A stretch of DNA of 64,000 bases from Armatimonadota bacterium (GTDB lineage Bacteria; Armatimonadota; Fimbriimonadia; Fimbriimonadales; Fimbriimonadaceae): NCBI GenBank assembly GCA_027451905.1, contig DAIDHV010000002.1, positions 186,001 to 250,000 of the forward strand, given 5' to 3'. The notes below the pieces were generated by a model. The model saw nothing but the letters and a program-made list of their open reading frames with translations, did no database searches and was not told the origin of the DNA. A program made the position numbers and the translations under genes. Positions 1-64,000 of the stretch are shown here, piece by piece (position 1 is the stretch's first letter; every line of letters begins with the position of its first letter).

Positions 1-912
1 ACCACTCGGGCAATTTGTGGCGACGACTGGTAACCCTGCCGCCAATGCCTCCACTAACGCAGTCGGCAGGCCTTCTCGATTGGAACTTAAGACAAAAACA
101 TCGGCGTGGCTCATTTCGCTTGCAGGGCTGGCCGCATAGCCAGGCAGTTGTGCCGAGCTTTGCAAATTCAGTTCTTTGATCTTTCTTTCTAGAGTTCCTC
201 GTTCTGGTCCCTCGCCAAAAATCAAAAGTCTGAGTTCTTTCTTTTCTTTGGCTTTATGAAATGCGTCTAACAAAAGGCCAAAGTTCTTTTCTGAGGAGAG
301 CCGTCCGACGGAAATGACAACTGGCTTTTCTTTATTGATGAGCCAAGGATGAGAAGGTGCCAAGGCGGCTTGATTTCGAAAATCTTCATCAACCGTTCCT
401 ATATAGGTGACTGCCACCATTTCTTTTGGAATCCTTAAAAAACTCGCTAAATCTTCCGCCGAACCGCGGGAAACAGCACAAATTTGGTCGGCTCTGTTGA
501 AGAAATAGCGGATAAAGGCTCCTCTTACCTTCATCTTAAAATTTGCATTCTGAGAATAGCGGACCGAAAGAGTGGTGTGAGCAAGAACCACTAATCTTGT
601 CTTTGTCCGAGCGAGCATTTTGGCAAGAACCATCCCCGCGTTGGCAAGGTCATGGCCACCTAAGAGGGCCTCTGGCTTGCGCTCTTTGAGGTAGCGTGCC
701 AATGGCAAGATGTTCTTCCAAGTTGCATGGCTTCCGCTGAGACCGATCAAATTGACTCGAGGATCCAACAGCTTCTTAAATTCACCGTCAGCCTCATAAG
801 CCACTAAATCCACCTGAAGGCCCTGCTTCACAAATTCATTGCTTAACCTCACATACTGGCGCTCGATCCCCCCTGTTCTTAAGGTGATGACGAGAAGCGC
901 GACCCTTGGCAT
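1..912 (-). CDS. Glycosyltransferase family 4 (GT-B fold), C-terminus cut by window edge
   Basis: Transfers a sugar from an activated donor during glycan or glycolipid assembly in the cytoplasm; the exact acceptor cannot be told. The open frame runs off position 1, so only the first 304 codons are present. The N-terminus MPRVALLVITLRTGGIERQ has the glycine-rich GGIE loop of GT4 enzymes, SVGRLSSEKNF marks the start of the donor-binding domain, and EGLPTALVEALAAGLPVVA carries the EX7E motif. The ATG at 912 has no clear ribosome site. An in-frame GTG at 939 preceded by AAGGGA would add nine residues and is a fair alternative. Downstream (leftward) context is outside the window. Confidence 0.85.
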   Translation of the reverse strand, partial: MPRVALLVITLRTGGIERQYVRLSNEFVKQGLQVDLVAYEADGEFKKLLDPRVNLIGLSGSHATWKNILPLARYLKERKPEALLGGHDLANAGMVLAKMLARTKTRLVVLAHTTLSVRYSQNANFKMKVRGAFIRYFFNRADQICAVSRGSAEDLASFLRIPKEMVAVTYIGTVDEDFRNQAALAPSHPWLINKEKPVVISVGRLSSEKNFGLLLDAFHKAKEKKELRLLIFGEGPERGTLERKIKELNLQSSAQLPGYAASPASEMSHADVFVLSSNREGLPTALVEALAAGLPVVATNCPSG

Positions 913-992
913 GAGCGGGTCTGAGGATTTTTGTGCCACGTCCCTTCATTATGAGGCAGTTGCAGCCAGCCTTGTTGCGGTGTCATCATCGT

Positions 993-1035
993 CAAAAGCA
1001 AAAGAGCCCCTTTCCTTAACAAGGAAGAGGGCTCT
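993..1035 (-). terminator. Rho-independent terminator after the PEP-CTERM gene
   Basis: Arms AGAGCCC (1003-1009) and GGGCTCT (1029-1035) pair perfectly. An inner TTCCTT/AAGGAA helix extends the stem. Read on the minus strand, the hairpin is followed by TTTTGCTTTTGAC. It lies about 30 nt past the stop of the gene at 1063-1614, where a terminator is expected. Confidence 0.75.
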
Positions 1036-1062
1036 GGAACTTCTTAAACTTCCTAAGAACGT

Positions 1063-1614
1063 TTACCTGGCACGAGACTTAAGAAAGGCGAGTCCTGCAA
1101 GACCAAAGGTTAGGGCAAGGATTCCCGATGGAGCAGGCACTGACTGGGTTGCAACCGCAAAGCTATCTGTAGCTTGACCATTTGTGGAAATTAACTCAGA
1201 ATACAAAAGATTTCCCTGTGTGAGTTCAGTTGCTGATGTGCCTGTCCATGTCAAAGTATCAGCATGATTAACTGGCACCCAATAAGCAATTTGGTCTTGG
1301 GAATTATAAATAAATGTTGGGCCATTATGTAGTCCGCTCGTTCCAGTAAGACCATAATTAAACGGTCCAGGAGGCGCAGACGTTAAGGCAAAGTCGTTAA
1401 TTGGACTTGTAGAACTCACAGAATCTCCAAAAATGATCCACGACCAAGAATCGCCGGAGTTCAAAGTTGTTGTTGGGTCTACGCTTAGGGTAAACGAATA
1501 ATCATACAATCCCCCATTACCTGGGTTGACTGAGTAAGAAAGGTCTAAAACGTTAGCTGATGCTGCTGAAATTGTAGCTGCCGCAACAATGAGGCAAAAT
1601 AAAGATTTTTTCAT
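1063..1614 (-). CDS. Exported PEP-CTERM-like sorting-signal protein
   Basis: A 183-residue secreted protein. Residues 1-20 are a signal peptide ending in ASA. The C-terminal 25 residues (159-183) have the tripartite form of a PEP-CTERM sorting signal: a short VPAPS motif, a hydrophobic helix (ILALTFGLAGLAFL) and a basic tail KSRAR. The motif is PAP rather than the usual PEP, a known kind of variation. Such proteins are processed by an exosortase, which must be encoded elsewhere. The middle is rich in Ser, Thr, Asn and Gly and looks like beta-sandwich; I recognise no catalytic domain. It stands alone, 112 nt downstream of the helicase gene, with its own terminator. Confidence 0.8.
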   Translation of the reverse strand: MKKSLFCLIVAAATISAASANVLDLSYSVNPGNGGLYDYSFTLSVDPTTTLNSGDSWSWIIFGDSVSSTSPINDFALTSAPPGPFNYGLTGTSGLHNGPTFIYNSQDQIAYWVPVNHADTLTWTGTSATELTQGNLLYSELISTNGQATDSFAVATQSVPAPSGILALTFGLAGLAFLKSRAR

Positions 1615-1726
1615 GTCAAATGTGTGCCTTATAAAGCAACTTAAATATAACTTTCTTTATCTTCTTTTTAAAAAGATTTTGCTCAAAGCCAATGATCTCA
1701 ATGAAAAACTGGTAATTCTGCTAGCA

Positions 1727-4700
1727 CTAAATTGTGATTCGAGACAGCTCTTGGTAGACGTGGTCTGGAACAGGGTTTTCCAATTTGTACCGAATATGAA
1801 TCGGATTGTCTCTTTCGTGGCCAATTGGTTTGGCATTTCCCAGGCAAAGAAAAGGCTGGGCATCTCTGCCCACTTCTTTGTGGGCGCGAACAAAAAGAAC
1901 CGCTCTGCTGCCGGGATCAATTAACCTCTGACCAGCTTTGCTAGCTAGACTTGTTTGAACTTGGCTATCCCAATGAAAAATCGAATTTGACTCGAAATAG
2001 TCTTGATACATTGTCGATGGTGAAAATTGCTTTTCTGACTTGACCAGCGTCACCAAATGAATATCAATTCCCAAGGATTCAACAAAAAACGTCCCCTGCC
2101 TCATTGAAGTGGGATTTGTTCTAAACATGCCAACAATTTCATCCCTTGTGTAGAGCGCCCAGTTAGAAAACGGCAAATCCTTCGATAGTGCTTTGTAGGG
2201 CGTCTGGGCATCGCAAACAATATCTGCAAGCTGAAGGGCTTCCTCAACGAAAGGCGAACTGAGCTCTCTAGCCCTATTCTTGCCCTGAAAGATCGGGCTG
2301 CTCAGCATGCTGCTCAATCCATCCGGCGATTGGCCCAGGTTCGTTTCGATTGCGGTTCTATATCCTTGGTTGCGAACAGGGTCACAGGCATTCTTTAGCT
2401 TGCCAATCCGCTTCATATCCTCGGGGACCTTACCATCCCAAAAGCCGGCTGCCTTGATTATCTCGGTATAACATCGATCGCCTCGGTAGACATCTTCAAC
2501 CTCTACACTGCTAGACTGCAAGAATTCATTCAAGTTTGGGATCCTCCCATTGACAGCAACAAATCGCCGCACCTCGTCGGCAAGCCCAGTCAGCCCAGTA
2601 GGCACCGAGTTTTTAATCGCTTCCAAAACCTGCCGTGATGTAATGCGGTCAAGTTGGATATTACAGCCAGGCGGTAATCTCGGAAATCCCTTTTTAACTG
2701 CCTCTTTTAGCTCCGTCCTTGTCAACCCCGTCATTGCGCAGAATCGCTTGTCCATCCGAAACTTTGTGTTTTGTCGGCCCACAAAATCCAGAACCGTGAG
2801 GACGCCTTTATCTTCAGAAAGTCTTAAGCCGCGGCCCAGCTGCTGGATGAAAACCGTAGAGCTTTCGGTTGGGCGTAAGAACAGAACCGTGTCTATTTGG
2901 GGGATATCAATGCCCTCATTAAAGAGGTCAACCGTGCAAAGTACCTTGATCCTTCCCTCTCTAAACTGCCTAATTAAGCGCTCGCGTTCCTCTCGGGGAG
3001 TTCCTGAAGTCAAACTTTCTGCACTCAGTCCGTGAACTTCCAGGGCATTCGCCATGTAATTGCAATGACGAATCGAGTTGCAAAATGCAACCGCATGCAT
3101 GGAATTCAAGGAGCATTTGTCATTAATCTCTCTCAAGATAATCTGGACTCGCTGACTGCCGGATTCAATGTATTTCTGATCCAGTTCAGAAGCCTGGTAT
3201 TTGCCTGCATCCCACTTGATATCGGATAGGTCTGTTTCATCATCAATTCCAAAGTAATGGAATGGACACAACAGCTGACGGTCCAGAGCATGCCAAAGCC
3301 TTAATTCGAAGGTTGGTGGCCAAAATTCCTGAAGAAGTTCGTTTTTACCATCCATTCGCTCCGGAGTTGCGGTCAGACCGAGACATTGCAGAGGATCAAA
3401 GGCATCTAAAACCTTACGGTAAGAACTCGCTTCAGAATGATGAAATTCATCAATGATGATGATATCAAAGCTGTTTCTGTCAAATTGACTCAGGTCGAAA
3501 GAGTGCAGAGATTGAATTGTGCTGAAGACCTGCTTCCAATGGGCTGGCTTAGACGATCCGGAGTGGAGTTCTCCAAAATTGCTATCCCGCAGAACCTGGC
3601 GATACGCAGCAAGACTCTGCTTTAAGATATCTTCTCGATGAGCAATATAGAGCAAGGTTGGGTATTTGCCGGCCTTTTTTGCCAAATTTTGATAATCAAA
3701 GGCAGACAGCAAGGTTTTTCCGGTACCGGTAGCGGCAACAATCAGGTTTTTGTTGCGCTCATTTGAGCGGGCAAAGCTGAGGTTTTCAAGCGCTTCCACT
3801 TGGTGAGGATGGGGCACAATGTCAAAAAAGATCGTGATCGAGGAATCATCGCTTCCACTCTGCTGAGCCAACGAAGTACTGAGTCGTTCCCGATCATCTT
3901 TCGGATTATAACTTTGACTAGAAGAATCCTCCCACAACTTCTGGAAGACTATTTTTAACTCCTCAATAAGATGAGGTGAGTCTTTAGCCCCAAGCCGAAC
4001 ATTCCACTCCAAGCCATCTACTAAAGCTCGATGAGACAGGTTAGAGGACCCAACTGTAGCCGTGGTGAATTCTGAGTTCCGGTGAAAGATCCAAGACTTA
4101 GCGTGCAGAGACGTCTTCTGCATGGAGCTTTCATAAATAACCTTGACCTCAGCACCACAATTCACCAAGGCGTCTACAGCCTTGGCCTCGGAGACCCCTA
4201 AATAGGTTGTTGTGATGATCCTTTTGTTTCCCTGCACCTTGCCCAAAGAGTCAATGATCAATCGCACGCCTTGCATGCCAATGAAAGGACAAATGAAGTC
4301 CACTTCATCTGCTGTCTCTAGTTCTGACTTCAAAAGTGCATGAAAATTGAGATCTCGACTGTTGGTTACCAGTGACGATACCGAAAGGGGAATGATAGGG
4401 CTTTTGGGCGGAGACTCTACCGCCTTGAAAACCGCAGAAAGACGGGAACTGAAAACCCGATCCTTATTTTCCAACTCAACTAATATTCGGTTGGCAGCTT
4501 CAATCAATCCACGGGCGGAATTTTGGCCCATATCCGACTCCTCATCGGACTCTTCCAACCTCCTTAGCTCCTTTAAAAAGTAACGACTCACAACTTCGCC
4601 GACATGGCTTCCAAGGTACTCGGCAAGGCTCGCCGCATCCAACGATTCAACATTGGCGTGATATCTTTTAGGTAATGCCTCAATGGCAGCCTTTAGCGAC

Positions 4701-4747
4701 TCCGTAAGCAAGGTGTCATAGACTCCAATCGGTGGAAAAGGCTCCAT
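1727..4747 (-). CDS. PLD-nuclease-like / superfamily 2 helicase fusion with DUF3427-type C-terminus
   Basis: A 1006-residue DNA- or RNA-dependent ATPase fused to a phospholipase-D-like domain. The PLD region spans roughly 120-260, with H215-A-K217 and GSSN (233-236); the Asp of a full HKD motif is not evident. The helicase core spans roughly 310-660: Walker A AATGTGKT (338-345), DEFH box (433-436), TATPER (459-464) and motif VI QQLGRGLR (635-642). The last 330 residues match the region that in this family is called DUF3427. Family members are linked to DNA repair or phage defence, often as single genes, but the reaction is not settled. It is transcribed divergently from the YcaQ-type glycosylase, with starts 72 nt apart. 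No methylase or other restriction partner is nearby. Domain calls are firm; a defence role is inference. Confidence 0.87.
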   Translation of the reverse strand: MEPFPPIGVYDTLLTESLKAAIEALPKRYHANVESLDAASLAEYLGSHVGEVVSRYFLKELRRLEESDEESDMGQNSARGLIEAANRILVELENKDRVFSSRLSAVFKAVESPPKSPIIPLSVSSLVTNSRDLNFHALLKSELETADEVDFICPFIGMQGVRLIIDSLGKVQGNKRIITTTYLGVSEAKAVDALVNCGAEVKVIYESSMQKTSLHAKSWIFHRNSEFTTATVGSSNLSHRALVDGLEWNVRLGAKDSPHLIEELKIVFQKLWEDSSSQSYNPKDDRERLSTSLAQQSGSDDSSITIFFDIVPHPHQVEALENLSFARSNERNKNLIVAATGTGKTLLSAFDYQNLAKKAGKYPTLLYIAHREDILKQSLAAYRQVLRDSNFGELHSGSSKPAHWKQVFSTIQSLHSFDLSQFDRNSFDIIIIDEFHHSEASSYRKVLDAFDPLQCLGLTATPERMDGKNELLQEFWPPTFELRLWHALDRQLLCPFHYFGIDDETDLSDIKWDAGKYQASELDQKYIESGSQRVQIILREINDKCSLNSMHAVAFCNSIRHCNYMANALEVHGLSAESLTSGTPREERERLIRQFREGRIKVLCTVDLFNEGIDIPQIDTVLFLRPTESSTVFIQQLGRGLRLSEDKGVLTVLDFVGRQNTKFRMDKRFCAMTGLTRTELKEAVKKGFPRLPPGCNIQLDRITSRQVLEAIKNSVPTGLTGLADEVRRFVAVNGRIPNLNEFLQSSSVEVEDVYRGDRCYTEIIKAAGFWDGKVPEDMKRIGKLKNACDPVRNQGYRTAIETNLGQSPDGLSSMLSSPIFQGKNRARELSSPFVEEALQLADIVCDAQTPYKALSKDLPFSNWALYTRDEIVGMFRTNPTSMRQGTFFVESLGIDIHLVTLVKSEKQFSPSTMYQDYFESNSIFHWDSQVQTSLASKAGQRLIDPGSRAVLFVRAHKEVGRDAQPFLCLGNAKPIGHERDNPIHIRYKLENPVPDHVYQELSRITI

Positions 4748-4818
4748 ATTGGCAGCCTACCCTCCTCTTAATCAGAAGCCTGCAAGGCACCAGTGCAGTA
4801 ATATTGAAGTTTCTAGAA

Positions 4819-6021
4819 ATGACTGAGCTAAGCAAAAGGGATGTAAGGCGCGCTTTGGTGCGCTATCACTTTGCCGAATCAGCCGATGTCTTCAGCGCGG
4901 TAACCAAACTGAAGTCGGTGCAATTTGATCCTCTTGCCCCTGTTGGATGTAATCACGACCTTGTCCTTCAATCTCGGGTTCCTCATTACAAAATCGGAGA
5001 CTGGATGAAAGACGCCTACCAAGACCGCTCTATTTATGATGGATGGGACAAAATGGCCTGCCTGTTGCCAATGGACTCTTGGCCGTTGCATCGGTACTTT
5101 CATCACCTTTTTCAGCCGCGATTTGAGAAAAAGATCTTCACTGACCATGCGGATGCGGTTCAAGCTATTCTAAGTGAAATTCAGAATCGGGGCCCCTTGC
5201 AGCCAAAAGATTGTCGCTTCCAACAAAGGAGAGAAGATTGGAAGCAGTCTTGGTTTGGACCTAGCGTAGCAAAAAACACAATGCGAGCCCTATGGCACAC
5301 CGGACAGTTAATGACAGCAGGTCGTAAGGGTGGACAGCATTTGTATGATCTAACCGAACGCATTGTGCCAAGCAAACTGCGTGCAATTAAGGAATTGCCA
5401 CTAAAAGATGCACAGCATCAGCTTTTTTTAGATCGCCACTTGGCATTGGGACTCTTGCGCCCATCAGCCGCATTCGAGGTTTGGAGCGGAACGGCATTGT
5501 ACTATGATCGCAAAGAAGGAATTGCCAAACTTTTGGATGAAAACCATATTGTGCCGGTTGAAGTAGAGGGCGCAAAGGCTAATGCTACCCATGAGTTCCT
5601 CAAACTGCTAGACTTGCCAAGCTTGCATCCTCAAGTCCGATTCATTGCTCCCCTCGATCAATTTATGTGGGACCGAAAACTTATTCGCCATCTCTTTGAC
5701 TTTGATTACTGCTGGGAGGTTTATACACCGGAATCAAAGCGCAAATGGGGATATTATGTTTTGCCGGTCCTATATGGAGATCAGCTTGTAGCAAGGGTCG
5801 AGTTTTGGGCTAGAAAAGGTGAACTTGAAGTGCGTCAATGGTACGAGGAAAGCTCGGACCTGCCTCCTCATTTCTGGCAGGAGTTACAGTTGGCACTAAG
5901 GCGATTTATGCACTACTCTTCAACCCATCGCATTTCGGTTCTTGACCATATTCCTCCAAAAGCTAAGGCATTCTTTTTGGCAGTTTCATCCCACGGAAGC
6001 GGTACCGCCTCAAAGCCCTAA
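4819..6021 (+). CDS. YcaQ/AlkX-like DNA interstrand-crosslink repair glycosylase
   Basis: A winged-helix protein of the YcaQ (HTH_42) family, whose characterised members remove alkylated bases and unhook interstrand crosslinks. From the ATG at 4819 the protein has 400 residues, normal for the family. It carries Q35-F-D37, matching the QxD active-site motif of the YcaQ-like branch; the AlkZ branch has QxQ. Further family-like stretches are IYDGWDKMACLLPM and FIAPLDQFMWDRKLI. The open frame extends upstream to 4732, but those 29 residues have no counterpart in the family and overlap the divergent helicase gene, so 4819 is preferred. The shared intergenic space with the helicase suggests, but does not prove, a common DNA-damage role. 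Confidence 0.85.
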   Translation: MTELSKRDVRRALVRYHFAESADVFSAVTKLKSVQFDPLAPVGCNHDLVLQSRVPHYKIGDWMKDAYQDRSIYDGWDKMACLLPMDSWPLHRYFHHLFQPRFEKKIFTDHADAVQAILSEIQNRGPLQPKDCRFQQRREDWKQSWFGPSVAKNTMRALWHTGQLMTAGRKGGQHLYDLTERIVPSKLRAIKELPLKDAQHQLFLDRHLALGLLRPSAAFEVWSGTALYYDRKEGIAKLLDENHIVPVEVEGAKANATHEFLKLLDLPSLHPQVRFIAPLDQFMWDRKLIRHLFDFDYCWEVYTPESKRKWGYYVLPVLYGDQLVARVEFWARKGELEVRQWYEESSDLPPHFWQELQLALRRFMHYSSTHRISVLDHIPPKAKAFFLAVSSHGSGTASKP

Positions 6022-6119
6022 ATGAGAGCCAGCTGAACATTGTTTTTAGGCAAATTGTCATCGGTTGGCGTCAACGTCCTGCTTCTGCGGCTTGGATGTC
6101 TTTCTGATAAACTGACGGC

Positions 6120-7787
6120 GTGGTTCCTCCAGAGCAAGATCTTTCCAGAAGGACACTCCTCAACGCATCGGGTGCGATCATCGCCGGAGCTGCTTTACCT
6201 TGGATGTCTAAATCACCATCAATAAGTTCCAAACCGATATCACGGTTAGACACTGGCGTCGACGCAGTTGTTGCCTATAATGACCTTGATAACCCTAGGC
6301 TCCTCAAGCGGAAAGGAAACGTTTGGCAAGGTGATTCTATTGAAGTGACCATTCAAGAATCCCCAAATGGTGCTGCCTTTTCCCTGAGCACAAGCAAGCC
6401 CATTACCAGAATTATGGTTCGGTGGAAGCGCAGCCTTGGTGGAGTCCAATCGGTCCTCGGTGATCACTGGGAGCGCGCCTACGGAGACCTGGCTTGGCGC
6501 TCGGTCAACCCTGCCCACCCCATGCCTTGGTACTTTTTTGCATGCACCGGCGAAGATCTGTTTGCGGTTGGAGTATTAACTCAACCCAATTGCCACTGCT
6601 TTTGGACCCTTGATCTCGATGGCATCAATTTGTGGTGTGACGTCCGCAGCGGCGGATCTCCACTTGAGTTAGGGGCCAGAACTCTTGCCCTATGCACGGT
6701 TCTGTCTCAATTCTTACCCAATGAACCGTCGGCTATGCAAGGCTTTTCCAAGAACCTTATGGGGCAAAACCAGGCCACTTTCCAACGCGTACTTGGATTT
6801 AATGACTGGGATTTTGACTACGGCACCATAAATAGAGATATTTTTATGCAGACCACAAGCATCATTTCTGGGCTGGGGGGTTCCCATCCAAAATATGCAG
6901 TGGTTGATGCGGGCTGGTCTACCGGCGGCACCGACGCAAGGCCATATGACCGGGGCGCAAAGCACATCGGACCCATGACCGAGTTTGCAGACGACATCCG
7001 AAAAAGAGGCTGCCAACCCGGACTATGGTATCGCCCTCTCATTGGTGGACCGGGCATCCAAGACGCTTGGCGGCAGACAAGAGACCAATCCGCATTGGAT
7101 CCAACCTTGCCCGCGGTTATTGACCTCATCCAAACCGATGTAAAAAGGTTCCGTAAATGGGGTTTTGACCTTCTAAAGCATGACTTTTCTACCTGGGATA
7201 TGACCGGACGATGGGGATTTCAAATGGGTCCATCCATCACCAAGTATGGGTGGAGTTTTGCTGATCGATCGCGCACTAATGCCGAGATCACGCTGAACCT
7301 GTATCGAGCCATTCGAGAAGCGGCTGGCCCGATGGTCATCATTGGCTGCAATACGTACAGCCATCTTTCGGCTGGGATTTTCGATCTAAATCGGACCGGT
7401 GACGACACAAGCGGCCGAGTTTGGGAACGCACTCGCAAAATGGGGGTCAATGCCCTTGCCTTTAGATCGGTCCAGAACCACGCCTTTTATCAGTGTGATC
7501 CCGACATGGCACCGGTAACCAAGGATTTGCCATGGCCCCTTGCCAAAAACTATCTCATGGCAGTGGCTCGCGCTGGCCAGGCTCTTTTTGTTTCTCCGGA
7601 ATTAAATCAGCTAGGGGATAAGCAACTTCATGCCATCGATTTGGCTTTCAGGACCGCGGCAATGTCTACCGGCGCTTACCCAGTAGATTGGCACGATAAT
7701 GTGACTCCGTCAGAATGGCGTGCAGGGAAAACCTTGTCAAAATACGATTGGATGGCTTCCCTTGGTTCTTGGCCGTTTCCCGACTAA
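6120..7787 (+). CDS. Tat-exported GH36-like glycosidase (alpha-galactosidase type)
   Basis: A 555-residue secreted glycosidase. The N-terminus has a twin-arginine signal (LSRRTLLNASG followed by a hydrophobic stretch ending near ALP), so it should be exported folded. The catalytic (beta/alpha)8 barrel contains LLKHDFST with D355 in the place of the GH36/GH31 nucleophile. A later RTGDD (425-429) is a candidate for the acid/base region. Other barrel-like segments are VVDAGWSTGG and PGLWYRPL. Substrate specificity cannot be read from sequence; alpha-galactoside is the default guess. The start is a GTG at 6120 with a weak ribosome site. It follows the glycosylase gene on the same strand by 98 nt, but no functional link is apparent. 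Confidence 0.75.
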   Translation: MVPPEQDLSRRTLLNASGAIIAGAALPWMSKSPSISSKPISRLDTGVDAVVAYNDLDNPRLLKRKGNVWQGDSIEVTIQESPNGAAFSLSTSKPITRIMVRWKRSLGGVQSVLGDHWERAYGDLAWRSVNPAHPMPWYFFACTGEDLFAVGVLTQPNCHCFWTLDLDGINLWCDVRSGGSPLELGARTLALCTVLSQFLPNEPSAMQGFSKNLMGQNQATFQRVLGFNDWDFDYGTINRDIFMQTTSIISGLGGSHPKYAVVDAGWSTGGTDARPYDRGAKHIGPMTEFADDIRKRGCQPGLWYRPLIGGPGIQDAWRQTRDQSALDPTLPAVIDLIQTDVKRFRKWGFDLLKHDFSTWDMTGRWGFQMGPSITKYGWSFADRSRTNAEITLNLYRAIREAAGPMVIIGCNTYSHLSAGIFDLNRTGDDTSGRVWERTRKMGVNALAFRSVQNHAFYQCDPDMAPVTKDLPWPLAKNYLMAVARAGQALFVSPELNQLGDKQLHAIDLAFRTAAMSTGAYPVDWHDNVTPSEWRAGKTLSKYDWMASLGSWPFPD

Positions 7788-7868
7788 GCCACCCCTATAA
7801 CAAAAGGGATCCTTGCCGATTGGTCCTCCACCGAAATCGGGTTGCCAAACCCCAGTAGTTGAACCTAA

Positions 7869-7944
7869 TGGTGGAGATGATGAGATTCGAACTCACGACC
7901 TCTGCAGTGCGATTGCAGCGCTCTCCCAGCTGAGCTACATCCCC
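7869..7944 (-). tRNA. tRNA-Ala (anticodon CGC)
   Basis: Minus-strand cloverleaf of 76 nt with CCA encoded. Acceptor GGGGATG pairs with CATCTCC, including the G3:U70 wobble that identifies alanine tRNAs. The anticodon stem CTGCA/TGCAG holds loop ATCGCAC, giving CGC. The T-arm has the standard TTCGAAT loop. Confidence 0.95.
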
Positions 7945-8006
7945 AAGAATGATCCTGAGAGTACCCAACCGAAGCCTTTAGGTCCACCCGTAAGCGTACT
8001 TAACGG

Positions 8007-9287
8007 CTACGATCCTCCCAAATTATCCTTGACAATGGATTGAACATTGGGGGAAACCAAGACCTGCTTACCCTTTCCCATAAAATTACAATTGGTCACC
8101 ATGAGCTTTCCGCCATAGCCGGAAATTGCTGGGGTGCCCAAGCCTTTTGCGTCCCATTGAACAAAGTTGCATCCATCAAACGCCACCACGCCTTTCCCTT
8201 TAATCGACGCAATCTGATAGCTTGGACCCCAAAAAGCGGCGTTCACAAATCGGACAACACCGGTATTTGTGGCAGAAACAACCACTTCCGTGGGATGATT
8301 GCCCTTAAAAGATGTAAATTCTCCGTTTGTTATTTCTAAACCAAAAGGGGCACACTGATCAACCAGAACTGCGTTGGTGCAGTCATCAGCGCCTATGCCC
8401 AAAAAATTGCCATTGCAACTCCCGTTACCGGTCTGAACAAACTTGTATCCAACCCCGTACCCAAAGCAAAAAGTATTGAAGCAATATTGCCAATCTGATC
8501 TCCCAAATTCAAAGGCAACGCCGTGCTTCATTTCCCAATGGAAAACAGGGGTTTGAAAACTGAACCAAGGGTTAAAGTGAACATTTTCAATGCGTCCTAT
8601 ATCGTAGATGGCATCCACTACTACCCCTCGGTGCAATGGCTGACCATCAACATTGCGGATAAGGAACCGAGCGCAGTGAGTCGCGTCGATACCATCATAG
8701 CTGTTCAAGAGTTCAACGTTCTTAATCAGGCCGTTATTGCCTCTCATAGCAAGCGAAAAGGGATACTCGATGGGTGCGGATTGAGTTTTTTGCTGCGGAT
8801 AATCTATTACAAATCCGCTTATTGTGCAGTTGCTATTCAAGTTAATTGTTGCCTTGCCATCAATCTGCTTTAGCAAGGGGTTGTAGGATGAAGGGTGGCG
8901 CGGCTCAAAAAGCAAGGTTGAGCCTTGGTCAGTTGGTTTGGCTTCGCCTGCATCCCTCAACCCGGGGTGGCTTGTAACGTATTTCCATGTTCCAAGCAGA
9001 TCCGTGCCCGTTGGCATATTGATTTTCTCCCGAATCAAGAAATTGCCAGAAGGCACATAGACACTTCCATTCCCTTTTGCGGCTGCGTCGAGAGCCCGCT
9101 GAAAGGCGCCGGTGCAGTCGGTTTTACCATCCCCAACTGCTCCAAACTGGGTGACCATAAGATTGCCTGAGCCTTGGGGACGGTTTGCGGCAATGGACTG
9201 AGATTGATCACTGCGAAGATCCATTCTTGACATCACGGTTTGGCGGTTCTGTAAAGAAAGGGCCGATAAAATAGCAAGGGTCACCAT
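8007..9287 (-). CDS. Secreted right-handed beta-helix protein, pectate lyase superfamily type
   Basis: A 426-residue protein with a short hydrophobic N-terminus (MVTLAILSALSLQ) that may be a signal peptide. Residues 49-57, GAVGDGKTD, begin the standard signature of the Pectate_lyase_3 / GH28-like superfamily and are followed by a CTGAFQRALDAA helix. The rest alternates short polar turns and aliphatic strands, as in a parallel beta-helix (for example GFVIDYP, IKNVELLNSYDGI, VRFVNAAFWG). Such proteins bind or cleave pectin or other polyuronates, or act as phage-tail-like adhesins; no catalytic Asp cluster could be assigned with confidence. It ends 63 nt from the 5' end of the tRNA-Ala gene, which is on the same strand. 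Confidence 0.75.
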   Translation of the reverse strand: MVTLAILSALSLQNRQTVMSRMDLRSDQSQSIAANRPQGSGNLMVTQFGAVGDGKTDCTGAFQRALDAAAKGNGSVYVPSGNFLIREKINMPTGTDLLGTWKYVTSHPGLRDAGEAKPTDQGSTLLFEPRHPSSYNPLLKQIDGKATINLNSNCTISGFVIDYPQQKTQSAPIEYPFSLAMRGNNGLIKNVELLNSYDGIDATHCARFLIRNVDGQPLHRGVVVDAIYDIGRIENVHFNPWFSFQTPVFHWEMKHGVAFEFGRSDWQYCFNTFCFGYGVGYKFVQTGNGSCNGNFLGIGADDCTNAVLVDQCAPFGLEITNGEFTSFKGNHPTEVVVSATNTGVVRFVNAAFWGPSYQIASIKGKGVVAFDGCNFVQWDAKGLGTPAISGYGGKLMVTNCNFMGKGKQVLVSPNVQSIVKDNLGGS

Positions 9288-9459
9288 AGTTGAATGTTAC
9301 CAATTGGCACTGGTCCCCTAAGTCCCTAGGAAACACGTGGCAGGGCGATAGCTACAAAAACCCAGTGGCAAAATGGCAAAGTTTTGGAGAGGAGCCTCAT
9401 GACCGGCGAGAGTTTCGCCAATATTTTCATTGAGACACGGGTACAATTTCCTATCACGC

Positions 9460-9535
9460 TGCCGCATAGCTCAGTCGGTAGAGCAGCTGACTGTTAATCA
9501 GCGGGTCGTAGGTTCGAGTCCTACTGCGGCAGCCA
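9460..9535 (+). tRNA. tRNA-Asn (anticodon GTT)
   Basis: 76-nt plus-strand cloverleaf. Acceptor TGCCGCA/TGCGGCA, D-arm GCTC/GAGC, anticodon stem GCTGA/TCAGC with loop CTGTTAA, T-arm GTAGG/CCTAC with TTCGAGT, discriminator G, and encoded CCA at 9533-9535. Confidence 0.96.
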
Positions 9536-9666
9536 CTTTCCTTTTTGTCCATTCCGGAGCCGATGTACCGGCCAGTAGCATCGCAAGCTTCTAATGTGGG
9601 GCATTGCCGCTCTCACCTTTGGTAAAACTGTCCGACTACAAAACTGCAATCGGACAACTGATTTGG

Positions 9667-10533
9667 TTAGAGCTGATAACTCTGATGGGGGACCGGCTCC
9701 CCTTGAGCCGAGTTGGATACTGCTTCCCAAGATTCCCAAGTGGATATTCGGTCTGCGTAGTTCTGACGAATCCAAGGCAAAATCGCACTCCCCAAAATAA
9801 GTCGAAGGGGCGGATTCTCAGAATCTACTAGCTTGAACATCGCCTGAGGGGTGGCGGAAGGATCACCTCGCTCAATGCCTAACATGCGCTCCATGAATTG
9901 CGCACGCCCTTGAGAGTAAATATCTTGGCTTTCTGCAGCCTTAAACGACTGAGGACTTCCAAATTCAGTAGCGTAGGCACCGGGCTCTACGATCGTTACT
10001 TTGATGCCAAACTCCTTCACTTCAAGGGCGAGGCTCTCGTGGATCGCTTCAAATGCCCATTTCGACGAACAGTAGTATCCAATCAACGGCAGAGTCGTAT
10101 GGCCGAGCCCGCTCGAAACGCCTAGAATATGGCCATACCCTTGAGCCCGAAGCAATGGAAGTGCGGCCTGGATCACCGAAATGGCGCCGAGAATATTCGT
10201 CTCATAAAGCGCACGGATATCCCCTAGCTTGGCTTCTTCGATCATGCCCACAAGCGAATATCCAGCGTTGTTGACAACACAATCTAGCCTTCCAAAGTGC
10301 TGATGAGCGCTGTTGACCGCGTCGTGCACTTGTTGAGGGTTGGTGACATCAAGTTCAAGTAAGAGTGCTCTCTCACCATATTTTTCTTTTAGCGGCTTAA
10401 TACTTTTGAGGCTACGAGCCGTCACCGCGACTGAATCTCCACGCTCGAGGGCGGCTTCTGCCCAAATCCTACCAAATCCCCGGGAGGCGCCTGTAATAAA
10501 CCACACTTTGTTTGTACTGCTTACGTTTGACAT
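9667..10533 (-). CDS. Short-chain dehydrogenase/reductase (SDR)
   Basis: An NAD(P)-dependent oxidoreductase of the classical SDR type, 288 residues from the ATG at 10533. TGASRGFG (14-21) is the nucleotide-binding loop, NNAG is at 88-91, a serine pair is at 140-141, and the catalytic Y154-x3-K158 lies in YYCSSK. VEPGAYATEF follows as expected. The substrate is unknown; the closest general type is the 'SDR family oxidoreductase' often found beside a TetR repressor. The frame extends to a TTG at 10545, but the ATG is more likely. It is divergent from the TetR gene with an operator between them, so it is probably the repressed target. Confidence 0.88.
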   Translation of the reverse strand: MSNVSSTNKVWFITGASRGFGRIWAEAALERGDSVAVTARSLKSIKPLKEKYGERALLLELDVTNPQQVHDAVNSAHQHFGRLDCVVNNAGYSLVGMIEEAKLGDIRALYETNILGAISVIQAALPLLRAQGYGHILGVSSGLGHTTLPLIGYYCSSKWAFEAIHESLALEVKEFGIKVTIVEPGAYATEFGSPQSFKAAESQDIYSQGRAQFMERMLGIERGDPSATPQAMFKLVDSENPPLRLILGSAILPWIRQNYADRISTWESWEAVSNSAQGEPVPHQSYQL

Positions 10534-10543
10534 GTTCTTGCCC

Positions 10544-10627
10544 AATTGTTCCGTCTTTGTCTCACCTAAAATCAGGTATGTTTAAAAAGTGGAACAATGC
10601 ACCGAATTATACGGAACATTGTTCCGT
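10544..10627. promoter_or_regulatory. TetR-family operator region between SDR and TetR genes
   Basis: The divergent promoter region holds a perfect 17-nt palindrome, ACGGAACATTGTTCCGT, at 10611-10627. Two more half-sites of the same word flank it: GGAACAAT at 10591-10598 and ATTGTTCC at 10545-10552. Repeated GGAACAAT words placed to cover both divergent promoters are what an autoregulated TetR repressor needs. Binding by the adjacent protein is inference. Confidence 0.7.
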
Positions 10628-10670
10628 TTTGTCAACTTTCTGTCTTCTCCACCTCGAAAAGGAGTGAATG

Positions 10671-11291
10671 ATGAGCCAAGACGCGCGTGAAGGTCATTCA
10701 GCCCAACCCGTCGAATCAATCTCTGAACGTCGATTGCGTCCCGACGCACAGCGAAAAATGGGTGCGATCTTGGAAGCGGCATTTGTCGTTTTTGCAAATT
10801 CCGGCGTGGATGCTCCTGTTCGATTGATTGCGAAAATGGCAGGGGTGGGGTCGGGCACCATTTATCGGCACTTTCCTCAACGCTCTGATCTGATTGCAGC
10901 AGTCTTTCGAAGCCAAATCGACGCCTGTGTTACCGCAGCCCTCGAACTGTCCCAAAAAAATGATCCCCTAACCGCTCTTACCCGTTGGCTCAAACGATAT
11001 TCGGAGTTTATCGCCACCAAGCGAGGCTTAGGAAACGCGCTCCATTCAGGTGAGCCAGCCTATGAAGGGTTGATGGATTACTTTAAGATCCGACTCTGTC
11101 CAACTCTGAAAGCACTTCTTGAAGCGGCAGAAGCGAGCGGTCAGATTCGGGAGGGTGTGAATCCTGATGATCTGCTAATTGCCACCGCTAATTTATGCCA
11201 CACTTCGCAAGTCAACGACCCGGAACACTCGCAAAGAATGATCGCACTCCTCATCGATGGAATCCGATTTGGTGCCAAGCGATCATCGTAA
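10671..11291 (+). CDS. TetR-family transcriptional repressor
   Basis: A 206-residue ligand-responsive repressor. The N-terminal helix-turn-helix has the form typical of the family: ILEAAFVVFANSGVDAPVR, then IAKMAGVGSGTIYRHFP. The remaining helices form a variable ligand-binding domain. The ATG at 10671 sits six nt after AAAAGGAG; the ATG at 10668 is too close to that ribosome site. It is transcribed divergently from the SDR gene, with a palindromic operator between them, so it most likely represses itself and the SDR. The inducer is unknown. The N-terminal 20 residues before the HTH are polar and probably disordered. Confidence 0.9.
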   Translation: MSQDAREGHSAQPVESISERRLRPDAQRKMGAILEAAFVVFANSGVDAPVRLIAKMAGVGSGTIYRHFPQRSDLIAAVFRSQIDACVTAALELSQKNDPLTALTRWLKRYSEFIATKRGLGNALHSGEPAYEGLMDYFKIRLCPTLKALLEAAEASGQIREGVNPDDLLIATANLCHTSQVNDPEHSQRMIALLIDGIRFGAKRSS

Positions 11292-11926
11292 CCGCACTTG
11301 ATGGATACCCTCTTTTAACCTCGAAGAGCGGGTTGTAGAGCTTGTTCTTTTGAGCACTTCTGCACACCACGATACGCAGGAACAGATCGTTCAAGGGTGC
11401 GGCCCTAGGTGGGTGTTGAGGAACGCAAAACCCACCTACCCTGGAAGGAGCCTGGACGCGATGTGAGGGTTTTTTGAACCTGAAAACCGTCTGGTTTCCG
11501 CGCAAATCAGACGGTTCAGTTGAACAATTGCCATGGAACGGCAATTGTTCAACACACTCCTCGTGCGCATGGGCATGCCATTCGGCGCCGATTCTGGCGC
11601 ATGTGCTAGCCAAAGACTTGCTAATTCCGTGCGATCGTTCAGAAGAAATCGCGCATTGAATTCCCGGTGCAAAACTTGAGGTTGTTCCAGATTGCGATCA
11701 CATATCTTTCCTTGAACAACCTCAATTAGTGAATGAAGCGTTGATTGATTGGATCCAAACTTAAGAATTGTTGCGCAAAGTTGAGGAGCCCTGTTGTGGT
11801 GTAAACGGCCCCCTTATTGACATTTGGTGTGCTTAAAACGCCCACGCAAAGAAATAATTCTTGTGCTACGGAGGCGGTGAAATCATACAAAAAGTGTAGT
11901 GAGCCGGGTACATTCAGCTTGACGGT
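11292..11926. other. 635-nt non-coding block with four strong inverted repeats
   Basis: No convincing gene lies here. Four inverted repeats stand in a row: TAGGTGGGT/ACCCACCTA (11406-11414, 11430-11438); AACCGTCTG/CAGACGGTT (11485-11493, 11508-11516); GTTGAACAATTGCC/GGCAATTGTTCAAC (11519-11532, 11540-11553, a perfect 14-bp stem with a 7-nt loop); and TTGAGGTTGTTC/GAACAACCTCAA (11676-11687, 11714-11725). None is followed by a T-run. The block could be a structured RNA, a decayed mobile element or a REP-like cluster. Confidence 0.6.
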
Positions 11927-14383
11927 ATGATCATCTCTCTGCTTGCCTCATGTGCGGCCCCACTCATCCCCATAATGCCAGCCGAAGCAACTCAAGAAAC
12001 CGGCATCCCGGTTCTTCCGCCCCTCAAGACCCAAGACGGCAACCTTGTCCTTTCTGTCGATCGAGGCTCAGTTTTCAACCTGTGGGTGAGAGGAAGATCT
12101 GTCGGTTCGAACACTTCCCCTCTATGTAGTGGAATCAAGGTAGACGGCAAGTGGTACACGTCCCAAAATCTCGAGGCACCGCCAATCATCAAAAGATTTA
12201 AAAATGGATTAAAAATTTCCAGAATTGAATATGGCGGCGGTGGAGTCACCGTCTCCGAAATTTGGACTTTAAGCACCTCCAAAGATGCAATTCGATGGCG
12301 CATTGAACGCAAGTATCTATCTGCCGGGAATTTGGATGACACGGCAATGCCAAAGATGACCTTTGCAGGAATGAACACCTGGACTGGCGCCATCCTTGGG
12401 ACAGGAGGCGTTGCGTGGGGCAAATTGTTTGATCAGTTCAATGCCACATACGGAATTCATACAAATTCTGCTACGTTTTGGAACCCCGACCTCAAGGACT
12501 GTTTGAAGGTCGTTTCAAGCGGACCTTTGGGTAGCCATCAAGCTTTATGTTTCACAAGAGAACCCAATAATGACTTTTCAATGTCCGTTGAACCAACTAA
12601 AACGAAACTCCTTCCCAGAAAAGGGCACTATCGCTACCTCAAGAATTCTCAAGATATTTGGGCGAGCTTTCCAGTGACAAAGAATGAAACGATCAGCACC
12701 ACAGTTCTTTTGACAAGTCCTAACTATCAATCCACATTTGGTAGAGGCGACTTTAAAGGACTCGACACGGATGCAATTACTAACATAATGAACACAATTG
12801 GAAGGATCGGTGACATAGATGACAAGCTTATGGGTAGCAACGGCTGGTACAGCGGATACATTTGCCTGCATGAGCCCTGGATAGCCCAAATGGGGATTGC
12901 CATTGATGATCCAAATTACATTAAGAATTACGCGAAGGCTCTTAACTATTATCGAGATCACGCGCTTCAACCAGATGGAATGGTAAAGTCAAGATGGTGT
13001 TATGGTTCTTACGATGCTCAGCCTGGGACCTATGACAAATACGGATTTTATGAAGCTCAATGGGGCCGGTTAGAGGACACTCAGAGCTCATACGTCACCG
13101 ATGTCGCCAACGAGTTCGACCTCAACGGAAGCTTGCGTTGGGTTAAGGGCCAAAAAGCGGCTTGTGAATCTGCCCTTCAATTCCTTTTAAACCGAGATAC
13201 TAACGGAAACCATTTGGTGGAAATGGTCCCGAATTCCGAAAAGGACCGCCGCTCAAGTGACTGGCTTGATATCGTATGGGCCTCTTACGAGAACGCCTTT
13301 GTTAACGCTCAACTCTATGGAGCCCTCCTGCAATGGGCAAGGGTTGAAAGTCTCCTTGGCGATGCATCCAAAGCCGCATACTATCGCGATTACGCTGGAA
13401 AATTAAAGACAAGTTTTAACAAACCAATTTCCGAAGGCGGATTCTGGAACCCTGATAAGGGGTGGTATATCTACTGGCGCGACAAAGATGGTTCAGTTCA
13501 CGGTGACAATCTCACTTTAGAAGTGAATCTTACTGCCCTTTCGGTTGGAATTTGTGATGATCCTCATCGGCGTGAACGATTGCTTGACGTCATAGAGACG
13601 GCTATGAAGAAGGAAAACCTTCTGATTTGGCCATCTTGCATGTACCCATTTGCTCCCGGAGAAGCAGCTAATACTCATTGGCCAGACTATGAAAATGGTG
13701 ACATCTTCCTTTCTTGGGGAGAAGCAGGCGTTCATGCTTACGCTCCGACCCAACCCGAAGTTGCACTTAAGTATGTCAAGAACATTATAAGCCAATACAA
13801 CAAAGATGGACTCGCATTTCAACGGTATTCGCGAGCAGACGGTTCCGGCCAAGGGGACGATATCCTAGCTGGAAACTGCAACACGATCGTTGGGTTGTAT
13901 CGGGATATTTACGGAATTCAGCCAAAGTTTAATCGCCTCTATCTCGATCCTCACCTCACGCCACAGTTGAATGGTACTGTGGTTCATTATAATTTACGAG
14001 GTCAAAAGCTATCCATTGAGCTCGCGGTTGGTAACTATTCGGTAAGTTCCGGTGATCACTCAATTTCATGTCGGTACCCATTTGGGGTCTCGTTCCAGAA
14101 AAATGGGCTGACTTATTTTGCAGAAGACAGTGACTCACCAACGTTCAAGCTCGAGACTGAAGCACCAATTTCCTTATCCATGAATGGGTTAGGTCATGAA
14201 CTTCATTGGAGTTTGTCGAGTTCTAAAGCTAGTTTGGTGACTCAGACTTTCTACGGCCTTCAAGCGGGTACCTCGTTTGACCTGGTTGTTGATGGCAAGA
14301 AGGTGGCAACCATCAGCGCAGATCATCCGACTGCCAAGTTTGAGCTCAATTCCGGTTCAGCTCAAGAATTTGAGTTAAGGTGA
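11927..14383 (+). CDS. Secreted six-hairpin glycosidase-like protein
   Basis: An 818-residue exported protein. The short N-terminus MIISLLASCAAPLIP contains an LLASC lipobox-like site, so it may be a lipoprotein. Residues about 40-270 look like the beta-sandwich that precedes the barrel in many six-hairpin enzymes. Residues about 290-680 look like an (alpha/alpha)6 barrel: NGWYSGYICLHEPWIAQMG, SSDWLDIVWASYENAFVNAQ, GDNLTLEVNLTALSVG, and a carboxylate-rich NTHWPDYENGDIFLSWGEAG. The C-terminal 130 residues are again beta-rich. This architecture is shared by GH63, GH78, GH94 and GH95-like families; no single family can be named from the sequence alone. It is a single gene behind the structured non-coding block. 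Confidence 0.7.
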   Translation: MIISLLASCAAPLIPIMPAEATQETGIPVLPPLKTQDGNLVLSVDRGSVFNLWVRGRSVGSNTSPLCSGIKVDGKWYTSQNLEAPPIIKRFKNGLKISRIEYGGGGVTVSEIWTLSTSKDAIRWRIERKYLSAGNLDDTAMPKMTFAGMNTWTGAILGTGGVAWGKLFDQFNATYGIHTNSATFWNPDLKDCLKVVSSGPLGSHQALCFTREPNNDFSMSVEPTKTKLLPRKGHYRYLKNSQDIWASFPVTKNETISTTVLLTSPNYQSTFGRGDFKGLDTDAITNIMNTIGRIGDIDDKLMGSNGWYSGYICLHEPWIAQMGIAIDDPNYIKNYAKALNYYRDHALQPDGMVKSRWCYGSYDAQPGTYDKYGFYEAQWGRLEDTQSSYVTDVANEFDLNGSLRWVKGQKAACESALQFLLNRDTNGNHLVEMVPNSEKDRRSSDWLDIVWASYENAFVNAQLYGALLQWARVESLLGDASKAAYYRDYAGKLKTSFNKPISEGGFWNPDKGWYIYWRDKDGSVHGDNLTLEVNLTALSVGICDDPHRRERLLDVIETAMKKENLLIWPSCMYPFAPGEAANTHWPDYENGDIFLSWGEAGVHAYAPTQPEVALKYVKNIISQYNKDGLAFQRYSRADGSGQGDDILAGNCNTIVGLYRDIYGIQPKFNRLYLDPHLTPQLNGTVVHYNLRGQKLSIELAVGNYSVSSGDHSISCRYPFGVSFQKNGLTYFAEDSDSPTFKLETEAPISLSMNGLGHELHWSLSSSKASLVTQTFYGLQAGTSFDLVVDGKKVATISADHPTAKFELNSGSAQEFELR

Positions 14384-14759
14384 AGAACTTGGCTTTTTCG
14401 GACATTTCTAGGGAACCTTTTGGCGAATTGAACCCTAAGAATGAGGTTCATAGAATTTCTTGTATGCAATCACGACGTACTGCGGTTCGGTCTAGGTACA
14501 AGTTGCTAAAGTTCTTTCACTATTGAGCAGTCTTTCCAAGGCACCTCATTTTCAAATGCCCCTTCAGGGTGATACGAGAATATGCCACCCATGTCTGCGG
14601 AACATCCTATTACCTATCTGTCAGAACGTACTAGTTGTCCATATTGGAGGCATGGGTGACACTTCATTCCCGAGCCATCCGTTACACATTGAGTTCTGAA
14701 GGGGATGAAATCTCTCCATTTCCTGCATTCTGCTCCCCTCAATGCTATGATGAACAGGG
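14384..14759. other. Intergenic stretch without a recognisable feature
   Basis: 376 nt between the six-hairpin glycosidase and the next gene. It has no open frame with coding character, no strong T-tailed hairpin and no tRNA-like fold that I can see. GCCACCCATG near 14586 and CATGGGTG near 14650 form a distant inverted pair of doubtful meaning. Confidence 0.5.
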
Positions 14760-15539
14760 ATGCCGTTTTTTGAATCAATCAAGCGGGCGCTGCGGAGCGT
14801 AGAACCCTACATTGAAGCAGCAGTTGACGCGGTAGCCGACGGAACATTGCCGCCCGGTAAAAAAGCCTACTTAGACTCAGTAGCAGCGCGGTTAGACATG
14901 AGCCCCCAAGAACGGGCGGCTGCCAACACCCATGCCATCGAGCGAATGATCCAGCAAGCCATCAATGAAAACGCGGTCAACCCGCCGCAAATGGCGCGAA
15001 TCAACAGCGCCGGCAAGTGCCTAGCCGTTGACTCCAAATCTCTTTCTCCTTCCATCACCGCTCGCCTGAACCACGTCTTACAAATGCAACAAATAGCCGC
15101 CGGCCATCTGCCGGTTCTGCCGGTTGGCACCACTCCTCTATCCCTTCAAGCGGGAGAAGACGCCCACTTTGCCACCAATTGCCACGTGACTCAAGAAAAA
15201 GTGGTTGGAAGGGAGTATCACGGCCATAGCGGGGGACCCAGTTTTCGAATTTGCCGAGGAGTTAGCTACCGTTTAGGCAGCTATAGCGGAAGGTCCGTGC
15301 CGATCACAAAGGATGTGGTGGTCAGCCGAGGACTTCTTATCCTAACCTCTAAACGCGCCGTCTACTTAGCCGACAAAATTGGCTTCAATGCCGATTGGAG
15401 CAAGGTCAATGCGGTTGTGCCGTACTCTAACGCTATCGAGTTTTACTTTACTAACAAGCAAAATGCTTCTCGTTTACTCTATGATCAACACGAAGATGCC
15501 TCGTATATCGAGGCAATCTGTGCTCATTTACTCAAATAG
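14760..15539 (+). CDS. Unknown protein with C-terminal PH/GRAM-like domain
   Basis: 259 residues, no signal peptide or membrane segment. The N-terminal half is helical (PYIEAAVDAVADGTLPPGKKAYLDSVA and an Ala/Gln-rich stretch to about 120). The first part recalls the EF-hand-like or TerB-like segment that starts several bacterial stress proteins. The C-terminal half holds a small beta-barrel pattern: GEDAHFATNCHVTQEK, a Gly/Ser-rich turn (GHSGGPSFRICRGVSYRLG), then GLLILTSKRAVYLAD and VNAVVPYSNAIEFYF. That GxLxLTxKRxxY segment is typical of PH- or GRAM-like domains. Function unknown. The start ATG is at 14760, right after AACAGGG. Confidence 0.7.
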   Translation: MPFFESIKRALRSVEPYIEAAVDAVADGTLPPGKKAYLDSVAARLDMSPQERAAANTHAIERMIQQAINENAVNPPQMARINSAGKCLAVDSKSLSPSITARLNHVLQMQQIAAGHLPVLPVGTTPLSLQAGEDAHFATNCHVTQEKVVGREYHGHSGGPSFRICRGVSYRLGSYSGRSVPITKDVVVSRGLLILTSKRAVYLADKIGFNADWSKVNAVVPYSNAIEFYFTNKQNASRLLYDQHEDASYIEAICAHLLK

Positions 15540-15615
15540 CGCATAAAAACATTCACATCTATAGCATGTTATTCAACCGGCAAACACGCACCGTTTGCTG
15601 CCATGATGGAAGTGA

Positions 15616-16098
15616 CTAACGAGGAAAACCTGGCGAGTTTTTGATGAGGTAAGCCTGACCCTGGTGATACCCGGGGTGAAATCCAAAACGAGCAAACGCC
15701 CCTTCACCGGTGATCATCGGTCCCAAAGCACTTTTGAGTTCTTTTTGACGCATTGCAGGTTCTGCCGCATCAATAAGTGGCTGCACAGATTCTGAGCCAA
15801 GCTTCAGGGCATCACTCACCAACTCTGGTGTGATTTCAGCTTTGTCAAATGGAAACGGCTCTTTATTGACCACCCCTTGGGTTGCAGCTTTGGCAACTTT
15901 TTGGGCAAACCCCTCCAATTGTGTGCCTAAAAGTTGGCTTCCAAACGAAAGCTCAACCCCCGCAACATGAAGGGCCATCTCTCCAATTGTCAAGGCACCT
16001 GGGTAAATCCGCCAGTTGAGCTGCTCTGAATTGAGATTGCCAATTTCATCAACAAATCGCTTTCGTGATAGAACCCATGCATGTGAAAAATCACTCAT
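15616..16098 (-). CDS. DinB-fold protein (DinB/YfiT-like putative metalloenzyme)
   Basis: 160 residues forming the four-helix DinB fold, whose members are metal-dependent thiol transferases or hydrolases, or unknown. The family's two metal-ligand regions are visible: MALHVAGVE after helix 2, and GFHPGYHQGQAY near the C-terminus, giving three His ligands. The N-terminal motif of LNSEQLNWRIYPGALTIGEMA is also typical (a 'W....G..s.gell.H' pattern). The gene stands alone, convergent with the unknown gene at 14760, and a biological substrate cannot be suggested. Confidence 0.82.
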   Translation of the reverse strand: MSDFSHAWVLSRKRFVDEIGNLNSEQLNWRIYPGALTIGEMALHVAGVELSFGSQLLGTQLEGFAQKVAKAATQGVVNKEPFPFDKAEITPELVSDALKLGSESVQPLIDAAEPAMRQKELKSALGPMITGEGAFARFGFHPGYHQGQAYLIKNSPGFPR

Positions 16099-16341
16099 GG
16101 TTGCAGTTTACCGAGAACTTATCGGGACTCCGTTAACCCCACAATAGCTTGCTTCACTCACAAAAATCGGTCCAGTATGGAACCTAGAAACCGACCGTGC
16201 TTGCAACCAGAAGATCCTCCACTTTGTGCCATTAAAACCACCTCTGGAAAATAAGGAACCTAAAAATGTTGACATTGGTCTACCAAGGCTGGTAACCTAT
16301 AGGTCGCTCGGGCTGGAAAGAGTTCAGTTTGGGCCTTTTTT

Positions 16342-17697
16342 ATGCCTACGAACAATGCCGAGCCGGTAAGACCAAGTCTTGCCCCAGGCCAAAAACCATA
16401 TCGTCGCCGCAACCGGTTCAAGAAGAACCGAATTGCGCAAGGGCCACCTGCAGTCCAGCCAAACAAGGTTAACGAAGATGCCACTTTTTTTGAACCCAGA
16501 GAGCCAATCCTCAATGGATTTACCCCTCTCGGTTTAAGCCAAAACTTACTTTACCGATTGCAAAGGGCAGAAATTACCGAGCCAACTCCAATCCAGGCTC
16601 AAACACTTCCCGCAACCATAGAGGGAAAAGACCTCATTGGAATTGCCCAAACCGGTACCGGAAAAACCCTCGCCTTTGCTCTTCCCATTTTTGCAAGACT
16701 TCAGCCAGGGCAAATGGCTTTAGTCCTAGCTCCAACCCGAGAGCTAGCCGAGCAGATCAGCAATACCTTTGTACTGCTTGGCAAAAGACCATCCCTGCTT
16801 ATTGGCGGAGCCTCATTTGGCAAGCAAATTCAAGACCTCAAGCGGCGGCAAGATATTATTGTTGCCACTCCGGGTCGACTGCTAGACCATCTTGATCGCG
16901 GCACAATCAGCCTTGATCAGGTTGCAATTGCAGTTCTTGATGAAGCCGATCGAATGCTTGATCTTGGCTTTTCTTCGGCTATCGAAGAAATCTTCTCGTT
17001 GACTCCGTTCGACAGGCAGACGCTTCTCTTCTCGGCAACTTTCCCTCGGTCCATTGCCGATCTTGCCCGAAAGTATCTTTCCGCTCCAGCCGAAGTCACC
17101 ATAGAAGCCGCAAGCCTTTCACCAGACTTGATCAAACAAGAATTAGTGTACGTAAAGCATGAGGATAAAATGAATCTTTATACTCACCTTCTTGATGAGC
17201 ACAAAGGTTCGGTTCTTGTTTTTAGCCGCACAAGGCACGGAGCAAGGAAACTCGCTGAATCCACAAGGCAGCTAGGACACACGGCAGCAGAAATGCACTC
17301 TGACCGCACCCTTGCCCAGCGCCGAGAGGCCCTCATGGCCTTTAAGAATGGCGAGAATCGAGTTCTTGTTGCAACCGATATTGCGGCAAGAGGCATTGAC
17401 GTCAAGGAGATTTCCTTGGTCCTCAATTTTGATCTTCCTGATAACCCTCAGGATTACGTCCATCGGATTGGTAGAACCGGTCGAGCCGGATCATCGGGAA
17501 CTGCAATTACCTTAGCAACACCAGATCAGCATCGAGACATCAGAGACATCGAGAAGATTCTTTGCCAAGAACTTCCCCTCTCTTCGCTTTCGCTTGCTTC
17601 CCCTCGCCAAAAGTCGGGAGAATCTCAACCCAAACCTTCAGGTAACCGCAGGCAGTTTAGGGGCCGATCTGGCCCTAGCCGCAAGTATTACCGCTAA
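16342..17697 (+). CDS. DEAD-box RNA helicase (RhlE-like)
   Basis: A 451-residue ATP-dependent RNA helicase, acting in the cytoplasm on rRNA or mRNA. All core motifs are present in order: GFTPLGLS and PTPIQAQTLP (Q motif), AQTGTGKT (102-109), PTRELAEQI, TPGRLLD, DEAD (200-203), SAT, VLVATDIAARGIDV, and HRIGRTGRAG. A basic N-terminus (PYRRRNRFKKNR) and a C-terminal Arg/Gly/Ser tail (NRRQFRGRSGPSRKYYR) are RNA-binding extensions common in RhlE and CsdA types. It is a single gene; the 243-nt upstream region is long enough for a structured, cold-responsive leader but I saw no defined element. Assignment to RhlE rather than CsdA or SrmB is by overall shape only. Confidence 0.93.
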   Translation: MPTNNAEPVRPSLAPGQKPYRRRNRFKKNRIAQGPPAVQPNKVNEDATFFEPREPILNGFTPLGLSQNLLYRLQRAEITEPTPIQAQTLPATIEGKDLIGIAQTGTGKTLAFALPIFARLQPGQMALVLAPTRELAEQISNTFVLLGKRPSLLIGGASFGKQIQDLKRRQDIIVATPGRLLDHLDRGTISLDQVAIAVLDEADRMLDLGFSSAIEEIFSLTPFDRQTLLFSATFPRSIADLARKYLSAPAEVTIEAASLSPDLIKQELVYVKHEDKMNLYTHLLDEHKGSVLVFSRTRHGARKLAESTRQLGHTAAEMHSDRTLAQRREALMAFKNGENRVLVATDIAARGIDVKEISLVLNFDLPDNPQDYVHRIGRTGRAGSSGTAITLATPDQHRDIRDIEKILCQELPLSSLSLASPRQKSGESQPKPSGNRRQFRGRSGPSRKYYR

Positions 17698-17710
17698 ACG
17701 ATCCGGCCAA

Positions 17711-17744
17711 GATGTCCTTGCCAGAATCCCTGTTCAAGGACATC
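17711..17744 (+). terminator. Hairpin after the DEAD-box helicase gene
   Basis: GATGTCCTTG (17711-17720) pairs perfectly with CAAGGACATC (17735-17744) across a 14-nt loop, 13 nt past the stop codon. There is no T-run after it, so it may protect the 3' end or terminate weakly between two convergent genes. Confidence 0.5.
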
Positions 17745-17791
17745 TGCCTGCCCATCGCCTCCCCGCTTTGGGTGCTTAGGAAGACCAGCTC

Positions 17792-18760
17792 TTAATAGAT
17801 TTCATCCGGAAGCAATTTCACATAACGAATGTGGGTTGTTTGCCAAGTGTAGGAGAGGTGGATCGCTCCGTCGACTCCCTGTATCACGGCGGGGTAAGAA
17901 AACTGGCCCTTGTCCGTTTCTAAATCTATCCGTCGTTCCCAATGCAGCCCATCGGTGGAGACCGCAACACTAAGCGGAGTCCGCGCTTGGGTTGAGGGAT
18001 TATAAACCAACAGAAACCGACCATCTTTCAGGGTCAGGGCGTCCGTACCAGAATTTGGATTTTCAACGGGAAGCAATCTCATTGGGCCCCAACTCTTGCC
18101 CTCATCTCGGGACTCAATAGTAAACATCCTTTCATTTTGAGTTCTGCCGATGGCCTGGAGCATTCCATTCTTGTGAATCAAAAGGCTGGGCTGGATTGCA
18201 CCAATTTCACTTGGATCGTTGCAATCAGTGGTTTTCCACCAAATGCCTTCTGCGCCCTCATCTGGCTGAAATCTCTCAAAATGGACCTTCCATCCACCCA
18301 ATTCTGCGCTGGAAGCACACAAAATGGTGCCGTCTTTCAACTCCACCGGCTTGTTCTTGACGGGACCGAAAATACCTTCTGGCAAGTCATGGGAGTCAGT
18401 CCACGATTTGCCAAAATCAATGGACTTCTTCACCCTTCCATGCCACAAAGACGGTTCGGTTCCTACCTTGTAGAATAGGTAAAGAACGCCTTTGGAATCC
18501 AGAAACAAAACGGGATTGTAACATGAACTTCGCTTTAATGGGTCCTCCGCTGTTGCCACCAAATGAGGATGACTCCACATCCCATTCTCCTTTCTAGATA
18601 GCCAGATCCCAACATCCGAGCACCCTTCGTAACTACCACCAAACCAAACCACAATAAGTTCACCATTGACCTCGCAAAGGGAGGATGCGTGGCAAAACGG
18701 TGTTGGAGGATTCTTGCATACAGACTCAGTTTGCACAATATAACTTACAACTATACTCAA
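17792..18760 (-). CDS. Sialidase/BNR-repeat glycosidase-like protein
   Basis: A 322-residue six-bladed beta-propeller of the sialidase superfamily. Asp-box repeats are visible as SIDFGKSWTD, SRDEGKSWG and STDGLHWE. ELIVVWFGGSYEG, SCYNPVLF, GAIQPSLLIHKNGML and FSYPAVIQGVDGAIHLSYTW form the blade edges found in the bacterial exo-alpha-sialidase-like (Sialidase_2) family. Many such proteins act on sugars other than sialic acid. No signal peptide is visible, so it may be cytoplasmic. The frame begins at a TTG (18760); a GTG at 18736 is an alternative and the N-terminus is uncertain. Confidence 0.78.
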   Translation of the reverse strand: MSIVVSYIVQTESVCKNPPTPFCHASSLCEVNGELIVVWFGGSYEGCSDVGIWLSRKENGMWSHPHLVATAEDPLKRSSCYNPVLFLDSKGVLYLFYKVGTEPSLWHGRVKKSIDFGKSWTDSHDLPEGIFGPVKNKPVELKDGTILCASSAELGGWKVHFERFQPDEGAEGIWWKTTDCNDPSEIGAIQPSLLIHKNGMLQAIGRTQNERMFTIESRDEGKSWGPMRLLPVENPNSGTDALTLKDGRFLLVYNPSTQARTPLSVAVSTDGLHWERRIDLETDKGQFSYPAVIQGVDGAIHLSYTWQTTHIRYVKLLPDEIY

Positions 18761-18886
18761 CTTCTTATTACATAGTCATGCTTATCTACTAACTGTAGCT
18801 GGCTCATAGTTCCTTCTCTATCTTGTACCGTCACATAGCCTTCAAGTACAATTAACTGACAGAAGAAGATTAGGGATTTTCTCATT

Positions 18887-20590
18887 ATGATTCATAAAAC
18901 TGATGTTGCCATCATAGGGTGTGGTCCTGCAGGGTCGACTTGCGGTGCCTTCTTAAGAAAATATGATCCCTCAATTCGGGTTTCGATCTATGAGCGATCG
19001 CGCTTTCCTCGCGATCATGTCGGAGAGAGCTTACTTCCCATGGTCTGCACAATCTTACAAGAATTAGGAGTCTGGGATCAAATGGAAGCCGCAAACTTTC
19101 CAATCAAAGTAGGGGCTACTTTCCAGTGGGGAAATTCGGATGAGCTGTGGGATTTCAACTTTCTGCCAAAAGGTGAATTCCATCCCGTACTGCGCCCTTC
19201 AGCCTATGAGGGACAAAGAGTCAGAACCGCCTTTCAAGTGGATCGAGCCCAGTACGACCTTATCCTTGCTAAATTTGCCGAAGATCTAGGCTGTAGCCTG
19301 AACTACCAGCTAGGAGTCACAGATATAACAAGACAAGGTGATAGAATCGAATCGCTTACTTTACAAAATGGTGATTCGGTGCAGGCTTCTTATTATATAG
19401 ATGCTTCTGGCCATTCTGGCATCTTACGTCGCAAGCTCAAAGTGAATGTAGATGAGCCTAGCCAACTTCAAAATGTTGCGATTTGGGACTATTGGAAAGA
19501 TGCGAAGTGGGCGGTGGAATTAGGCACCGGCGGAACAAGAATCCAAATCCTATCCGTGCAATATGGCTGGCTTTGGTATATTCAAATCGGTGATGATCGC
19601 ACGTCGGTGGGGCTTGTTTGTCCTGTTGAGTACTTCAAAAAGTGTGGACTAACCACTGAAGAACTCTACAAAAAGGCCATCGGAGACAAACCACTCATAG
19701 CCAACCTGCTCAAGGATGCTGAAAGGCAAAATCAGCTTTCAACAACCAAGGATTGGTCATTCCTTTCCGAGCGAATGTGCGGAGAGAATTGGTATTTGGT
19801 TGGAGAGTCTCAAGGCTTTGCCGATCCGATCCTCAGTGCTGGACTAACACTCACCCATGTTGCGGCTCGAGAAGCTGCCTTTTCAATTCTAGAAGAGCGA
19901 CGCGGCTCCAACAAGGATTGGATCAAAAAAGAGTACGAAGAAAGAAACATGCGCCGCATTTCCCAGCACATACGGTTTGCAGACTACTGGTATGCGGGGA
20001 ATAAGCACTTCACCGAACTCAAAGACTCGGTGTCGGCAATTGCATCAGATTTTGGCCTTGAACTCAGTGGAGAAAGTGCCTTCCGCTGGCTAGCTTCCGG
20101 GGGATTTGTGGAAGAAGACATGGAAGTAGCTGGATTAGCGGCAGTCAGGTTAGACCAGCTTCATGCCATCAGTTCCAAACTTTCCGTGGAACCGCCAAAG
20201 AGCCGCCTTGAAGGAAACAACGTATTTGATCTAAACTTAGAATTCGCAGAATCGGTCCAGTTGGCAACCTACCGAGAAGGCAGAGTTCTACCGATTCCTG
20301 GTCTCAAACGAGGTAAAAAGATTCTTCCGCTAAATCGGTATTTCGCTTGGGTCATCGATGCTCTCAAGTTTTCTCCTCAACTTGACCAAGCTCTAGGCTA
20401 TCTAAATCGAGTTCTATCGGCCCGAGGAACAACTTTTGATTCAGTTTTTCAAGACAGAATTCTTGAAGCTCTTGAGGCAATGATTCGAGATGACTGGGTA
20501 AGGGCGTACTACTCACCAAAGTTCCCTGTGATTCACCACTATTTTCAGCACACAACCGGCATGGTTCGCCCAAACCTAGAAGGAAAGTAG
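18887..20590 (+). CDS. Flavin-dependent halogenase-like FAD monooxygenase
   Basis: A 567-residue FAD enzyme. GCGPAG (11-16) is the dinucleotide-binding loop, and FPRDHVGESLLP (40-51) is the usual halogenase segment. K74 in PIKVGATFQWG lies in the position where flavin halogenases keep a lysine, and GWLWYIQI (W228, W230, I232) matches the WxWxIP signature with Gln for Pro. FADPILSAGLTLTH corresponds to the FxDPxxSxG region of carrier- or phenol-type halogenases. This favours a halogenase over a plain geranylgeranyl-reductase-type oxidoreductase, but the P-to-Q change leaves doubt. It is convergent with the TPR-sulfotransferase gene, with stops 6 nt apart. No PKS, NRPS or flavin reductase gene is close. 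Confidence 0.72.
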   Translation: MIHKTDVAIIGCGPAGSTCGAFLRKYDPSIRVSIYERSRFPRDHVGESLLPMVCTILQELGVWDQMEAANFPIKVGATFQWGNSDELWDFNFLPKGEFHPVLRPSAYEGQRVRTAFQVDRAQYDLILAKFAEDLGCSLNYQLGVTDITRQGDRIESLTLQNGDSVQASYYIDASGHSGILRRKLKVNVDEPSQLQNVAIWDYWKDAKWAVELGTGGTRIQILSVQYGWLWYIQIGDDRTSVGLVCPVEYFKKCGLTTEELYKKAIGDKPLIANLLKDAERQNQLSTTKDWSFLSERMCGENWYLVGESQGFADPILSAGLTLTHVAAREAAFSILEERRGSNKDWIKKEYEERNMRRISQHIRFADYWYAGNKHFTELKDSVSAIASDFGLELSGESAFRWLASGGFVEEDMEVAGLAAVRLDQLHAISSKLSVEPPKSRLEGNNVFDLNLEFAESVQLATYREGRVLPIPGLKRGKKILPLNRYFAWVIDALKFSPQLDQALGYLNRVLSARGTTFDSVFQDRILEALEAMIRDDWVRAYYSPKFPVIHHYFQHTTGMVRPNLEGK

Positions 20591-20596
20591 CCAGGC

Positions 20597-22435
20597 TTAG
20601 CTAGACGAGATTCCTTCTTGTCGCAAGGACACAAATTCCGGAATCCAGTCTTTATAATTCTTCCACCGACCTATGGAACTGGTGTAGACCGGTTGTCTTG
20701 CTTGCCAGCGGCTTGGTGTATTGATTGCCGACGTATTTTTCTCGTGGTGCAGGCAGGCTTCATCCCAAGACAGACCACAAAACTCTATAACATTCCTAAC
20801 CGTGGCCTCCTTATTTAACACCAAATCTTCATAATGCAGTTCAAGTAGATTCTCGGCGGGCAAGTGGCGCCGCCAGTACTCCATAAACTTAAGATACTCT
20901 TTGTAATACTCGGCCGTATTAGATCGGTTATAGACAAATTGACTTCCTCCTCCAAAATAGGTTGTAAAGATGGAGAGACAGGTGTCGGCTGGGTCTCTTT
21001 GGATATGAAGGAAGCGTGCATGAGGAAGGGCTAAATGAATGAGCCCCAAATACGAAAAGTATAACGGCATTTTATCGGTGTGAAATGGCTTCCCTTTGGA
21101 AAGTAAGCTTACGTACTCTTCATACTCAACCGCAACTTTCCTCAGAATCTCACGATCGTTCTCTTCTGGCTTTGCCACAAGTCCAATTGACTTTTCAATC
21201 CAAAATCGCAGTTCTCCTGCACTTGCCACAAGGGGATGGCTTGAAACAATCTGATCGAGCAAAGTGGTTCCCGACCGAATCATCCCTACAATAAAAATTG
21301 GCCGTGCCGATTCCATCCCTTCAATTTTCTGAGATTTAAGGCTTTCATATTTTTTGATAATGAGGTCTCGATCCGATCGGATCCTCTCTAGGCTAAAGGG
21401 CGCGTTGTGAGAATGCAGGATGAAGGCAGCCTCATTAGCTTGATCGTAATACCGAAAGGCAGATTGATAATCACCCTCTTGCTCGGTCAGCTTTCCCATG
21501 CCATAGCTTGCATACATCTTGTTAATGAGGCTTGTGTTTAAGTCGCAAGCGATCTTCATCATCGGCTCTTTCAGGCTTTCCGAAGCGGCGCCTTTTTGGC
21601 ATTGAAGCAGTCCGTAATAGCCAATGGCAAGTTGAGGCTTCTGTGCGACCGTTGCCTGAAATATAGATTTTGCCTCTTCAAATCGGCCTTGATCGATAAG
21701 CCACAGCCCAAAAGAAGGCTTCAGATCTGGCTTGTCTTCAATTGCCTTTTTGTAATGAACTTCTGCTTCTTCATCCTGCTTAATCATGGTCAGAGCAATA
21801 GCCGCCAGCTCATGAAGCTGCCCGCTTTTCGGCATTTTCCGTAGACCAGACATCACCGCGTCGAGGGCTTTCCCAACAATTCCCATCCGCAGATAGTGGC
21901 TGCCAAGAACCAAGTAGTTCTGAACATTTCTAGGGTCAAGCCGCATGGCCTGACTTAGCTCATTTTCCATTAAAAGAGTTTTCATTTCTATGGAGTAAGC
22001 AGCTCCCAGATAATGATGGTAAGGCTCGACGTCTGGCGCAATTTGAGTCGCCAATTTCAGATGCTCAATGGCATGCTTGGCATCAAATTTTTTTAAATAG
22101 CAAGAACCTAGAATGCCATGGGCTTCCGCCCGATTGGGCTCGATCGCAATTGCTTTTTGACACGTGGCGATGGCTCCCTCAAGATCTGATCTTCCCCTCT
22201 TAATTTCGGCTAAAAGGATTAAACACTCATAACTTGTTGGGCTTGTCTGAAGAAATTGATGGATCACCTGCTCCGCTTCATCATTTCGTCTTTGCCTCAT
22301 TAGGCAAAGGGCAAAACAACTATGAGCGTCTTCTGATGCGGGTGCTTCTTGCACTGCCGACTGAAACTCTAGGGTTGCATTGACAATGTCACCCTTCCCT
22401 AACAGATGAATGCCTCGTTCTAAAGCCCCCGACAT
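20597..22435 (-). CDS. TPR-repeat sulfotransferase
   Basis: A 612-residue two-domain protein. Residues about 1-340 are tetratricopeptide repeats (for example AHGILGSCYLKKFDAKHAIE and NYLVLGSHYLRMGIVGKALD). Residues about 375-600 are a PAPS-dependent sulfotransferase: the 5'-phosphosulfate loop is MIRSGTT (385-391), and the 3'-phosphate region is HIQRDPADTCLS near 477-488, followed by NLLELHYEDLVLN. Such fusions move sulfate from PAPS to a protein tyrosine or a carbohydrate acceptor; the acceptor is unknown. No signal peptide is seen. It faces the halogenase-like gene tail to tail, with no hairpin between, so transcripts may overlap. A tailoring partnership is inference only. Confidence 0.87.
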   Translation of the reverse strand: MSGALERGIHLLGKGDIVNATLEFQSAVQEAPASEDAHSCFALCLMRQRRNDEAEQVIHQFLQTSPTSYECLILLAEIKRGRSDLEGAIATCQKAIAIEPNRAEAHGILGSCYLKKFDAKHAIEHLKLATQIAPDVEPYHHYLGAAYSIEMKTLLMENELSQAMRLDPRNVQNYLVLGSHYLRMGIVGKALDAVMSGLRKMPKSGQLHELAAIALTMIKQDEEAEVHYKKAIEDKPDLKPSFGLWLIDQGRFEEAKSIFQATVAQKPQLAIGYYGLLQCQKGAASESLKEPMMKIACDLNTSLINKMYASYGMGKLTEQEGDYQSAFRYYDQANEAAFILHSHNAPFSLERIRSDRDLIIKKYESLKSQKIEGMESARPIFIVGMIRSGTTLLDQIVSSHPLVASAGELRFWIEKSIGLVAKPEENDREILRKVAVEYEEYVSLLSKGKPFHTDKMPLYFSYLGLIHLALPHARFLHIQRDPADTCLSIFTTYFGGGSQFVYNRSNTAEYYKEYLKFMEYWRRHLPAENLLELHYEDLVLNKEATVRNVIEFCGLSWDEACLHHEKNTSAINTPSRWQARQPVYTSSIGRWKNYKDWIPEFVSLRQEGISSS

Positions 22436-22451
22436 AGATCAACGAATACCG

Positions 22452-22691
22452 TTAGTTTAAGTGATTTCGCTTTTTAACCGCTGCAATCATTTCTGACTTT
22501 TGGCTTGCAGACAGGTTGGGGTTGTTTTGGATTTTTTGAATTCTCTGCTGGGGCGAAATACTCAGGTCAATATGGTCACCCAAACTCTTGTGAGCTGATG
22601 CAGGGATTGTATTTGGTGTGCAGCCATCAACAAAGATGAACGCAAAAATAAGAAGGGCAACTGCCACTGGTGTTAAAGATTTCATTGTCAT
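22452..22691 (-). CDS. Small lipoprotein of unknown function
   Basis: 79 residues. A hydrophobic N-terminus (VAVALLIFAFIFVDGC) ends in a VDGC lipobox, so cysteine 24 should be lipidated. The mature part is short and polar and ends in a helix (QQRIQKIQNNPNLSASQKSEMIAAVKKR). It lies 79 nt downstream of the prepilin gene on the same strand, and only 16 nt before the TPR-sulfotransferase start, so it may be co-transcribed with either. No function can be proposed beyond cell-envelope association. Confidence 0.7.
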   Translation of the reverse strand: MTMKSLTPVAVALLIFAFIFVDGCTPNTIPASAHKSLGDHIDLSISPQQRIQKIQNNPNLSASQKSEMIAAVKKRNHLN

Positions 22692-22770
22692 AGTCTAGGG
22701 GTTGGTTCTAGCGGTGATTGAGAAGGGGTCAAGAGCTTTTAGGTTCAAACTCTTGACCCAACGTCTTTGT

Positions 22771-23691
22771 TTAGTACGGCGTTGCCGGAGTGGCTGGAAT
22801 CAAGTTCCAGATGTCATACGTCCAACCCGTACCCGGAATCCAAGGATTCAGCGCACTATCAAGCAGATGGATCTGGCCACAAGGCACACCATTGGTAGAA
22901 GTGGCGCCATCCGCATTCGGTGGAGTGCGGCTGCCCATCCAATAGCAAAGAGTTGTTGCTCCTGCCCACATGCCGTAGTTCATTCCCGTTTTCACATAAT
23001 AATGAGCGTGGCCGTCACTAAAGCCTAGGTTGGCTCCAGCTCCTGGCGTTGTTCCTGGCTGGGCTCCGAAGTGGGTTAGATTCACGTCGGGGCCATCAAT
23101 GCCGTCATAGTAGTTCCCTGCCGCCTGACCACCGGGTCCGGGTCCGTAATAAGCGGATTGGGGTTGAGCCATCGAAGTCTTCTGAGCCGCGTCGTACTCG
23201 TCTAAAATGACGGTATCGGCAGGGGCGTCAGTCGAAGTGGTGGATTCACCAAGCAAAATGGCGTTAGAAGCGTAAGAATCGCAGTACTGGCTAGCAGCCC
23301 CATTCGATTCGTAGCAGCCCCAGCCGTCGTTACCTTCTTTAATGGCAACAGGGCAAAGGAAAATGCCAAAGTTCTTAACGTAAGGATAAACGCCTCTTGC
23401 CCAGTTTGTTTCGGCGGTCGGATCCATCGCGCCATCAATGTAGTTGTGGAAGTAGGTCTCTCCAATGCCGTAGCCATTGCTAGCTTGGGCGGCAAAGGTG
23501 TCGTCATTGTCGGATGCGTACATGACATGGCCGAGAGTCAGCTGCTTAATGTTGCTTAAGCAAACCGTTTTCTTTGCTGCCGCTTTTGCCTGGGCAAAAA
23601 CGGGAAAGAGAATCGCGGCAAGGATTGCAATAATTGCAATCACAACGAGAAGTTCGATGAGCGTAAAAGCGCTCTTAGCGCGTTTTTTCAT
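22771..23691 (-). CDS. Type IV prepilin-like protein with DUF1559-style C-terminus
   Basis: About 306 residues from the ATG at 23691. The basic leader MKKRAKSA is followed by [24 protein letters not shown], the prepilin N-methylation site and membrane helix, with conserved E5. The next segment, [24 protein letters not shown], is the hallmark of the large prepilin families of Planctomycetes and Armatimonadetes. [10 protein letters not shown] near the C-terminus resembles their terminal DG motif. It should be cleaved by prepilin peptidase and sit in a pseudopilus or on the surface. It starts 4 nt after the regulator gene stops, so the two form an operon. The longer frame to 23748 overlaps the regulator and is unlikely. 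Confidence 0.87.
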
Positions 23692-23695
23692 TGTT

Positions 23696-24931
23696 TTAAG
23701 ATGCAGACAATTGTCTATTTGACGGGGCCGAATCTGAACTCGGCACAAACATGTCGGAGGTAGTTGAGTTTTTCACTACCAAAGGAGAATCCAAAAGGAC
23801 CCGCTGAGCATGATCGTGAGACTCAGCGCTGAGACGATCTAAAAGCAGATTTGCGGCATGTCGGCCAAATCCCTCAAAGTCTTGGGCAACCGTTGTTAAA
23901 ATGTCAGGGACCGAATCTTTCCACCTTGCAAGCCAATCAAAGCCAATTACCGAAAGATCAGTGGGGATAGAAATTCCCATCCCTTCCAAAAAGGCGCATA
24001 GCCAAAAGGCTAGAACGTCGTGACCAACAATGAGCGCGGTCGGACGAGGGTTGGCATCTCGGATCGCGCATGCGGCGGAAAGTGCCATTCGGTAAAAGTA
24101 GTCGTTCTTTTTAAGCCCGGTCGCAAAGGGGCCAGCCAGACGACTATTCTCGGTAGGTGAGTCAGGCAAGGTTGTTGCAATGATCACTTTTCCGTCCGCT
24201 TCGGCCCCTATGAGCTTCATCGCCCGCCTATAGCCACGAATCCTTTCTTGGATGGCAGGAGCCACGTCACTATCTCCGACAAACCAAATTCGGTGATGGC
24301 CCTGCTTCTGCAAAAACTCGGTTGCAGTCCTTGTAGCCAAGGCATTGGCAGTGCCCACGTAATCTGCATCAACTCCTGCCGGAGGCGGGGTGTCGACAAA
24401 AACAATCGGCTTGCCACTTTCCACAACCTTCGCAATAAGGTCGTCATTCGTGCCAAAAGGGTCTCGCTCGATGATGGCCCCCACAACCGACGGGCTCTCC
24501 AAGACATGGTTTAAAAAGTCCTTTTCATCAGACTTCACCACCGCCCCCACAAAAAGCGTTGGTTCTCTTACTACTAATTGGTAATGAGCTCCGCGCAGGG
24601 CGCGGGAGATTTCTTTGACCAGCAGCAAGGACTTTTCGTCGGCGATGGGATGGCTTACCCAAACATGGATTTCATTTCCTGTAACGGAAGATTTGGAACT
24701 TGGCTCGATAATGGGGCGAGAATGGGGTCGCTTTGTTATTGTTCCCGCAGCAACTAGCAGATCAATCGCTTTGCGTACAGTGCCTCTGCTAACCGCCAAC
24801 CTCGCAGCAAGCGTTTCCTCAGATGGCAAAAAGGATCCCACTTCAAGAACTCCGTTGTCAATCAATCTCACCAGTTCTGCAGCTGCATTCTGAACGATTC
24901 TTGTCCCTTTTTCGTGCTTTGCTTGTTCCAT
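23696..24931 (-). CDS. GntR winged-helix / LacI-type sugar-binding hybrid regulator
   Basis: 411 residues from the ATG at 24931. Residues about 15-75 are a GntR winged helix ([29 protein letters not shown]). The rest is a periplasmic-binding-protein-like sensor of the LacI type: [49 protein letters not shown], and [13 protein letters not shown]. This is the AraR-like arrangement, expected to bind a sugar. The frame can extend 15 codons to 24976, but the shorter start fits the fold. It is the first gene of an operon with the prepilin gene, unusual for a sugar repressor. Repeated TTGTnCAA words upstream may be its operator. Confidence 0.87.
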
Positions 24932-24981
24932 TGTCTTGATTGTTCTCTGATTCTTGTTCCTAAAAGGACGATTCAAATAAA

Positions 24982-25059
24982 TTGTTCAAGACATTGTACA
25001 AAACTTTTTCCACAAATCTACAATCTCACTAACTTTTTTAGACAATTTTCTAAAATTGT
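24982..25059. promoter_or_regulatory. Candidate operator cluster upstream of the GntR-LacI regulator
   Basis: TTGTTCAA (24982-24989) and the self-complementary TTGTACAA (24994-25001) lie 12 nt apart. A further inverted repeat ACAATTTT-CT-AAAATTGT spans 25042-25059. All sit in the AT-rich 130 nt before the regulator start. Similar short palindromes serve AraR-like regulators, but binding is inference. Confidence 0.5.
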
Positions 25060-25100
25060 ACGATTTATTAGTCTTCCCATCGTGCAAAAACCTCCAAAGG

Positions 25101-25169
25101 TGGATCCTATGTTCTTGCAAGCTTGGATACGATGTCCTTGCGGTGGTGGATACTATGTCCTGCCGTCAG
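25101..25169. repeat. 23-bp tandem repeat, three imperfect copies
   Basis: Copies start at 25101, 25124 and 25147, exactly 23 nt apart. Each begins TGGATnC and continues with nATGTnCTTGC or nearly so; the third is the most diverged at its end. There is no dyad within the unit and no spacer, so this is not a CRISPR. It lies in a non-coding region between the operator cluster and the dispersed repeat. Confidence 0.7.
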
Positions 25170-25171
25170 AC

Positions 25172-25376
25172 ACGCTGGAGGGGTGCACCCCCGTTAAAAC
25201 GGTGGGCGGGGTGGTTTAAGGAATTTGAATGGAATTTAAGTTCAAATTCGCTCTCCTCCCCTAACCCCGCCTCTCCAACAAGGTGGAAAGGAGGGGGACT
25301 TTTTTTATTCCTAGGCGGGGAATCGACCTCCCTTCCTTTCATCGCGAAGCGTTGAGAGGAAGGGTCGGGGATGGTG
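25172..25376. repeat. Dispersed GC-rich repeat, partial copy in inverse orientation
   Basis: Positions 25328-25359 are the exact reverse complement of 55316-55347 (32 nt), and the adjoining 25360-25376 matches the stretch before 55559. A second piece, around 25176-25214, is the inverse of the block near 55376-55413 (CCACCCCGCCC, a hairpin, then GCACCCCTCCA). It contains the small palindrome CCGTTAAAACGG also seen in the other locus. The remaining DNA to 25468 holds no gene that I can support. Confidence 0.7.
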
Positions 25377-25468
25377 AACTGCGGCGAATACGCTACACAC
25401 CTCCTCTCCAACAACCACAAAAAGAGACCGATTTTTCCTATACCACGACTTTGCTCAGTGGCGGAAAT

Positions 25469-25502
25469 AAAGATGGCTGCCCCAAAAGAGGCAGCCATCT
25501 TT
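25469..25502. terminator. Rho-independent terminator of the ECF sigma gene
   Basis: Perfect 13-bp stem AAAGATGGCTGCC (25469-25481) / GGCAGCCATCTTT (25490-25502) with an 8-nt loop. On the minus strand it is followed by TTATTTCC and it lies 15 nt past the sigma gene stop. The other strand also has a short T-run, so it could work both ways. Confidence 0.85.
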
Positions 25503-25516
25503 TCATTAACAAAGGA

Positions 25517-26119
25517 TTAGCCGTTGATTTTGCGAACGATCCCCTTCTGAACGAGAGACTCGCGAAGCATCTTTCTTCCACGGTGGATTCTCGACCGGAC
25601 CGTTCCTACCGTCGTCTTTTGCAGATCGGCGATTTCTCCGTAGCTCATTCCTTCCATATCGCACAGCACAATCGCCTGCCTGTAAACCTGAGGAAGCTCG
25701 CCGAGGGCCTCGTTTAGCTCGGATTTGATCTCTTGATGGACCAGCTCTTCATCGGGGGTTAAAGAAGTGTCGGCAATCGGAAGCTCTTGGACCTCGCCGT
25801 CGCTTGGTGAAACCATGGAGTTGAGGGACTCGGCTCGACGGATTGGATTATCTCGTCTTCGGCTGTCCAAATAGGCCCTTTGCATGATCCTCAGCAGCCA
25901 GTTGAGAAATGGCCGACCTGGCATGTAGCTGTCGTAACCTTTCCATGCCTTCACAAACGTCTCCTGAAGCAAATCTTCTGCTTCTGAGGAGTTTCGAGTC
26001 AGCTGCAGGGCTAGGGAATAGGCTCGCTTTTCGGTTCCCGCTAAGAGCTCTTCAAATCGTTTGATTTCAAATTCTTCTCGGCTCGCCAATAAAGCAACAC
26101 GTTCATTTGATGTTTTCAT
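25517..26119 (-). CDS. ECF RNA polymerase sigma factor (RpoE-like)
   Basis: 200 residues from the ATG at 26119. Region 2 covers RAYSLALQLTRNSSEAEDLLQETFVKAWKGYD and PFLNWLLRIMQRAYLDSRRR. Region 4 covers LGELPQVYRQAIVLCDMEG and YGEIADLQKTTVGTVRSRIHRGRKML. AAGGAG lies 5 nt before this ATG. A second in-frame ATG at 26152 also has its own AAGGAG, 4 nt away, partly inside a small palindrome (ATAAGG-AG-CCTTAT); it would add 11 residues. No anti-sigma gene is directly attached, unlike the other two sigma genes here. A strong terminator follows. Confidence 0.9.
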   Translation of the reverse strand: MKTSNERVALLASREEFEIKRFEELLAGTEKRAYSLALQLTRNSSEAEDLLQETFVKAWKGYDSYMPGRPFLNWLLRIMQRAYLDSRRRDNPIRRAESLNSMVSPSDGEVQELPIADTSLTPDEELVHQEIKSELNEALGELPQVYRQAIVLCDMEGMSYGEIADLQKTTVGTVRSRIHRGRKMLRESLVQKGIVRKING

Positions 26120-26355
26120 TTTTTCTCCTTTTCCGTAATTGCTTTGTTTCATAAGGCTCCTTATCAGATGCCCAATGCAACAAGGATGAGGAATGAGTCA
26201 ACTCTGACGTGCCCCGAATTCCAATTACTTGCGTATGCAACTATTGTACCTCGCTTTTTGGCCCTCGTTTACGGTGTATCTAACTATTGGAATGCCTTTT
26301 CTGCCAAAAAAGTTGCATGTTCAACAAATTTTCTTTGAGAAATTACGACGAAAAG

Positions 26356-26369
26356 TTAGCCTATGCTAA
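26356..26369. promoter_or_regulatory. MntR/DtxR-like box before the manganese transporter gene
   Basis: TTAGC-CTAT-GCTAA (26356-26369) is a perfect 5-bp inverted repeat in the 60 nt before the transporter start. It resembles the TTAG...CTAA dyads bound by DtxR/MntR metalloregulators. The regulator itself is not in the window, so this is a candidate only. Confidence 0.45.
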
Positions 26370-26411
26370 AATTAATAGCCGATACTTTTTTAGAGAGTAT
26401 TGAACAGGGCG

Positions 26412-27710
26412 ATGAAAGAGGATTTAGCAGACTATTCTGAAGCAGAATCAGCAGCCTCAACCATTGCCCGCCATTCGGTTCATGTCCCAAAAAGTGCAGT
26501 TGGCATTGCCAGGTTTCTGGCATTTGCAGGTCCCGCCATTATTGTTAGCGTTGGGTACATGGACCCAGGAAACTGGGGCACCGACATCGGCGCGGGTTCG
26601 CAGTTTAACTACAATTTGCTTTGGGCAGTTGTTTTGGCAGGGCTCGGAGCCATGTTTCTTCAGAACCTCAGCGCGCGGTTAGGGGTTGCCGCTGATATTG
26701 ACCTTGCCAACGGCTGCCGAGTCCGATACGGCGATCGGTGGAAGATTCCTTTGTGGGTAGCGGCTCAAATTGCAATCGTTGCCTGTGATCTTGCCGAAGT
26801 CATTGGTTCAGCAGTGGCCCTTCAACTTCTTTTTCATGTCCCCTTACTTTGGGGTGTTTTTCTTACAGCCCTCGATGTGCTTTTGATTTTGATGCTAGAG
26901 AAGTTTGGTTTTAGGAAGTTAGAAGCCATCGTCCTTGCCCTCGTCGGGATCATAGCCACCTGTTTTGTCATTGAACTTATCAAGTGCGGCCCCGATTGGG
27001 GGCAAGCGGCAGTTCATACCGTGATTCCATGGATGGGGGGAAAGGATGCCATATTGCTGGCGGTTGGCATTATCGGAGCCACAATCATGCCCCACAATCT
27101 CTACCTGCACAGTGCTCTGGTTCGAACAAGGAAGTTCTCTAGCAAGGAGGTTGCCCTAAAAATGAATCGGCTTGATACCTACCTGGCGTTGGGGATTGCC
27201 ACCTTGGTCAATGCCGCCATTCTTATCGTTGCAGCTGCCACATTTTATCGATCCGGTCATTACAACGTCTCCGAGCTTTCGGATGCTTACCATTTGCTAA
27301 AGCCGATCTTGGGTGGGCTAGCCCCGATCGCGTTTGCCATTGGGTTGCTAGCCTCAGGCCAGTCCTCTACCATCACCGGCACGCTCGCCGGTCAGGTTGT
27401 TATGGAAGGGCTCCTTGGTCTAAAAATTAAGCCCGCTTACCAAAGGCTGCTAACTCGGGCCTTGGCAATAGTTCCCGCTGCTCTTGTGATCGCAATCAAA
27501 GGGGATGGTGACACATTGGGCTTGCTCATTTTTTCTCAGATCATTCTTTCTATGCAATTGCCGTTTGCAATTTTTCCGTTAGTGGCAATGACAGGGGATA
27601 AAAAGGTGATGGGCAAATATGTCTCCTCAAAAGCAGTCCACGTCTTTGGATGGTGCGTGGGACTGGTCATTTTGTGCCTCAATGTTGTTCTGATCATTCA
27701 AACAATATAG
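26412..27710 (+). CDS. mntH: NRAMP divalent metal transporter (Mn2+/Fe2+ : H+ symporter)
   Basis: About 432 residues with eleven or so transmembrane helices, normal for bacterial MntH. Both metal-site motifs are intact: DPGNW in helix 1 (FAGPAIIVSVGYMDPGNWGTD) and the unwound helix 6 segment ATIMPHNLYLHSALV with the Met ligand. It imports Mn2+ (and Fe2+) with protons across the inner membrane. The frame starts at a TTG (26400); the ATG at 26412 is as likely, and neither has a strong ribosome site. It stands between two ECF sigma factor loci but reads in the other direction. The DtxR-like dyad upstream suggests metal repression. Confidence 0.93.
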   Translation: MKEDLADYSEAESAASTIARHSVHVPKSAVGIARFLAFAGPAIIVSVGYMDPGNWGTDIGAGSQFNYNLLWAVVLAGLGAMFLQNLSARLGVAADIDLANGCRVRYGDRWKIPLWVAAQIAIVACDLAEVIGSAVALQLLFHVPLLWGVFLTALDVLLILMLEKFGFRKLEAIVLALVGIIATCFVIELIKCGPDWGQAAVHTVIPWMGGKDAILLAVGIIGATIMPHNLYLHSALVRTRKFSSKEVALKMNRLDTYLALGIATLVNAAILIVAAATFYRSGHYNVSELSDAYHLLKPILGGLAPIAFAIGLLASGQSSTITGTLAGQVVMEGLLGLKIKPAYQRLLTRALAIVPAALVIAIKGDGDTLGLLIFSQIILSMQLPFAIFPLVAMTGDKKVMGKYVSSKAVHVFGWCVGLVILCLNVVLIIQTI

Positions 27711-27789
27711 GTTTTCTGCCCGTATCGAGGAGCCTTGATTGCCTAGGCTTTCTTCATTCAGTTAGGTGGCTTTACTGCGCAGGACGAAC

Positions 27790-28077
27790 TTACTCAGATT
27801 CACATTCTTCAGTGGTTTCGTCTTCAAAAAGGACCGCCTTGGCCCGAATCCGACTTAATGTCTCCTCACTGAGACCTTCCTCAGACGAACTTTGCAATTT
27901 GCAGTGCAGTTTTTGGAGATTTTCTAGGAATAAAGAGCATTGAGGGCAGCTTTTAACGTGAAGCTCTGTAAAAGAGCGCTTGAGGGGACCTAATGTTCCA
28001 TCTCCCAATTGATTTACGAGGCCCTCCATGTGTTTGCATGGAATGTCAGGAATTGGATTCTGCTTGTGGAGTTTCAT
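27790..28077 (-). CDS. Zinc-finger anti-sigma factor (ZAS type), soluble
   Basis: 95 residues with the H-x3-C-x2-C zinc motif of anti-sigma domains: ELHVKSCPQCSLFLENLQKL. The N-terminal CKHMEGLVNQLGDGTLGPLKR resembles the first helix of the same fold. There is no membrane helix, so it should act in the cytoplasm like redox-sensing RsrA-type factors. It starts 11 nt after the ECF sigma gene stops and is surely co-transcribed with it. It likely binds and inhibits that sigma factor. The acidic C-terminus (EDETTEECESE) is unusual but not informative. Confidence 0.8.
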   Translation of the reverse strand: MKLHKQNPIPDIPCKHMEGLVNQLGDGTLGPLKRSFTELHVKSCPQCSLFLENLQKLHCKLQSSSEEGLSEETLSRIRAKAVLFEDETTEECESE

Positions 28078-28088
28078 GATTACCTACT

Positions 28089-28694
28089 TTATGCCGTATA
28101 GGCGGGGAGGGCGCGCCGGAGCAAGCGTCTGGCACGAAATAAGCGAGATCGAACTGTCCCAACAGGAACTGCGGTTGCAAGCGCAATTTCGTCGTAGGTC
28201 AGCTGTTCCACATCAAAAAGAACAAGGGTCAACCGATATTCTTCGGGCAATTTATCAACCGCAGCCAGAACTTCGGACACTTCTAAATGGTCTACAGCAA
28301 GGGGGCCATCTGGCAATGAATTCCAGTGGGCTTCATCAATTTCGACGAGCAGGGGTCTTGCTTTTTTGCGACGCAGAGTTTCTAAAAACTCGTTTTTCAA
28401 GATCTTGACCAGCCAACTTTTTGGATACGAGCCATCAAAGTTTTCCCATCCACGGGTTGCTTTGACCAACGTTTGTCCGACAAGGTCTTCGGCCTCGTCT
28501 TGGGTGGCAACCAAGCGCTTGGCAACGCGGTAGAGCATTGGAAGTTCTTTGGTAATGAGCTTTTCCAAGCTATCTTTGCTTTGGACAGTGCTTGGCATTA
28601 CAGTCTTGTGAACCTTTCTGTTTGTAGCCACATTCGGCAAGGAAGTGGCCTTAGAGTGTGCCTTTGTGGGGAGTGAAGGTAACGCATTTTCCAT
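28089..28694 (-). CDS. ECF RNA polymerase sigma factor
   Basis: 201 residues. Region 2 includes LYRVAKRLVATQDEAEDLVGQTLVKATRGWENF and PKSWLVKILKNEFLETLRRKK. Region 4 includes LPEEYRLTLVLFDVEQLTYDEIALATAVPVGTVRSRLFRARRLL. The first 32 residues are polar and low in structure; Met33 is a possible later start. It forms an operon with the zinc-finger anti-sigma gene 11 nt downstream. A candidate ECF-type promoter, GGAACC-N16-GTTACC, lies about 30-60 nt upstream, suggesting that it activates itself. With a soluble ZAS partner the signal may be oxidative or cytoplasmic. Confidence 0.9.
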   Translation of the reverse strand: MENALPSLPTKAHSKATSLPNVATNRKVHKTVMPSTVQSKDSLEKLITKELPMLYRVAKRLVATQDEAEDLVGQTLVKATRGWENFDGSYPKSWLVKILKNEFLETLRRKKARPLLVEIDEAHWNSLPDGPLAVDHLEVSEVLAAVDKLPEEYRLTLVLFDVEQLTYDEIALATAVPVGTVRSRLFRARRLLRRALPAYTA

Positions 28695-28723
28695 GATCTC
28701 ATCTGTATTGAAAAGGTGTAATT

Positions 28724-28751
28724 GGTAACTGGAAAAGAGTCAAAAGGTTCC
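28724..28751 (-). promoter_or_regulatory. Candidate ECF-type promoter of the sigma/ZAS operon
   Basis: On the minus strand, GGAACC (28751-28746) is separated by 16 nt from GTTACC (28729-28724). GGAAC with a 16-nt spacer is the usual -35 layout of ECF sigma promoters. The -10 element is less convincing than the one at 51407. Confidence 0.45.
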
Positions 28752-28852
28752 TTACTTTTTTGTACCTTGCAGAAATATGGCAAGGAATGGGCCAGGGCTG
28801 AATCCAGTGAGCCAAGTGCAGATTGATGTCGTTTTGATTCAAAATAGATTCT

Positions 28853-29086
28853 GTGAAAGGAAAAATTGTTGGCTCGATTCTTTGCAGTTTGTTTATTTTG
28901 ATCATCATTGCCTGCGGGTGTAACGATTCTACAACCGGAAGTGCGTACTCATCGGGTCCACAGACGGCAGGCGAAGGGGCTAATTTGAACAGCGCGGCTG
29001 CGACTCCCAAGACAACTCCGGGAACCGTAGCGGGTGGAACCGCAACCGGCGGTGCCACTTCAACCGGCTCGACCGTGGGCCAGTAA
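28853..29086 (+). CDS. Small lipoprotein with low-complexity tail
   Basis: 77 residues from a GTG start at 28853. The hydrophobic leader ILCSLFILIIIACGC has a lipobox-like IIAC/ACGC site. The mature part is a Gly/Ala/Thr/Ser-rich, probably disordered tail (for example TVAGGTATGGATSTGSTVGQ). Similar short lipoproteins of unknown role are common beside regulators in this kind of genome. The coding reality rests on the signal peptide and GTG start only. Confidence 0.55.
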   Translation: MKGKIVGSILCSLFILIIIACGCNDSTTGSAYSSGPQTAGEGANLNSAAATPKTTPGTVAGGTATGGATSTGSTVGQ

Positions 29087-29126
29087 CCAACTCCAAACTC
29101 GCTCCTCCTCGACAAGGCTATGCCGT

Positions 29127-29807
29127 ATGGTTAAAGTTTGCGCCCTCACCGGAGCCGGGATCAGCAAGGAAAGTGGCTTGGACACTTTTCGAGACGCCGA
29201 TGGGCTTTGGTATGGGCACAAGGTAGAGGATGTTGCGACTCCAGAGGGTTTCCAAAGAAACCCGCAAAAAGTTTTAGACTTTTACAATCAAAGAAGGCAA
29301 AGTGCCTTGGATGCTAAGCCAAATCTGGGCCATATCGCCCTAGCCAAAGCGGAGAACTTTTGTGATCTTGTCATCATCACCCAGAATATTGACGATCTTC
29401 ACGAAAAAGCGGGCTCTTCGGCGGTGATTCACCTTCATGGGAGCATTTTTGAGGCGCGAAGTATCCAGTTTCCAAGGCCGATCTACCCTTGGAAATCAGA
29501 CTTGAACGTTGGCGATTTCGATGAGAACGGCGTTCAACTGAGGCCCAACGTCGTCTGGTTTGGTGAACCAGTCCCGATGATGACTCCTGCCTTGGAGACC
29601 GCCCAAGAAGCAGACGTGATCCTTGTGATCGGAACCTCACTTCAGGTTTATCCCGCTGCCGGCATTGCGACTTGCAACCCAAGCGCAAAATTAATTCTTG
29701 TTGACCCAAAGCCGCCACCCGAAATTCACCACTCGGTTCATGTCATCGCCGAGCCTGCTTCGGTTGGAGTCTCAATCGCATTCGACTTTATCAAGTCTCT
29801 TTCTTGA
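29127..29807 (+). CDS. Sirtuin (NAD-dependent protein deacylase), zinc-ribbon-less
   Basis: 226 residues from the ATG at 29127. The Rossmann core is clear: LTGAGISKESGLDTFR, TQNIDDLHEKAG, HLHGS with catalytic H104, VVWFGEPVP and VIGTSLQVYPAA. It removes acyl groups from lysines using NAD+. FYNQRR carries the Y-x2-R pair that marks SIRT5/CobB-like desuccinylases (class III). The small domain after LHGS lacks all four zinc cysteines, so the zinc ribbon seems lost. The larger open frame to 29034 overlaps the lipoprotein gene and is not used. It is followed 49 nt later by the HIT gene, likely in one operon. Confidence 0.88.
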   Translation: MVKVCALTGAGISKESGLDTFRDADGLWYGHKVEDVATPEGFQRNPQKVLDFYNQRRQSALDAKPNLGHIALAKAENFCDLVIITQNIDDLHEKAGSSAVIHLHGSIFEARSIQFPRPIYPWKSDLNVGDFDENGVQLRPNVVWFGEPVPMMTPALETAQEADVILVIGTSLQVYPAAGIATCNPSAKLILVDPKPPPEIHHSVHVIAEPASVGVSIAFDFIKSLS

Positions 29808-29855
29808 CGGAGGCTTCTCAATCACGGTTAGAATCCCGTCCGGTATAACGGATTT

Positions 29856-30377
29856 ATGGCGGAGCGGATGTGGGCACCTTGGCGATACAAATACTTAGAG
29901 CAGCCGGTTCCCTCTGATCCAACCACCGAGCGGGGCTGTATTTTTGTCGACTTGCCAGCCCAATCTCACGATCGAGACAATCTGATATTGTTTCGCGGAA
30001 AAAAAGCATTCGTGATGTTCAATGCGTATCCCTACTCTAATGGGCATCTCATGATTGCCCCGTATCAGCACACCGGAGAAATCGGTGAATTAGACGACGG
30101 CGCACTTTTGGAGATCAATCAGCTACTGGCCGACTGCGTCCGATGGCTCCGAAAAGCTTATGCGCCAGCCGGATTCAACATTGGCGTCAATCTAGGCAAA
30201 GCGGCAGGGGCGGGAATACCCGATCACGTCCATTGGCACATCGTGCCCCGGTGGGCAGGTGATACCAATTTCATGACCACGATTGCAGAAACAAGGGTGC
30301 TACCTCAAAGCCTTGCCGATGCCTACGATCGCCTCAAGGAGATCATTGATCAAGAGTCAGCCCATGACAGAACTTAG
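29856..30377 (+). CDS. HIT-family nucleotide hydrolase
   Basis: 173 residues. HVHWHIVPRW near residue 130 is the His-triad active site of HIT proteins, which hydrolyse AMP-lysine, Ap4A-like or ADP-type substrates. The N-terminal MWAPWRYKYLE and GCIFVDLP, and the NAYPYSNGHLMIAPYQHTG strand, match the bacterial/archaeal HIT family annotated as Ap4A phosphorylase-like. The uracil-DNA glycosylase gene starts 14 nt before its stop codon, so the two should be translationally coupled. Upstream lies the sirtuin gene in the same direction, giving a possible three-gene operon dealing with nucleotides and DNA. Confidence 0.9.
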   Translation: MAERMWAPWRYKYLEQPVPSDPTTERGCIFVDLPAQSHDRDNLILFRGKKAFVMFNAYPYSNGHLMIAPYQHTGEIGELDDGALLEINQLLADCVRWLRKAYAPAGFNIGVNLGKAAGAGIPDHVHWHIVPRWAGDTNFMTTIAETRVLPQSLADAYDRLKEIIDQESAHDRT

Positions 30378-31032
30378 CCAACTCCGAGCGGATGCGCTCA
30401 ACTGTCAAAGATGCCCTTTATCTGGGAGAAGGACAAATGTTGTGTTCGGAGAAGGCGATGAGAATTCTCCCTTGATGTTGATTGGCGAAGGGCCCGGTGA
30501 AACCGAAGATAGACTCGGGCGGCCCTTTGTGGGTAGGGCAGGGCAGCTGCTTGATAAGGCTTTAGGGGAGGCTGGTCTTAGCCGTGAAAAGGTTTACATA
30601 GCCAACACGGTGAAGTGCAGGGCGGCTGATTGGCAATCTGGCAAGCCGGTGAACAGAGCCCCCACTGAGGAAGAAATTGAGGCTTGTCGACATTGGCTGG
30701 TGCCTCAAATCTCGTTAATAAGGCCTTTGGTCATCCTTTGCGTGGGAGCTCCCAGTGCAAAAACAATCATCAAAAAGGATTTTAAGATTACGCAAGAAAG
30801 AGGCCGACTATTTGAATCGAGTTTGGCCAAAGCCGCCATGGCCGCGCTCCATCCATCGTACATTTTGCGCCAGGCCAATATCAGCGGAGATGGTGGTTAT
30901 GCTCTTTTGGTTGCCGATGTTTTAAAGGCTTGGGAAACCGCCTGTCGGTTAAGAGAGCGAGGAAAAAGGTCGCCTTTTGATATAGATATGCCTGACTCTG
31001 CGCTTCAAAGTGCCTTGATTTCGTCGCAGTGA
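30364..31032 (+). CDS. Uracil-DNA glycosylase, family 4 (Fe-S type)
   Basis: 222 residues from the ATG at 30364. It removes uracil from DNA, the first step of base-excision repair. Motif A is GEGPGETEDRLGRPFVGRAGQLLD, motif B is ALHPSYIL, and CQRC at the N-terminus gives two cysteines of the 4Fe-4S cluster; others lie in NTVKCRA and IEACRHW. All these are usual for family 4. It overlaps the HIT gene by 14 nt. The longer frame from 30283 lies inside the HIT gene and is not used. The C-terminus is about 25 residues longer than the core and is polar. Confidence 0.92.
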   Translation: MTELSQLRADALNCQRCPLSGRRTNVVFGEGDENSPLMLIGEGPGETEDRLGRPFVGRAGQLLDKALGEAGLSREKVYIANTVKCRAADWQSGKPVNRAPTEEEIEACRHWLVPQISLIRPLVILCVGAPSAKTIIKKDFKITQERGRLFESSLAKAAMAALHPSYILRQANISGDGGYALLVADVLKAWETACRLRERGKRSPFDIDMPDSALQSALISSQ

Positions 31033-31124
31033 ATCAAGCAAGGAACCAAATGGCGTTTCCCATCAAACGCTACACTAAAGGGAACTCTTTTATTGCCAAG
31101 AAGCGGTAAAAAGAGACATTCGCG

Positions 31125-33548
31125 ATGCGCTTATCATCTTTCCCTTTGAAATGTTCTCTCCTTGCGGTTGGAGCCGTCCTTTCCTGTTCTTCGGTGTTGG
31201 CTCTGCAGCCCCGTCCTGCCCGCATTTACAACCTAGAATCGGTCAAATGGCATGTCTGGTTGCATCCCTCAACATCCAGTTTAGACGGTTACGTTATCAA
31301 TACGGTTAAGCCATTTAAGGCAGGCACAAAAACTTTGTATTTTGACTGCGGCAAGATGAAAATTGGCAAGGTCACCATCAACGATATCCCTGTGAAATAC
31401 CACTGGGATCCTTCAGAGATGTTGTATGTCACGGTTCCTAAGCAGTTTCAGAAGGTCATGGATTTGCACGTTTTGATCTCCTACAATGTGCGCCCTACCG
31501 CGGGAGCTTATTTCATTCCCGCTTCTCGTGCCTATCCTGCTCACACATCCGTTTTTTACACCCAGGGAGAATGTCAAGACAATCACTGCTGGCTGCCCAC
31601 CTATGATTATCCAAATGACAAAGCCCTAACCGAAGGATGGATCAATGTGCCAGCGGGGTGGAAGGCTCTTAGCAACGGTGCCCTTGAAGACGTTAAAAAG
31701 GAAGGTCTAAGAGAGACATGGCATTGGAAGATGAACAAGCCGATCTCAACCTACCTCATCTCATTTGTCGCGGGGCGGTATGACATTGGCTATGAAAAAC
31801 TTGGCAACCTCAGCGTGCAATATTGGACTCCACAAGGGCTACTGTCGTGGGGCAAGGCCGCGTTCGGCAACACAGGCAGAATCATTGCCTTGTATGAAAA
31901 ATTGACTGGATTCCAATATCCATGGCCCAAATTTGCTCAGTCGGCAGTGCCAGATTTTATGTTTGGAGGAATGGAAAACGCAAGCTGCGTTACCCAAACT
32001 ATCTCTGCCCTTTTTCCTCCATCTGCTGCACCTTTAGAGGATTCATCAGGACTTGTTGCCCACGAGCTTGCCCACCAGTGGTTTGGAGACACGGTAACAA
32101 CCAAGGACTGGGCTAACGCTTGGCTAAACGAGGGTTTTGCCACTTTCATGCCTTGGTTTTTGGTAAGGCAGGAGCAAGGCGAGGATGCGTTTGAAGTTGA
32201 AAAATACAGTAACTTCAAACTGGCCCTTCTTGCCGATCAGATGCAGAAAAGACCGGTTGTTTACTCAGACTACTCTCAGCCAATGGATCAGTTTGGGCTC
32301 TTTATCTACCAAGGAGGCGGTTCTCGACTAGCCATGCTGATGCAAAAGCTGGGTGAATCCGCGTTTTGGAAGGGAATCAACTACTACCTCACAAAAGAAG
32401 AGTTCAAGCCGGTTGACACTCCAACCTTTTTTGCGGACATGTCAAAGTCAACTGGGGTCAACCTCACCCCGTTCATGAAGTACTGGTTCTATGGGTCTGA
32501 TATGCCTTCGGTGACCGCTAAAGTTGATGGCGGCAAGTTGGTTCTCACCCAAAAAGCTCCTTATGCTGATCTTCCGATGCCAGTTTGGATTTGGGATAAC
32601 GGAGCGTGGGTGAAAAAGTCTTTTGACCTTTCCAGTGGGTCTGCAACTTTTGACCTCGGTTCCATGGCAAATGATCCTATTTTGCTTGACCCCCACAAGG
32701 CCGAGTTAGCCAACGAAACCACGGATTGGACCTATACCAATGACCAATGGCTAACCGTTTTCAACAATGCGCCGGTGGTGTCTCAGGTTGCAATGCTTGG
32801 AGGCGGAAACCAATTTTTTGGTGGTGGCAATACAGGGCCAAATCTTAGTCAAGATCAGTGGAAGCAACTTCTGCAGACTATCAGCGCTCCCCAGGTTCAG
32901 CCACTCTTAATCAATAAGCTTGACAAGGATAGCCTTAGCACCTTGATGACTTATGTCACTGGCAGTGACGTCAAATTGCAGCGTGATGCCATCAACCGGA
33001 TTTCGGCTTTGTATTCATCAGATGCTCCTTCTGACGTGCTGGCTTCGCTAAGATCACTTATAGACACAAGCTCTAATCCTGATATCCGAAATGCGGCTTA
33101 CGATGCCTTGATGCATATGAATGGCTCAGAAGCCCTTGCTAACTTGGGCTGGCACACCGACAGCTTCCGTGAAAACATGGAGACAACCGCCTTAAACTGG
33201 TGGGCAGACCATAGCAAAAGTGAGGCGAGAGCCTACGCACTTCAGGCCCTTTATTCGGGAATGATGGAACCAGTGAGAATTGCTGCTATCAATGTGCTCG
33301 GACGGGTAGGAGACGCAAAAGGTGAACACACAGCTTATGATGCCCTCATCAAGGTGGTGCAGGAAGGCTCGTTCGGGGCAACTAACGCAGCGATGAACGC
33401 GCTTGCCAGCCTCGGCGACGTCAAAGCGATTCCTTACATTAAGCCATTAACCCACAGCGACATGCTGTTCATTAGGAGGACGGCAAAATCGGCGTTGAGT
33501 CGGTTGTCTTCCGATGCGGAAGCCATGCGCAAAGGGTCAAACGGATAG
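31125..33548 (+). CDS. Secreted M1-family zinc aminopeptidase with C-terminal HEAT-like repeats
   Basis: 807 residues with a signal peptide (CSLLAVGAVLSCSSVLA). The gluzincin site HELAHQ (H313, E314, H317) and second zinc ligand E336 in WLNEGF fit HExxH-x18-E, and GGMENAS is the exopeptidase motif that binds the substrate N-terminus. It removes amino acids from the N-terminus of peptides outside the cytoplasm. From about residue 590 onward the sequence turns into short alpha-helical repeats (for example YALQALYSGMMEPVRIAAIN and TNAAMNALASLGDVKAIPYI) typical of HEAT repeats. It is followed by the GH78 gene 23 nt downstream, so both may be co-transcribed as scavenging enzymes. Confidence 0.9.
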   Translation: MRLSSFPLKCSLLAVGAVLSCSSVLALQPRPARIYNLESVKWHVWLHPSTSSLDGYVINTVKPFKAGTKTLYFDCGKMKIGKVTINDIPVKYHWDPSEMLYVTVPKQFQKVMDLHVLISYNVRPTAGAYFIPASRAYPAHTSVFYTQGECQDNHCWLPTYDYPNDKALTEGWINVPAGWKALSNGALEDVKKEGLRETWHWKMNKPISTYLISFVAGRYDIGYEKLGNLSVQYWTPQGLLSWGKAAFGNTGRIIALYEKLTGFQYPWPKFAQSAVPDFMFGGMENASCVTQTISALFPPSAAPLEDSSGLVAHELAHQWFGDTVTTKDWANAWLNEGFATFMPWFLVRQEQGEDAFEVEKYSNFKLALLADQMQKRPVVYSDYSQPMDQFGLFIYQGGGSRLAMLMQKLGESAFWKGINYYLTKEEFKPVDTPTFFADMSKSTGVNLTPFMKYWFYGSDMPSVTAKVDGGKLVLTQKAPYADLPMPVWIWDNGAWVKKSFDLSSGSATFDLGSMANDPILLDPHKAELANETTDWTYTNDQWLTVFNNAPVVSQVAMLGGGNQFFGGGNTGPNLSQDQWKQLLQTISAPQVQPLLINKLDKDSLSTLMTYVTGSDVKLQRDAINRISALYSSDAPSDVLASLRSLIDTSSNPDIRNAAYDALMHMNGSEALANLGWHTDSFRENMETTALNWWADHSKSEARAYALQALYSGMMEPVRIAAINVLGRVGDAKGEHTAYDALIKVVQEGSFGATNAAMNALASLGDVKAIPYIKPLTHSDMLFIRRTAKSALSRLSSDAEAMRKGSNG

Positions 33549-33571
33549 GGAAACGTCAATGAGGGCACTTT

Positions 33572-35713
33572 GTGACGGTTAGCGGTCATCATCCATTCAA
33601 AAAAGCTCAGCCCATCTGGGTTGAGTTTGAGGAAGGACTTGGTCAAGAAGACCAAGGATGGCTTCGAGTTGCCCAATTTCAGCTCAGCTTCCCTCAATGT
33701 CAATCAGCCTTACTAAGGATTGCAGGGTGGACAAGCATCCGCGCGTGGCTCAATGGAGAGTTTGTGCTATATGGGCCGGCAAGAACCGCATTGGGGCACT
33801 TTCGGTTCGAAGAGATTGACATTTCTCCTTTTGTTGCGGAAAAGGGGAATGAACTTACCATCGAAGTGGTGAGCTACGGCATTCCTACATTTTCGAACAT
33901 CTTTCAGCCTCCATTTGTACAAGCCGAAGTTGAGACTGAGCATGGAGTTGTTGCCTTTACGGGCCTAGAAAGCCGGTCACTGATGGCTAAAGAAGACAAA
34001 AGTCGGCGTCGGCACGTTCAGCGCTATTCCTACATGCGGGGTTGGTCAGAAGCCTATGTTCTTGATGGAAGAAGTAAGGAATGGAAGACTAGCGATCTTC
34101 ATTCCGGCGGCCACTTAAAAATAATTTCCGCGATTGGAGGTGAGCTTTTGCCAAGGCGGACTCCTTCTTCAGCCTTTCACCGAATCAAGCCCGTTTCTGG
34201 TCAAACGGCAGGTAAGTTTCAGGTAGGGAAGCTGCCCAATAAGCCAAGAAGTGACCGCACTTTAGACAACATTGGCAAAGATGTGGTGAGTTGGCAAAAG
34301 AGTCAATTTACAGTTTTTCCGTTCGAAAATTGGCAGCGGCTTAGTTTTCATCCAGCCGAAATTGCGCCATCCGGCGAGAAGCACCTTACTGAAGGTAGCA
34401 CTCTCGGATTTGAGTTTGAAAGAGATATCACAGCCTTGGTTCAGTTTGAGCTTGACACTCAAGAATCGGGAACGCTGTATTTGGCTGCCGATGAAATCAA
34501 AGATGGGCCAGTTGTGGATCCCTTGCGTAACGCGTGCCTTGATATTATTCAGTTTGACTTTCAACCTGGTCACTATCAAATCACGACCGCGGAGCCAATT
34601 GCCTTTCGTTACCTTGATTTTGTTGCCCTTCAAGGCAGTGTACAAATATCCAATGTGCAGGCGATAGAGATTGCCCACCCTGATGTAAAGCAATCAAGTT
34701 TTACTGAGACAGGCGATTGGCAGGTACTTTTTGACGCCGCCTACGAAACCTTGCGGCCCAACTCTTTTGACTTTTTTACGGACTGCCCGGGGCGAGAAAG
34801 GGCTGGATATGCGTGCGACTCTTTTTTTACTTCCCGAGCCGCCTATGAGCTTTTTGGAAACACTTTGGTGGAAGAGGCATTTTTAGAAAACTATGCTATG
34901 GCTCCTAGCTTTCCGGCTATGCCTCAGGGCATGATTCCAATGTGCTACCCATCCGACATTTTGGGAGGGACTTATATTCCTCAGTGGCCGTTGTGGTTGC
35001 TGGTCCAAGTTGGAGAATTTCAAACACGAAATCCGTCTAGCCCTGTTACAGCAGCACTTCGCGAGAAGTTTGAGAACCTCTTGGCTTGGTTCAAGCCTTA
35101 TGTTAATGAGTACGGATTATTAGAAAATCTTCCTGGTTGGAATTTTATTGAGTGGAGCGGCGCCAATGACTTAGTTGGTGGGGTTCATTTTCCTACAAAC
35201 ATGCTTTATGCCAGGGCCCTCGAGGTGTATTCGAACCTCTATGAATCGGAGTCTAATGCCATGGCGGGCGGCAAAGACTCCCCCTCACAGAAATTATGGA
35301 AGACGATCCACGAGATGTCTTATGATGGTCAGTTTTATCGCGATCACGCGTTGCGAGTTGATGGCAAGTTAGTTCCTCAGCCCCAATGTAGCGAGGTTTG
35401 CCAGTCCTATGTCTTCTTTTTTGAGTTGGCAACCCCTCAATCTCAGCCTCAGTTGTGGAAGAACTATGTTAGCGGCGACAAAGTTGGAAAAGGGCTGATT
35501 GCACCCAATCTTTTCATTGGCGACGTTTTGAGGCTGGACTTACTGACAAGATGGAACGAAAAGACGGTTGCCAAGCAAGTTCTTGAACAAATCTTTTTGC
35601 CAATGGCAAAAAAGACGGGGACGTTATGGGAAATGGAACAAGACTGGGCAAGCTGTTGCCACGGATTTGCCTCATACGTCGCGGTCATAATTAATAGAAT
35701 ATTCGAACCTTGA
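33572..35713 (+). CDS. GH78 alpha-L-rhamnosidase-like protein
   Basis: 713 residues from a GTG at 33572. The (alpha/alpha)6 barrel carries DCPGRERAGYACDS (D404 to D416), close to the DCPxRERxGWxGD signature of GH78; Gly-Trp and the second Gly are changed. The N-terminal part (WLRVAQFQLS, LLRIAGWTSIRAWLNGEFVLYGPAR) is the beta-sandwich domain that precedes the barrel. GH78 enzymes cleave alpha-L-rhamnosides from plant glycosides and pectin. No signal peptide is visible, so it may be cytoplasmic, or the true start could lie elsewhere. It follows the M1 peptidase gene closely. Specificity for rhamnose is inferred from the motif only. Confidence 0.75.
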   Translation: MTVSGHHPFKKAQPIWVEFEEGLGQEDQGWLRVAQFQLSFPQCQSALLRIAGWTSIRAWLNGEFVLYGPARTALGHFRFEEIDISPFVAEKGNELTIEVVSYGIPTFSNIFQPPFVQAEVETEHGVVAFTGLESRSLMAKEDKSRRRHVQRYSYMRGWSEAYVLDGRSKEWKTSDLHSGGHLKIISAIGGELLPRRTPSSAFHRIKPVSGQTAGKFQVGKLPNKPRSDRTLDNIGKDVVSWQKSQFTVFPFENWQRLSFHPAEIAPSGEKHLTEGSTLGFEFERDITALVQFELDTQESGTLYLAADEIKDGPVVDPLRNACLDIIQFDFQPGHYQITTAEPIAFRYLDFVALQGSVQISNVQAIEIAHPDVKQSSFTETGDWQVLFDAAYETLRPNSFDFFTDCPGRERAGYACDSFFTSRAAYELFGNTLVEEAFLENYAMAPSFPAMPQGMIPMCYPSDILGGTYIPQWPLWLLVQVGEFQTRNPSSPVTAALREKFENLLAWFKPYVNEYGLLENLPGWNFIEWSGANDLVGGVHFPTNMLYARALEVYSNLYESESNAMAGGKDSPSQKLWKTIHEMSYDGQFYRDHALRVDGKLVPQPQCSEVCQSYVFFFELATPQSQPQLWKNYVSGDKVGKGLIAPNLFIGDVLRLDLLTRWNEKTVAKQVLEQIFLPMAKKTGTLWEMEQDWASCCHGFASYVAVIINRIFEP

Positions 35714-35839
35714 TTAACTCAATCAGCGTCTTAATCATTGCATGCAACGGCGCCTGCTATGACTTTAGTCGGATTTTTCTGACATGAGAACCTGGCTTGT
35801 CATTCCTATCGAAGAAGATGCGTAAAGATTTGAGCAGAT

Positions 35840-37333
35840 ATGAAAAAAGGTCCCATTAGCGCCAAGGACCGAGAAGACACCGAAGACACAATTTGCCGAC
35901 TTATTAGAGACCGGATTAGAGGCGGATTGTATCACGCAGGTGACAAAATTTCCTCGGTTCGAGAAATGGCGCAGCAGCAAAATGTTAGCATAGCCTCGGT
36001 TTTAGATGCCTACCGACGGTTAGAGATGGAAGGTGTCATCCAGTCTCAACCTCAGTCTGGATTTTATGTTCAGCTGATGGCAACCAGGAAGTTTGCCAAC
36101 ACTGCGATCCCAGAGCCACCACGCACTCCCATGGAACAGACTCAGGAATCTATCGTGGGTTCCATTCTTCATGATGCAAGAAGCTCTAATGTTGTCCATT
36201 TGGCAGGGGCTAGCCCCAATATTGACCTTCTTCCAACCGGGATCCTGACTCGGTTGATGTCGAGAGCCTTGCGAGACGAGGCACTCACGTCTATGAGCTA
36301 CTCTAGTCCGGTTGGGATTCGCCAATTAAGAGAGCAAATTTCAAGAAGGATGCTGGCAGCCAGCGTGAGTTCGGTCCCCGATGACATTATCGTCACAAAC
36401 GGGGGTAGCGAGTCTTTGTCATTGTGCATTCGGGCGGTGTGTCAGCCAGGAGACATTATCGCGGTGGAATCACCAACTTATTACGCGATGCTGCTTGCGG
36501 CGAAGACCCTTGGGCTGAGAGTCATTGAAATTGGCACCCACCTGACGGACGGAATGAATTTGGACTCTTTACGAGCCATTCTCGACCAATATCCGATCAA
36601 GGCGGTGGTTTTAACTCCATCCTATGGCAATCCTCTGGGTCACCTGATGCCCGATGAAAACAAGGCTCAATTGGTTCAGCTGCTTGAAGATCGAAATATT
36701 GTGCTCATTGAAGATGACGTTTACGGTGACCTTGGATATTCTTCCAACCGGCCGATCGCGGCTAAGGCGTTTGATCGAACAGGCAAGGTGATGTATTGTT
36801 CGTCCTTCAGCAAAACTTTAGCTCCCGGATTTAGGGTCGGATGGGTGATTGGCGGTCCTTATCAGCAAAAGATAGAGCTCATTAAATTTGCAACAACCGG
36901 AAGCACGTCGAGCCCTCAACAGATTGCCATTGCCGAGTTTCTTGCCTTTCAACGGTACTCACACCACGTTCGGAAAGCAGTTAAGGTGTACCATGCCAAT
37001 GCCAACGCCATGGCAAAAACCATCCGTAGCTCTTTCCCAGAGGGCACTCAAGCTCAGAAGCCGCTAGGAGGGTTTGTGATGTGGATCACGATGCCACCGG
37101 AGGTGGATTCAATCGAGCTGTACAAGTCGGCAATTCATCACAACATCACGATTATGCCTGGGCCCGCCTTTTCCGCTCATACCAATGCCTATCAAAACTG
37201 CATGAGGTTGAATTGCAGTAAATGGAGCCCAGAAGTTGAATCTGCCATAAAAACTCTTGGCAAACTGGCCTGCGAGCAGGTATCGGCTTTTAACAGTGCA
37301 AAAAGGCTGATTAGCAGTGCTGTAAACCGGTAG
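35840..37333 (+). CDS. MocR-type regulator: GntR winged helix fused to PLP aminotransferase
   Basis: 497 residues. Residues about 10-80 are a GntR helix (GGLYHAGDKISSVREMAQQQNVSIASVLDAYRRLEMEG). The rest is a fold-type I aminotransferase: VVLTPSYGNPLG, EDDVYGDLGY, and SSFSKTLAPGFRVGW with PLP lysine K325. MocR proteins use PLP as effector rather than for transamination, and control genes for vitamin B6, GABA or other amino-acid metabolism. No divergent or adjacent target is evident, so its regulon cannot be named. The gene is single, 126 nt downstream of GH78, with its own start ATG. Confidence 0.88.
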   Translation: MKKGPISAKDREDTEDTICRLIRDRIRGGLYHAGDKISSVREMAQQQNVSIASVLDAYRRLEMEGVIQSQPQSGFYVQLMATRKFANTAIPEPPRTPMEQTQESIVGSILHDARSSNVVHLAGASPNIDLLPTGILTRLMSRALRDEALTSMSYSSPVGIRQLREQISRRMLAASVSSVPDDIIVTNGGSESLSLCIRAVCQPGDIIAVESPTYYAMLLAAKTLGLRVIEIGTHLTDGMNLDSLRAILDQYPIKAVVLTPSYGNPLGHLMPDENKAQLVQLLEDRNIVLIEDDVYGDLGYSSNRPIAAKAFDRTGKVMYCSSFSKTLAPGFRVGWVIGGPYQQKIELIKFATTGSTSSPQQIAIAEFLAFQRYSHHVRKAVKVYHANANAMAKTIRSSFPEGTQAQKPLGGFVMWITMPPEVDSIELYKSAIHHNITIMPGPAFSAHTNAYQNCMRLNCSKWSPEVESAIKTLGKLACEQVSAFNSAKRLISSAVNR

Positions 37334-37377
37334 CAAAAATTTTGTTACGTTTTGCACATTGCGAAGAACAATTTGCC

Positions 37378-37668
37378 TTACTTTAAGAAGCGGCGAATCG
37401 TTGTTTTAATCTCATCGGTTCGTTGCTCTGGTTGGAGGCTGACGCAGGACCCGTCGCCTCCGTGAAGTCCCTCATGAAGGATGCAAGTTTGCAAATGCTC
37501 GCTTAAAAACGAGATACCAAGGGTTTCCATTGCCGCCTTTACGGCAATGATCTGCTGCATGATTTCTCCGCAAGTCCTTCCGTCATCAATCATTCTTTGA
37601 ATGCCATGGACTTGACCTTCAATTCGTGCCAATCTTTTTGTTGCTTCTTGCTTCAGTTCTAAGGTCAT
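37378..37668 (-). CDS. csoR: CsoR-family copper-sensing repressor
   Basis: 96 residues in the all-helical CsoR/RcnR fold. The three Cu(I) ligands of true CsoR are present at the right spacing: C33, H58 and C62 (25 and 4 residues apart, in RTCGEI and SEHLQTC). FrmR lacks the third residue and RcnR has His there, so copper sensing is favoured. LARIEGQVHGIQRMIDDG is the standard DNA-binding helix. In most genomes it represses a copper-exporting ATPase; none is beside it here. The gene is convergent with the MocR gene, and divergent from the small gene at 37731. Confidence 0.85.
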   Translation of the reverse strand: MTLELKQEATKRLARIEGQVHGIQRMIDDGRTCGEIMQQIIAVKAAMETLGISFLSEHLQTCILHEGLHGGDGSCVSLQPEQRTDEIKTTIRRFLK

Positions 37669-37730
37669 TTTCTTGATTTCAGTTTAGCCCCCAAAAGAAA
37701 TTTCAGGATTTGCCAATAATCATTACTACG

Positions 37731-37934
37731 ATGGCAATAGGCGGCTCGAATGCAATTTCAGGAGGGAATCCGGTTGCCCCTGCAGCAGTTCAGCCTTCCG
37801 AGCAGGTTTCCAACAAGCGGGCTGAACTCCAAGCTCAGTTGCTGAAGAAAATCCTAGATAGTCAGCAACAGCAGGCAACTCTGGCCGCCAATGAACTACA
37901 GGGTAAGGGCCAGCTCCTCGATATTCGGGCTTGA
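37731..37934 (+). CDS. Small Gln-rich protein, possibly YjfB-like
   Basis: 67 residues from the ATG at 37731. The N-terminus is Gly/Ser/Pro/Ala-rich and probably disordered. The C-terminal half is a helix, RAELQAQLLKKILDSQQQQA, ending in GQLLDIRA. That helix and the terminal G-x-L-x-D-I-R-A recall the short 'putative motility protein' YjfB family, but the match is weak. A start at the upstream TTG (37710) would add seven residues. It is divergent from csoR and convergent with the membrane protein gene. Coding status is likely but not certain. Confidence 0.5.
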   Translation: MAIGGSNAISGGNPVAPAAVQPSEQVSNKRAELQAQLLKKILDSQQQQATLAANELQGKGQLLDIRA

Positions 37935-37956
37935 GTGACTTTCTGTAGCTTCTTTC

Positions 37957-38379
37957 CTAACCACGTTGCTTGCATCCGCGTTTTCGCATGTGGTAGCTGG
38001 TTAAGCCAACCTCAATGCTAGCAATTATAAGACCGATAAATCCGAAAAGTAACGTGATGACCAGTAATCGTGTTGCGCTAAGCTTACCATCGGGAGGAAA
38101 AGCAATATCCCACGCAGCGGGAAACAGAGCGGTAAAAAGCGGAAGGAACAAGAGTCGCCATTTTTTGAGGTTCGGGATGGGGTACACAATGAGGCAGGCA
38201 GGAAGGATTGACATGAGAGTTGGCTTGATGGCGTCAAGCAATGGGAACGGCATATCCCCTCCATTTCTTGTGGCGATGAACCAGGTAGGAGTCGCCATGG
38301 ATGCAAGAATTACGTAGCCAATTGCGACTGCGAGTGGCGCCTGGCTTAAGGTTAGATTTTGTTTGTCGCCTTCTTTCAT
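37957..38379 (-). CDS. Four-helix membrane protein of unknown function
   Basis: 140 residues. Four hydrophobic segments are visible: APLAVAIGYVILASMATPTW, LMSILPACLIVYPIP, LLFLPLFTALFPAAWDIAF and LLVITLLFGFIGLIIASIEV. The C-terminus is short and basic (MRKRGCKQRG), consistent with a cytoplasmic tail. I recognise no family. It is third in a minus-strand run behind the Cys-rich protein and the prepilin gene, 48 nt after the prepilin stop, so it may belong to that operon. A link with pilin assembly is only suggested by position. Confidence 0.65.
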   Translation of the reverse strand: MKEGDKQNLTLSQAPLAVAIGYVILASMATPTWFIATRNGGDMPFPLLDAIKPTLMSILPACLIVYPIPNLKKWRLLFLPLFTALFPAAWDIAFPPDGKLSATRLLVITLLFGFIGLIIASIEVGLTSYHMRKRGCKQRG

Positions 38380-38427
38380 ATTAGGTTGTCTGTACTAAAT
38401 CCCCAATGCAGTCTGGGATTTCTCTCC

Positions 38428-39162
38428 TTAAGGATTGCTCCATGATTCAAGGCAGTTTCCTTTCTTGGTGAAAAAACTGTTGAACCACGTCTGGTCTCCA
38501 TCTGCAAAGTCAGTGTATTGGGAGTATGCGCAGCTGAGGTCCTTCGCGCTGGTACAATTCCCATGGTAACGTGTGTGCTCAAACCCAACCGACCCGTCGT
38601 TCTTGAGCCTAACATAGGCAGACATAGCAATTGGCGTATTGTCATGGATTAGGGGATAGGGTGACCTATTATAGTAGGTTGGGTCAACCACCCACCCGGC
38701 TCCTGGCTGCCCTGCAATGCACCGCCGATAAGCTCCGCTTGGGTCGAACCCTGCCCTGGCTTCGCGCCAGCCGAAGTACGTCAACTTGTATGGGCTCAAA
38801 TCGTTGAGGAATCTTTGTCTGAAGGTAACTGGATAGGCCGATGCGAGCTCGGAAATAAAGGCATTTGTCTCGCCGGCAGGGTATGGGTCAAGGGTCGACG
38901 CAACCAGTGCCTTTGGTACGAGCCCCGCAGTGACTAGGGTCGGTGCACCATACGCCATGTAATTGTTATTGTTGTTTTCGTAGATGCCCTGCGCAATGCC
39001 AAGTTGGTGAAGGTTGCTAAGGCTAACTGAGTGGTATGCAGACCTTTTCGCTTGGGCCAGCAATGGGAGGGTAAGCCCCACTATAACCGCAATTACGGCA
39101 AGAACAACCATAATTTCAACTAAGGTAAACGCAGAAGGCTTGGTGGTTTGGTTTCTGTCCAA
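38428..39162 (-). CDS. Type IV prepilin-like protein
   Basis: 244 residues. Leader MDRNQTTKPSA is followed by FTLVEIMVVLAVIAVIVGLTLPLLAQAK, the prepilin cleavage site and helix, with E5 present. The segment HSVSLSNLHQLGIAQGIYENN is the second signature shared with the prepilin at 22771. The C-terminal globular part contains five cysteines. It should be cleaved by prepilin peptidase and anchored in the inner membrane. It starts 14 nt after the stop of the Cys-rich gene, so the two are translated from one message. The pairing suggests that the Cys-rich product is a partner or passenger, but this is inference. Confidence 0.85.
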   Translation of the reverse strand: MDRNQTTKPSAFTLVEIMVVLAVIAVIVGLTLPLLAQAKRSAYHSVSLSNLHQLGIAQGIYENNNNNYMAYGAPTLVTAGLVPKALVASTLDPYPAGETNAFISELASAYPVTFRQRFLNDLSPYKLTYFGWREARAGFDPSGAYRRCIAGQPGAGWVVDPTYYNRSPYPLIHDNTPIAMSAYVRLKNDGSVGFEHTRYHGNCTSAKDLSCAYSQYTDFADGDQTWFNSFFTKKGNCLESWSNP

Positions 39163-39176
39163 GAGAAACTCCTAGC

Positions 39177-39644
39177 CTAAGGATAGCACGTCCCATTGGG
39201 GCATGGATGGGTATAGCTGTTGCCCGAGTCGGTCGTGCACCCAACAAATGTGTTGCCCGACGAGTTAACCCAGTAGTATCCGTTTTTGCATAAATACAAC
39301 GAACACTGGGTCTGGAGCAGGTCGTAGCACTGATCGCCACCGAACAACCTGCATTCCAGATAACATTGAGACCCCGGGTACCAGAATGTCTCTGGCAGAC
39401 TATACTGAAACGCACATGGCACTCCGATGCACTGGACGCTGGTGGACGCAGGCTGAGGTGTCCTTTGCAGGGTTAAGCCGTCAACCAAGTTAACAGGGCC
39501 CTGGGGCCAGTTATTAAGCCCAAATGCGTACCCAGTGCTTGCAACCAGCATCCAGCCCCCCACAACCGTTGTTATGGCGACGCTAGCAGGCATGAGAGTG
39601 AGAGAATCAATTAAGCTTGCAATCGGACGAAAAATATTCACCAT
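39177..39644 (-). CDS. Cysteine-rich exported or membrane-anchored protein of unknown family
   Basis: 155 residues from the ATG at 39644 (a GTG at 39650 adds two). An N-terminal hydrophobic stretch (LMPASVAITTVVGGWMLVASTGYAFG) should anchor or export it. The rest contains ten cysteines, with pairs such as CIGVPC, CYLEC and CPNGTC, and many Tyr, Ser and Gly. This suggests a small disulfide-rich domain outside the cytoplasm. I recognise no family. It is the first gene of an operon with a prepilin and a four-helix membrane protein. A run of ten G (coding strand) lies 13-22 nt before the ATG, in the ribosome-site region, so expression may vary. Confidence 0.65.
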   Translation of the reverse strand: MVNIFRPIASLIDSLTLMPASVAITTVVGGWMLVASTGYAFGLNNWPQGPVNLVDGLTLQRTPQPASTSVQCIGVPCAFQYSLPETFWYPGSQCYLECRLFGGDQCYDLLQTQCSLYLCKNGYYWVNSSGNTFVGCTTDSGNSYTHPCPNGTCYP

Positions 39645-39657
39645 GACCACAGTTTTG

Positions 39658-39667
39658 CCCCCCCCCC
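39658..39667. repeat. C10 homopolymer (G10 on the gene strand)
   Basis: Ten consecutive C on the plus strand, immediately before the Cys-rich gene on the minus strand. Tracts of this length slip during replication in many bacteria and can switch promoter or ribosome-site spacing. They are also a common place for sequencing-length errors. Confidence 0.8.
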
Positions 39668-39772
39668 ATTAAACAAAGTCAAGTCCTAGAATGACGAAAA
39701 GTTATCAAAAATGACGGAAATTTAAAACCCTTCATTGCCAAGTAGTAAGTCAAGGTGAGGTGTAGCCCAAAT

Positions 39773-40339
39773 TTAAACCGTTTTAGCAAGGATAACGGCT
39801 TCTGCCACTTCCTTCATGCTCTTTCTAAGGTTCATGGACTGGAGCTGAATCCGCCGATAAGCTTCTGACTCCGACAATTTGTGCTCATCCATTAAAATCC
39901 CTTTTGCGCGGTCAATCAGCTTCCGTGTTTCAAGCTTCTCGGTAAGGTCTTTGACTTCCTTGCCAAGGTCTCGGTTTTGGTCATACCGGCTTCTTGCTAC
40001 TTCAATCGCGGGGGGAAGGTCCCGAGGGTTGTAAGGTTTGACAAGGTAGGCAAACGTCCCCGCAGCCGCTGCACGGTTGATCAGTTCACTGTCATTGTAG
40101 GACGTGATCATGATGCAAGGGGCAATTTCTTCGTCAGTAATAATCGAAACCGCTTCGATGCCGTCCATTTTGGGCATCTTTATGTCAAGAATACAGACGT
40201 CTGGGTTGAGGTCCCGAGCCAGATCGACCGCCTTTTGGCCGTCCTCTGCCTCGCCCACCACTTCGTAGCCTTGGCTCTCCAGCATCTGTTTGAGGTCGAG
40301 AAGGATGATGGGATCATCGTCTGCAATCAAAACGCGCAT
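39773..40339 (-). CDS. ANTAR-domain response regulator (RNA antiterminator type)
   Basis: 188 residues. The N-terminal receiver has acidic pocket D7-D9, phosphoacceptor D52 in CILDIKMPKMDG, and MITSYN and YLVKPYN at the usual places. A coiled linker (about 118-137) leads to the ANTAR domain: RKLIDRAKGILMDEHKLSESEAYRRIQ and KSMKEVAEAVI. ANTAR proteins such as AmiR and EutV bind paired hexaloop hairpins in mRNA leaders and prevent termination. No target with the expected A1/G4 hexaloops was spotted in the window. A sensor kinase is not adjacent, so the phosphodonor is unknown. Single gene. Confidence 0.92.
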   Translation of the reverse strand: MRVLIADDDPIILLDLKQMLESQGYEVVGEAEDGQKAVDLARDLNPDVCILDIKMPKMDGIEAVSIITDEEIAPCIMITSYNDSELINRAAAAGTFAYLVKPYNPRDLPPAIEVARSRYDQNRDLGKEVKDLTEKLETRKLIDRAKGILMDEHKLSESEAYRRIQLQSMNLRKSMKEVAEAVILAKTV

Positions 40340-40500
40340 GAGAATTTTTAGTTTACGTTACTAGAGGCTCAATCGTTTCACCACGCCTTGATTTTAGCAA
40401 TGGAACTTGGCAAGAGTTGGCACAATTTGGCTTAATTTTGATCGCTCTGGATGGTGACTGTCAACCTATGCCGGTTAGCCAGTGGAGAGCAGTAAACTGA

Positions 40501-41403
40501 ATGCGAATGCACCCTCTCAACGCTGAGGTCTTTACTAACGGTCTTGATTATGCAGGTCTCTTTCCTCCTGCCTTGTTGAACCTTCAGTCGGCACTTAACG
40601 AGTACGATTCCTTAACTACGGGGCCAGAATCATCCTTAGTTCGAGGCTTCGCAATTTCCACCTCACAGCTTGCTAATCTCAAGCACTGCTTGCTACCAAA
40701 AGGAAAGGTTCTGCAGCTTTGCGTTATAGGCAAAGGCGCCGATTCACTAGAAAGCTGGGAAGCAAATCTTGAGTTTGATGCCAACGAAATCAATCAAGCG
40801 GTGGACCATTTCGGAGACCAAATCTGCTTAAAAACATACGAAGTTCGGATTCCGGCTGAACTGAATCCTCAACAGGCCATCCAAGACTTAAGCGGGTTTG
40901 AAGAAGGACTCGCCTATTTAGAACTGCCCTTGCATCGTAATGAATTTGACCTTGACGCCTTTGCCGCCGCGGCTGGAACTGCCGAAAATGTTGGACTCAA
41001 GGCCCGCACCGGTGGAATCACTTCTCATTCGGTTCCGGATCCCTTTCGGCTTGCGGAATGCATCGTCGCCTGCTCCCAAGGTGAGGCAAGCCTGAAATGC
41101 ACGGCGGGATTGCATCATGCCTATCCAACCTTGAATCCAGAAACCGGGGACACCGAATTTGGCTTCTTGAACATTTTGCTGGCGGTAGGTCTGGCGTGGG
41201 AGCACGATTACTCTTGTTCTAAAATTAACGAGGTTCTTACCGCCAAATCGGGGCTCATAAATTGCGATCATCAGCTAGAATGGCAAAAAGACACCTTGAG
41301 TCAAAATGGTCAGTTTCTGTTTGAAAATGAATCTCTTTCCATTGGCACTTGCTCTGTCAAGGAAATTATAGAAAACCTCCGAAGAGAGCTTGATCTTGTT
41401 TAA
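40501..41403 (+). CDS. Conserved protein of unknown function in the fumarylacetoacetase operon
   Basis: 300 residues, no signal or membrane segment. I recognise the opening pattern (DYAGLFPPALLNLQSALNEYDSL) as that of an uncharacterised family that recurs beside fumarylacetoacetase genes. The later part contains short strands and helices ending in well-spaced His/Asp/Cys residues (LKARTGGITSHSVPDPFRLAECI, LKCTAGLHHAYP) that recall a (beta/alpha)8 barrel. It starts the operon and is followed 26 nt later by the fumarylacetoacetase frame. Either ATG at 40501 or 40507 could be used. A catalytic or accessory role in tyrosine breakdown is inferred from context only. Confidence 0.7.
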   Translation: MRMHPLNAEVFTNGLDYAGLFPPALLNLQSALNEYDSLTTGPESSLVRGFAISTSQLANLKHCLLPKGKVLQLCVIGKGADSLESWEANLEFDANEINQAVDHFGDQICLKTYEVRIPAELNPQQAIQDLSGFEEGLAYLELPLHRNEFDLDAFAAAAGTAENVGLKARTGGITSHSVPDPFRLAECIVACSQGEASLKCTAGLHHAYPTLNPETGDTEFGFLNILLAVGLAWEHDYSCSKINEVLTAKSGLINCDHQLEWQKDTLSQNGQFLFENESLSIGTCSVKEIIENLRRELDLV

Positions 41404-41537
41404 GAATTTCCAAACTCAATTGCCTTGCTATGAATCTCGCAAGACCCATTGCAAATGGGGCTGTCAGATGCGTGGCTCTTCTCATTACGTTTGTTGCCTC
41501 AATTGCCATTTTGAACCCGCGCAGACCGAAAACCTTT

Positions 41538-42812
41538 ATGCCATTAGTGATTAACCCTCAAGAAAGATCGTGGATTCCCTACGAGCCCACATCCCATTTT
41601 TCATTGCAGAACATTCCATTTGGGATTTTGAATCGAGAAGGAGTGCCAAGAGTGGCTACGCGAATTGGCGATGTTGTGATCGACCTTGCCATGCTAACCG
41701 AGTTGGGCCTTATCCCAGATTTACCAGGGGTTTCAGAAGGCGTCTTGCCCCTTGATCCCAGCGCTCTTTCTCAATTAAGATCCGCGATGTATGAACTGTT
41801 GGAGGAAAGTAGTCAAGTCCTTCGAGACGATGTTTCAGCAAGAGAGCGAGCCTTGATTTCAGCGAGGTCAGCCTCCATGATGATGCCGTTTCTGGCAAGG
41901 GGCTATGTTGATTTTTACTCTGGCATCCATCACGCCTCTAATGTTGGCAAAATGTTTCGGCCTGATATGGCTCCCTTGTTGCCCAATTACCGCTCGCTGC
42001 CGGTAGCCTACAATGGACGCGCCAGCAGTCTGTTTTGCTCTGGCACTGCCATCCAAAGGCCCTACGGTCAGATCAAAAAAGGGGATGGCCCGCCTCAATT
42101 TGCACCGACCGAGGAATTGGATTTTGAACTCGAGATGGGCTTTGTGATAGGGAAATCCAATGGAAAAGGAGATCCGATCAGTCCAGATAGGGCCCAAGAG
42201 TACATAGCGGGATTTGTGCTTGTCAATGATTGGTCGGCAAGAGATGTGCAACGATGGGAATATCAACCATTGGGTCCCTTTTTGGCAAAGAGCTTTGGCA
42301 CCAGTGTCTCTCCGTGGATTGTGACTCCAGACGCATTGGAGCCGTTTCGATGCCAGGGGATGGAGCAAGTCCCGGCACCCTTGGACTACTTGCAGCACAA
42401 AAAGTGGGGACATTTTAAGATTGAGCTTGAAATCAGCCTGAGAACAAAAGAGATGAGCTGCCCAGAAGTCATTAGTAAAACTGACAGCCTGCAGCTTTAT
42501 TGGAGTTTTGGCCAGCAGTTGGCTCATCAAACAAGCAACAACACGCCGATTGAACCAGGCGATTTGTTTGCAAGCGGCACCATTTCCTCAGAATCTGCAT
42601 TTTCAGACGCAATTGGTGGCTTTGGATCGCTACTTGAACTTACCTATCGTGGTTCAAAGCCAATCAAAATTGGTGGTTCGGGAGTTGAGCGTGGCTTTTT
42701 GCAAGATGGAGACGAAGTTGCCTTTTCTGGCTATTGTCAGGGAGATGGCTTTCGAGTTGGATTTGGGGAAGTTGAAGGCGAGATCTTGCCGGCGGTGTAC
42801 AAACCGGCATGA
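41538..42812 (+). CDS. fahA: Fumarylacetoacetase
   Basis: 424 residues from the ATG at 41538. It hydrolyses 4-fumarylacetoacetate to fumarate and acetoacetate, the last step of tyrosine and homogentisate breakdown. Characteristic stretches are SLQNIPFGIL at the N-terminus, then IHHASNVGKMFRP, ELDFELEMGFVIG (metal ligands E and E) and NDWSARDVQRWEYQPLGPFL. Length and order fit the full-length enzyme. The frame opens at 41430 with 36 extra residues containing a hydrophobic stretch (VALLITFVASIAIL), which the family lacks, so the later start is preferred. The pfkB-type kinase gene overlaps its stop by 4 nt. The acetoacetate product is a substrate for the CoA-transferase at 47.3-48.6 kb. Confidence 0.92.
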   Translation: MPLVINPQERSWIPYEPTSHFSLQNIPFGILNREGVPRVATRIGDVVIDLAMLTELGLIPDLPGVSEGVLPLDPSALSQLRSAMYELLEESSQVLRDDVSARERALISARSASMMMPFLARGYVDFYSGIHHASNVGKMFRPDMAPLLPNYRSLPVAYNGRASSLFCSGTAIQRPYGQIKKGDGPPQFAPTEELDFELEMGFVIGKSNGKGDPISPDRAQEYIAGFVLVNDWSARDVQRWEYQPLGPFLAKSFGTSVSPWIVTPDALEPFRCQGMEQVPAPLDYLQHKKWGHFKIELEISLRTKEMSCPEVISKTDSLQLYWSFGQQLAHQTSNNTPIEPGDLFASGTISSESAFSDAIGGFGSLLELTYRGSKPIKIGGSGVERGFLQDGDEVAFSGYCQGDGFRVGFGEVEGEILPAVYKPA

Positions 42813-43717
42813 TTCATCTGTTTGGCACGGTTTGCATAGACCGCATCCGACGTGTTGAAAAACTGCCCCCTATTGGCGGTTACGCCGAGGTGCAAGAAGA
42901 GATGGAATTATTAGGTGGGGAAGCGGCCAACACCGCCGCTTGCCTTGCCTTGTGGGACGTTCCGGTGGAACTTTACTCCAATGCGATTGGAATAGGAGAA
43001 AGGTCAGATCGGCTTGCTTACAAGCTCGAAGCGGCAGGCCTGTCGGTGAGTCACTTAGTAAAAAGTGGGGAAGTGCAAACCCCGATTTGCGATATCTACG
43101 TCACTCCCGACGGTGAGCGGACAATGTTCGGGCTGGGATTTGTGCAAATGGATCGGCATGTTGATATTCCCGTCTTTGAGAGCCAGCCAAGCGCCTGGTT
43201 TTCTTGTGAACCTAACATGCCAGAAGCCGCTTTTGAAACCGCCCAAAGAGCCCTTTCCAAGGGCCATCAGGTGTATCTTATGGACTTTCCACCGGGGGAC
43301 CTTCCGGTTGGTGAAGGCGGATTTTGGCAATCTAGCACCGACCTTTTTGGAACCAAGGGCAACACTCAAAAAAATGTCCAGTGGTTAGGCCGGTTTGTGC
43401 ATGATCACCGCTGTTTTGCAGTTTTAAGCGATGGTCCCAATGGGTTTATTGCCGGATCGCCAACCATGCCGGTGAGGCACTACCCTCCATTCCCAGCCCC
43501 CCATATTGTAGATATGACCGGAGCCGGGGATCTTTTTAGAGCAGGAATGCTTTATGGATTGCACCAAGGCCTGCCCCTTTCCGACTGTCTTCGAATCGCT
43601 TCCGCAGTAGGCTGCCTCAGTGTCGGCAAAATAGGAGGCGCCAATTCTGCCCCTTCTTTACAAGCGGTTTTGGACCACGTTAAAGCCAATCCAGATGTGG
43701 CGCGAAGTTACAACTGA
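42809..43717 (+). CDS. PfkB-family carbohydrate/nucleoside kinase
   Basis: 302 residues in the ribokinase fold. ELLGGEAANTAACLALW is the N-terminal signature, and DMTGAGDLFRAGMLYGL the C-terminal one, with catalytic D241 and the GAGD anion hole. It phosphorylates a sugar or nucleoside with ATP; the substrate is not predictable. Its ATG overlaps the TGA of fumarylacetoacetase (ATGA), so the two are translationally coupled. A sugar kinase in a tyrosine-degradation operon is odd and may reflect an unrecognised substrate. No terminator is evident before the convergent GH32 gene. Confidence 0.87.
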   Translation: MIHLFGTVCIDRIRRVEKLPPIGGYAEVQEEMELLGGEAANTAACLALWDVPVELYSNAIGIGERSDRLAYKLEAAGLSVSHLVKSGEVQTPICDIYVTPDGERTMFGLGFVQMDRHVDIPVFESQPSAWFSCEPNMPEAAFETAQRALSKGHQVYLMDFPPGDLPVGEGGFWQSSTDLFGTKGNTQKNVQWLGRFVHDHRCFAVLSDGPNGFIAGSPTMPVRHYPPFPAPHIVDMTGAGDLFRAGMLYGLHQGLPLSDCLRIASAVGCLSVGKIGGANSAPSLQAVLDHVKANPDVARSYN

Positions 43718-43762
43718 CGCCGCATTTTGGTTGAATATGCTTTTGCAATTCAATGCCTGTTG

Positions 43763-45601
43763 CTAGCGTTGTTTCCTCCAAGTAGAATCTACTTCGTACC
43801 CTTTGAGCTCAATCTTAGTATTTGGACTGCCTTCAAACTTGAGTTCGTGATTATCAGCCGGAGGCTGGAAATATCTGGTTACGGTCACTAATCCATGGTC
43901 AAGAAACACTTCTAGGGAAGAGCGATCAACCAACACCCGCACATCAACCGTGCCGTCTCTATTCTTCATCGGTGCCGTGGTATCCATCATTTTCACCTCG
44001 TCAACTGCAGGGTCAAATCGAATGTGGGTGCCTCTAACGTTCAGGTCCAGCGGTTCATTATTTGAAAAATGAAGTTGAAAAGAGATGTCATAAAGGTCTC
44101 CCTTCAGTTCTTTAAGCCTTTCGTTAGCCCCACTTACGGAGAGGTTGGTTCCAGCCACCGATTTGCGGTGAAGGGAATCAAGTTCTTTGACCGGCCAACG
44201 TGAAACCCTATATCCGTTTGCTGTTTCCGTAAGGGTCAGATCACACGGAATTGACATCTGCTGGTTGAATGGATTTCCTGGCATTGGCCCGGGGCCGTTC
44301 ATCCATCCGATCTGAACTCTTCTGCCATCAGGGGCATTGTTATAAGTTTGAGAGGCATAAAAGGTGTCCCCGAAGTCACCTTGAATCGAGCTTTGGCTGG
44401 GAGTGAAATGAGCACCGTCGAAGTTCCCTACAACGTAGTGGTAGTTTCCCGCATAAAACACCCATTTTGAGACTCCTTTTTGGTTGGAGACAGGCATTTC
44501 GAACAACTCCGGACATTCGGCTGTACCAGGAATAACAAAGCGGCTTTCTTCCTTCCAGTGGCGCAAATCCGGAGAAGAGTAAATGCCAAACTCGTTGCCA
44601 TCAAGATAAAGCACCAGAATCCATTTGTGTTGAGGCTGGTACCAAAAAATCCTTGGGTCTCGATCTTCACCAACAATATGGTGGAGCACGGGATTGCCTT
44701 TGAACTTTTGCCAAGTTTTGCCATCATCAAGGCTTGTGACCAAACACTGAGTAAAGGGGTTGCCAGCGGCAGTGTACATGGCAACAAGAACAGGTGTGCC
44801 TTCTTTTGAAACTCCGCAAGTGTCATGAAAATCTACCGCCGCGCTGCCGGACCAAACTTCCCCTCTGGAATCTGGCTTGATGGCAACGGGCAACTGCTTC
44901 CAATGCATCAAATCGGGGCTGACGGCATGGCCCCAGTTTTTGTAAGCAGATTGAATGCCCTTAGAGTTGTATTGAAAAAAGAGATTCCAAACTCCTTTGT
45001 AGAAAACCAGCCCGTTAGGATCATTAAGCCAGTTGCGCTTTGCTGAGAAGTGGAACTGAGGTCGATAGGTTTCTTGATACAGTTTTGGCATAAGGATCGG
45101 TTTTGCTTTGGGGGTGTCGCTTTCTTCGATTTGGTCGACATTGACGTGTCCCCAACCCCCGAGGGCGTGGTCGTAAATTTCAATTCTTGCGGTCTTTCCC
45201 TGCAGGTGAGAAACATTCCAAGTCTGCCAAGTCAGATCCTCCGGGTCAGAGTTAGTAATGGCTTTACCGGTTGCGTCCCGCACCGATTTGTTTCGGATCA
45301 ACAGCTTCATGCCCGCATTTCCGGGCTGAAATCCGCCGCCCATCAAGAAGTTTATGTACTTTCTGCGGATCACAAATGAGGGGGAAGTCAGGGTGCCTTC
45401 CGCGTCGTCTCCAGGAAGGTAAGTATCCACAATTCCATGCCCTTGGTAGCCAGTCACTGGTCTTTGGTTGGCAAAGCCTCCCTGGGCAGGACCCTTGCCA
45501 AATGCGGTTCCCGTTGTTTTCCAAGCCCCGTAAGTTGGCTGTTCAAAGTTGTTGAGGACTATGGTTGGACGGATGAGGAAGGTGAGCAGGGGCAAAATCA
45601 T
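43763..45601 (-). CDS. Exported GH32 beta-fructosidase (levanase/inulinase type)
   Basis: 612 residues. A short hydrophobic N-terminus (MILPLLTFLI) could export it. Residues about 15-165 form an extra beta-sandwich (NNFEQPTYGAW, GYQGHGIVDTYL, WQTWNVSHLQGKTARIEIYD) like the LamG-type domain attached to several GH32 enzymes. The GH32 propeller starts at about 180: nucleophile D194 in WLNDPNG, stabiliser D315 in RDPR, acid/base E362 in ECPE. The C-terminal beta-sandwich includes VDRSSLEVFLDHG. It cleaves beta-fructosyl linkages in sucrose, levan or inulin. Single gene, convergent with the kinase operon and divergent from the thioesterase. Confidence 0.92.
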   Translation of the reverse strand: MILPLLTFLIRPTIVLNNFEQPTYGAWKTTGTAFGKGPAQGGFANQRPVTGYQGHGIVDTYLPGDDAEGTLTSPSFVIRRKYINFLMGGGFQPGNAGMKLLIRNKSVRDATGKAITNSDPEDLTWQTWNVSHLQGKTARIEIYDHALGGWGHVNVDQIEESDTPKAKPILMPKLYQETYRPQFHFSAKRNWLNDPNGLVFYKGVWNLFFQYNSKGIQSAYKNWGHAVSPDLMHWKQLPVAIKPDSRGEVWSGSAAVDFHDTCGVSKEGTPVLVAMYTAAGNPFTQCLVTSLDDGKTWQKFKGNPVLHHIVGEDRDPRIFWYQPQHKWILVLYLDGNEFGIYSSPDLRHWKEESRFVIPGTAECPELFEMPVSNQKGVSKWVFYAGNYHYVVGNFDGAHFTPSQSSIQGDFGDTFYASQTYNNAPDGRRVQIGWMNGPGPMPGNPFNQQMSIPCDLTLTETANGYRVSRWPVKELDSLHRKSVAGTNLSVSGANERLKELKGDLYDISFQLHFSNNEPLDLNVRGTHIRFDPAVDEVKMMDTTAPMKNRDGTVDVRVLVDRSSLEVFLDHGLVTVTRYFQPPADNHELKFEGSPNTKIELKGYEVDSTWRKQR

Positions 45602-45703
45602 GAGGCTGAAACTGCAGAAAGGCTACCTTGCAAAACGAATTTCCACATGACAACAGGGTCTGGAAACTCAAACCCATTCAATGAAGCCAAAATATGAAGA
45701 CAA

Positions 45704-46123
45704 ATGGCAACAAAAGAGATCATCCGAGTTCGATATGGAGAGACGGACCAAATGGGACATGCCTACTATGCCAATTATCTCTTTTGGTTTGAGCAAGCAA
45801 GAGGTGCTTGGTGCCGAGAGCGTGGATTCACCTACAAAAGCATGGAAGAAGAGGGCTTTTTCTTACCGGTTGTGGAAGTTCACATTCGGTACAAGGGAGA
45901 AATCCTTTACGATGACGAAATAGAAGTTAGGCTCTGGGTAACCGAGATCAAGAGGGCTAGCCTTAGGTTTCAGTATGAAGTGCGAAGGGTCGGGGAAGAT
46001 CGGATACTCACCGAGGGTTTTACTTGGCATGTTGTGATGGGTAAGCATCGCCGCGCGATCACAATCCCTGAGCGGCTAAGAGAGCTTTGTGAAACGGACC
46101 AACAGGGGACGGCAGAGCCGTGA
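45704..46123 (+). CDS. Acyl-CoA thioesterase (YbgC/FadM-like, hotdog fold)
   Basis: 139 residues, the usual length. RYGETDQMGHAYYANYLFWFEQAR matches the 4HBT thioesterase signature, with the catalytic Asp (D in ETDQMGH). EVHIRYKGEILYDDEIEVRLWV forms the central hotdog helix and strands. It hydrolyses short- or medium-chain acyl-CoA, hydroxybenzoyl-CoA or acyl-ACP. It is a single gene between GH32 and a small hypothetical gene. The nearby tyrosine-catabolism genes make an aromatic acyl-CoA substrate possible, but there is no direct evidence. Confidence 0.87.
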   Translation: MATKEIIRVRYGETDQMGHAYYANYLFWFEQARGAWCRERGFTYKSMEEEGFFLPVVEVHIRYKGEILYDDEIEVRLWVTEIKRASLRFQYEVRRVGEDRILTEGFTWHVVMGKHRRAITIPERLRELCETDQQGTAEP

Positions 46124-46215
46124 TTTCAGTTCTGGTTAAGCGTTAATCTATAGCTTTTTCAAAGAAAACTCGACAGAAACGCAACCTGCCTAGGAATGGG
46201 TACGTTCTACCTTTT

Positions 46216-46431
46216 ATGGCTGTATACGCACAAAGACTGGTGCTTCCTGCTATGAGAGCACAGATGGATGTTGAAGAAGTTCGAGAGGTGCTTTACAACG
46301 AACCTTGGTGTGAAGACGTGGAATGTGATCTTGAGAAGCACTGCGCCATCGTGTTTTACGTTGACCCTAAAGCCATTGATGATATTTATCGGGTCTTGGA
46401 TTCGGCTGGCTTTCCCGCTCATCGGGCCTGA
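46216..46431 (+). CDS. Small conserved-looking protein, ferredoxin-like/HMA-like fold
   Basis: 71 residues. The pattern of strand-helix-strand-strand-helix-strand (QRLVLPAM, MDVEEVREVLYN, CEDVECDLEKHCAIVFY, PKAIDDIYRVLDSAGF) resembles heavy-metal-associated (HMA) domains, but the metal-binding CxxC is missing. Three cysteines remain (WCEDVEC, HC), in an unusual place. It could be a small regulatory or metal-handling protein. The start is an ATG at 46216, 92 nt after the thioesterase stop. Function is unknown. Confidence 0.6.
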   Translation: MAVYAQRLVLPAMRAQMDVEEVREVLYNEPWCEDVECDLEKHCAIVFYVDPKAIDDIYRVLDSAGFPAHRA

Positions 46432-46647
46432 ACCTCGCTGCCCATCCAACTACTATTGGTTAAAGAGCCAGGCTCTTCTTCGGAGGAGGGCTGGTTGCTT
46501 TCCGCTACGGAAATCGAAAAGCTGGGTAGCGGCTGACTTGGCTACCAAACTCATCAAGGAATGCAAAAACAAACGCCTCCTTTTTGGGTTGCTTAGGTTC
46601 ACAACAGGGCAGCCCTTGCGCTGAACTGGGATTCGCTGAAATAGACT

Positions 46648-46709
46648 TCGGCTTAACCACACTGTTAAGCCGAGGGGGAAAATACGGCGAACCTGGTGCC
46701 AGGTTCGCC
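46648..46709. other. Two adjacent perfect inverted repeats in a 385-nt gene-free stretch
   Basis: TCGGCTTAAC/GTTAAGCCGA (46648-46657, 46664-46673; 6-nt loop CACACT) and GGCGAACCTGG/CCAGGTTCGCC (46686-46696, 46699-46709; 2-nt centre). Neither is followed by T-runs. The stretch 46432-46816 has no supported gene. The second palindrome could be a protein-binding site or a cruciform; the first may end the upstream transcript. Confidence 0.6.
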
Positions 46710-46816
46710 AATTAATAACTCAATTCAATGAGACAGCTGCCTTCTGGCTAGAGAATGACAACTGTGCCTGAATTGACTGGGGGCTCATCACCTAAGTTCC
46801 CACCGGCCGGGACTTT

Positions 46817-47158
46817 TCACCTATCCTCGCCACTGAGGAGATTTTCGATCACTTTGGCGGGATTGCGGGCTAGCTCACCGTTGGTCGCCACATAGTCAGC
46901 TCCTGAATCGGCTCCGGTTTGCAAAAGCGGTTTCTCCTTATGACCAGCGTGGGCGATCACCTTGACGTTTAATGCCTTAAGTTTGGCAATCTGAACCACG
47001 GGGTCATACCGAGTTGCTGAAAGGTTGACAATGGCAATGTCTACCTGGCTTTTCAGTTCACCATCGGAAGAGACCGTCACTTGATGCCCGAGGTGCATAA
47101 ACGCGTTTTTAAGGCGAGTTGCCCAAAGCAGATCATATTCCAAAAGGCAAATGGTCAT
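46817..47158 (-). CDS. Degenerate receiver-like domain protein
   Basis: 113 residues with the strand-helix rhythm of a response-regulator receiver: MTICLLEYDLLWATRLKNAFMHLGHQV, then VDIAIVNLSATRYDP, VKVIAHAG and GADYVATNG. The usual phosphoacceptor Asp after the third strand is Asn (IVNLS), and the conserved Lys after strand 5 is Thr (YVAT). One Asp of the acidic pocket remains (EYD). It therefore cannot be phosphorylated in the normal way, and may act as a protein-interaction domain. Receiver identity is by pattern and is not certain. It is read in the same direction as the downstream-lying CoA-transferase genes, but 96 nt separate them. Confidence 0.6.
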   Translation of the reverse strand: MTICLLEYDLLWATRLKNAFMHLGHQVTVSSDGELKSQVDIAIVNLSATRYDPVVQIAKLKALNVKVIAHAGHKEKPLLQTGADSGADYVATNGELARNPAKVIENLLSGEDR

Positions 47159-47254
47159 GGTTTCGTCTACGCTTTTTTCCTTTTCATCATTGTCTTGGGC
47201 CGGTGCATCTGGTGAAAGGCAACGTTTGACCTTCCCTGGATGGACTAGCTGAAG

Positions 47255-47890
47255 CTACAAAGCAACAGCAAATTCTGCTTCGGTTTTGGATTGAACTTCC
47301 TCTAATTCAACTCCCGATGCTAATTCAATAAGCTCCAGCCCCGCATTGGTGACCTTAAAAACGCACAGATCCGTAATAATCAGGTTGACGCACCGTCTGC
47401 CTGTGAGGGGCAGTTTGCACGACTTCAGCACCTTGGGTTCGCCTGATTTGCTGGTGTGTTCCATGACGGCAATAACTCTTTTGACCCCCGCAACAAGGTC
47501 CATAGCTCCGCCCATCCCCTTCACCATTTTGCCAGGGATCATCCAGTTGGCAATATCGCCTTGCTCGGAAACCTCCATCGCCCCAAGGATCGAAAGATCA
47601 ATGTGACCGCCTCGGATCATAGCAAAGGAATCAGCACTAGAAAAGTAGGAAGACCCAATTGACTGGGTTACGGTTTGCTTGCCAGCATTGATCAAATCGG
47701 GGTCTTCTTCACCCTCGAAGGGAAACGGGCCGATCCCCAAAAGACCATTTTCGGATTGAAGAACAACGTCCATTCCATCAGGAATGTAGTTTGCAACCAA
47801 GGTCGGAATGCCAATTCCGAGGTTGACGTAAAAGCCGTCTTTGAGCTCCTGAGCAGCCCTCTTTGCCAATTCGTCACGGGTCCAGGCCAT
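47255..47890 (-). CDS. scoB: 3-oxoacid CoA-transferase, subunit B
   Basis: 211 residues. With subunit A it moves CoA from succinyl-CoA (or another acyl-CoA) to acetoacetate. The catalytic glutamate E47 lies in LQSENGLLG, the standard active-site motif of the beta subunit. [13 protein letters not shown] at the N-terminus and [16 protein letters not shown] further on are typical. It lies 2 nt downstream of subunit A in one operon. Because fumarylacetoacetase in the same neighbourhood yields acetoacetate, this transferase is likely the next step, giving acetoacetyl-CoA. The donor (succinyl-CoA or acetyl-CoA) cannot be told from sequence. Confidence 0.92.
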
Positions 47891-47892
47891 GC

Positions 47893-48615
47893 TTATGCGC
47901 CCTCCTGCTGGTGAGATGGTTTTGGAAGAGTTGTCCGCCTTTCAATTCTTTTCTCGTAGTGGCTGCCCTGAATGATCCGTTGGACAAAGATTCCCGGAGT
48001 GTGGATCTCATCGGGATCAAGTTGGCCGGGCATAACGAGTTCTTCAACCTCGGCAACCGTGACTTTTCCGGCAGTTGCCATCATCGGGTTAAAGTTTCTT
48101 GCCGTTTTGCGATAGATCAGGTTGCCAAACCGGTCTCCTTTCCAGCCCTTGATGATGCTCAGGTCGGCAGTGAGGCCGGTTTCCATGACATACATTTCCC
48201 CGTGAAATTCCTTGGTCTCTTTTTTATCGGCAATGAGGGTGCCGTAGCCGGTTTTGGTGTAAAACGCGGGGATTCCGGCTCCGCCAGCTCGAATTCGTTC
48301 GGCAAGGGTTCCCTGAGGATTGAACTCTAACTCTAATTCGCCAGATAGAAATTGCCGCTCAAACTCGCTGTTTTCCCCAACGTAGCTGCTTACCATCTTT
48401 TTAATTTGTCGAGTCTGAAGCAGTATTCCAAGTCCAAAATCGTCAACTCCGCAGTTGTTGCTAATGACGGTTATATTTTTGACTCGACTCTCTCTAATCG
48501 CTAAGATGAGGTTCTCTGGGATGCCGCAGAGTCCAAAACCCCCTGCCATGATCGTCATGCCGTCGAACAGGAGACCTTCCAGAGCCTCCATTGCCCCTGC
48601 AAATTCTTTGTCCAT
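47893..48615 (-). CDS. scoA: 3-oxoacid CoA-transferase, subunit A
   Basis: 240 residues. Subunit A binds the CoA moiety: [19 protein letters not shown] is the glycine-rich CoA-binding signature, and [53 protein letters not shown] follow in the usual order. It forms a heterotetramer with subunit B, encoded 2 nt downstream. Divergent from the NamZ gene. Like its partner, it should convert acetoacetate to acetoacetyl-CoA for entry into central metabolism or polyhydroxybutyrate. Confidence 0.93.
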
Positions 48616-48769
48616 GCAGAGAAGTTTACTTGCCCGACCTTAAGGTGTTTGACCACCATCAGATGAACCCCTTGCTCATCGGTTAGTCCTGGATCCAAAG
48701 GTAGCCAAATGGCTGACCATTCCATCAAAAGATAAACTACAAACCGAAGAGGGAGATGGAGTCTAAAGC

Positions 48770-49969
48770 GTGGGGTGTTTGATAGGGCTAGATCGGCTTC
48801 GCGATAGCCAATTTGACTTGCTGAAGGGCAAGAATGTTGGACTTGTTTGCAACCAAGGAACAATTGGAGCAGACTGTGTTTACGCGTTTGACGCCTTTGT
48901 TGCCGCCCATTTGTATCAAATTTTTCATCTCGGAGCACTTTTTGGGCCCCAGCATGGGCTATTTGGCCACACCCAGGACAATATGATCGAGTGGGAGGGC
49001 GGATACCGTGAGCCAAGATCGGGGGCTCATATTTTTAGCCTGTATGGTGCCAATCGAAAGCCAACACCCCAAATGCTTGGGGGGCTCGATTGTTTAGTAG
49101 TCGACCTTCCAGACATCGGAGCCCGTTACTACACTTTTATCTGGACATTGTTCCTTTGCATGGAGGCGTGCGAGGCGGCTAATATTCCTTTGATCGTGTT
49201 GGATAGGCCCAATCCTCTTGGGGGAGAATTGGTTCAAGGTACGGTTTTGGATTCTGATTACTCCAGTTTTGTTGGGCTAAAGCCTTTACCCATGCGCCAT
49301 GGAAGAACCCTGGGTGAACTTGCCCAGCACTTCCACGCCTCTTGTTTTCCACGGCTTGATTGCACGGTAGTGGATGTTAGAGGATGGGAAAGAAGTCAAT
49401 CGCAAAAAGAATCCGGCGCGCCTTGGTCAATGCCATCTCCTAATATGCCGACGCCAGAAACCGCGTTGGTTTACCCGGGCATGTGCCTTTTGGAAGGTAC
49501 AAATCTAAGCGAAGGCCGCGGCACGACTCATCCCTTTGAGATTTTTGGAGCCCCGTTTTTGGATGGCTGGAGTCTGGCCGATCGGCTAAATAAGAGCGGG
49601 CTGACAGGGGTCACGTTTCGGCCCCTAGAGTTTCAACCAACTTTTCAGAAGGACAAGGGTGAGATTTGCAAAGGCTGTTTTATCCATGTTCAGGACCCCT
49701 TTCAATTTGATCCTTGCCTCACGGGGATGGAGATTCTTGCTGAGTGTTGGCGGCAAAGCGATGGGAAGATGGCATGGAATCCCCCTCCTTACGAATATGA
49801 ATACGAAAAACTGCCGATTGACATCCTAGCCGGTAACTCGTGGGTAAGACCCTGGGTAGAAGAGGGCGACGACCTCAAACTGGCAAGGGATCGAATGGCT
49901 CACGAAATTGAGGACTTTGAGTATCTTAGTTTTGCTGATTCTGACCCAACACTGGCAAGAATTCTGTAG
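48770..49969 (+). CDS. DUF1343 protein, exo-beta-N-acetylmuramidase NamZ-like
   Basis: 399 residues from a GTG at 48770, after GAGGGAG. The DUF1343 family includes NamZ of Bacillus, which releases N-acetylmuramic acid from the non-reducing ends of peptidoglycan fragments. Family hallmarks are GKNVGLVCNQGTIG, FGPQHGLFG, DLPDIGARYYTFIWTL, DRPNPLGG and YPGMCLLEGTNLSEGRGTTHPFE. No signal peptide is present, so this copy may work in the cytoplasm on recycled muropeptides. Single gene, divergent from the CoA-transferase operon and about 90 nt before the DarA gene. Confidence 0.87.
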   Translation: MGCLIGLDRLRDSQFDLLKGKNVGLVCNQGTIGADCVYAFDAFVAAHLYQIFHLGALFGPQHGLFGHTQDNMIEWEGGYREPRSGAHIFSLYGANRKPTPQMLGGLDCLVVDLPDIGARYYTFIWTLFLCMEACEAANIPLIVLDRPNPLGGELVQGTVLDSDYSSFVGLKPLPMRHGRTLGELAQHFHASCFPRLDCTVVDVRGWERSQSQKESGAPWSMPSPNMPTPETALVYPGMCLLEGTNLSEGRGTTHPFEIFGAPFLDGWSLADRLNKSGLTGVTFRPLEFQPTFQKDKGEICKGCFIHVQDPFQFDPCLTGMEILAECWRQSDGKMAWNPPPYEYEYEKLPIDILAGNSWVRPWVEEGDDLKLARDRMAHEIEDFEYLSFADSDPTLARIL

Positions 49970-50058
49970 CCAATGCCTCCAATGAAAGAATGGACCAGCC
50001 CTCTTGTCCCAAGTTGAAATCATGCTAGCAGTGCCTCATAACGCTATAATTGAATTTA

Positions 50059-50388
50059 GTGAAGTTGGCAATTGTGATTGTTCACAACCGCGACCGAGCT
50101 AAGATGACGGACCGACTCTTGCAAGAAGGTTTTAAGTTCACCGTTATTGGCTCGTCGGGTGGATTTTTGCGTGAGGGCAATACAACAGTTTTGATTGGAA
50201 TTGAGGAAGAGCGATTGTCTGATTTGGAAAATGCCGTCGCCCAAAATTGCAGTTCCAGGGAACAGTATGTTAATGTTGGCTCAATGGAAGCAGCTCCTCC
50301 CGGTGCCTTTGTCGCTAGCCCGATCAAGGTGCAGGTGGGCGGCGCGATTTTCTTTTTGTTAAATGTCGAAAAGTTTGATCGGTTTTAG
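50059..50388 (+). CDS. darA: Cyclic-di-AMP receptor DarA/YaaQ (PII-like)
   Basis: 109 residues. LAIVIVHNRDRAKMTDRLLQEGFKFTVIGSSGGFLREGNTTVLIGIEEERL matches the PII-like c-di-AMP receptor, including the GGFLREGNTT loop that contacts the nucleotide. Starting at GTG 50059 gives the MKL-like N-terminus seen in other members; a TTG at 50050 is also possible. Its stop is directly followed by the ATG of the polymerase delta' gene, so the two are coupled. The same neighbourhood (yaaQ next to holB) occurs in Bacillus. It implies c-di-AMP signalling in this organism. Confidence 0.9.
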   Translation: MKLAIVIVHNRDRAKMTDRLLQEGFKFTVIGSSGGFLREGNTTVLIGIEEERLSDLENAVAQNCSSREQYVNVGSMEAAPPGAFVASPIKVQVGGAIFFLLNVEKFDRF

Positions 50389-51339
50389 ATGAGCTTGCTT
50401 GAAGTTGAGGAAAGTCAAGCCGGTTTTGCTAGGCTTGTGGGGATGGAGCGCGCCATTGAGTTGTGCAAGAGGCTCCTTGGGCCAACATCTGGAGTCCAAA
50501 CTGTGCTGCTGTATGGGGTTGACGATGCGGCCAAGTTTGAGCTTGCCTTCGAGCTAGCTAAAGGATGGCTTTGCCGCGACCCTCAACCTAATGGTGGCTG
50601 TGGCAAGTGTGATGCTTGCGGAAGGACGGCTCGTAGCTCTCAACCAGATTTACTAACAATCTCACCTTCCGCACCAAGCAACCTCATTCGGATAACCGCA
50701 GTTGACGGTGATCCCGATACCGGCCAAGTCGGAATTAAGCAATTTATCCAAATGATGCCGATTGGATCAAGGTTCAAGGTCATTATTATTGACAAGGCAA
50801 ATCGGATGAACGCAGCCACTGCCAACGCCTTGCTGAAAACATTAGAGGAGCCACCGGAATATGTCAAGATCGTGATGACGGCACCGGCTCCAAGTTCGGT
50901 CCTTCCAACAATTGCGTCTCGATGCCTCTGCGTTGCATGTGCATTGCCGGACCAGGATCAATTATCGAGTTCCTTTGATGATCTGCAGATCACTTTTTCA
51001 TTGGGATCGCCGGAAAAGGCGAACTTAGTCCAGAAACATCGTGCTCTTTACGAGGGCATTTATAACTTAGCGATGAAGTTACCAACTGCAGGTCCAGCGG
51101 ACGTCCTTGAATTCACCACTCAGCTTCGGCAATTGGCAGAGAGTTGGACGTCGCCGGAAAGGCAGTCTCGACAAGCTCTTGCTGACTGCCTCGAAGCCCT
51201 CGCGGTTGCGGCTAAATCGACCTTCCCGGGCGCAATTCCCGCCATCGTGGAAGCCCATCGCCGCATCATCGGAAACGGCAGTGCATCTTTGGTGGTGACT
51301 GCCATGTTCGCCTCTATCTTAGCCCCTCGGGAAGGCTAA
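50389..51339 (+). CDS. holB: DNA polymerase III delta' subunit (clamp loader, HolB-like)
   Basis: 316 residues. Part of the clamp-loading complex that places the sliding clamp on DNA. The Walker A position reads YGVDDAAKFE with no GKT, as expected of the ATP-inactive delta' subunit. Four cysteines in CRDPQPNGGCGKCDACG form the zinc module. KVIIIDKANRMNAATANALLKTLEEPP is the normal delta'/gamma signature, here with DKAN for DEAH/DEAD, and ASRCLC replaces the SRC motif. The ATG begins directly after the DarA stop. Followed by a separate stress operon. Confidence 0.87.
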   Translation: MSLLEVEESQAGFARLVGMERAIELCKRLLGPTSGVQTVLLYGVDDAAKFELAFELAKGWLCRDPQPNGGCGKCDACGRTARSSQPDLLTISPSAPSNLIRITAVDGDPDTGQVGIKQFIQMMPIGSRFKVIIIDKANRMNAATANALLKTLEEPPEYVKIVMTAPAPSSVLPTIASRCLCVACALPDQDQLSSSFDDLQITFSLGSPEKANLVQKHRALYEGIYNLAMKLPTAGPADVLEFTTQLRQLAESWTSPERQSRQALADCLEALAVAAKSTFPGAIPAIVEAHRRIIGNGSASLVVTAMFASILAPREG

Positions 51340-51384
51340 AGGTTCAAAGTATTTTCTAGGAAACTGCCCAGGTTTGCCATCTAA

Positions 51385-51412
51385 GGAACCCGGCTGGAAC
51401 TTTAGCCGTATT
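51385..51412 (+). promoter_or_regulatory. Candidate sigmaE-type (ECF) promoter of the stress operon
   Basis: GGAACC (51385-51390), a 16-nt spacer, and CGTATT (51407-51412), about 20 nt before the start codon of the sigma gene. GGAAC-N16-CGT is the standard ECF group layout, so the operon's own sigma factor may drive it. An AAGGAG follows at 51417-51422. Confidence 0.6.
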
Positions 51413-51434
51413 ACTGAAGGAGTTTGATATTTGT

Positions 51435-52040
51435 ATGGCGTTTACTCTGACCCGAATCTTTGACAGAGCCCAAACTGACCAAGGCAGTTTTGAAGAATTT
51501 GAAAAACTGATGCGCCAAACTCAAAAGCAAGCATTTTCGCTTGCTTATCGCCTAACCGGTAACGTTTCCGAGGCGGAAGATTTAGTTCAAGACGCATACA
51601 TTAGAGCTTTTCGATTTTTTTATCGTTATGACCGGTCTATGCCATTTTCTTCTTGGCTTTTTCGAATTGTTACCAACGCCCACATTGATGCGGTTCGAAG
51701 GAAGTGCAAATTAAGAACGTCTAGCCTTGACCAAGGAGGGGATGATGGAAGCAAAACAATTGAAGTGATGGACTCCTCTGCCTTGCCCGACGCCCTCATT
51801 GCTGAGCGTGACGTCAACGAGGATCTTCAGAAGGGGCTCGATTCAATGAATCAGGAGTTTAAGATGGCGGTGATTTTAGCCGATGTTGAAGGTATGGCAT
51901 ACGAGGAAATTGCGGAAGTCATGAACACTTCGATCGGCACGGTGAGATCGCGAATTCACCGTGGCAGGAAGCACCTCAAGGCCCACTTGCTTAGCACGGC
52001 ACCCGCTTTGTACGAGAGGTATTGCGATGAACTGCTTTAA
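51435..52040 (+). CDS. rpoE: ECF RNA polymerase sigma factor (sigmaE/RpoE type)
   Basis: 201 residues. Region 2: KQAFSLAYRLTGNVSEAEDLVQDAYIRAFRFFYRYD and PFSSWLFRIVTNAHIDAVRRK. Region 4: LDSMNQEFKMAVILADVEGMAYEEIAEVMNTSIGTVRSRIHRGRKHL. It heads a four-gene operon with a membrane anti-sigma factor, an RseB-like lipoprotein and an HtrA protease. The anti-sigma ATG overlaps its stop by 14 nt, so translation is coupled, which keeps the two proteins balanced. The ECF-type promoter upstream points to positive autoregulation by envelope stress. Confidence 0.92.
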   Translation: MAFTLTRIFDRAQTDQGSFEEFEKLMRQTQKQAFSLAYRLTGNVSEAEDLVQDAYIRAFRFFYRYDRSMPFSSWLFRIVTNAHIDAVRRKCKLRTSSLDQGGDDGSKTIEVMDSSALPDALIAERDVNEDLQKGLDSMNQEFKMAVILADVEGMAYEEIAEVMNTSIGTVRSRIHRGRKHLKAHLLSTAPALYERYCDELL

Positions 52041-52557
52041 AGTCTCTCATCACCTGTCAGCCTATCTTGATTCTGAGCTTACAGGATCGGAAATGTTGGC
52101 AATCCGAAGCCACCTTGGCATTTGTCCTCATTGTCGGGCCGAGTTAGAGTCCTTAAAGATAACAAAGAGGGTCTGCGCGGTTGAAGTGCCATCTGCCACC
52201 CCCGGATTTGAAGAAAGGCTTTCGGAAGTGGTTCGGTCGGCTAGGCAAAATGGTCAAGCCCAAGCGTGGCAAAGGTATTTTTCGACGAGTCTCTCGGTAG
52301 CGGTTGCATGTGTCATTGGCCTAGGGGTGTTTACCAGCTACCTTTTCATTAAGCACACCCCTGCCGCCCCCATTAAGCCGGTATCCCCTAGTTCGGTTGC
52401 CCAATCTCAGCCTTCCCTATCAAAAATGCACTTAGTGGATAATCCTGCGCCCAATTCAGGCAGCACAGGGCAAGAAGTTCAACAAGAGAGGGAGTATCTG
52501 GATGGTGCGGATCCTCTATCGGGGCCAGCCAGCGCAATTGCTTATGCGGATAGGTAA
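52027..52557 (+). CDS. Membrane zinc-finger anti-sigma factor
   Basis: 176 residues from the ATG at 52027. MNCFKVSHHLSAYLDSEL and HLGICPHCRAELESL make the zf-HC2 fold with the H-x3-C-x2-C zinc site. A single transmembrane helix (LSVAVACVIGLGVFTSYLFI) is followed by a Pro/Ser-rich outer part. It should hold the sigma factor at the inner membrane until released by proteolysis. Its start overlaps the sigma gene stop by 14 nt, and the next gene starts 14 nt before its own stop. The longer frame from 51961 lies inside the sigma gene. Confidence 0.88.
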   Translation: MNCFKVSHHLSAYLDSELTGSEMLAIRSHLGICPHCRAELESLKITKRVCAVEVPSATPGFEERLSEVVRSARQNGQAQAWQRYFSTSLSVAVACVIGLGVFTSYLFIKHTPAAPIKPVSPSSVAQSQPSLSKMHLVDNPAPNSGSTGQEVQQEREYLDGADPLSGPASAIAYADR

Positions 52558-53527
52558 ACAGTTGGCTGTTGCGGCTGGCTTTGCCGCACTTGCGTGCCGA
52601 TCTAGTGCAGTTGGGTTCTTAGCTAACCTTGATCCTACAGCTTTACTCCGCGGTTTTACCGTGCGTCGAGCCCTCTTTTTGGCACTTGATGATAAACCGA
52701 CCCGCGACATTAAGGCCACCATCTGCATGAAAGAAGGAGACGGCACTTTCCACAAAGCCGAGGTTCTGATGAATACAGAAGGCTTCGAGCGATTGGAACT
52801 CAAAGGTGCGAATGGCACCAAGAAAGTGATTTTAGACAACCTTGATACAAGGACCATTTATGATCCGGCTCGAGGAAAGATAAGCGTAGGGAAATCTCCG
52901 AGAAGCCTAAACGGCGAAGGGAAGAGGATTGAACTGATTTTCAAGAATTACAATGTTGAACTTAAGCGGGTAACCCTGCTGCAAAGGACAGTCCTTAAAA
53001 TTTCGGCAGCGCCAAAGGTCCCTGAACTATCTAAAGTTGACATTTATGTGGATCCCCAATCGGGTTTTGTTTTACAGACAATCTCGACTGGCCCCAACGG
53101 TCACGAGTTCAACTACTACCGAACCTGCTCTTTGACCTACCCAAGCCACATTCCTTCTTATCAGTTTCAACTCATTTCGGCGGGTCCCATTTCAACAAGT
53201 CAGGAACCGGCTCCAAGATTTGTGCAAACCTATGCAGAAGCCAAAAAAATTCTAGGCTATAAGCCGCTAGCCTTCAAGAGCGGTGCGGAAGGATTTGTTG
53301 TTGAAAAGCTCTTTATTTTGGGTCATGCTCACCCCAAAGGGCTGGGAATTCAGCTGACAAATGGATTGGCTCATGCGACGGTTTTTGAGTTCGCTGAATC
53401 GAAAGCTCCGAAGTGGGTTCGATCTGGATCCGGCAAGGATGCGCCGATTTTTAGGAAGGGAATCTACCTAAAAATCTTCTGCCGAGAATCGGCTCCGATC
53501 ATTATTGGCCTGCAAAGAGGGTTCTAA
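52544..53527 (+). CDS. RseB/MucB-like exported regulator of the sigmaE pathway
   Basis: 327 residues from the ATG at 52544. The leader MRIGKQLAVAAGFAALAC ends in an ALAC lipobox, so it should be an inner- or outer-membrane lipoprotein. The next 220 residues have the LolA/LppX-like half-barrel pattern of MucB and RseB (DIKATICMKEG, AEVLMNTEGFERLELKGANG, VDIYVDPQSGFVLQTI), with a smaller domain from about 245 on. In proteobacteria RseB binds the anti-sigma factor and senses lipids or LPS. Position between anti-sigma and HtrA genes supports that role here, though identity is low. A start at 52502 would lose the lipoprotein signal. Confidence 0.72.
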   Translation: MRIGKQLAVAAGFAALACRSSAVGFLANLDPTALLRGFTVRRALFLALDDKPTRDIKATICMKEGDGTFHKAEVLMNTEGFERLELKGANGTKKVILDNLDTRTIYDPARGKISVGKSPRSLNGEGKRIELIFKNYNVELKRVTLLQRTVLKISAAPKVPELSKVDIYVDPQSGFVLQTISTGPNGHEFNYYRTCSLTYPSHIPSYQFQLISAGPISTSQEPAPRFVQTYAEAKKILGYKPLAFKSGAEGFVVEKLFILGHAHPKGLGIQLTNGLAHATVFEFAESKAPKWVRSGSGKDAPIFRKGIYLKIFCRESAPIIIGLQRGF

Positions 53528-53639
53528 AGTCCTACTTCATCATTTTGGGCTGGGAACCGTTTCTATTCTGTCGGCGTTTTTTGGAATTGTAACCTCAATC
53601 AACAGCGCAGTGAACGCTGATGAAGAAACGAGAAAAAAA

Positions 53640-55256
53640 ATGAACACACCCAACAACTTCCAACCCCGAACCTCAGTTTTCAAAAAGAGTTCGCTATGGT
53701 TTCTTGCCGCCGGAGTTGCGCTTGGCGGGGTAGCCGTTGCCACTTTCCACCACATTCCGGTCGCGTCAGACGCCTACGCCCAATCTAGCGGTGGTAATTC
53801 CAGGCTTGCCAGCGTCATCAACCCCAGCAGCCTTGCCACTCTAAAGGCACTAGACGAAGCAAGAATGGAACTTGCTCAAGTTGTGATGCCGTCGGTTGTT
53901 TTGATCAAATCTAGCAACACAGCCAGCGGTCAGATGGGACCAATGGGAGCGGTGCAAGGTGAAGGATCCGGCGTCATTATCCGCCCCGACGGTTATATCA
54001 TCACCAACGATCACGTGGTGAATGGATTCAATAAAGTCACGGTCGAGCTCAAGGACGGACGGTCTTTCCCTGGTCAAGTGATACGATCGGATGCATCAGG
54101 AGATATTGCAGTGGTCAAGATCAACGCCAGCAACTTGCCATCCCTTCCATTTGCCAATAGTTCTTCGGTTGAGCCAGGAGAATCGGTTATGGCAGTTGGC
54201 GCACCGTTCGGTCTGCAGAATACGGTGACATTTGGTCATGTTAGCGCCCTTCACCGTTCGCAGCAAATCCCTGATGAAAGAGCACCTGGCCAAATTCGGT
54301 TCTACCCAGACCTTATTCAGACTGACGCTGCTATTAACCCCGGAAACTCGGGAGGCGCCCTTGTGAACATGGATGGCGAATTGGTTGGAATCAATACCGC
54401 AATTGCCAGCAACGACGGCGCCAGCAACGGAATCGGATTTGCGATTCCTGCTGACGAAGCCCGTTTGGTTTCCGATCTGCTGATTCAGAAAGGAACCGTA
54501 GTTCGCGGATACCTTGATGTTGATCCAGAGCCATTGACGGAGTACAAGGCTTCTCAGCTTGGAGTGAAGCGGGGAGCGTATTTGCGAACCGTGATGAGTA
54601 ATGGGCCAGCCTATGCAGCCGGATTAAGGAATGGCGATGTTGTGACCCAGATTGGAACAACCCCCGTGAGAAATTACATGGATTTACGAAACGCGGGATT
54701 GGAATATCAACCTGGCCAATCGGTTCCTGTGACCTATGTTCGAGATGGGGTCAGCCATACGGTTACTGTGAAGCTGACTTCGGCACCTAAGATGCCAACG
54801 ATGCCCAACCAGGGTCAAGGTGGTCAGATGCCAAGTCCATTTGGAAACGGAAACCCGTTTGGCAACTTCCACATGCCACGTGGATTTCATTTTCAAATGA
54901 ATCCTTTCGGCAATCAACAGCCGCAATCCAATGGGCCGGAGAATCGAACAGGGACTCCAAGGCTTGGTGCGATGGTGACCGCGATTACGCCTGACCTTCG
55001 CAGCCAATTCAATATTCCTAACGACGTCAACGGAGTTGTTGTGACAAGTGTCGACAGCGGATCAGTTGCGGCAAGGATTGGCCTTCAACCCGGCGACGTT
55101 ATTCGTTCGTTCGATGGGAAGACAATCGGCTCCCCTCAAGACCTCATCAACGATGAGAAAGGTATTAAGTGGGGTCAGAATCATTCCATTGACTTTGAAA
55201 GCTGGGGATCTGGCAACGGTAGCTTCAGCGAAAACCGCTTAGACTTCCAATTCTAA
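53640..55256 (+). CDS. degP: HtrA/DegP-type serine protease with two PDZ domains
   Basis: 538 residues from the ATG at 53640. An N-terminal anchor or signal peptide (SLWFLAAGVALGGVAVATF) leads to the trypsin-like domain. The catalytic triad is H125 (TNDHVV), D155 (SGDIAV) and S237 (GNSGG). Two PDZ domains follow, at about 310-390 and 440-530; between them is a Met/Pro/Asn/Gly-rich linker. It degrades or refolds damaged envelope proteins. The longer frame from 53505 overlaps the previous gene and lacks support. It is the last gene of the sigmaE operon and is followed by a strong terminator. The 112-nt gap before it may hold an additional promoter. Confidence 0.92.
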   Translation: MNTPNNFQPRTSVFKKSSLWFLAAGVALGGVAVATFHHIPVASDAYAQSSGGNSRLASVINPSSLATLKALDEARMELAQVVMPSVVLIKSSNTASGQMGPMGAVQGEGSGVIIRPDGYIITNDHVVNGFNKVTVELKDGRSFPGQVIRSDASGDIAVVKINASNLPSLPFANSSSVEPGESVMAVGAPFGLQNTVTFGHVSALHRSQQIPDERAPGQIRFYPDLIQTDAAINPGNSGGALVNMDGELVGINTAIASNDGASNGIGFAIPADEARLVSDLLIQKGTVVRGYLDVDPEPLTEYKASQLGVKRGAYLRTVMSNGPAYAAGLRNGDVVTQIGTTPVRNYMDLRNAGLEYQPGQSVPVTYVRDGVSHTVTVKLTSAPKMPTMPNQGQGGQMPSPFGNGNPFGNFHMPRGFHFQMNPFGNQQPQSNGPENRTGTPRLGAMVTAITPDLRSQFNIPNDVNGVVVTSVDSGSVAARIGLQPGDVIRSFDGKTIGSPQDLINDEKGIKWGQNHSIDFESWGSGNGSFSENRLDFQF

Positions 55257-55266
55257 GTCAACGCAG

Positions 55267-55304
55267 AAAGGGGCTGTCTCTTCGGAGGCAGCCCCTTTTT
55301 TTTA
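55267..55304 (+). terminator. Rho-independent terminator of the sigmaE/HtrA operon
   Basis: A 14-bp stem (55267-55280 / 55285-55298, one G-T pair) closed by a TTCG tetraloop, then a run of eight T. It starts 10 nt past the HtrA stop codon. This is a textbook strong terminator. Confidence 0.95.
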
Positions 55305-55315
55305 TTTCGACAATT

Positions 55316-55700
55316 CCTCTCAACGCTTCGCGATGAAAGGAAGGGAGCCTAAAATTCCCCTTTCTCATTCCTGCAACCACCCCGCCCCTCGCTTTCGCGA
55401 GGGGCACCCCTCCACGGACGGGAATGAGTCCGAGCAATACTGTCTTCCCGTTCCGTCACCGTTAAAACGGGGCCACCTTCCCCATCGGAGATGGGGCAGG
55501 ATAGGAGCTCCTCTTGTTTTTAAACCCAAGAGGTGTTTGCTCTCCATCGCCGACCCTTCCTCTCAACGCTTCGCGATTTCGCGAGGGCACCGCTCCACGG
55601 AGGGGGATGGGTCCGAACAATACTGTCTTCCGCTTCCGTCCCCGCTAAAGCGGGGCAACCTTCCCCATCGAAGATGGGGCAGGATGGGGGAAATCAAGGT
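55316..55700. repeat. Dispersed GC-rich repeat cluster with an internal duplication
   Basis: The word CCTCTCAACGCTTCGCGAT occurs at 55316-55334 and at 55559-55577. Its longer form at 55316-55347 is found inverted at 25328-25359 (32 nt exact). A unit of about 105 nt at 55396-55500 is repeated, with substitutions, at 55580-55684, some 183 nt further on. Each unit has small hairpins such as CCCCATC-GGA-GATGGGG and CCCCGC-TAAA-GCGGGG. No supported gene lies between 55305 and 55779. Confidence 0.8.
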
Positions 55701-55779
55701 GAAGCTGAACCCATTTTGATAGGTAGGACCAGGATCCATATTAAGGGACCCGAATCCACCCAGCATGACGGAGTTCGGA

Positions 55780-56340
55780 TTAAGCCTGAACCGAGCCGCT
55801 AGTTTCTACCACCAACTTATCGGTGTTGAAGCCGGCCTTGGAGGCTTCCGTTCGGATAAGGTGGATGACAGAATCTGGCAATGGCAATTCTTGGATTGTA
55901 TTGGAATCTTGGTCAATAAAAACAAAAGTAGGGATGTTTTTTTCCGCAGCGAGCCGCTTGGGGAAGTATCCTGCAGCGATTCCTACCTTGAAAACAAGAT
56001 CAAGGTCATGTAAAAAATCTAGAATGCGGTAGATGCTAACAACATCAATACGGTTGCCCTCCGCCTTCACTAACTCGTGCACTTGGTAGGCGGTTAATGA
56101 GTAGGTTGCCTTTGCCAAAATCCTTATAACTTGGACTCTTGTGTTGGTGATGCGGAAGCCGTTTTGTTGAATACGTTCTAAAGCAAATTGTTCAAACAGT
56201 GTTTTGGTAACCAAAGCGATACTGTACTCTACTGTATTGACGGTCGGATTGTCTTCCGAATTCTGAAGAAATTGAAAGAAATAAGCGGGAATGGTGAAGT
56301 AGTCTTGCCTGAAAAGCAAAACATTTTTGCAAAAACGCAA
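55780..56340 (-). CDS. Fur-family DNA-binding protein without metal ligands
   Basis: 186 residues in the longest frame. FRITNTRVQVIRILAKATYSLTAYQVHELVKAEGNRIDVVSIYRILDFLHDLDLVFKV is a Fur/Zur winged helix with the typical R-x-T-x-x-R and YR-x-L elements. The C-terminal dimer domain (FPKRLAAEKNIPTFVFIDQDSNTIQELPLPDSV) has no His cluster and no CxxC pairs, so the usual zinc and regulatory metal sites are missing. The only cysteine is residue 4 of the longest frame. The first 50 residues have no Fur counterpart; the true start may be later. It may have become a metal-independent repressor. Single gene, divergent from the small gene at 56455. Confidence 0.8.
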   Translation of the reverse strand: MRFCKNVLLFRQDYFTIPAYFFQFLQNSEDNPTVNTVEYSIALVTKTLFEQFALERIQQNGFRITNTRVQVIRILAKATYSLTAYQVHELVKAEGNRIDVVSIYRILDFLHDLDLVFKVGIAAGYFPKRLAAEKNIPTFVFIDQDSNTIQELPLPDSVIHLIRTEASKAGFNTDKLVVETSGSVQA

Positions 56341-56454
56341 AAAAGTCCTAGGAAAACGTTAAAAAACGCCAACAAGATGTTCGCAATATGATATAGTTCC
56401 TTGAGCCAGTAACGATAGGCACATTTGAACCTATGGAGCTGGCAGAGGGAACCT

Positions 56455-56649
56455 ATGAAGTTTTATAATCTAAAAACTCGATCTCACGTTGATGTTCCGG
56501 ATTCGGACGTAGTTAAAACAAAGATGGAGAGGAAGACATCTCACGGCGTACAGGTGCGATATGCTCTGAAAGCCACCTACAACGGAACACCGCTTTTTAA
56601 GTTTGTCAGCGCTAAGGATTACGAAGCTTTCAAGGGCAAAGAAGGCTAA
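56455..56649 (+). CDS. Small conserved-looking basic protein of unknown function
   Basis: 64 residues from the ATG at 56455, after GAGGGAACCT. MKFYNLKTRSHVDVPDSDVVK is followed by a basic stretch and VRYALKATYNGTPLFKFVSAKDYEAF, a beta-rich pattern. It has no signal or membrane segment. I do not recognise the family; the look is that of a small cytoplasmic nucleic-acid or ribosome-associated protein, which is a guess. Its own ribosome site and a strong terminator 27 nt after the stop show that it is an independent transcript. Confidence 0.75.
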   Translation: MKFYNLKTRSHVDVPDSDVVKTKMERKTSHGVQVRYALKATYNGTPLFKFVSAKDYEAFKGKEG

Positions 56650-56675
56650 AGTCTCTTAGTAACATTTCGAAGTCG

Positions 56676-56714
56676 GAACTGGCGCCTTTATTCAAGGCGC
56701 CAGTTCATTTTTTT
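56676..56714 (+). terminator. Rho-independent terminator
   Basis: Perfect 13-bp stem GAACTGGCGCCTT (56676-56688) / AAGGCGCCAGTTC (56694-56706) with a 5-nt loop, then A and a run of eight T. It ends the 64-residue gene. Confidence 0.95.
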
Positions 56715-56847
56715 TGTGAAGAACCTATCCTTGCCCTCAATTTTGGGCTTCTAGAGCCTCAGCCAGTATCGTGAGCACTATCCTGGAAGAGATCTCCATA
56801 ACAGTTCCAGTGAACAGTCTTGCTGAGAACGCGTTTATGCAAGGCGT

Positions 56848-58245
56848 ATGGCACTCTCAACCGATAAGCAGAAGGCAGCTCACCTCTTAAGAAGGTTCGG
56901 CCTTGGGGCAAGCGAAGCCGAAATTGCCTATTATATGCAAGATGGCCTTGAAGGGGCCATGGACAGGCTTCTTAACTACGAGAATGTGGAAGAAGGCTAT
57001 CCGTTTGATCCCACCGCTTTTGCCAGCAAAAAGGGAACCGTGCTTCCGATAGGGTTGGGGATGTGGTGGACGGGAAGATTGTTAGCAACCCGCAGACCGC
57101 TTCAAGAGAAAATGACTCTCTTTTGGCATAACCACTTTGCCACTAGCATCAGCAAAGTGGGTTCAAGCGGATCGATGTGGAAGCAAAACGAAACTTTTCG
57201 CCGCAATGCGGTTGGGAACTTTCGAACCATGCTTCATGAAGTCGGCAAAGACCCCGCTATGATCTATTGGTTGGACACGGAAACAGACCGCGTCAACAAC
57301 CTCAATGAAAATTTTGCGCGGGAAGTTATGGAGCTGTTTACTCTCGGCATCGGCCATTACACCGAGCACGATATCAGGCAAGCTGCCATGGCCTACACGG
57401 GCTGGGGCTTCCGACGCGATCCTGAATCTAATCGCGGATTTTACTACCCAGAGTTTGTTAACCGGCCCAAGCTGCATGACAACAGCGATAAGACAATTTT
57501 TGGAAAGACAGGAAACTTTGATGGAGACCAAGTGTTAGACATGCTTGCCGATCGAAGGCAGACCGCAAAATTCTTGGTGAACAAACTGTGGACGATGTTT
57601 GTGTATCCCAATCCAGAGCCAGATATTGTTGACCATTTAGCCGACTATTGGCGTGGGCAGAATTTGGAAATCAAGCCGCTGCTAAAAACAATGATGACAA
57701 TGCCAGAGTTTTTCTCGGCAAAGGCAGAACGGGCGGTCTTTAAGAATCCGGTTGATTTTGTTGTGGCTACTGCTAGGCAAATGGGAGTCGGCAATCTAAT
57801 TCCCCAAGACAGCCAGTTGGCCTTGGCGCCACTCGAAGCTCTTCAGGTCACTCGGGTTATCTATTCAACATTAGGAGATCAAGGTATGAAGCTGTTTTTC
57901 CCACCCAATGTGGCGGGTTGGAAGCAGGGCAGGGCGTGGATTAGTTCAGCGACACTTGTCTCTAGAATTGGCTGGGGAGAAGCTTTGTTTGGCCGCTCCA
58001 AGGGGCGCCGCGCTCAGATTTTCTTCAATGCCTATGATGTGTTTAAGTCGGACCTAACGGTATCGGGAATGGTTGATAAATTAGCATCAATCATGGATGC
58101 GCCAATAACGGATTCTAAGCGGAGGGTTCTGATCGAGACTGGTGATCATGCTTCCGGCGGCACCGTGACTCAGGAGAATTTCAGTGACGTGGCTGCAAAA
58201 ATCTCTCAAATCCTTTTTGCTGATCCGGATTTTCAGTTCTGCTAG
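56848..58245 (+). CDS. DUF1800 family protein
   Basis: 465 residues. AAHLLRRFGLGASEAEI at the N-terminus and MTLFWHNHFATS, ENFAREVMELFTLGIGHYTEHDIRQAAMAYTGW and FFPPNVAGWKQGRAWI are the standard run of DUF1800 motifs. The family is uncharacterised; it commonly sits beside a DUF1501 gene and is exported by Tat or Sec. Here no signal peptide is seen and the DUF1501 partner is missing from this locus. It is followed 46 nt later by the Doc-like gene, so they may be co-transcribed. Confidence 0.88.
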   Translation: MALSTDKQKAAHLLRRFGLGASEAEIAYYMQDGLEGAMDRLLNYENVEEGYPFDPTAFASKKGTVLPIGLGMWWTGRLLATRRPLQEKMTLFWHNHFATSISKVGSSGSMWKQNETFRRNAVGNFRTMLHEVGKDPAMIYWLDTETDRVNNLNENFAREVMELFTLGIGHYTEHDIRQAAMAYTGWGFRRDPESNRGFYYPEFVNRPKLHDNSDKTIFGKTGNFDGDQVLDMLADRRQTAKFLVNKLWTMFVYPNPEPDIVDHLADYWRGQNLEIKPLLKTMMTMPEFFSAKAERAVFKNPVDFVVATARQMGVGNLIPQDSQLALAPLEALQVTRVIYSTLGDQGMKLFFPPNVAGWKQGRAWISSATLVSRIGWGEALFGRSKGRRAQIFFNAYDVFKSDLTVSGMVDKLASIMDAPITDSKRRVLIETGDHASGGTVTQENFSDVAAKISQILFADPDFQFC

Positions 58246-58291
58246 TCTGAGTCTCTTCCCGAATCTAGGAAGGAGGATAAACTATACTGAA

Positions 58292-58726
58292 ATGGTTCTG
58301 AGGTACTTCACGGTTCAAGACGCCTTGTGGGCGCACTTTCAAATTGCCAAAAAGGTCCAAGACTTTGATTACAAGACCTTGGAACAAGCAGTGAATGCTC
58401 AATATGTTTTGGGAGACAACGGGATTGACAACCTTGTTGCGCGGGCTGCAAACATCTACAACTTGTTTTGCTCAACTCAGCCGTTTCCGTCTTATAATTC
58501 CCAACTGGGCTTTGTTTTGATGGCTGCATTTTTGAAAATCAACGGCTACGATTTTGTTGAACAAGCGGAAAAGCAGGAATCCTTGGTAACGGGTAGCCCA
58601 AATGGTCTTGATGCGACTCAATTGAAGGGCTGGATTCAGCCAGTTCAGGGCCATGAGCCGGTGAATTTTCCTAGCACAGTTAAGGGCCTTGTGAAGTCAA
58701 TCAATGGGTTGCAAAAAACGGCGTAG
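58292..58726 (+). CDS. Doc/Fic-fold protein with degenerate active site
   Basis: 144 residues from the ATG at 58292, which follows GAAGGAGGAT at a longish distance. The N-terminal YFTVQDALWAHFQIA ... LEQAVNA resembles the opening of Doc (death-on-curing) proteins. QPFPSYNSQ (63-71) followed by AAFLKINGY (78-86) lines up residue for residue with the Fic loop HPFxDGNKR and the helix ending in FLxxNGY. In the loop, His is Gln, Asp is Ser, Gly is Tyr, Lys is Ser and Arg is Gln; only Pro, Phe and Asn remain. AMP- or phosphotransfer is therefore very unlikely. No antitoxin gene is adjacent. It may be a structural or binding remnant. The frame from 58184 overlaps DUF1800 and is not used. Confidence 0.65.
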   Translation: MVLRYFTVQDALWAHFQIAKKVQDFDYKTLEQAVNAQYVLGDNGIDNLVARAANIYNLFCSTQPFPSYNSQLGFVLMAAFLKINGYDFVEQAEKQESLVTGSPNGLDATQLKGWIQPVQGHEPVNFPSTVKGLVKSINGLQKTA

Positions 58727-58755
58727 CTTGCCGCATTGATCACTTGCATTGGTGT

Positions 58756-58830
58756 TGGAGCGGGCGACGAGATTCGAACTCGCGACAGCCTGCTTGGGAA
58801 GCAGGAACTCTACCACTGAGTTACGCCCGC
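58756..58830 (-). tRNA. tRNA-Gly (anticodon CCC)
   Basis: 75-nt minus-strand cloverleaf. Acceptor GCGGGCG/CGCCCGC, anticodon stem CCTGC/GCAGG with loop TTCCCAA giving CCC, T-loop TTCGAAT, discriminator T, CCA encoded. Its translation in the other strand gives the well-known false ORF beginning RATRFELAT. Confidence 0.95.
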
Positions 58831-58860
58831 TCATGTTCCAAACCATTGGTTTTAACAATT

Positions 58861-58934
58861 TGGAGCGGGTGGCGGGAATCGAACCCGCATGGCCAGCTTG
58901 GAAGGCTGGAACTTTACCACTAAGCTACACCCGC
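58861..58934 (-). tRNA. tRNA-Gly (anticodon TCC)
   Basis: 74-nt minus-strand cloverleaf 30 nt from the other glycine tRNA. Acceptor GCGGGTG/CACCCGC, anticodon stem CCAGC/GCTGG with loop CTTCCAA giving TCC, T-loop TTCGATT, discriminator T, CCA encoded. The two genes are probably one transcript. Confidence 0.95.
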
Positions 58935-59063
58935 GCGAAACTTCATTATACACTTGCCAGATCATCAATTTCTAGGCGCGACTACTTAACATAAGCCAAG
59001 GGATCTGTGATCTATTGAACGGCTAGGAATCGAGAACTCTAGGCAAGAATAGGAGGCAATTGG

Positions 59064-60560
59064 ATGAAAATCAAACGGAAGTCAAGACCAGAAAGGTACA
59101 ACCAAGATGTGAGTATTCGTCGTTGGTGTTTTCTGGTTCTGACCCTATCCCTTGTGTTGGGGGTTGTGACGGGGGCCTTTGGTCAGCTTTCCAGAAATGC
59201 AAATCAACAGGTTCCTAGTTCCGATGGCAATCCAGTAGTGGGTTCAAGCATTATTGTGCCGGGAGACGTCCTTGGTGTTCAGGTCGCAGGGTTTGAATCT
59301 TTAAGTGGGCCGGTGCTGGTCTTAGGGGATGGCACCGTTACCGGGACCGGATTTGAGCATGTGATGGTGGAAGGCATGACCCTCGAGCAGGCCAAGGTTG
59401 CAATCACCAAAGCCCTTGCCAAGACGGTCAAAGCCCCTTATGTAAGCGTGGTGATGGTTCGACCGATCGCTCAGTTTGTGTATGTGGTGGGGAGCACTGC
59501 CGTTCCTGGCCCTCACCCGTATGTTCCTGGCCTCACTATAAGGCAGCTGATTGGCGAGGTGAGTTTGCCAGACATTCCAACGAGGCTCGACGCGGTGCTC
59601 AATCGCGCCGATGGCAGCTCCCTTAATCTCAATTTAGAAAAAATCCTTCATGATAATGATCCGGTTGGGCTCACAAAAATCAAACCCAATGATGTGTTGG
59701 TGATTTTGCCCAAGGCAAGAGTCCGCATTTGGGTTGATGGTTTAGTGGAAAGACCAGGCGAAATCAGAGTCGATGAAGGGGTTGATGTCTACCAGGCGAT
59801 TGACGCGGCTGGCGGCATCAACGCGGCTTCATTTGCTCCGACCACCAGCAACTTTACACTTGGGGAAGCCAAGATTGTTGTTCAGCGAGGCAAACAGCAA
59901 TTTGACTTTCCTATCAGGCAAAGCCTCAAAGGGCCAAGCTTTAAAATCGAAGCCAACGATGTTGTTTCGGTAGTCACCCCCAAATTGATCCGGGTTGTTA
60001 TATCGGGTCAGGTCAATTCAGCAGGAGAGCACCTTGTGCCGTCAGGAAGCACAGTATTTCAGGCTATCCAAGATTCCAGCGGCACGTGGCCAAGTGCAAC
60101 TCTTACCGACGTTACGGTTTTTCGGGGTGAAGACGCTTTCCAGGTCAATGCAGATTATCATAAAAACCACCTGCCAGAACCGTTCAAGGTGAAAGATGGA
60201 GACATCATTTATGTTCACCATAACGAACGGAGGATTTACGTGCTGGGTCTGGTGAATTCGCCAGGGCGATTCATTATCAGAGATGGACAGACAATGACGG
60301 CGGTGAAGGCACTGGCGCTTGCCAAGGGGCTCGCCCCGACTGGCTCGTTCCGCCGTGTGTATCTGATCCATCCCGACGGCAATGGAAAGTTTACAAAGTT
60401 CAAATTCAATTTGGATGACTTTCTCAAGGATGGCAAGGCATCTGCAAATCCAGTCATGCACTCAGGTGATGTCTTGCTGTTTGGTGGCCCCAAGGGAATC
60501 ACCTTTGGAGACATTGCCCAAATCATCAGCACTGCCTACCTGCTAAGGTATCTCTTGTAA
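59064..60560 (+). CDS. Polysaccharide export / SLBB-domain protein
   Basis: 498 residues with a long signal peptide (WCFLVLTLSLVLGVVTGAFGQ). Residues about 60-150 form a Poly_export (Wza-like) domain: IIVPGDVLGVQVAGFESLSGPVLV and YVSVVMVRPIAQFVYVVGSTAVPGPH. Three SLBB-like repeats follow (for example VDGLVERPGEIRVDEGVDVYQAID, ISGQVNSAGEHLVPSGSTVFQAI and VLGLVNSPGRFIIRDGQTMTAVKAL). Such proteins sit at the outer envelope and help secrete exopolysaccharide. The C-terminus (IAQIISTAYLLRYLL) is hydrophobic. The gene follows the tRNA-Gly pair and is not linked to other capsule genes here; the glycosyltransferase at the left edge is far away. Confidence 0.88.
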   Translation: MKIKRKSRPERYNQDVSIRRWCFLVLTLSLVLGVVTGAFGQLSRNANQQVPSSDGNPVVGSSIIVPGDVLGVQVAGFESLSGPVLVLGDGTVTGTGFEHVMVEGMTLEQAKVAITKALAKTVKAPYVSVVMVRPIAQFVYVVGSTAVPGPHPYVPGLTIRQLIGEVSLPDIPTRLDAVLNRADGSSLNLNLEKILHDNDPVGLTKIKPNDVLVILPKARVRIWVDGLVERPGEIRVDEGVDVYQAIDAAGGINAASFAPTTSNFTLGEAKIVVQRGKQQFDFPIRQSLKGPSFKIEANDVVSVVTPKLIRVVISGQVNSAGEHLVPSGSTVFQAIQDSSGTWPSATLTDVTVFRGEDAFQVNADYHKNHLPEPFKVKDGDIIYVHHNERRIYVLGLVNSPGRFIIRDGQTMTAVKALALAKGLAPTGSFRRVYLIHPDGNGKFTKFKFNLDDFLKDGKASANPVMHSGDVLLFGGPKGITFGDIAQIISTAYLLRYLL

Positions 60561-60619
60561 CCCGGTTGGGTTGATAAACGCCGCCCCTTTTGGCTTTGGC
60601 TTAAAGAAGCTTTGTATGG

Positions 60620-61444
60620 CTATATTTGGGAGGCCAAATCGTCATACAGGGCGCTTGCCCCAATTCGAAATCGGTTGGCACTGCAAGAATCGGAACCAAG
60701 CAAGTGATAGACAAGGCTGTGCCATAGCCGTGCATCGGCTAGGGTCCTTATTCCTCCCGCCGCTTTGATCCCGCAAGATCTTCCGGTCCTTTCTTGATAG
60801 ACTCTTAGCGCGGCAGCCATTGGGATTCCTGCCTCTAGGGTTGCATTGACCACCTCTTTGCCAGTAGAGGTTTTGATGAAGTTGGCTCCTGCCATCAAGG
60901 CGCACAAAGAGGCTCGGTAGATCACGATGGGGTCTTTAAGTTCTCCAGTTGCAAGGATGACCTTGAGGAGCCTTTCTCCAGCGGCGGCGCGCATGTGTTG
61001 AACCTCATCAAACAACAGCTTCCATTTACCCTGCAAGGCTAAATCTCGGCGGATCACCACATCAATTTCATCGGCATGTTGGCAAGATTCCACTTCGAAG
61101 ATTCTGGCTTCCAGGGGGGAAAGTCCGTGGGGAAATCCACCAGCAACGGTGGCAACCTTTACATTTTTATTAGCCACAGAGGCTACTGCGATTTTTCCGC
61201 GAGCTGTTTCTACAAAAACTGGATAAACGCAAACCGCGGAGCAGGGGGGAACTTTTTGGCTTCCGCAAGCCTTGGCAGCAAGTTCCATGACTCGTTCTGC
61301 GGAATCATCTCCTTGCAGAGTTGTGAGGTCTAAGACTCCAATTAACTCTTCCGGTCGAACAAAAGTTGGGGATCGGTTCCAGTCAGGAAAGGGAGGTGTT
61401 TCAAGCCAAGACTCTTCAAATAAACCTGGATCGGTATTTGGCAC
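60620..61444 (-). CDS. deoC: Deoxyribose-phosphate aldolase
   Basis: 274 residues, slightly longer than most. It splits 2-deoxyribose 5-phosphate to glyceraldehyde 3-phosphate and acetaldehyde during deoxynucleoside breakdown. The Schiff-base lysine is in AGANFIKTSTGK, and VIRRDLAL and LRVYQERTGRSCGIKAAGGIRTLADA carry the second lysine (GIKAAGGI) that tunes it. N-terminal 30 residues (DPGLFEESWLETPPFPDW) are an extension. No other deo genes adjoin. Its product feeds glycolysis, and gap follows nearby. Confidence 0.92.
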   Translation of the reverse strand: MPNTDPGLFEESWLETPPFPDWNRSPTFVRPEELIGVLDLTTLQGDDSAERVMELAAKACGSQKVPPCSAVCVYPVFVETARGKIAVASVANKNVKVATVAGGFPHGLSPLEARIFEVESCQHADEIDVVIRRDLALQGKWKLLFDEVQHMRAAAGERLLKVILATGELKDPIVIYRASLCALMAGANFIKTSTGKEVVNATLEAGIPMAAALRVYQERTGRSCGIKAAGGIRTLADARLWHSLVYHLLGSDSCSANRFRIGASALYDDLASQI

Positions 61445-61548
61445 AAGGTAAGTTTATCCTTCTGCCAGCCTAGGCGATAAGGAACAAGAAAGGAAATCAA
61501 AAGGTTAAATAACAGTAAGTTGATTTGCCGGTTAGGCGATTAGAGATC

Positions 61549-63216
61549 ATGTTCAAAAAATTAAAACCTTCAGTGCGCATACCTGCGATCCCTGCTTTGT
61601 TTTTGCTTCCTCACGTGGTTGGCGCTCAGACAACAAGTATTCCCGCAGTCTATAACGCGGTTCCAGCCAATCCCTATGCAGTTGCCTCCTTCAATCTGGA
61701 CTTTTCCCAGTCTAACCCGATGTTTCAAAGCATTCTCAATTCATTGATGATTCAAGGTCATGCACCGATCCCCTTCAATGCGGGGTCTCTCAGGGCCATG
61801 ATTCCTCTTGTTTTTGCCAACGCTCATATTGAGGGTGGTCAACAATTTGCAGACGGTCTAGATTTAACTGTCGGCGTAGTTGCCATGGGCCCGATTCCAG
61901 GCGTCAACCTCAATTCTGGGATCGTCCAAAAGGCTCCCAAGAAAAAATTTAGCAAGCAAGCGGCGCCTCAGGATTATTTGAAGAATATCTACTTCATCAT
62001 CCATGATTCCGGTGCTCAAAGTGTTGGTTCAGCCGTAGATAAGCTCCCGCCTTCTGTAGTTCAAACCAAGTGGTGGTTGGGCGCTAAGTACCATTCGCTT
62101 GCCAATTCGATGGGAAAGATTAGCTTTATGGTGGATCAGGATTTTCTAATTATTGGAGAAAATCCAAGGCTTTTCCACTATGCTTGTGACGCAATTGATC
62201 GAGGAAACTCCATCCTCAATCAGCCAGCCTTTCAACAGTTTGCAAGGTCTCTATCTCCATCCATGGTCGCTTCCATGCTCTTTGCGGATACGTCGAAGCA
62301 GGCACCTTCCGCCGGACTTATGAATTTGTTTTCGATGAGGTGGAGGGGGCTTGTCCTTTCTGCGCCCACCGACGGGCTTAAGCTATCGGTTTTTGGGCCC
62401 CGGCTTTTGAGTTCAGATTCGGAAGCAGCCGTTGTTGAGCAGGATGAATTAAGTAGCATTTTAAGCGGATTGCCGGGTGGGCGTCTCTTAACCCTTGCCA
62501 TTACCTTTCCAGGTGGCTTTATGGGCTTCAGCAAAGGCCGACCGTTGGCAGTTGGGCTTTACCCCTCTCATCCAAATGAGAGAGGGATTCCAACGAGTGG
62601 CAACCTGCTGATTGTGAGCCATCGCGTTAAAAAGAGCCTTTCCCAGCCAATGGGCTTTTATGATTCTATTAAAAATTTTGCAGATCAGCTCACGCAAAGC
62701 AATGAGGGGCAGGCGATGAAGAACCTGACGATCAAAGGGGCAACCGAGGCAAGTGAACTGAGCAAATCTGCGGCTGCTAAGTTTAAGGGCTTCCTAGGGA
62801 GAGCCCTTGCCAAGACTGGGATGAATATGAAGACACTCCTTGCGGGGAAGACGCTTGCCATTGCTAGAGTTGGCAAATCAGAGTTGGTTGCAACATCAAA
62901 GGGACTCCTGCAAAAAGCAGCCACCCTCATTTCAAATGAAGTTCCCGCCGAAGCTCCCGTTACAAACCGACTTGTGGGGCTTTTGAGCATCGAACCAGGA
63001 ATGCTGGCCTCGGTTTTAGATGGCCTTGGGGTTGATGGCAAACCAGCTCTTCACCTGCCCGAGAATTTAGAGACGATTATGAAGTCTGCAACAGGACCAA
63101 TCTTTGTACAAGGCGAATCCAATCAAGGCTTTGATACCTTGACGATTGATTTGCCTATCAATTGGACCATTCTCAAGCAGGTGGTTAAAAAAGCAGTCAT
63201 TGCCGATAATAAGTAA
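61549..63216 (+). CDS. Secreted protein of unknown function, DUF3352-like
   Basis: 555 residues from the ATG at 61549. The signal peptide (RIPAIPALFLLPHVVGAQ) ends before TTSIPAVYNAVPANPYAVASFNLD. The pattern of a repeated 'P.....v.~~l' opening, LADGL-like strands and LLAGKTLAIARVG matches, in general style, secreted proteins of the DUF3352 type, but the match is loose. There are no catalytic motifs visible. The gene sits 80 nt divergent from deoC and 111 nt before gap. It has no cysteines except one (YACDAI). Function unknown. Confidence 0.65.
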   Translation: MFKKLKPSVRIPAIPALFLLPHVVGAQTTSIPAVYNAVPANPYAVASFNLDFSQSNPMFQSILNSLMIQGHAPIPFNAGSLRAMIPLVFANAHIEGGQQFADGLDLTVGVVAMGPIPGVNLNSGIVQKAPKKKFSKQAAPQDYLKNIYFIIHDSGAQSVGSAVDKLPPSVVQTKWWLGAKYHSLANSMGKISFMVDQDFLIIGENPRLFHYACDAIDRGNSILNQPAFQQFARSLSPSMVASMLFADTSKQAPSAGLMNLFSMRWRGLVLSAPTDGLKLSVFGPRLLSSDSEAAVVEQDELSSILSGLPGGRLLTLAITFPGGFMGFSKGRPLAVGLYPSHPNERGIPTSGNLLIVSHRVKKSLSQPMGFYDSIKNFADQLTQSNEGQAMKNLTIKGATEASELSKSAAAKFKGFLGRALAKTGMNMKTLLAGKTLAIARVGKSELVATSKGLLQKAATLISNEVPAEAPVTNRLVGLLSIEPGMLASVLDGLGVDGKPALHLPENLETIMKSATGPIFVQGESNQGFDTLTIDLPINWTILKQVVKKAVIADNK

Positions 63217-63259
63217 CGCTAAGGTCATTCTTAACCGGAATGATCAGTCTAAGCCCATA

Positions 63260-64000
<741 letters not shown>

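Follow-up and report, generated by a model that had tools for sequence, protein, structure and literature searches.

A Doc-fold protein with a replaced catalytic loop in two classes of Armatimonadota

A scaffold of the bacterial growth-arrest toxin Doc that lacks both the catalytic residues and the antitoxin has apparently been kept for a very long time in two classes of Armatimonadota, as an ordinary chromosomal gene for a resident component. The gene analysed here lies in a 64,000-nucleotide stretch of DNA from a member of the Fimbriimonadaceae (contig DAIDHV010000002.1, positions 186,001 to 250,000), and the term window refers to that whole stretch. By the definition of the Doc toxin family, which is based on motif and antitoxin, the protein is not a member. 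Our preferred reading, to which we give a probability of roughly 0.55, is that it is a vertically inherited, Doc-derived pseudoenzyme, self-completed by a C-terminal helix, which would now serve as a non-catalytic binding module.

The 144-residue pseudo-Doc open reading frame is intact and runs on the forward strand from an ATG at position 58292 to a TAG at 58724–58726 (Table 1). The DUF1800 gene that precedes it is not kept as a neighbour across the loci of the pseudo-Doc family. Directly 3' of the gene, and convergent with it, are tandem tRNA-Gly genes with the anticodons CCC and TCC, located on the reverse strand (window 58756–58934). A dispersed intergenic repeat at window positions 55308–55700 consists of two 104-nt copies, which are 88% identical and contain the palindrome CCTCGCTTTCGCGAGG; it has about 45 matches genome-wide, most of them partial.

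Table 1. Coordinates of the pseudo-Doc gene, its segments, and related loci (window positions unless a locus is named)
Feature	Position	Strand	Basis or remark
Pseudo-Doc gene (144 aa; Doc fold, catalytic loop replaced)	58292..58726	+	ORF; AlphaFold2 pLDDT 90.7, Z 13.1 to P1 Doc; orthologues
AAGGAGG, possible Shine-Dalgarno, 15 nt 5' of ATG (spacing above usual)	58270..58276	+	direct reading
DUF1800 gene, ends 46 nt 5' of pseudo-Doc gene	56848..58245	+	
First helix, residues 8–19; family-specific D10 (100%), W13 (96%)	58313..58348	+	
LE.A...QY segment, residues 30–41; E31 100%, Q37 99%, Y38 95% in family	58379..58414	+	
QPFPSYNSQ, residues 63–71, in Fic/Doc motif columns HxFxDGNKR	58478..58504	+	catalytic set in 0/76 family members vs 27/29 canonical Docs
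NGY, residues 84–86, end of post-motif helix; N and G invariant in family	58541..58549	+	
Extra C-terminal helix, residues 126–143, absent from canonical Docs	58667..58720	+	predicted models; aligns with class III Fic inhibitory helix
Pseudo-Doc followed by Gfo/Idh/MocA gene	L112, L114, L115, L116, L117, L118, L119, L121, L123, L124, L125, L126, L130	same strand	
f2 fusion, two Doc-fold domains	L031–L043, L050; e.g. L032:3587-4810	- (L032)	neither domain with catalytic set
f14 gene pair	L122:4165-4974 and L122:3614-4132	-	degenerate 270-aa Doc-fold-like protein; typical member 32 nt downstream

When aligned together with 29 canonical Docs of the phylum, the replaced loop falls exactly into the nine columns of the catalytic motif, in agreement with the initial annotation. 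The catalytic His, Asp, Lys, and Arg, which the annotation had described as gone, are substituted by Gln, Ser, Ser, and Gln, respectively. Pro64, Phe65, and Asn69 are retained, as is the rest of the helix up to Asn84-Gly85-Tyr86. Among the canonical Docs, 27 of the 29 have the full catalytic set, with His in 27, Asp in 26, and Lys and Arg in all 29. None of the 76 aligned family members has the set or the Doc motif HxFx(D/N)(A/G)NKR; the motif His is present in five, an Asp or Glu at the acid position in 14, the last Arg in 22, and His together with the acid in none. Two of the members that keep the His (L127:3483-3956:- and L129:1069-1524:+; HPFPYGNRRCA) have Tyr at the acid position, and are placed within the family on a long branch. 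Since the canonical kinase and AMP-transfer mechanism requires both the motif His and the acid (PMC4177925, PMC3667792), canonical catalysis by any of these proteins is very unlikely, and its loss from the family is strongly supported.

The Pro, Phe, Gly, and Asn of the loop are kept in 92–99% of the family. The loop often reads xPFxxGNRRTA in Chthonomonadia, many members of which still have GN-R-R, and xPFxxGNxATA in Fimbriimonadia, in which R-R has been lost. The window copy is extreme in that the loop Gly is also missing. Outside the loop, D10, W13, N15, Q37, Y38, Y40, S43, and Q51 are conserved in the family and not in Docs, and D10, E31, N84, and G85 are invariant across the two classes. 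Position 15 is Asn in 92% of the family and His in 90% of Docs, and it is His in the window protein.

Polar and aromatic residues that are strongly conserved in the family, unlike in canonical Docs, favour a competing explanation, in which the protein is still an enzyme with an active site re-invented in the Doc pocket from the Asn69 loop, W13, N15, E31, Q37, and Y38. The loop Gly and Asn, kept in 92% of members, point in the same direction. AnkX, like AvrB, is an example of a re-purposed Fido fold. AvrB offers the precedent, as it has a Fido fold without the motif and is nevertheless a rhamnosyltransferase (PMC10866546, PMC2686095), so that by analogy the lost canonical residues could still be compatible with new chemistry. 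The structure of AvrB (8twj) matches the predicted model of the window protein with a Z-score of 7.3 over 114 residues, level with those of Fic proteins, and in both proteins other sequence stands in place of the motif. However, AvrB, an effector of a plant pathogen, has a large upper lobe, and no sequence relation was seen between the two. A new active site is difficult to reconcile with a His column that may be Arg, Lys, Ala, Gln, Pro, or Leu, with the freedom of the last two motif positions in Fimbriimonadia, and with a window copy in which little of the loop, and not even its Gly, remains. We therefore regard this explanation as unlikely, if the most serious of the competitors.

The assignment to the Doc fold rests on the family and on structure prediction more than on the window protein itself, the sequence of which gives weak evidence: it scores 14.6 bits against PF02661 (E = 0.061; cut-off 24 bits), 12.8 bits against TIGR01550 (E = 0.1; curated cut-off 38.65 bits), and E = 0.23 against the solved death-on-curing protein 9vzc. 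Its orthologues are closer to the profile, as 27 of 31 match PF02661, with a best E-value of 4.5e-7, and one sister protein passes the cut-off with 25.0 bits. A tblastn search with a sister protein gave direct matches to annotated Docs in phage and plasmid records, so homology to Doc is also supported by sequence. The AlphaFold2 model of the window protein, calculated from 31 family sequences, has a pLDDT of 90.7 and a pTM of 0.86. The best structural matches of the predicted model are chains of P1 Doc (Foldseek probability 1.00, E = 0.028), which superimpose with a Z-score of 13.1 and an rmsd of 2.4–2.7 Å over 111–113 residues (113 residues and 2.7 Å for 3kh2_C); the next-best Fic structures reach Z-scores of 7.6 and less. 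Together, the profile scores of the orthologues and the predicted fold go far beyond a chance resemblance, which can be ruled out. Thus, both the predicted fold, which could have been unlike Fic, and the loops of the orthologues, which could have been normal, as expected of a recent decay, came out in favour of the initial annotation.

The predicted model contains one helix more than Doc. The median number of residues that follow the Asn-Gly is 67 in the family and 40 in Docs, and Doc chains align only to residues 3–116 or 117 of the model. Class I and II Fics, with VbhT and FicD among the shorter alignments, stop at about residues 115–124, and the NmFic construct without the inhibitory helix (3se5) stops at 117. 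The class III proteins NmFic, HpFic, EfFic, and MmFic align through residues 142–144. The same helix pattern is seen in an independent second model, that of the N-terminal half of the two-domain protein of family f2. Class III Fic proteins carry an inhibitory helix at their own C-terminus, and the predicted helix of the pseudo-Doc family would occupy the corresponding place. In contrast to class III Fics, the family has a Doc-type core (Z-score of about 7 to them), no Fic motif, and no [S/T]xxxE helix motif: the inhibitory sequence [S/T]xxxE[G/N] was not found, the helix region of the window protein, FPSTVKGLVKSINGLQKTA, has no Glu, and no Glu position is conserved in this region of the family. 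Phd supplies Doc with core helices that Fic proteins have themselves (Kinch et al., PMC2686095). The alignment ranges of these models support the proposal that the family has internalised the helix at the Phd position and is, in that sense, a self-completed Doc.

A self-completed Doc would have no need of an antitoxin, and the initial annotation had noted that none accompanies the gene. The gene in the window has no small ORF adjoining its start, and no antitoxin family was detected in the vicinity. In the family, 10 of 60 members have such an adjoining ORF, compared with 21 of 29 canonical Docs (Fisher p = 5e-7). This positional test carries the weight of the argument, since the Pfam antitoxin scan is too insensitive even beside true Docs, where it recognised 4 of 47 ORFs in the control. 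Compared with the Doc kinase toxin of Phd-Doc (P1 Doc 3dd7/3kh2/3k33; TIGR01550, PF02661), the family thus shares the fold of residues 3–116 and the conserved E, AA, PF, GN, FL, and NG, but differs in the absence of the catalytic set and of Phd, in the additional C-terminal helix, in the family-specific D10, W13, Q37, and Y38, and in its vertical inheritance.

A single-sequence search detected orthologues in 54 of 61 relatives, and a profile search gave matches in 99 of the 113 genomes from the class of the window. Inspection of G054 and G072 showed that their sole match is a canonical Doc, which leaves 97 of 113. Across the phylum, strong orthologues (E < 1e-20, counted from the results table) are present in 132 of 291 genomes from eight families, nearly all in single copy; the weaker matches (20–48 bits), as far as they were inspected, are canonical Docs with the motif. 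The protein is therefore conserved, as the initial annotation had it. Fifty loci were recovered from 84,980 GTDB genomes, and the titles of all of them name Fimbriimonad-, Chthonomonad-, or Armatimonadetes-, or else unassigned bacteria and metagenome-assembled genomes. The family, present in the classes Fimbriimonadia and Chthonomonadia, was accordingly found only in Armatimonadota by a scan that, being based on one peptide pattern, does not prove its absence elsewhere. The viral contigs searched contained no family matches, and the phage and plasmid records gave distant ones only, of which those annotated are Doc toxins. A gene carried by 97 of 113 genomes of a class does not have the mobile, patchy distribution of a phage- or plasmid-borne toxin–antitoxin module.

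In the phylogeny calculated without the motif columns, the family is a single clade, separate from the canonical Docs of the phylum (SH-aLRT 100). The window copy is among the most divergent members, with about 30% identity to its nearest rows. The first tree placed it beside the N-terminal domains of the f2 proteins, to which the shared QPFxxYN also hinted. Orthology with those domains is unsupported, as constraining the window protein into its own family gave a higher likelihood (p-AU 0.753).

The initial annotation had also suggested a decoy target or an inhibitor, and these roles are weakened by the same genomic data. In this scenario, the protein would act in the Phd-Doc network by binding the antitoxin or the Doc target EF-Tu, and would protect against active or phage-borne Docs. 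Such a function would suit a protein that has both its fold and its docking surface from Doc, and heterologous neutralisation of one Fic protein by another is known in Campylobacter fetus (PMC5651007). Fic2 of that bacterium resembles the family in that its Fic motif is degenerate and its setting bacterial and self-acting, but it keeps the His, on which its toxicity depends, and has Fic1 as its antitoxin (PMC5651007). A decoy would be predicted to co-occur with its target, whereas the genome of the window has no recognisable Fic/Doc match to PF02661. The same holds for at least 13 more genomes that carry the gene (G002, G008, G021, G036, G057, G065, G069, G087, G089, G104, G105, G106, and G110). 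Furthermore, the protein's own helix would, according to the model, take up the antitoxin groove, and the gene is not mobile and is inherited vertically and steadily, unlike genes with defence-like turnover. We thus consider a decoy or inhibitor quite improbable. PADLOC returned matches to candidate systems only, the best with an E-value of 2.7e-7 (PDC-S23), presumably through the Fic domains of those systems, and no defence system was assigned. One 6.2-Mb genome from the family of the window (G075) contains 11 Fic/Doc matches, far above its relatives.

The search for partners, which the initial annotation had called for, gave a candidate in part of one class and none in the other. In Chthonomonadia, the pseudo-Doc gene has a co-directional Gfo/Idh/MocA oxidoreductase gene directly 3' of it in 13 of the 22 loci from families f12–f14, mostly separated by a few nucleotides or overlapping, in many genera of two families. 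The two genes likely form an operon. The neighbour is present in none of the nine f19 loci, which gives 13 of 31 examined Chthonomonadia loci overall. In Fimbriimonadia, no neighbour is conserved, the smaller shared neighbourhoods are lineage-local, and only distant Gfo/Idh/MocA members occur; in the genome of the window, the candidate orthologue of the Chthonomonadia gene proved to be such a distant member (119 bits, partial profile). The window copy is therefore not explained by this neighbour.

Pairing of Doc-like domains was also observed. In all 14 f2 proteins examined, a typical family member forms the C-terminal part, preceded by a degenerate Doc domain and, before that, an 87-residue all-helical part. 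The N-terminal half of the f2 protein is itself predicted to be Doc-like (Z-score of 13.1 to Doc). In family f14, the order of the f2 fusion recurs as two neighbouring but unfused genes. The pseudo-Doc family could thus be a structural scaffold that functions through the pairing of two Doc-like domains, as in the f2 fusion and the f14 operon. However, most genomes, including that of the window, have a single one-domain copy, and a profile search for the N-type second copy in further families gave high scores only in f2 and f14, of which the f14 match is inherent in the search profile. We judge pairing as the general function very unlikely.

Pairwise dN/dS values (NG86) have medians of 0.14 in f19 and 0.09 in the C-terminal domain of f2, the N-terminal half of which evolves faster (0.28); single close pairs give 0.11–0.23, and single-domain members together with the f2 C-terminal domains span 0.09–0.23. 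These values come from lineages with close pairs and include no close relative from the genus of the window. The family is under purifying selection, with dN/dS of about 0.1–0.2 in the sampled lineages. A recent pseudogene is ruled out by the conservation and the dN/dS values, and a functionless toxin gene heading for loss, which the divergence of the window copy might suggest, is scarcely credible given frames that are open in nearly all genomes, dN/dS of 0.09–0.23, and four residues invariant over two classes.

The preferred reading, a Doc-derived pseudoenzyme that may work as a binding domain, can be put as a sequence of events. An ancestral Doc would have gained a C-terminal helix filling the groove in which the Phd helix sits on Doc, and the fold completed by its own helix would have made the antitoxin dispensable. 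Catalysis may have been lost before, with, or after the gain of the helix. The retained PFxxGN loop and the family surface formed by D10, W13, E31, Q37, Y38, and Y40 would bind a partner protein or a nucleotide or phosphate ligand, and the binding would control or scaffold the partner. In part of Chthonomonadia, the partner may be the oxidoreductase encoded next to the gene, and in the family of the window it would be encoded elsewhere in the genome. A non-catalytic adaptor or regulatory role is our best guess, inferred by analogy with BepC of Bartonella, the non-canonical FIC domain of which acts non-catalytically by binding GEF-H1 (PMC7842960). The proposed likeness is the use of the Fido fold without catalysis; BepC is a secreted effector with a BID domain, whereas the family protein is stand-alone and resident, with a Doc-type core.

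The interpretation of the initial annotation is thus partly supported: the conserved but inactive Doc was right, and what is added is the family-wide loss of the loop, the GN-R-R of many Chthonomonadia, and the predicted C-terminal helix at the place of Phd. We advance more tentatively a specific form of the preferred reading, in which the protein is a domesticated toxin: in an ancestral Armatimonadota Doc, an intramolecular helix would have replaced Phd and made the protein harmless in the absence of an antitoxin, catalysis would have been lost, and the product would have become a near-universal regulatory subunit, of the Gfo/Idh/MocA oxidoreductase in part of Chthonomonadia and of another protein in Fimbriimonadia.

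No earlier description of the family was found in the literature searched, which left most subscription journals outside. In the descriptions that we found, degenerate Fic proteins are single cases and for the most part secreted effectors. The pseudo-Doc family offers a natural series, in which the His and acid are lost everywhere, GN-R-R remains in many Chthonomonadia, and R-R is lost in Fimbriimonadia. It also indicates that annotating Fic/Doc-like genes of this kind as toxins can be a mistake. If the preferred reading is true, the family would show a route from a toxin to a resident scaffold, with loss of the antitoxin, across two bacterial classes.
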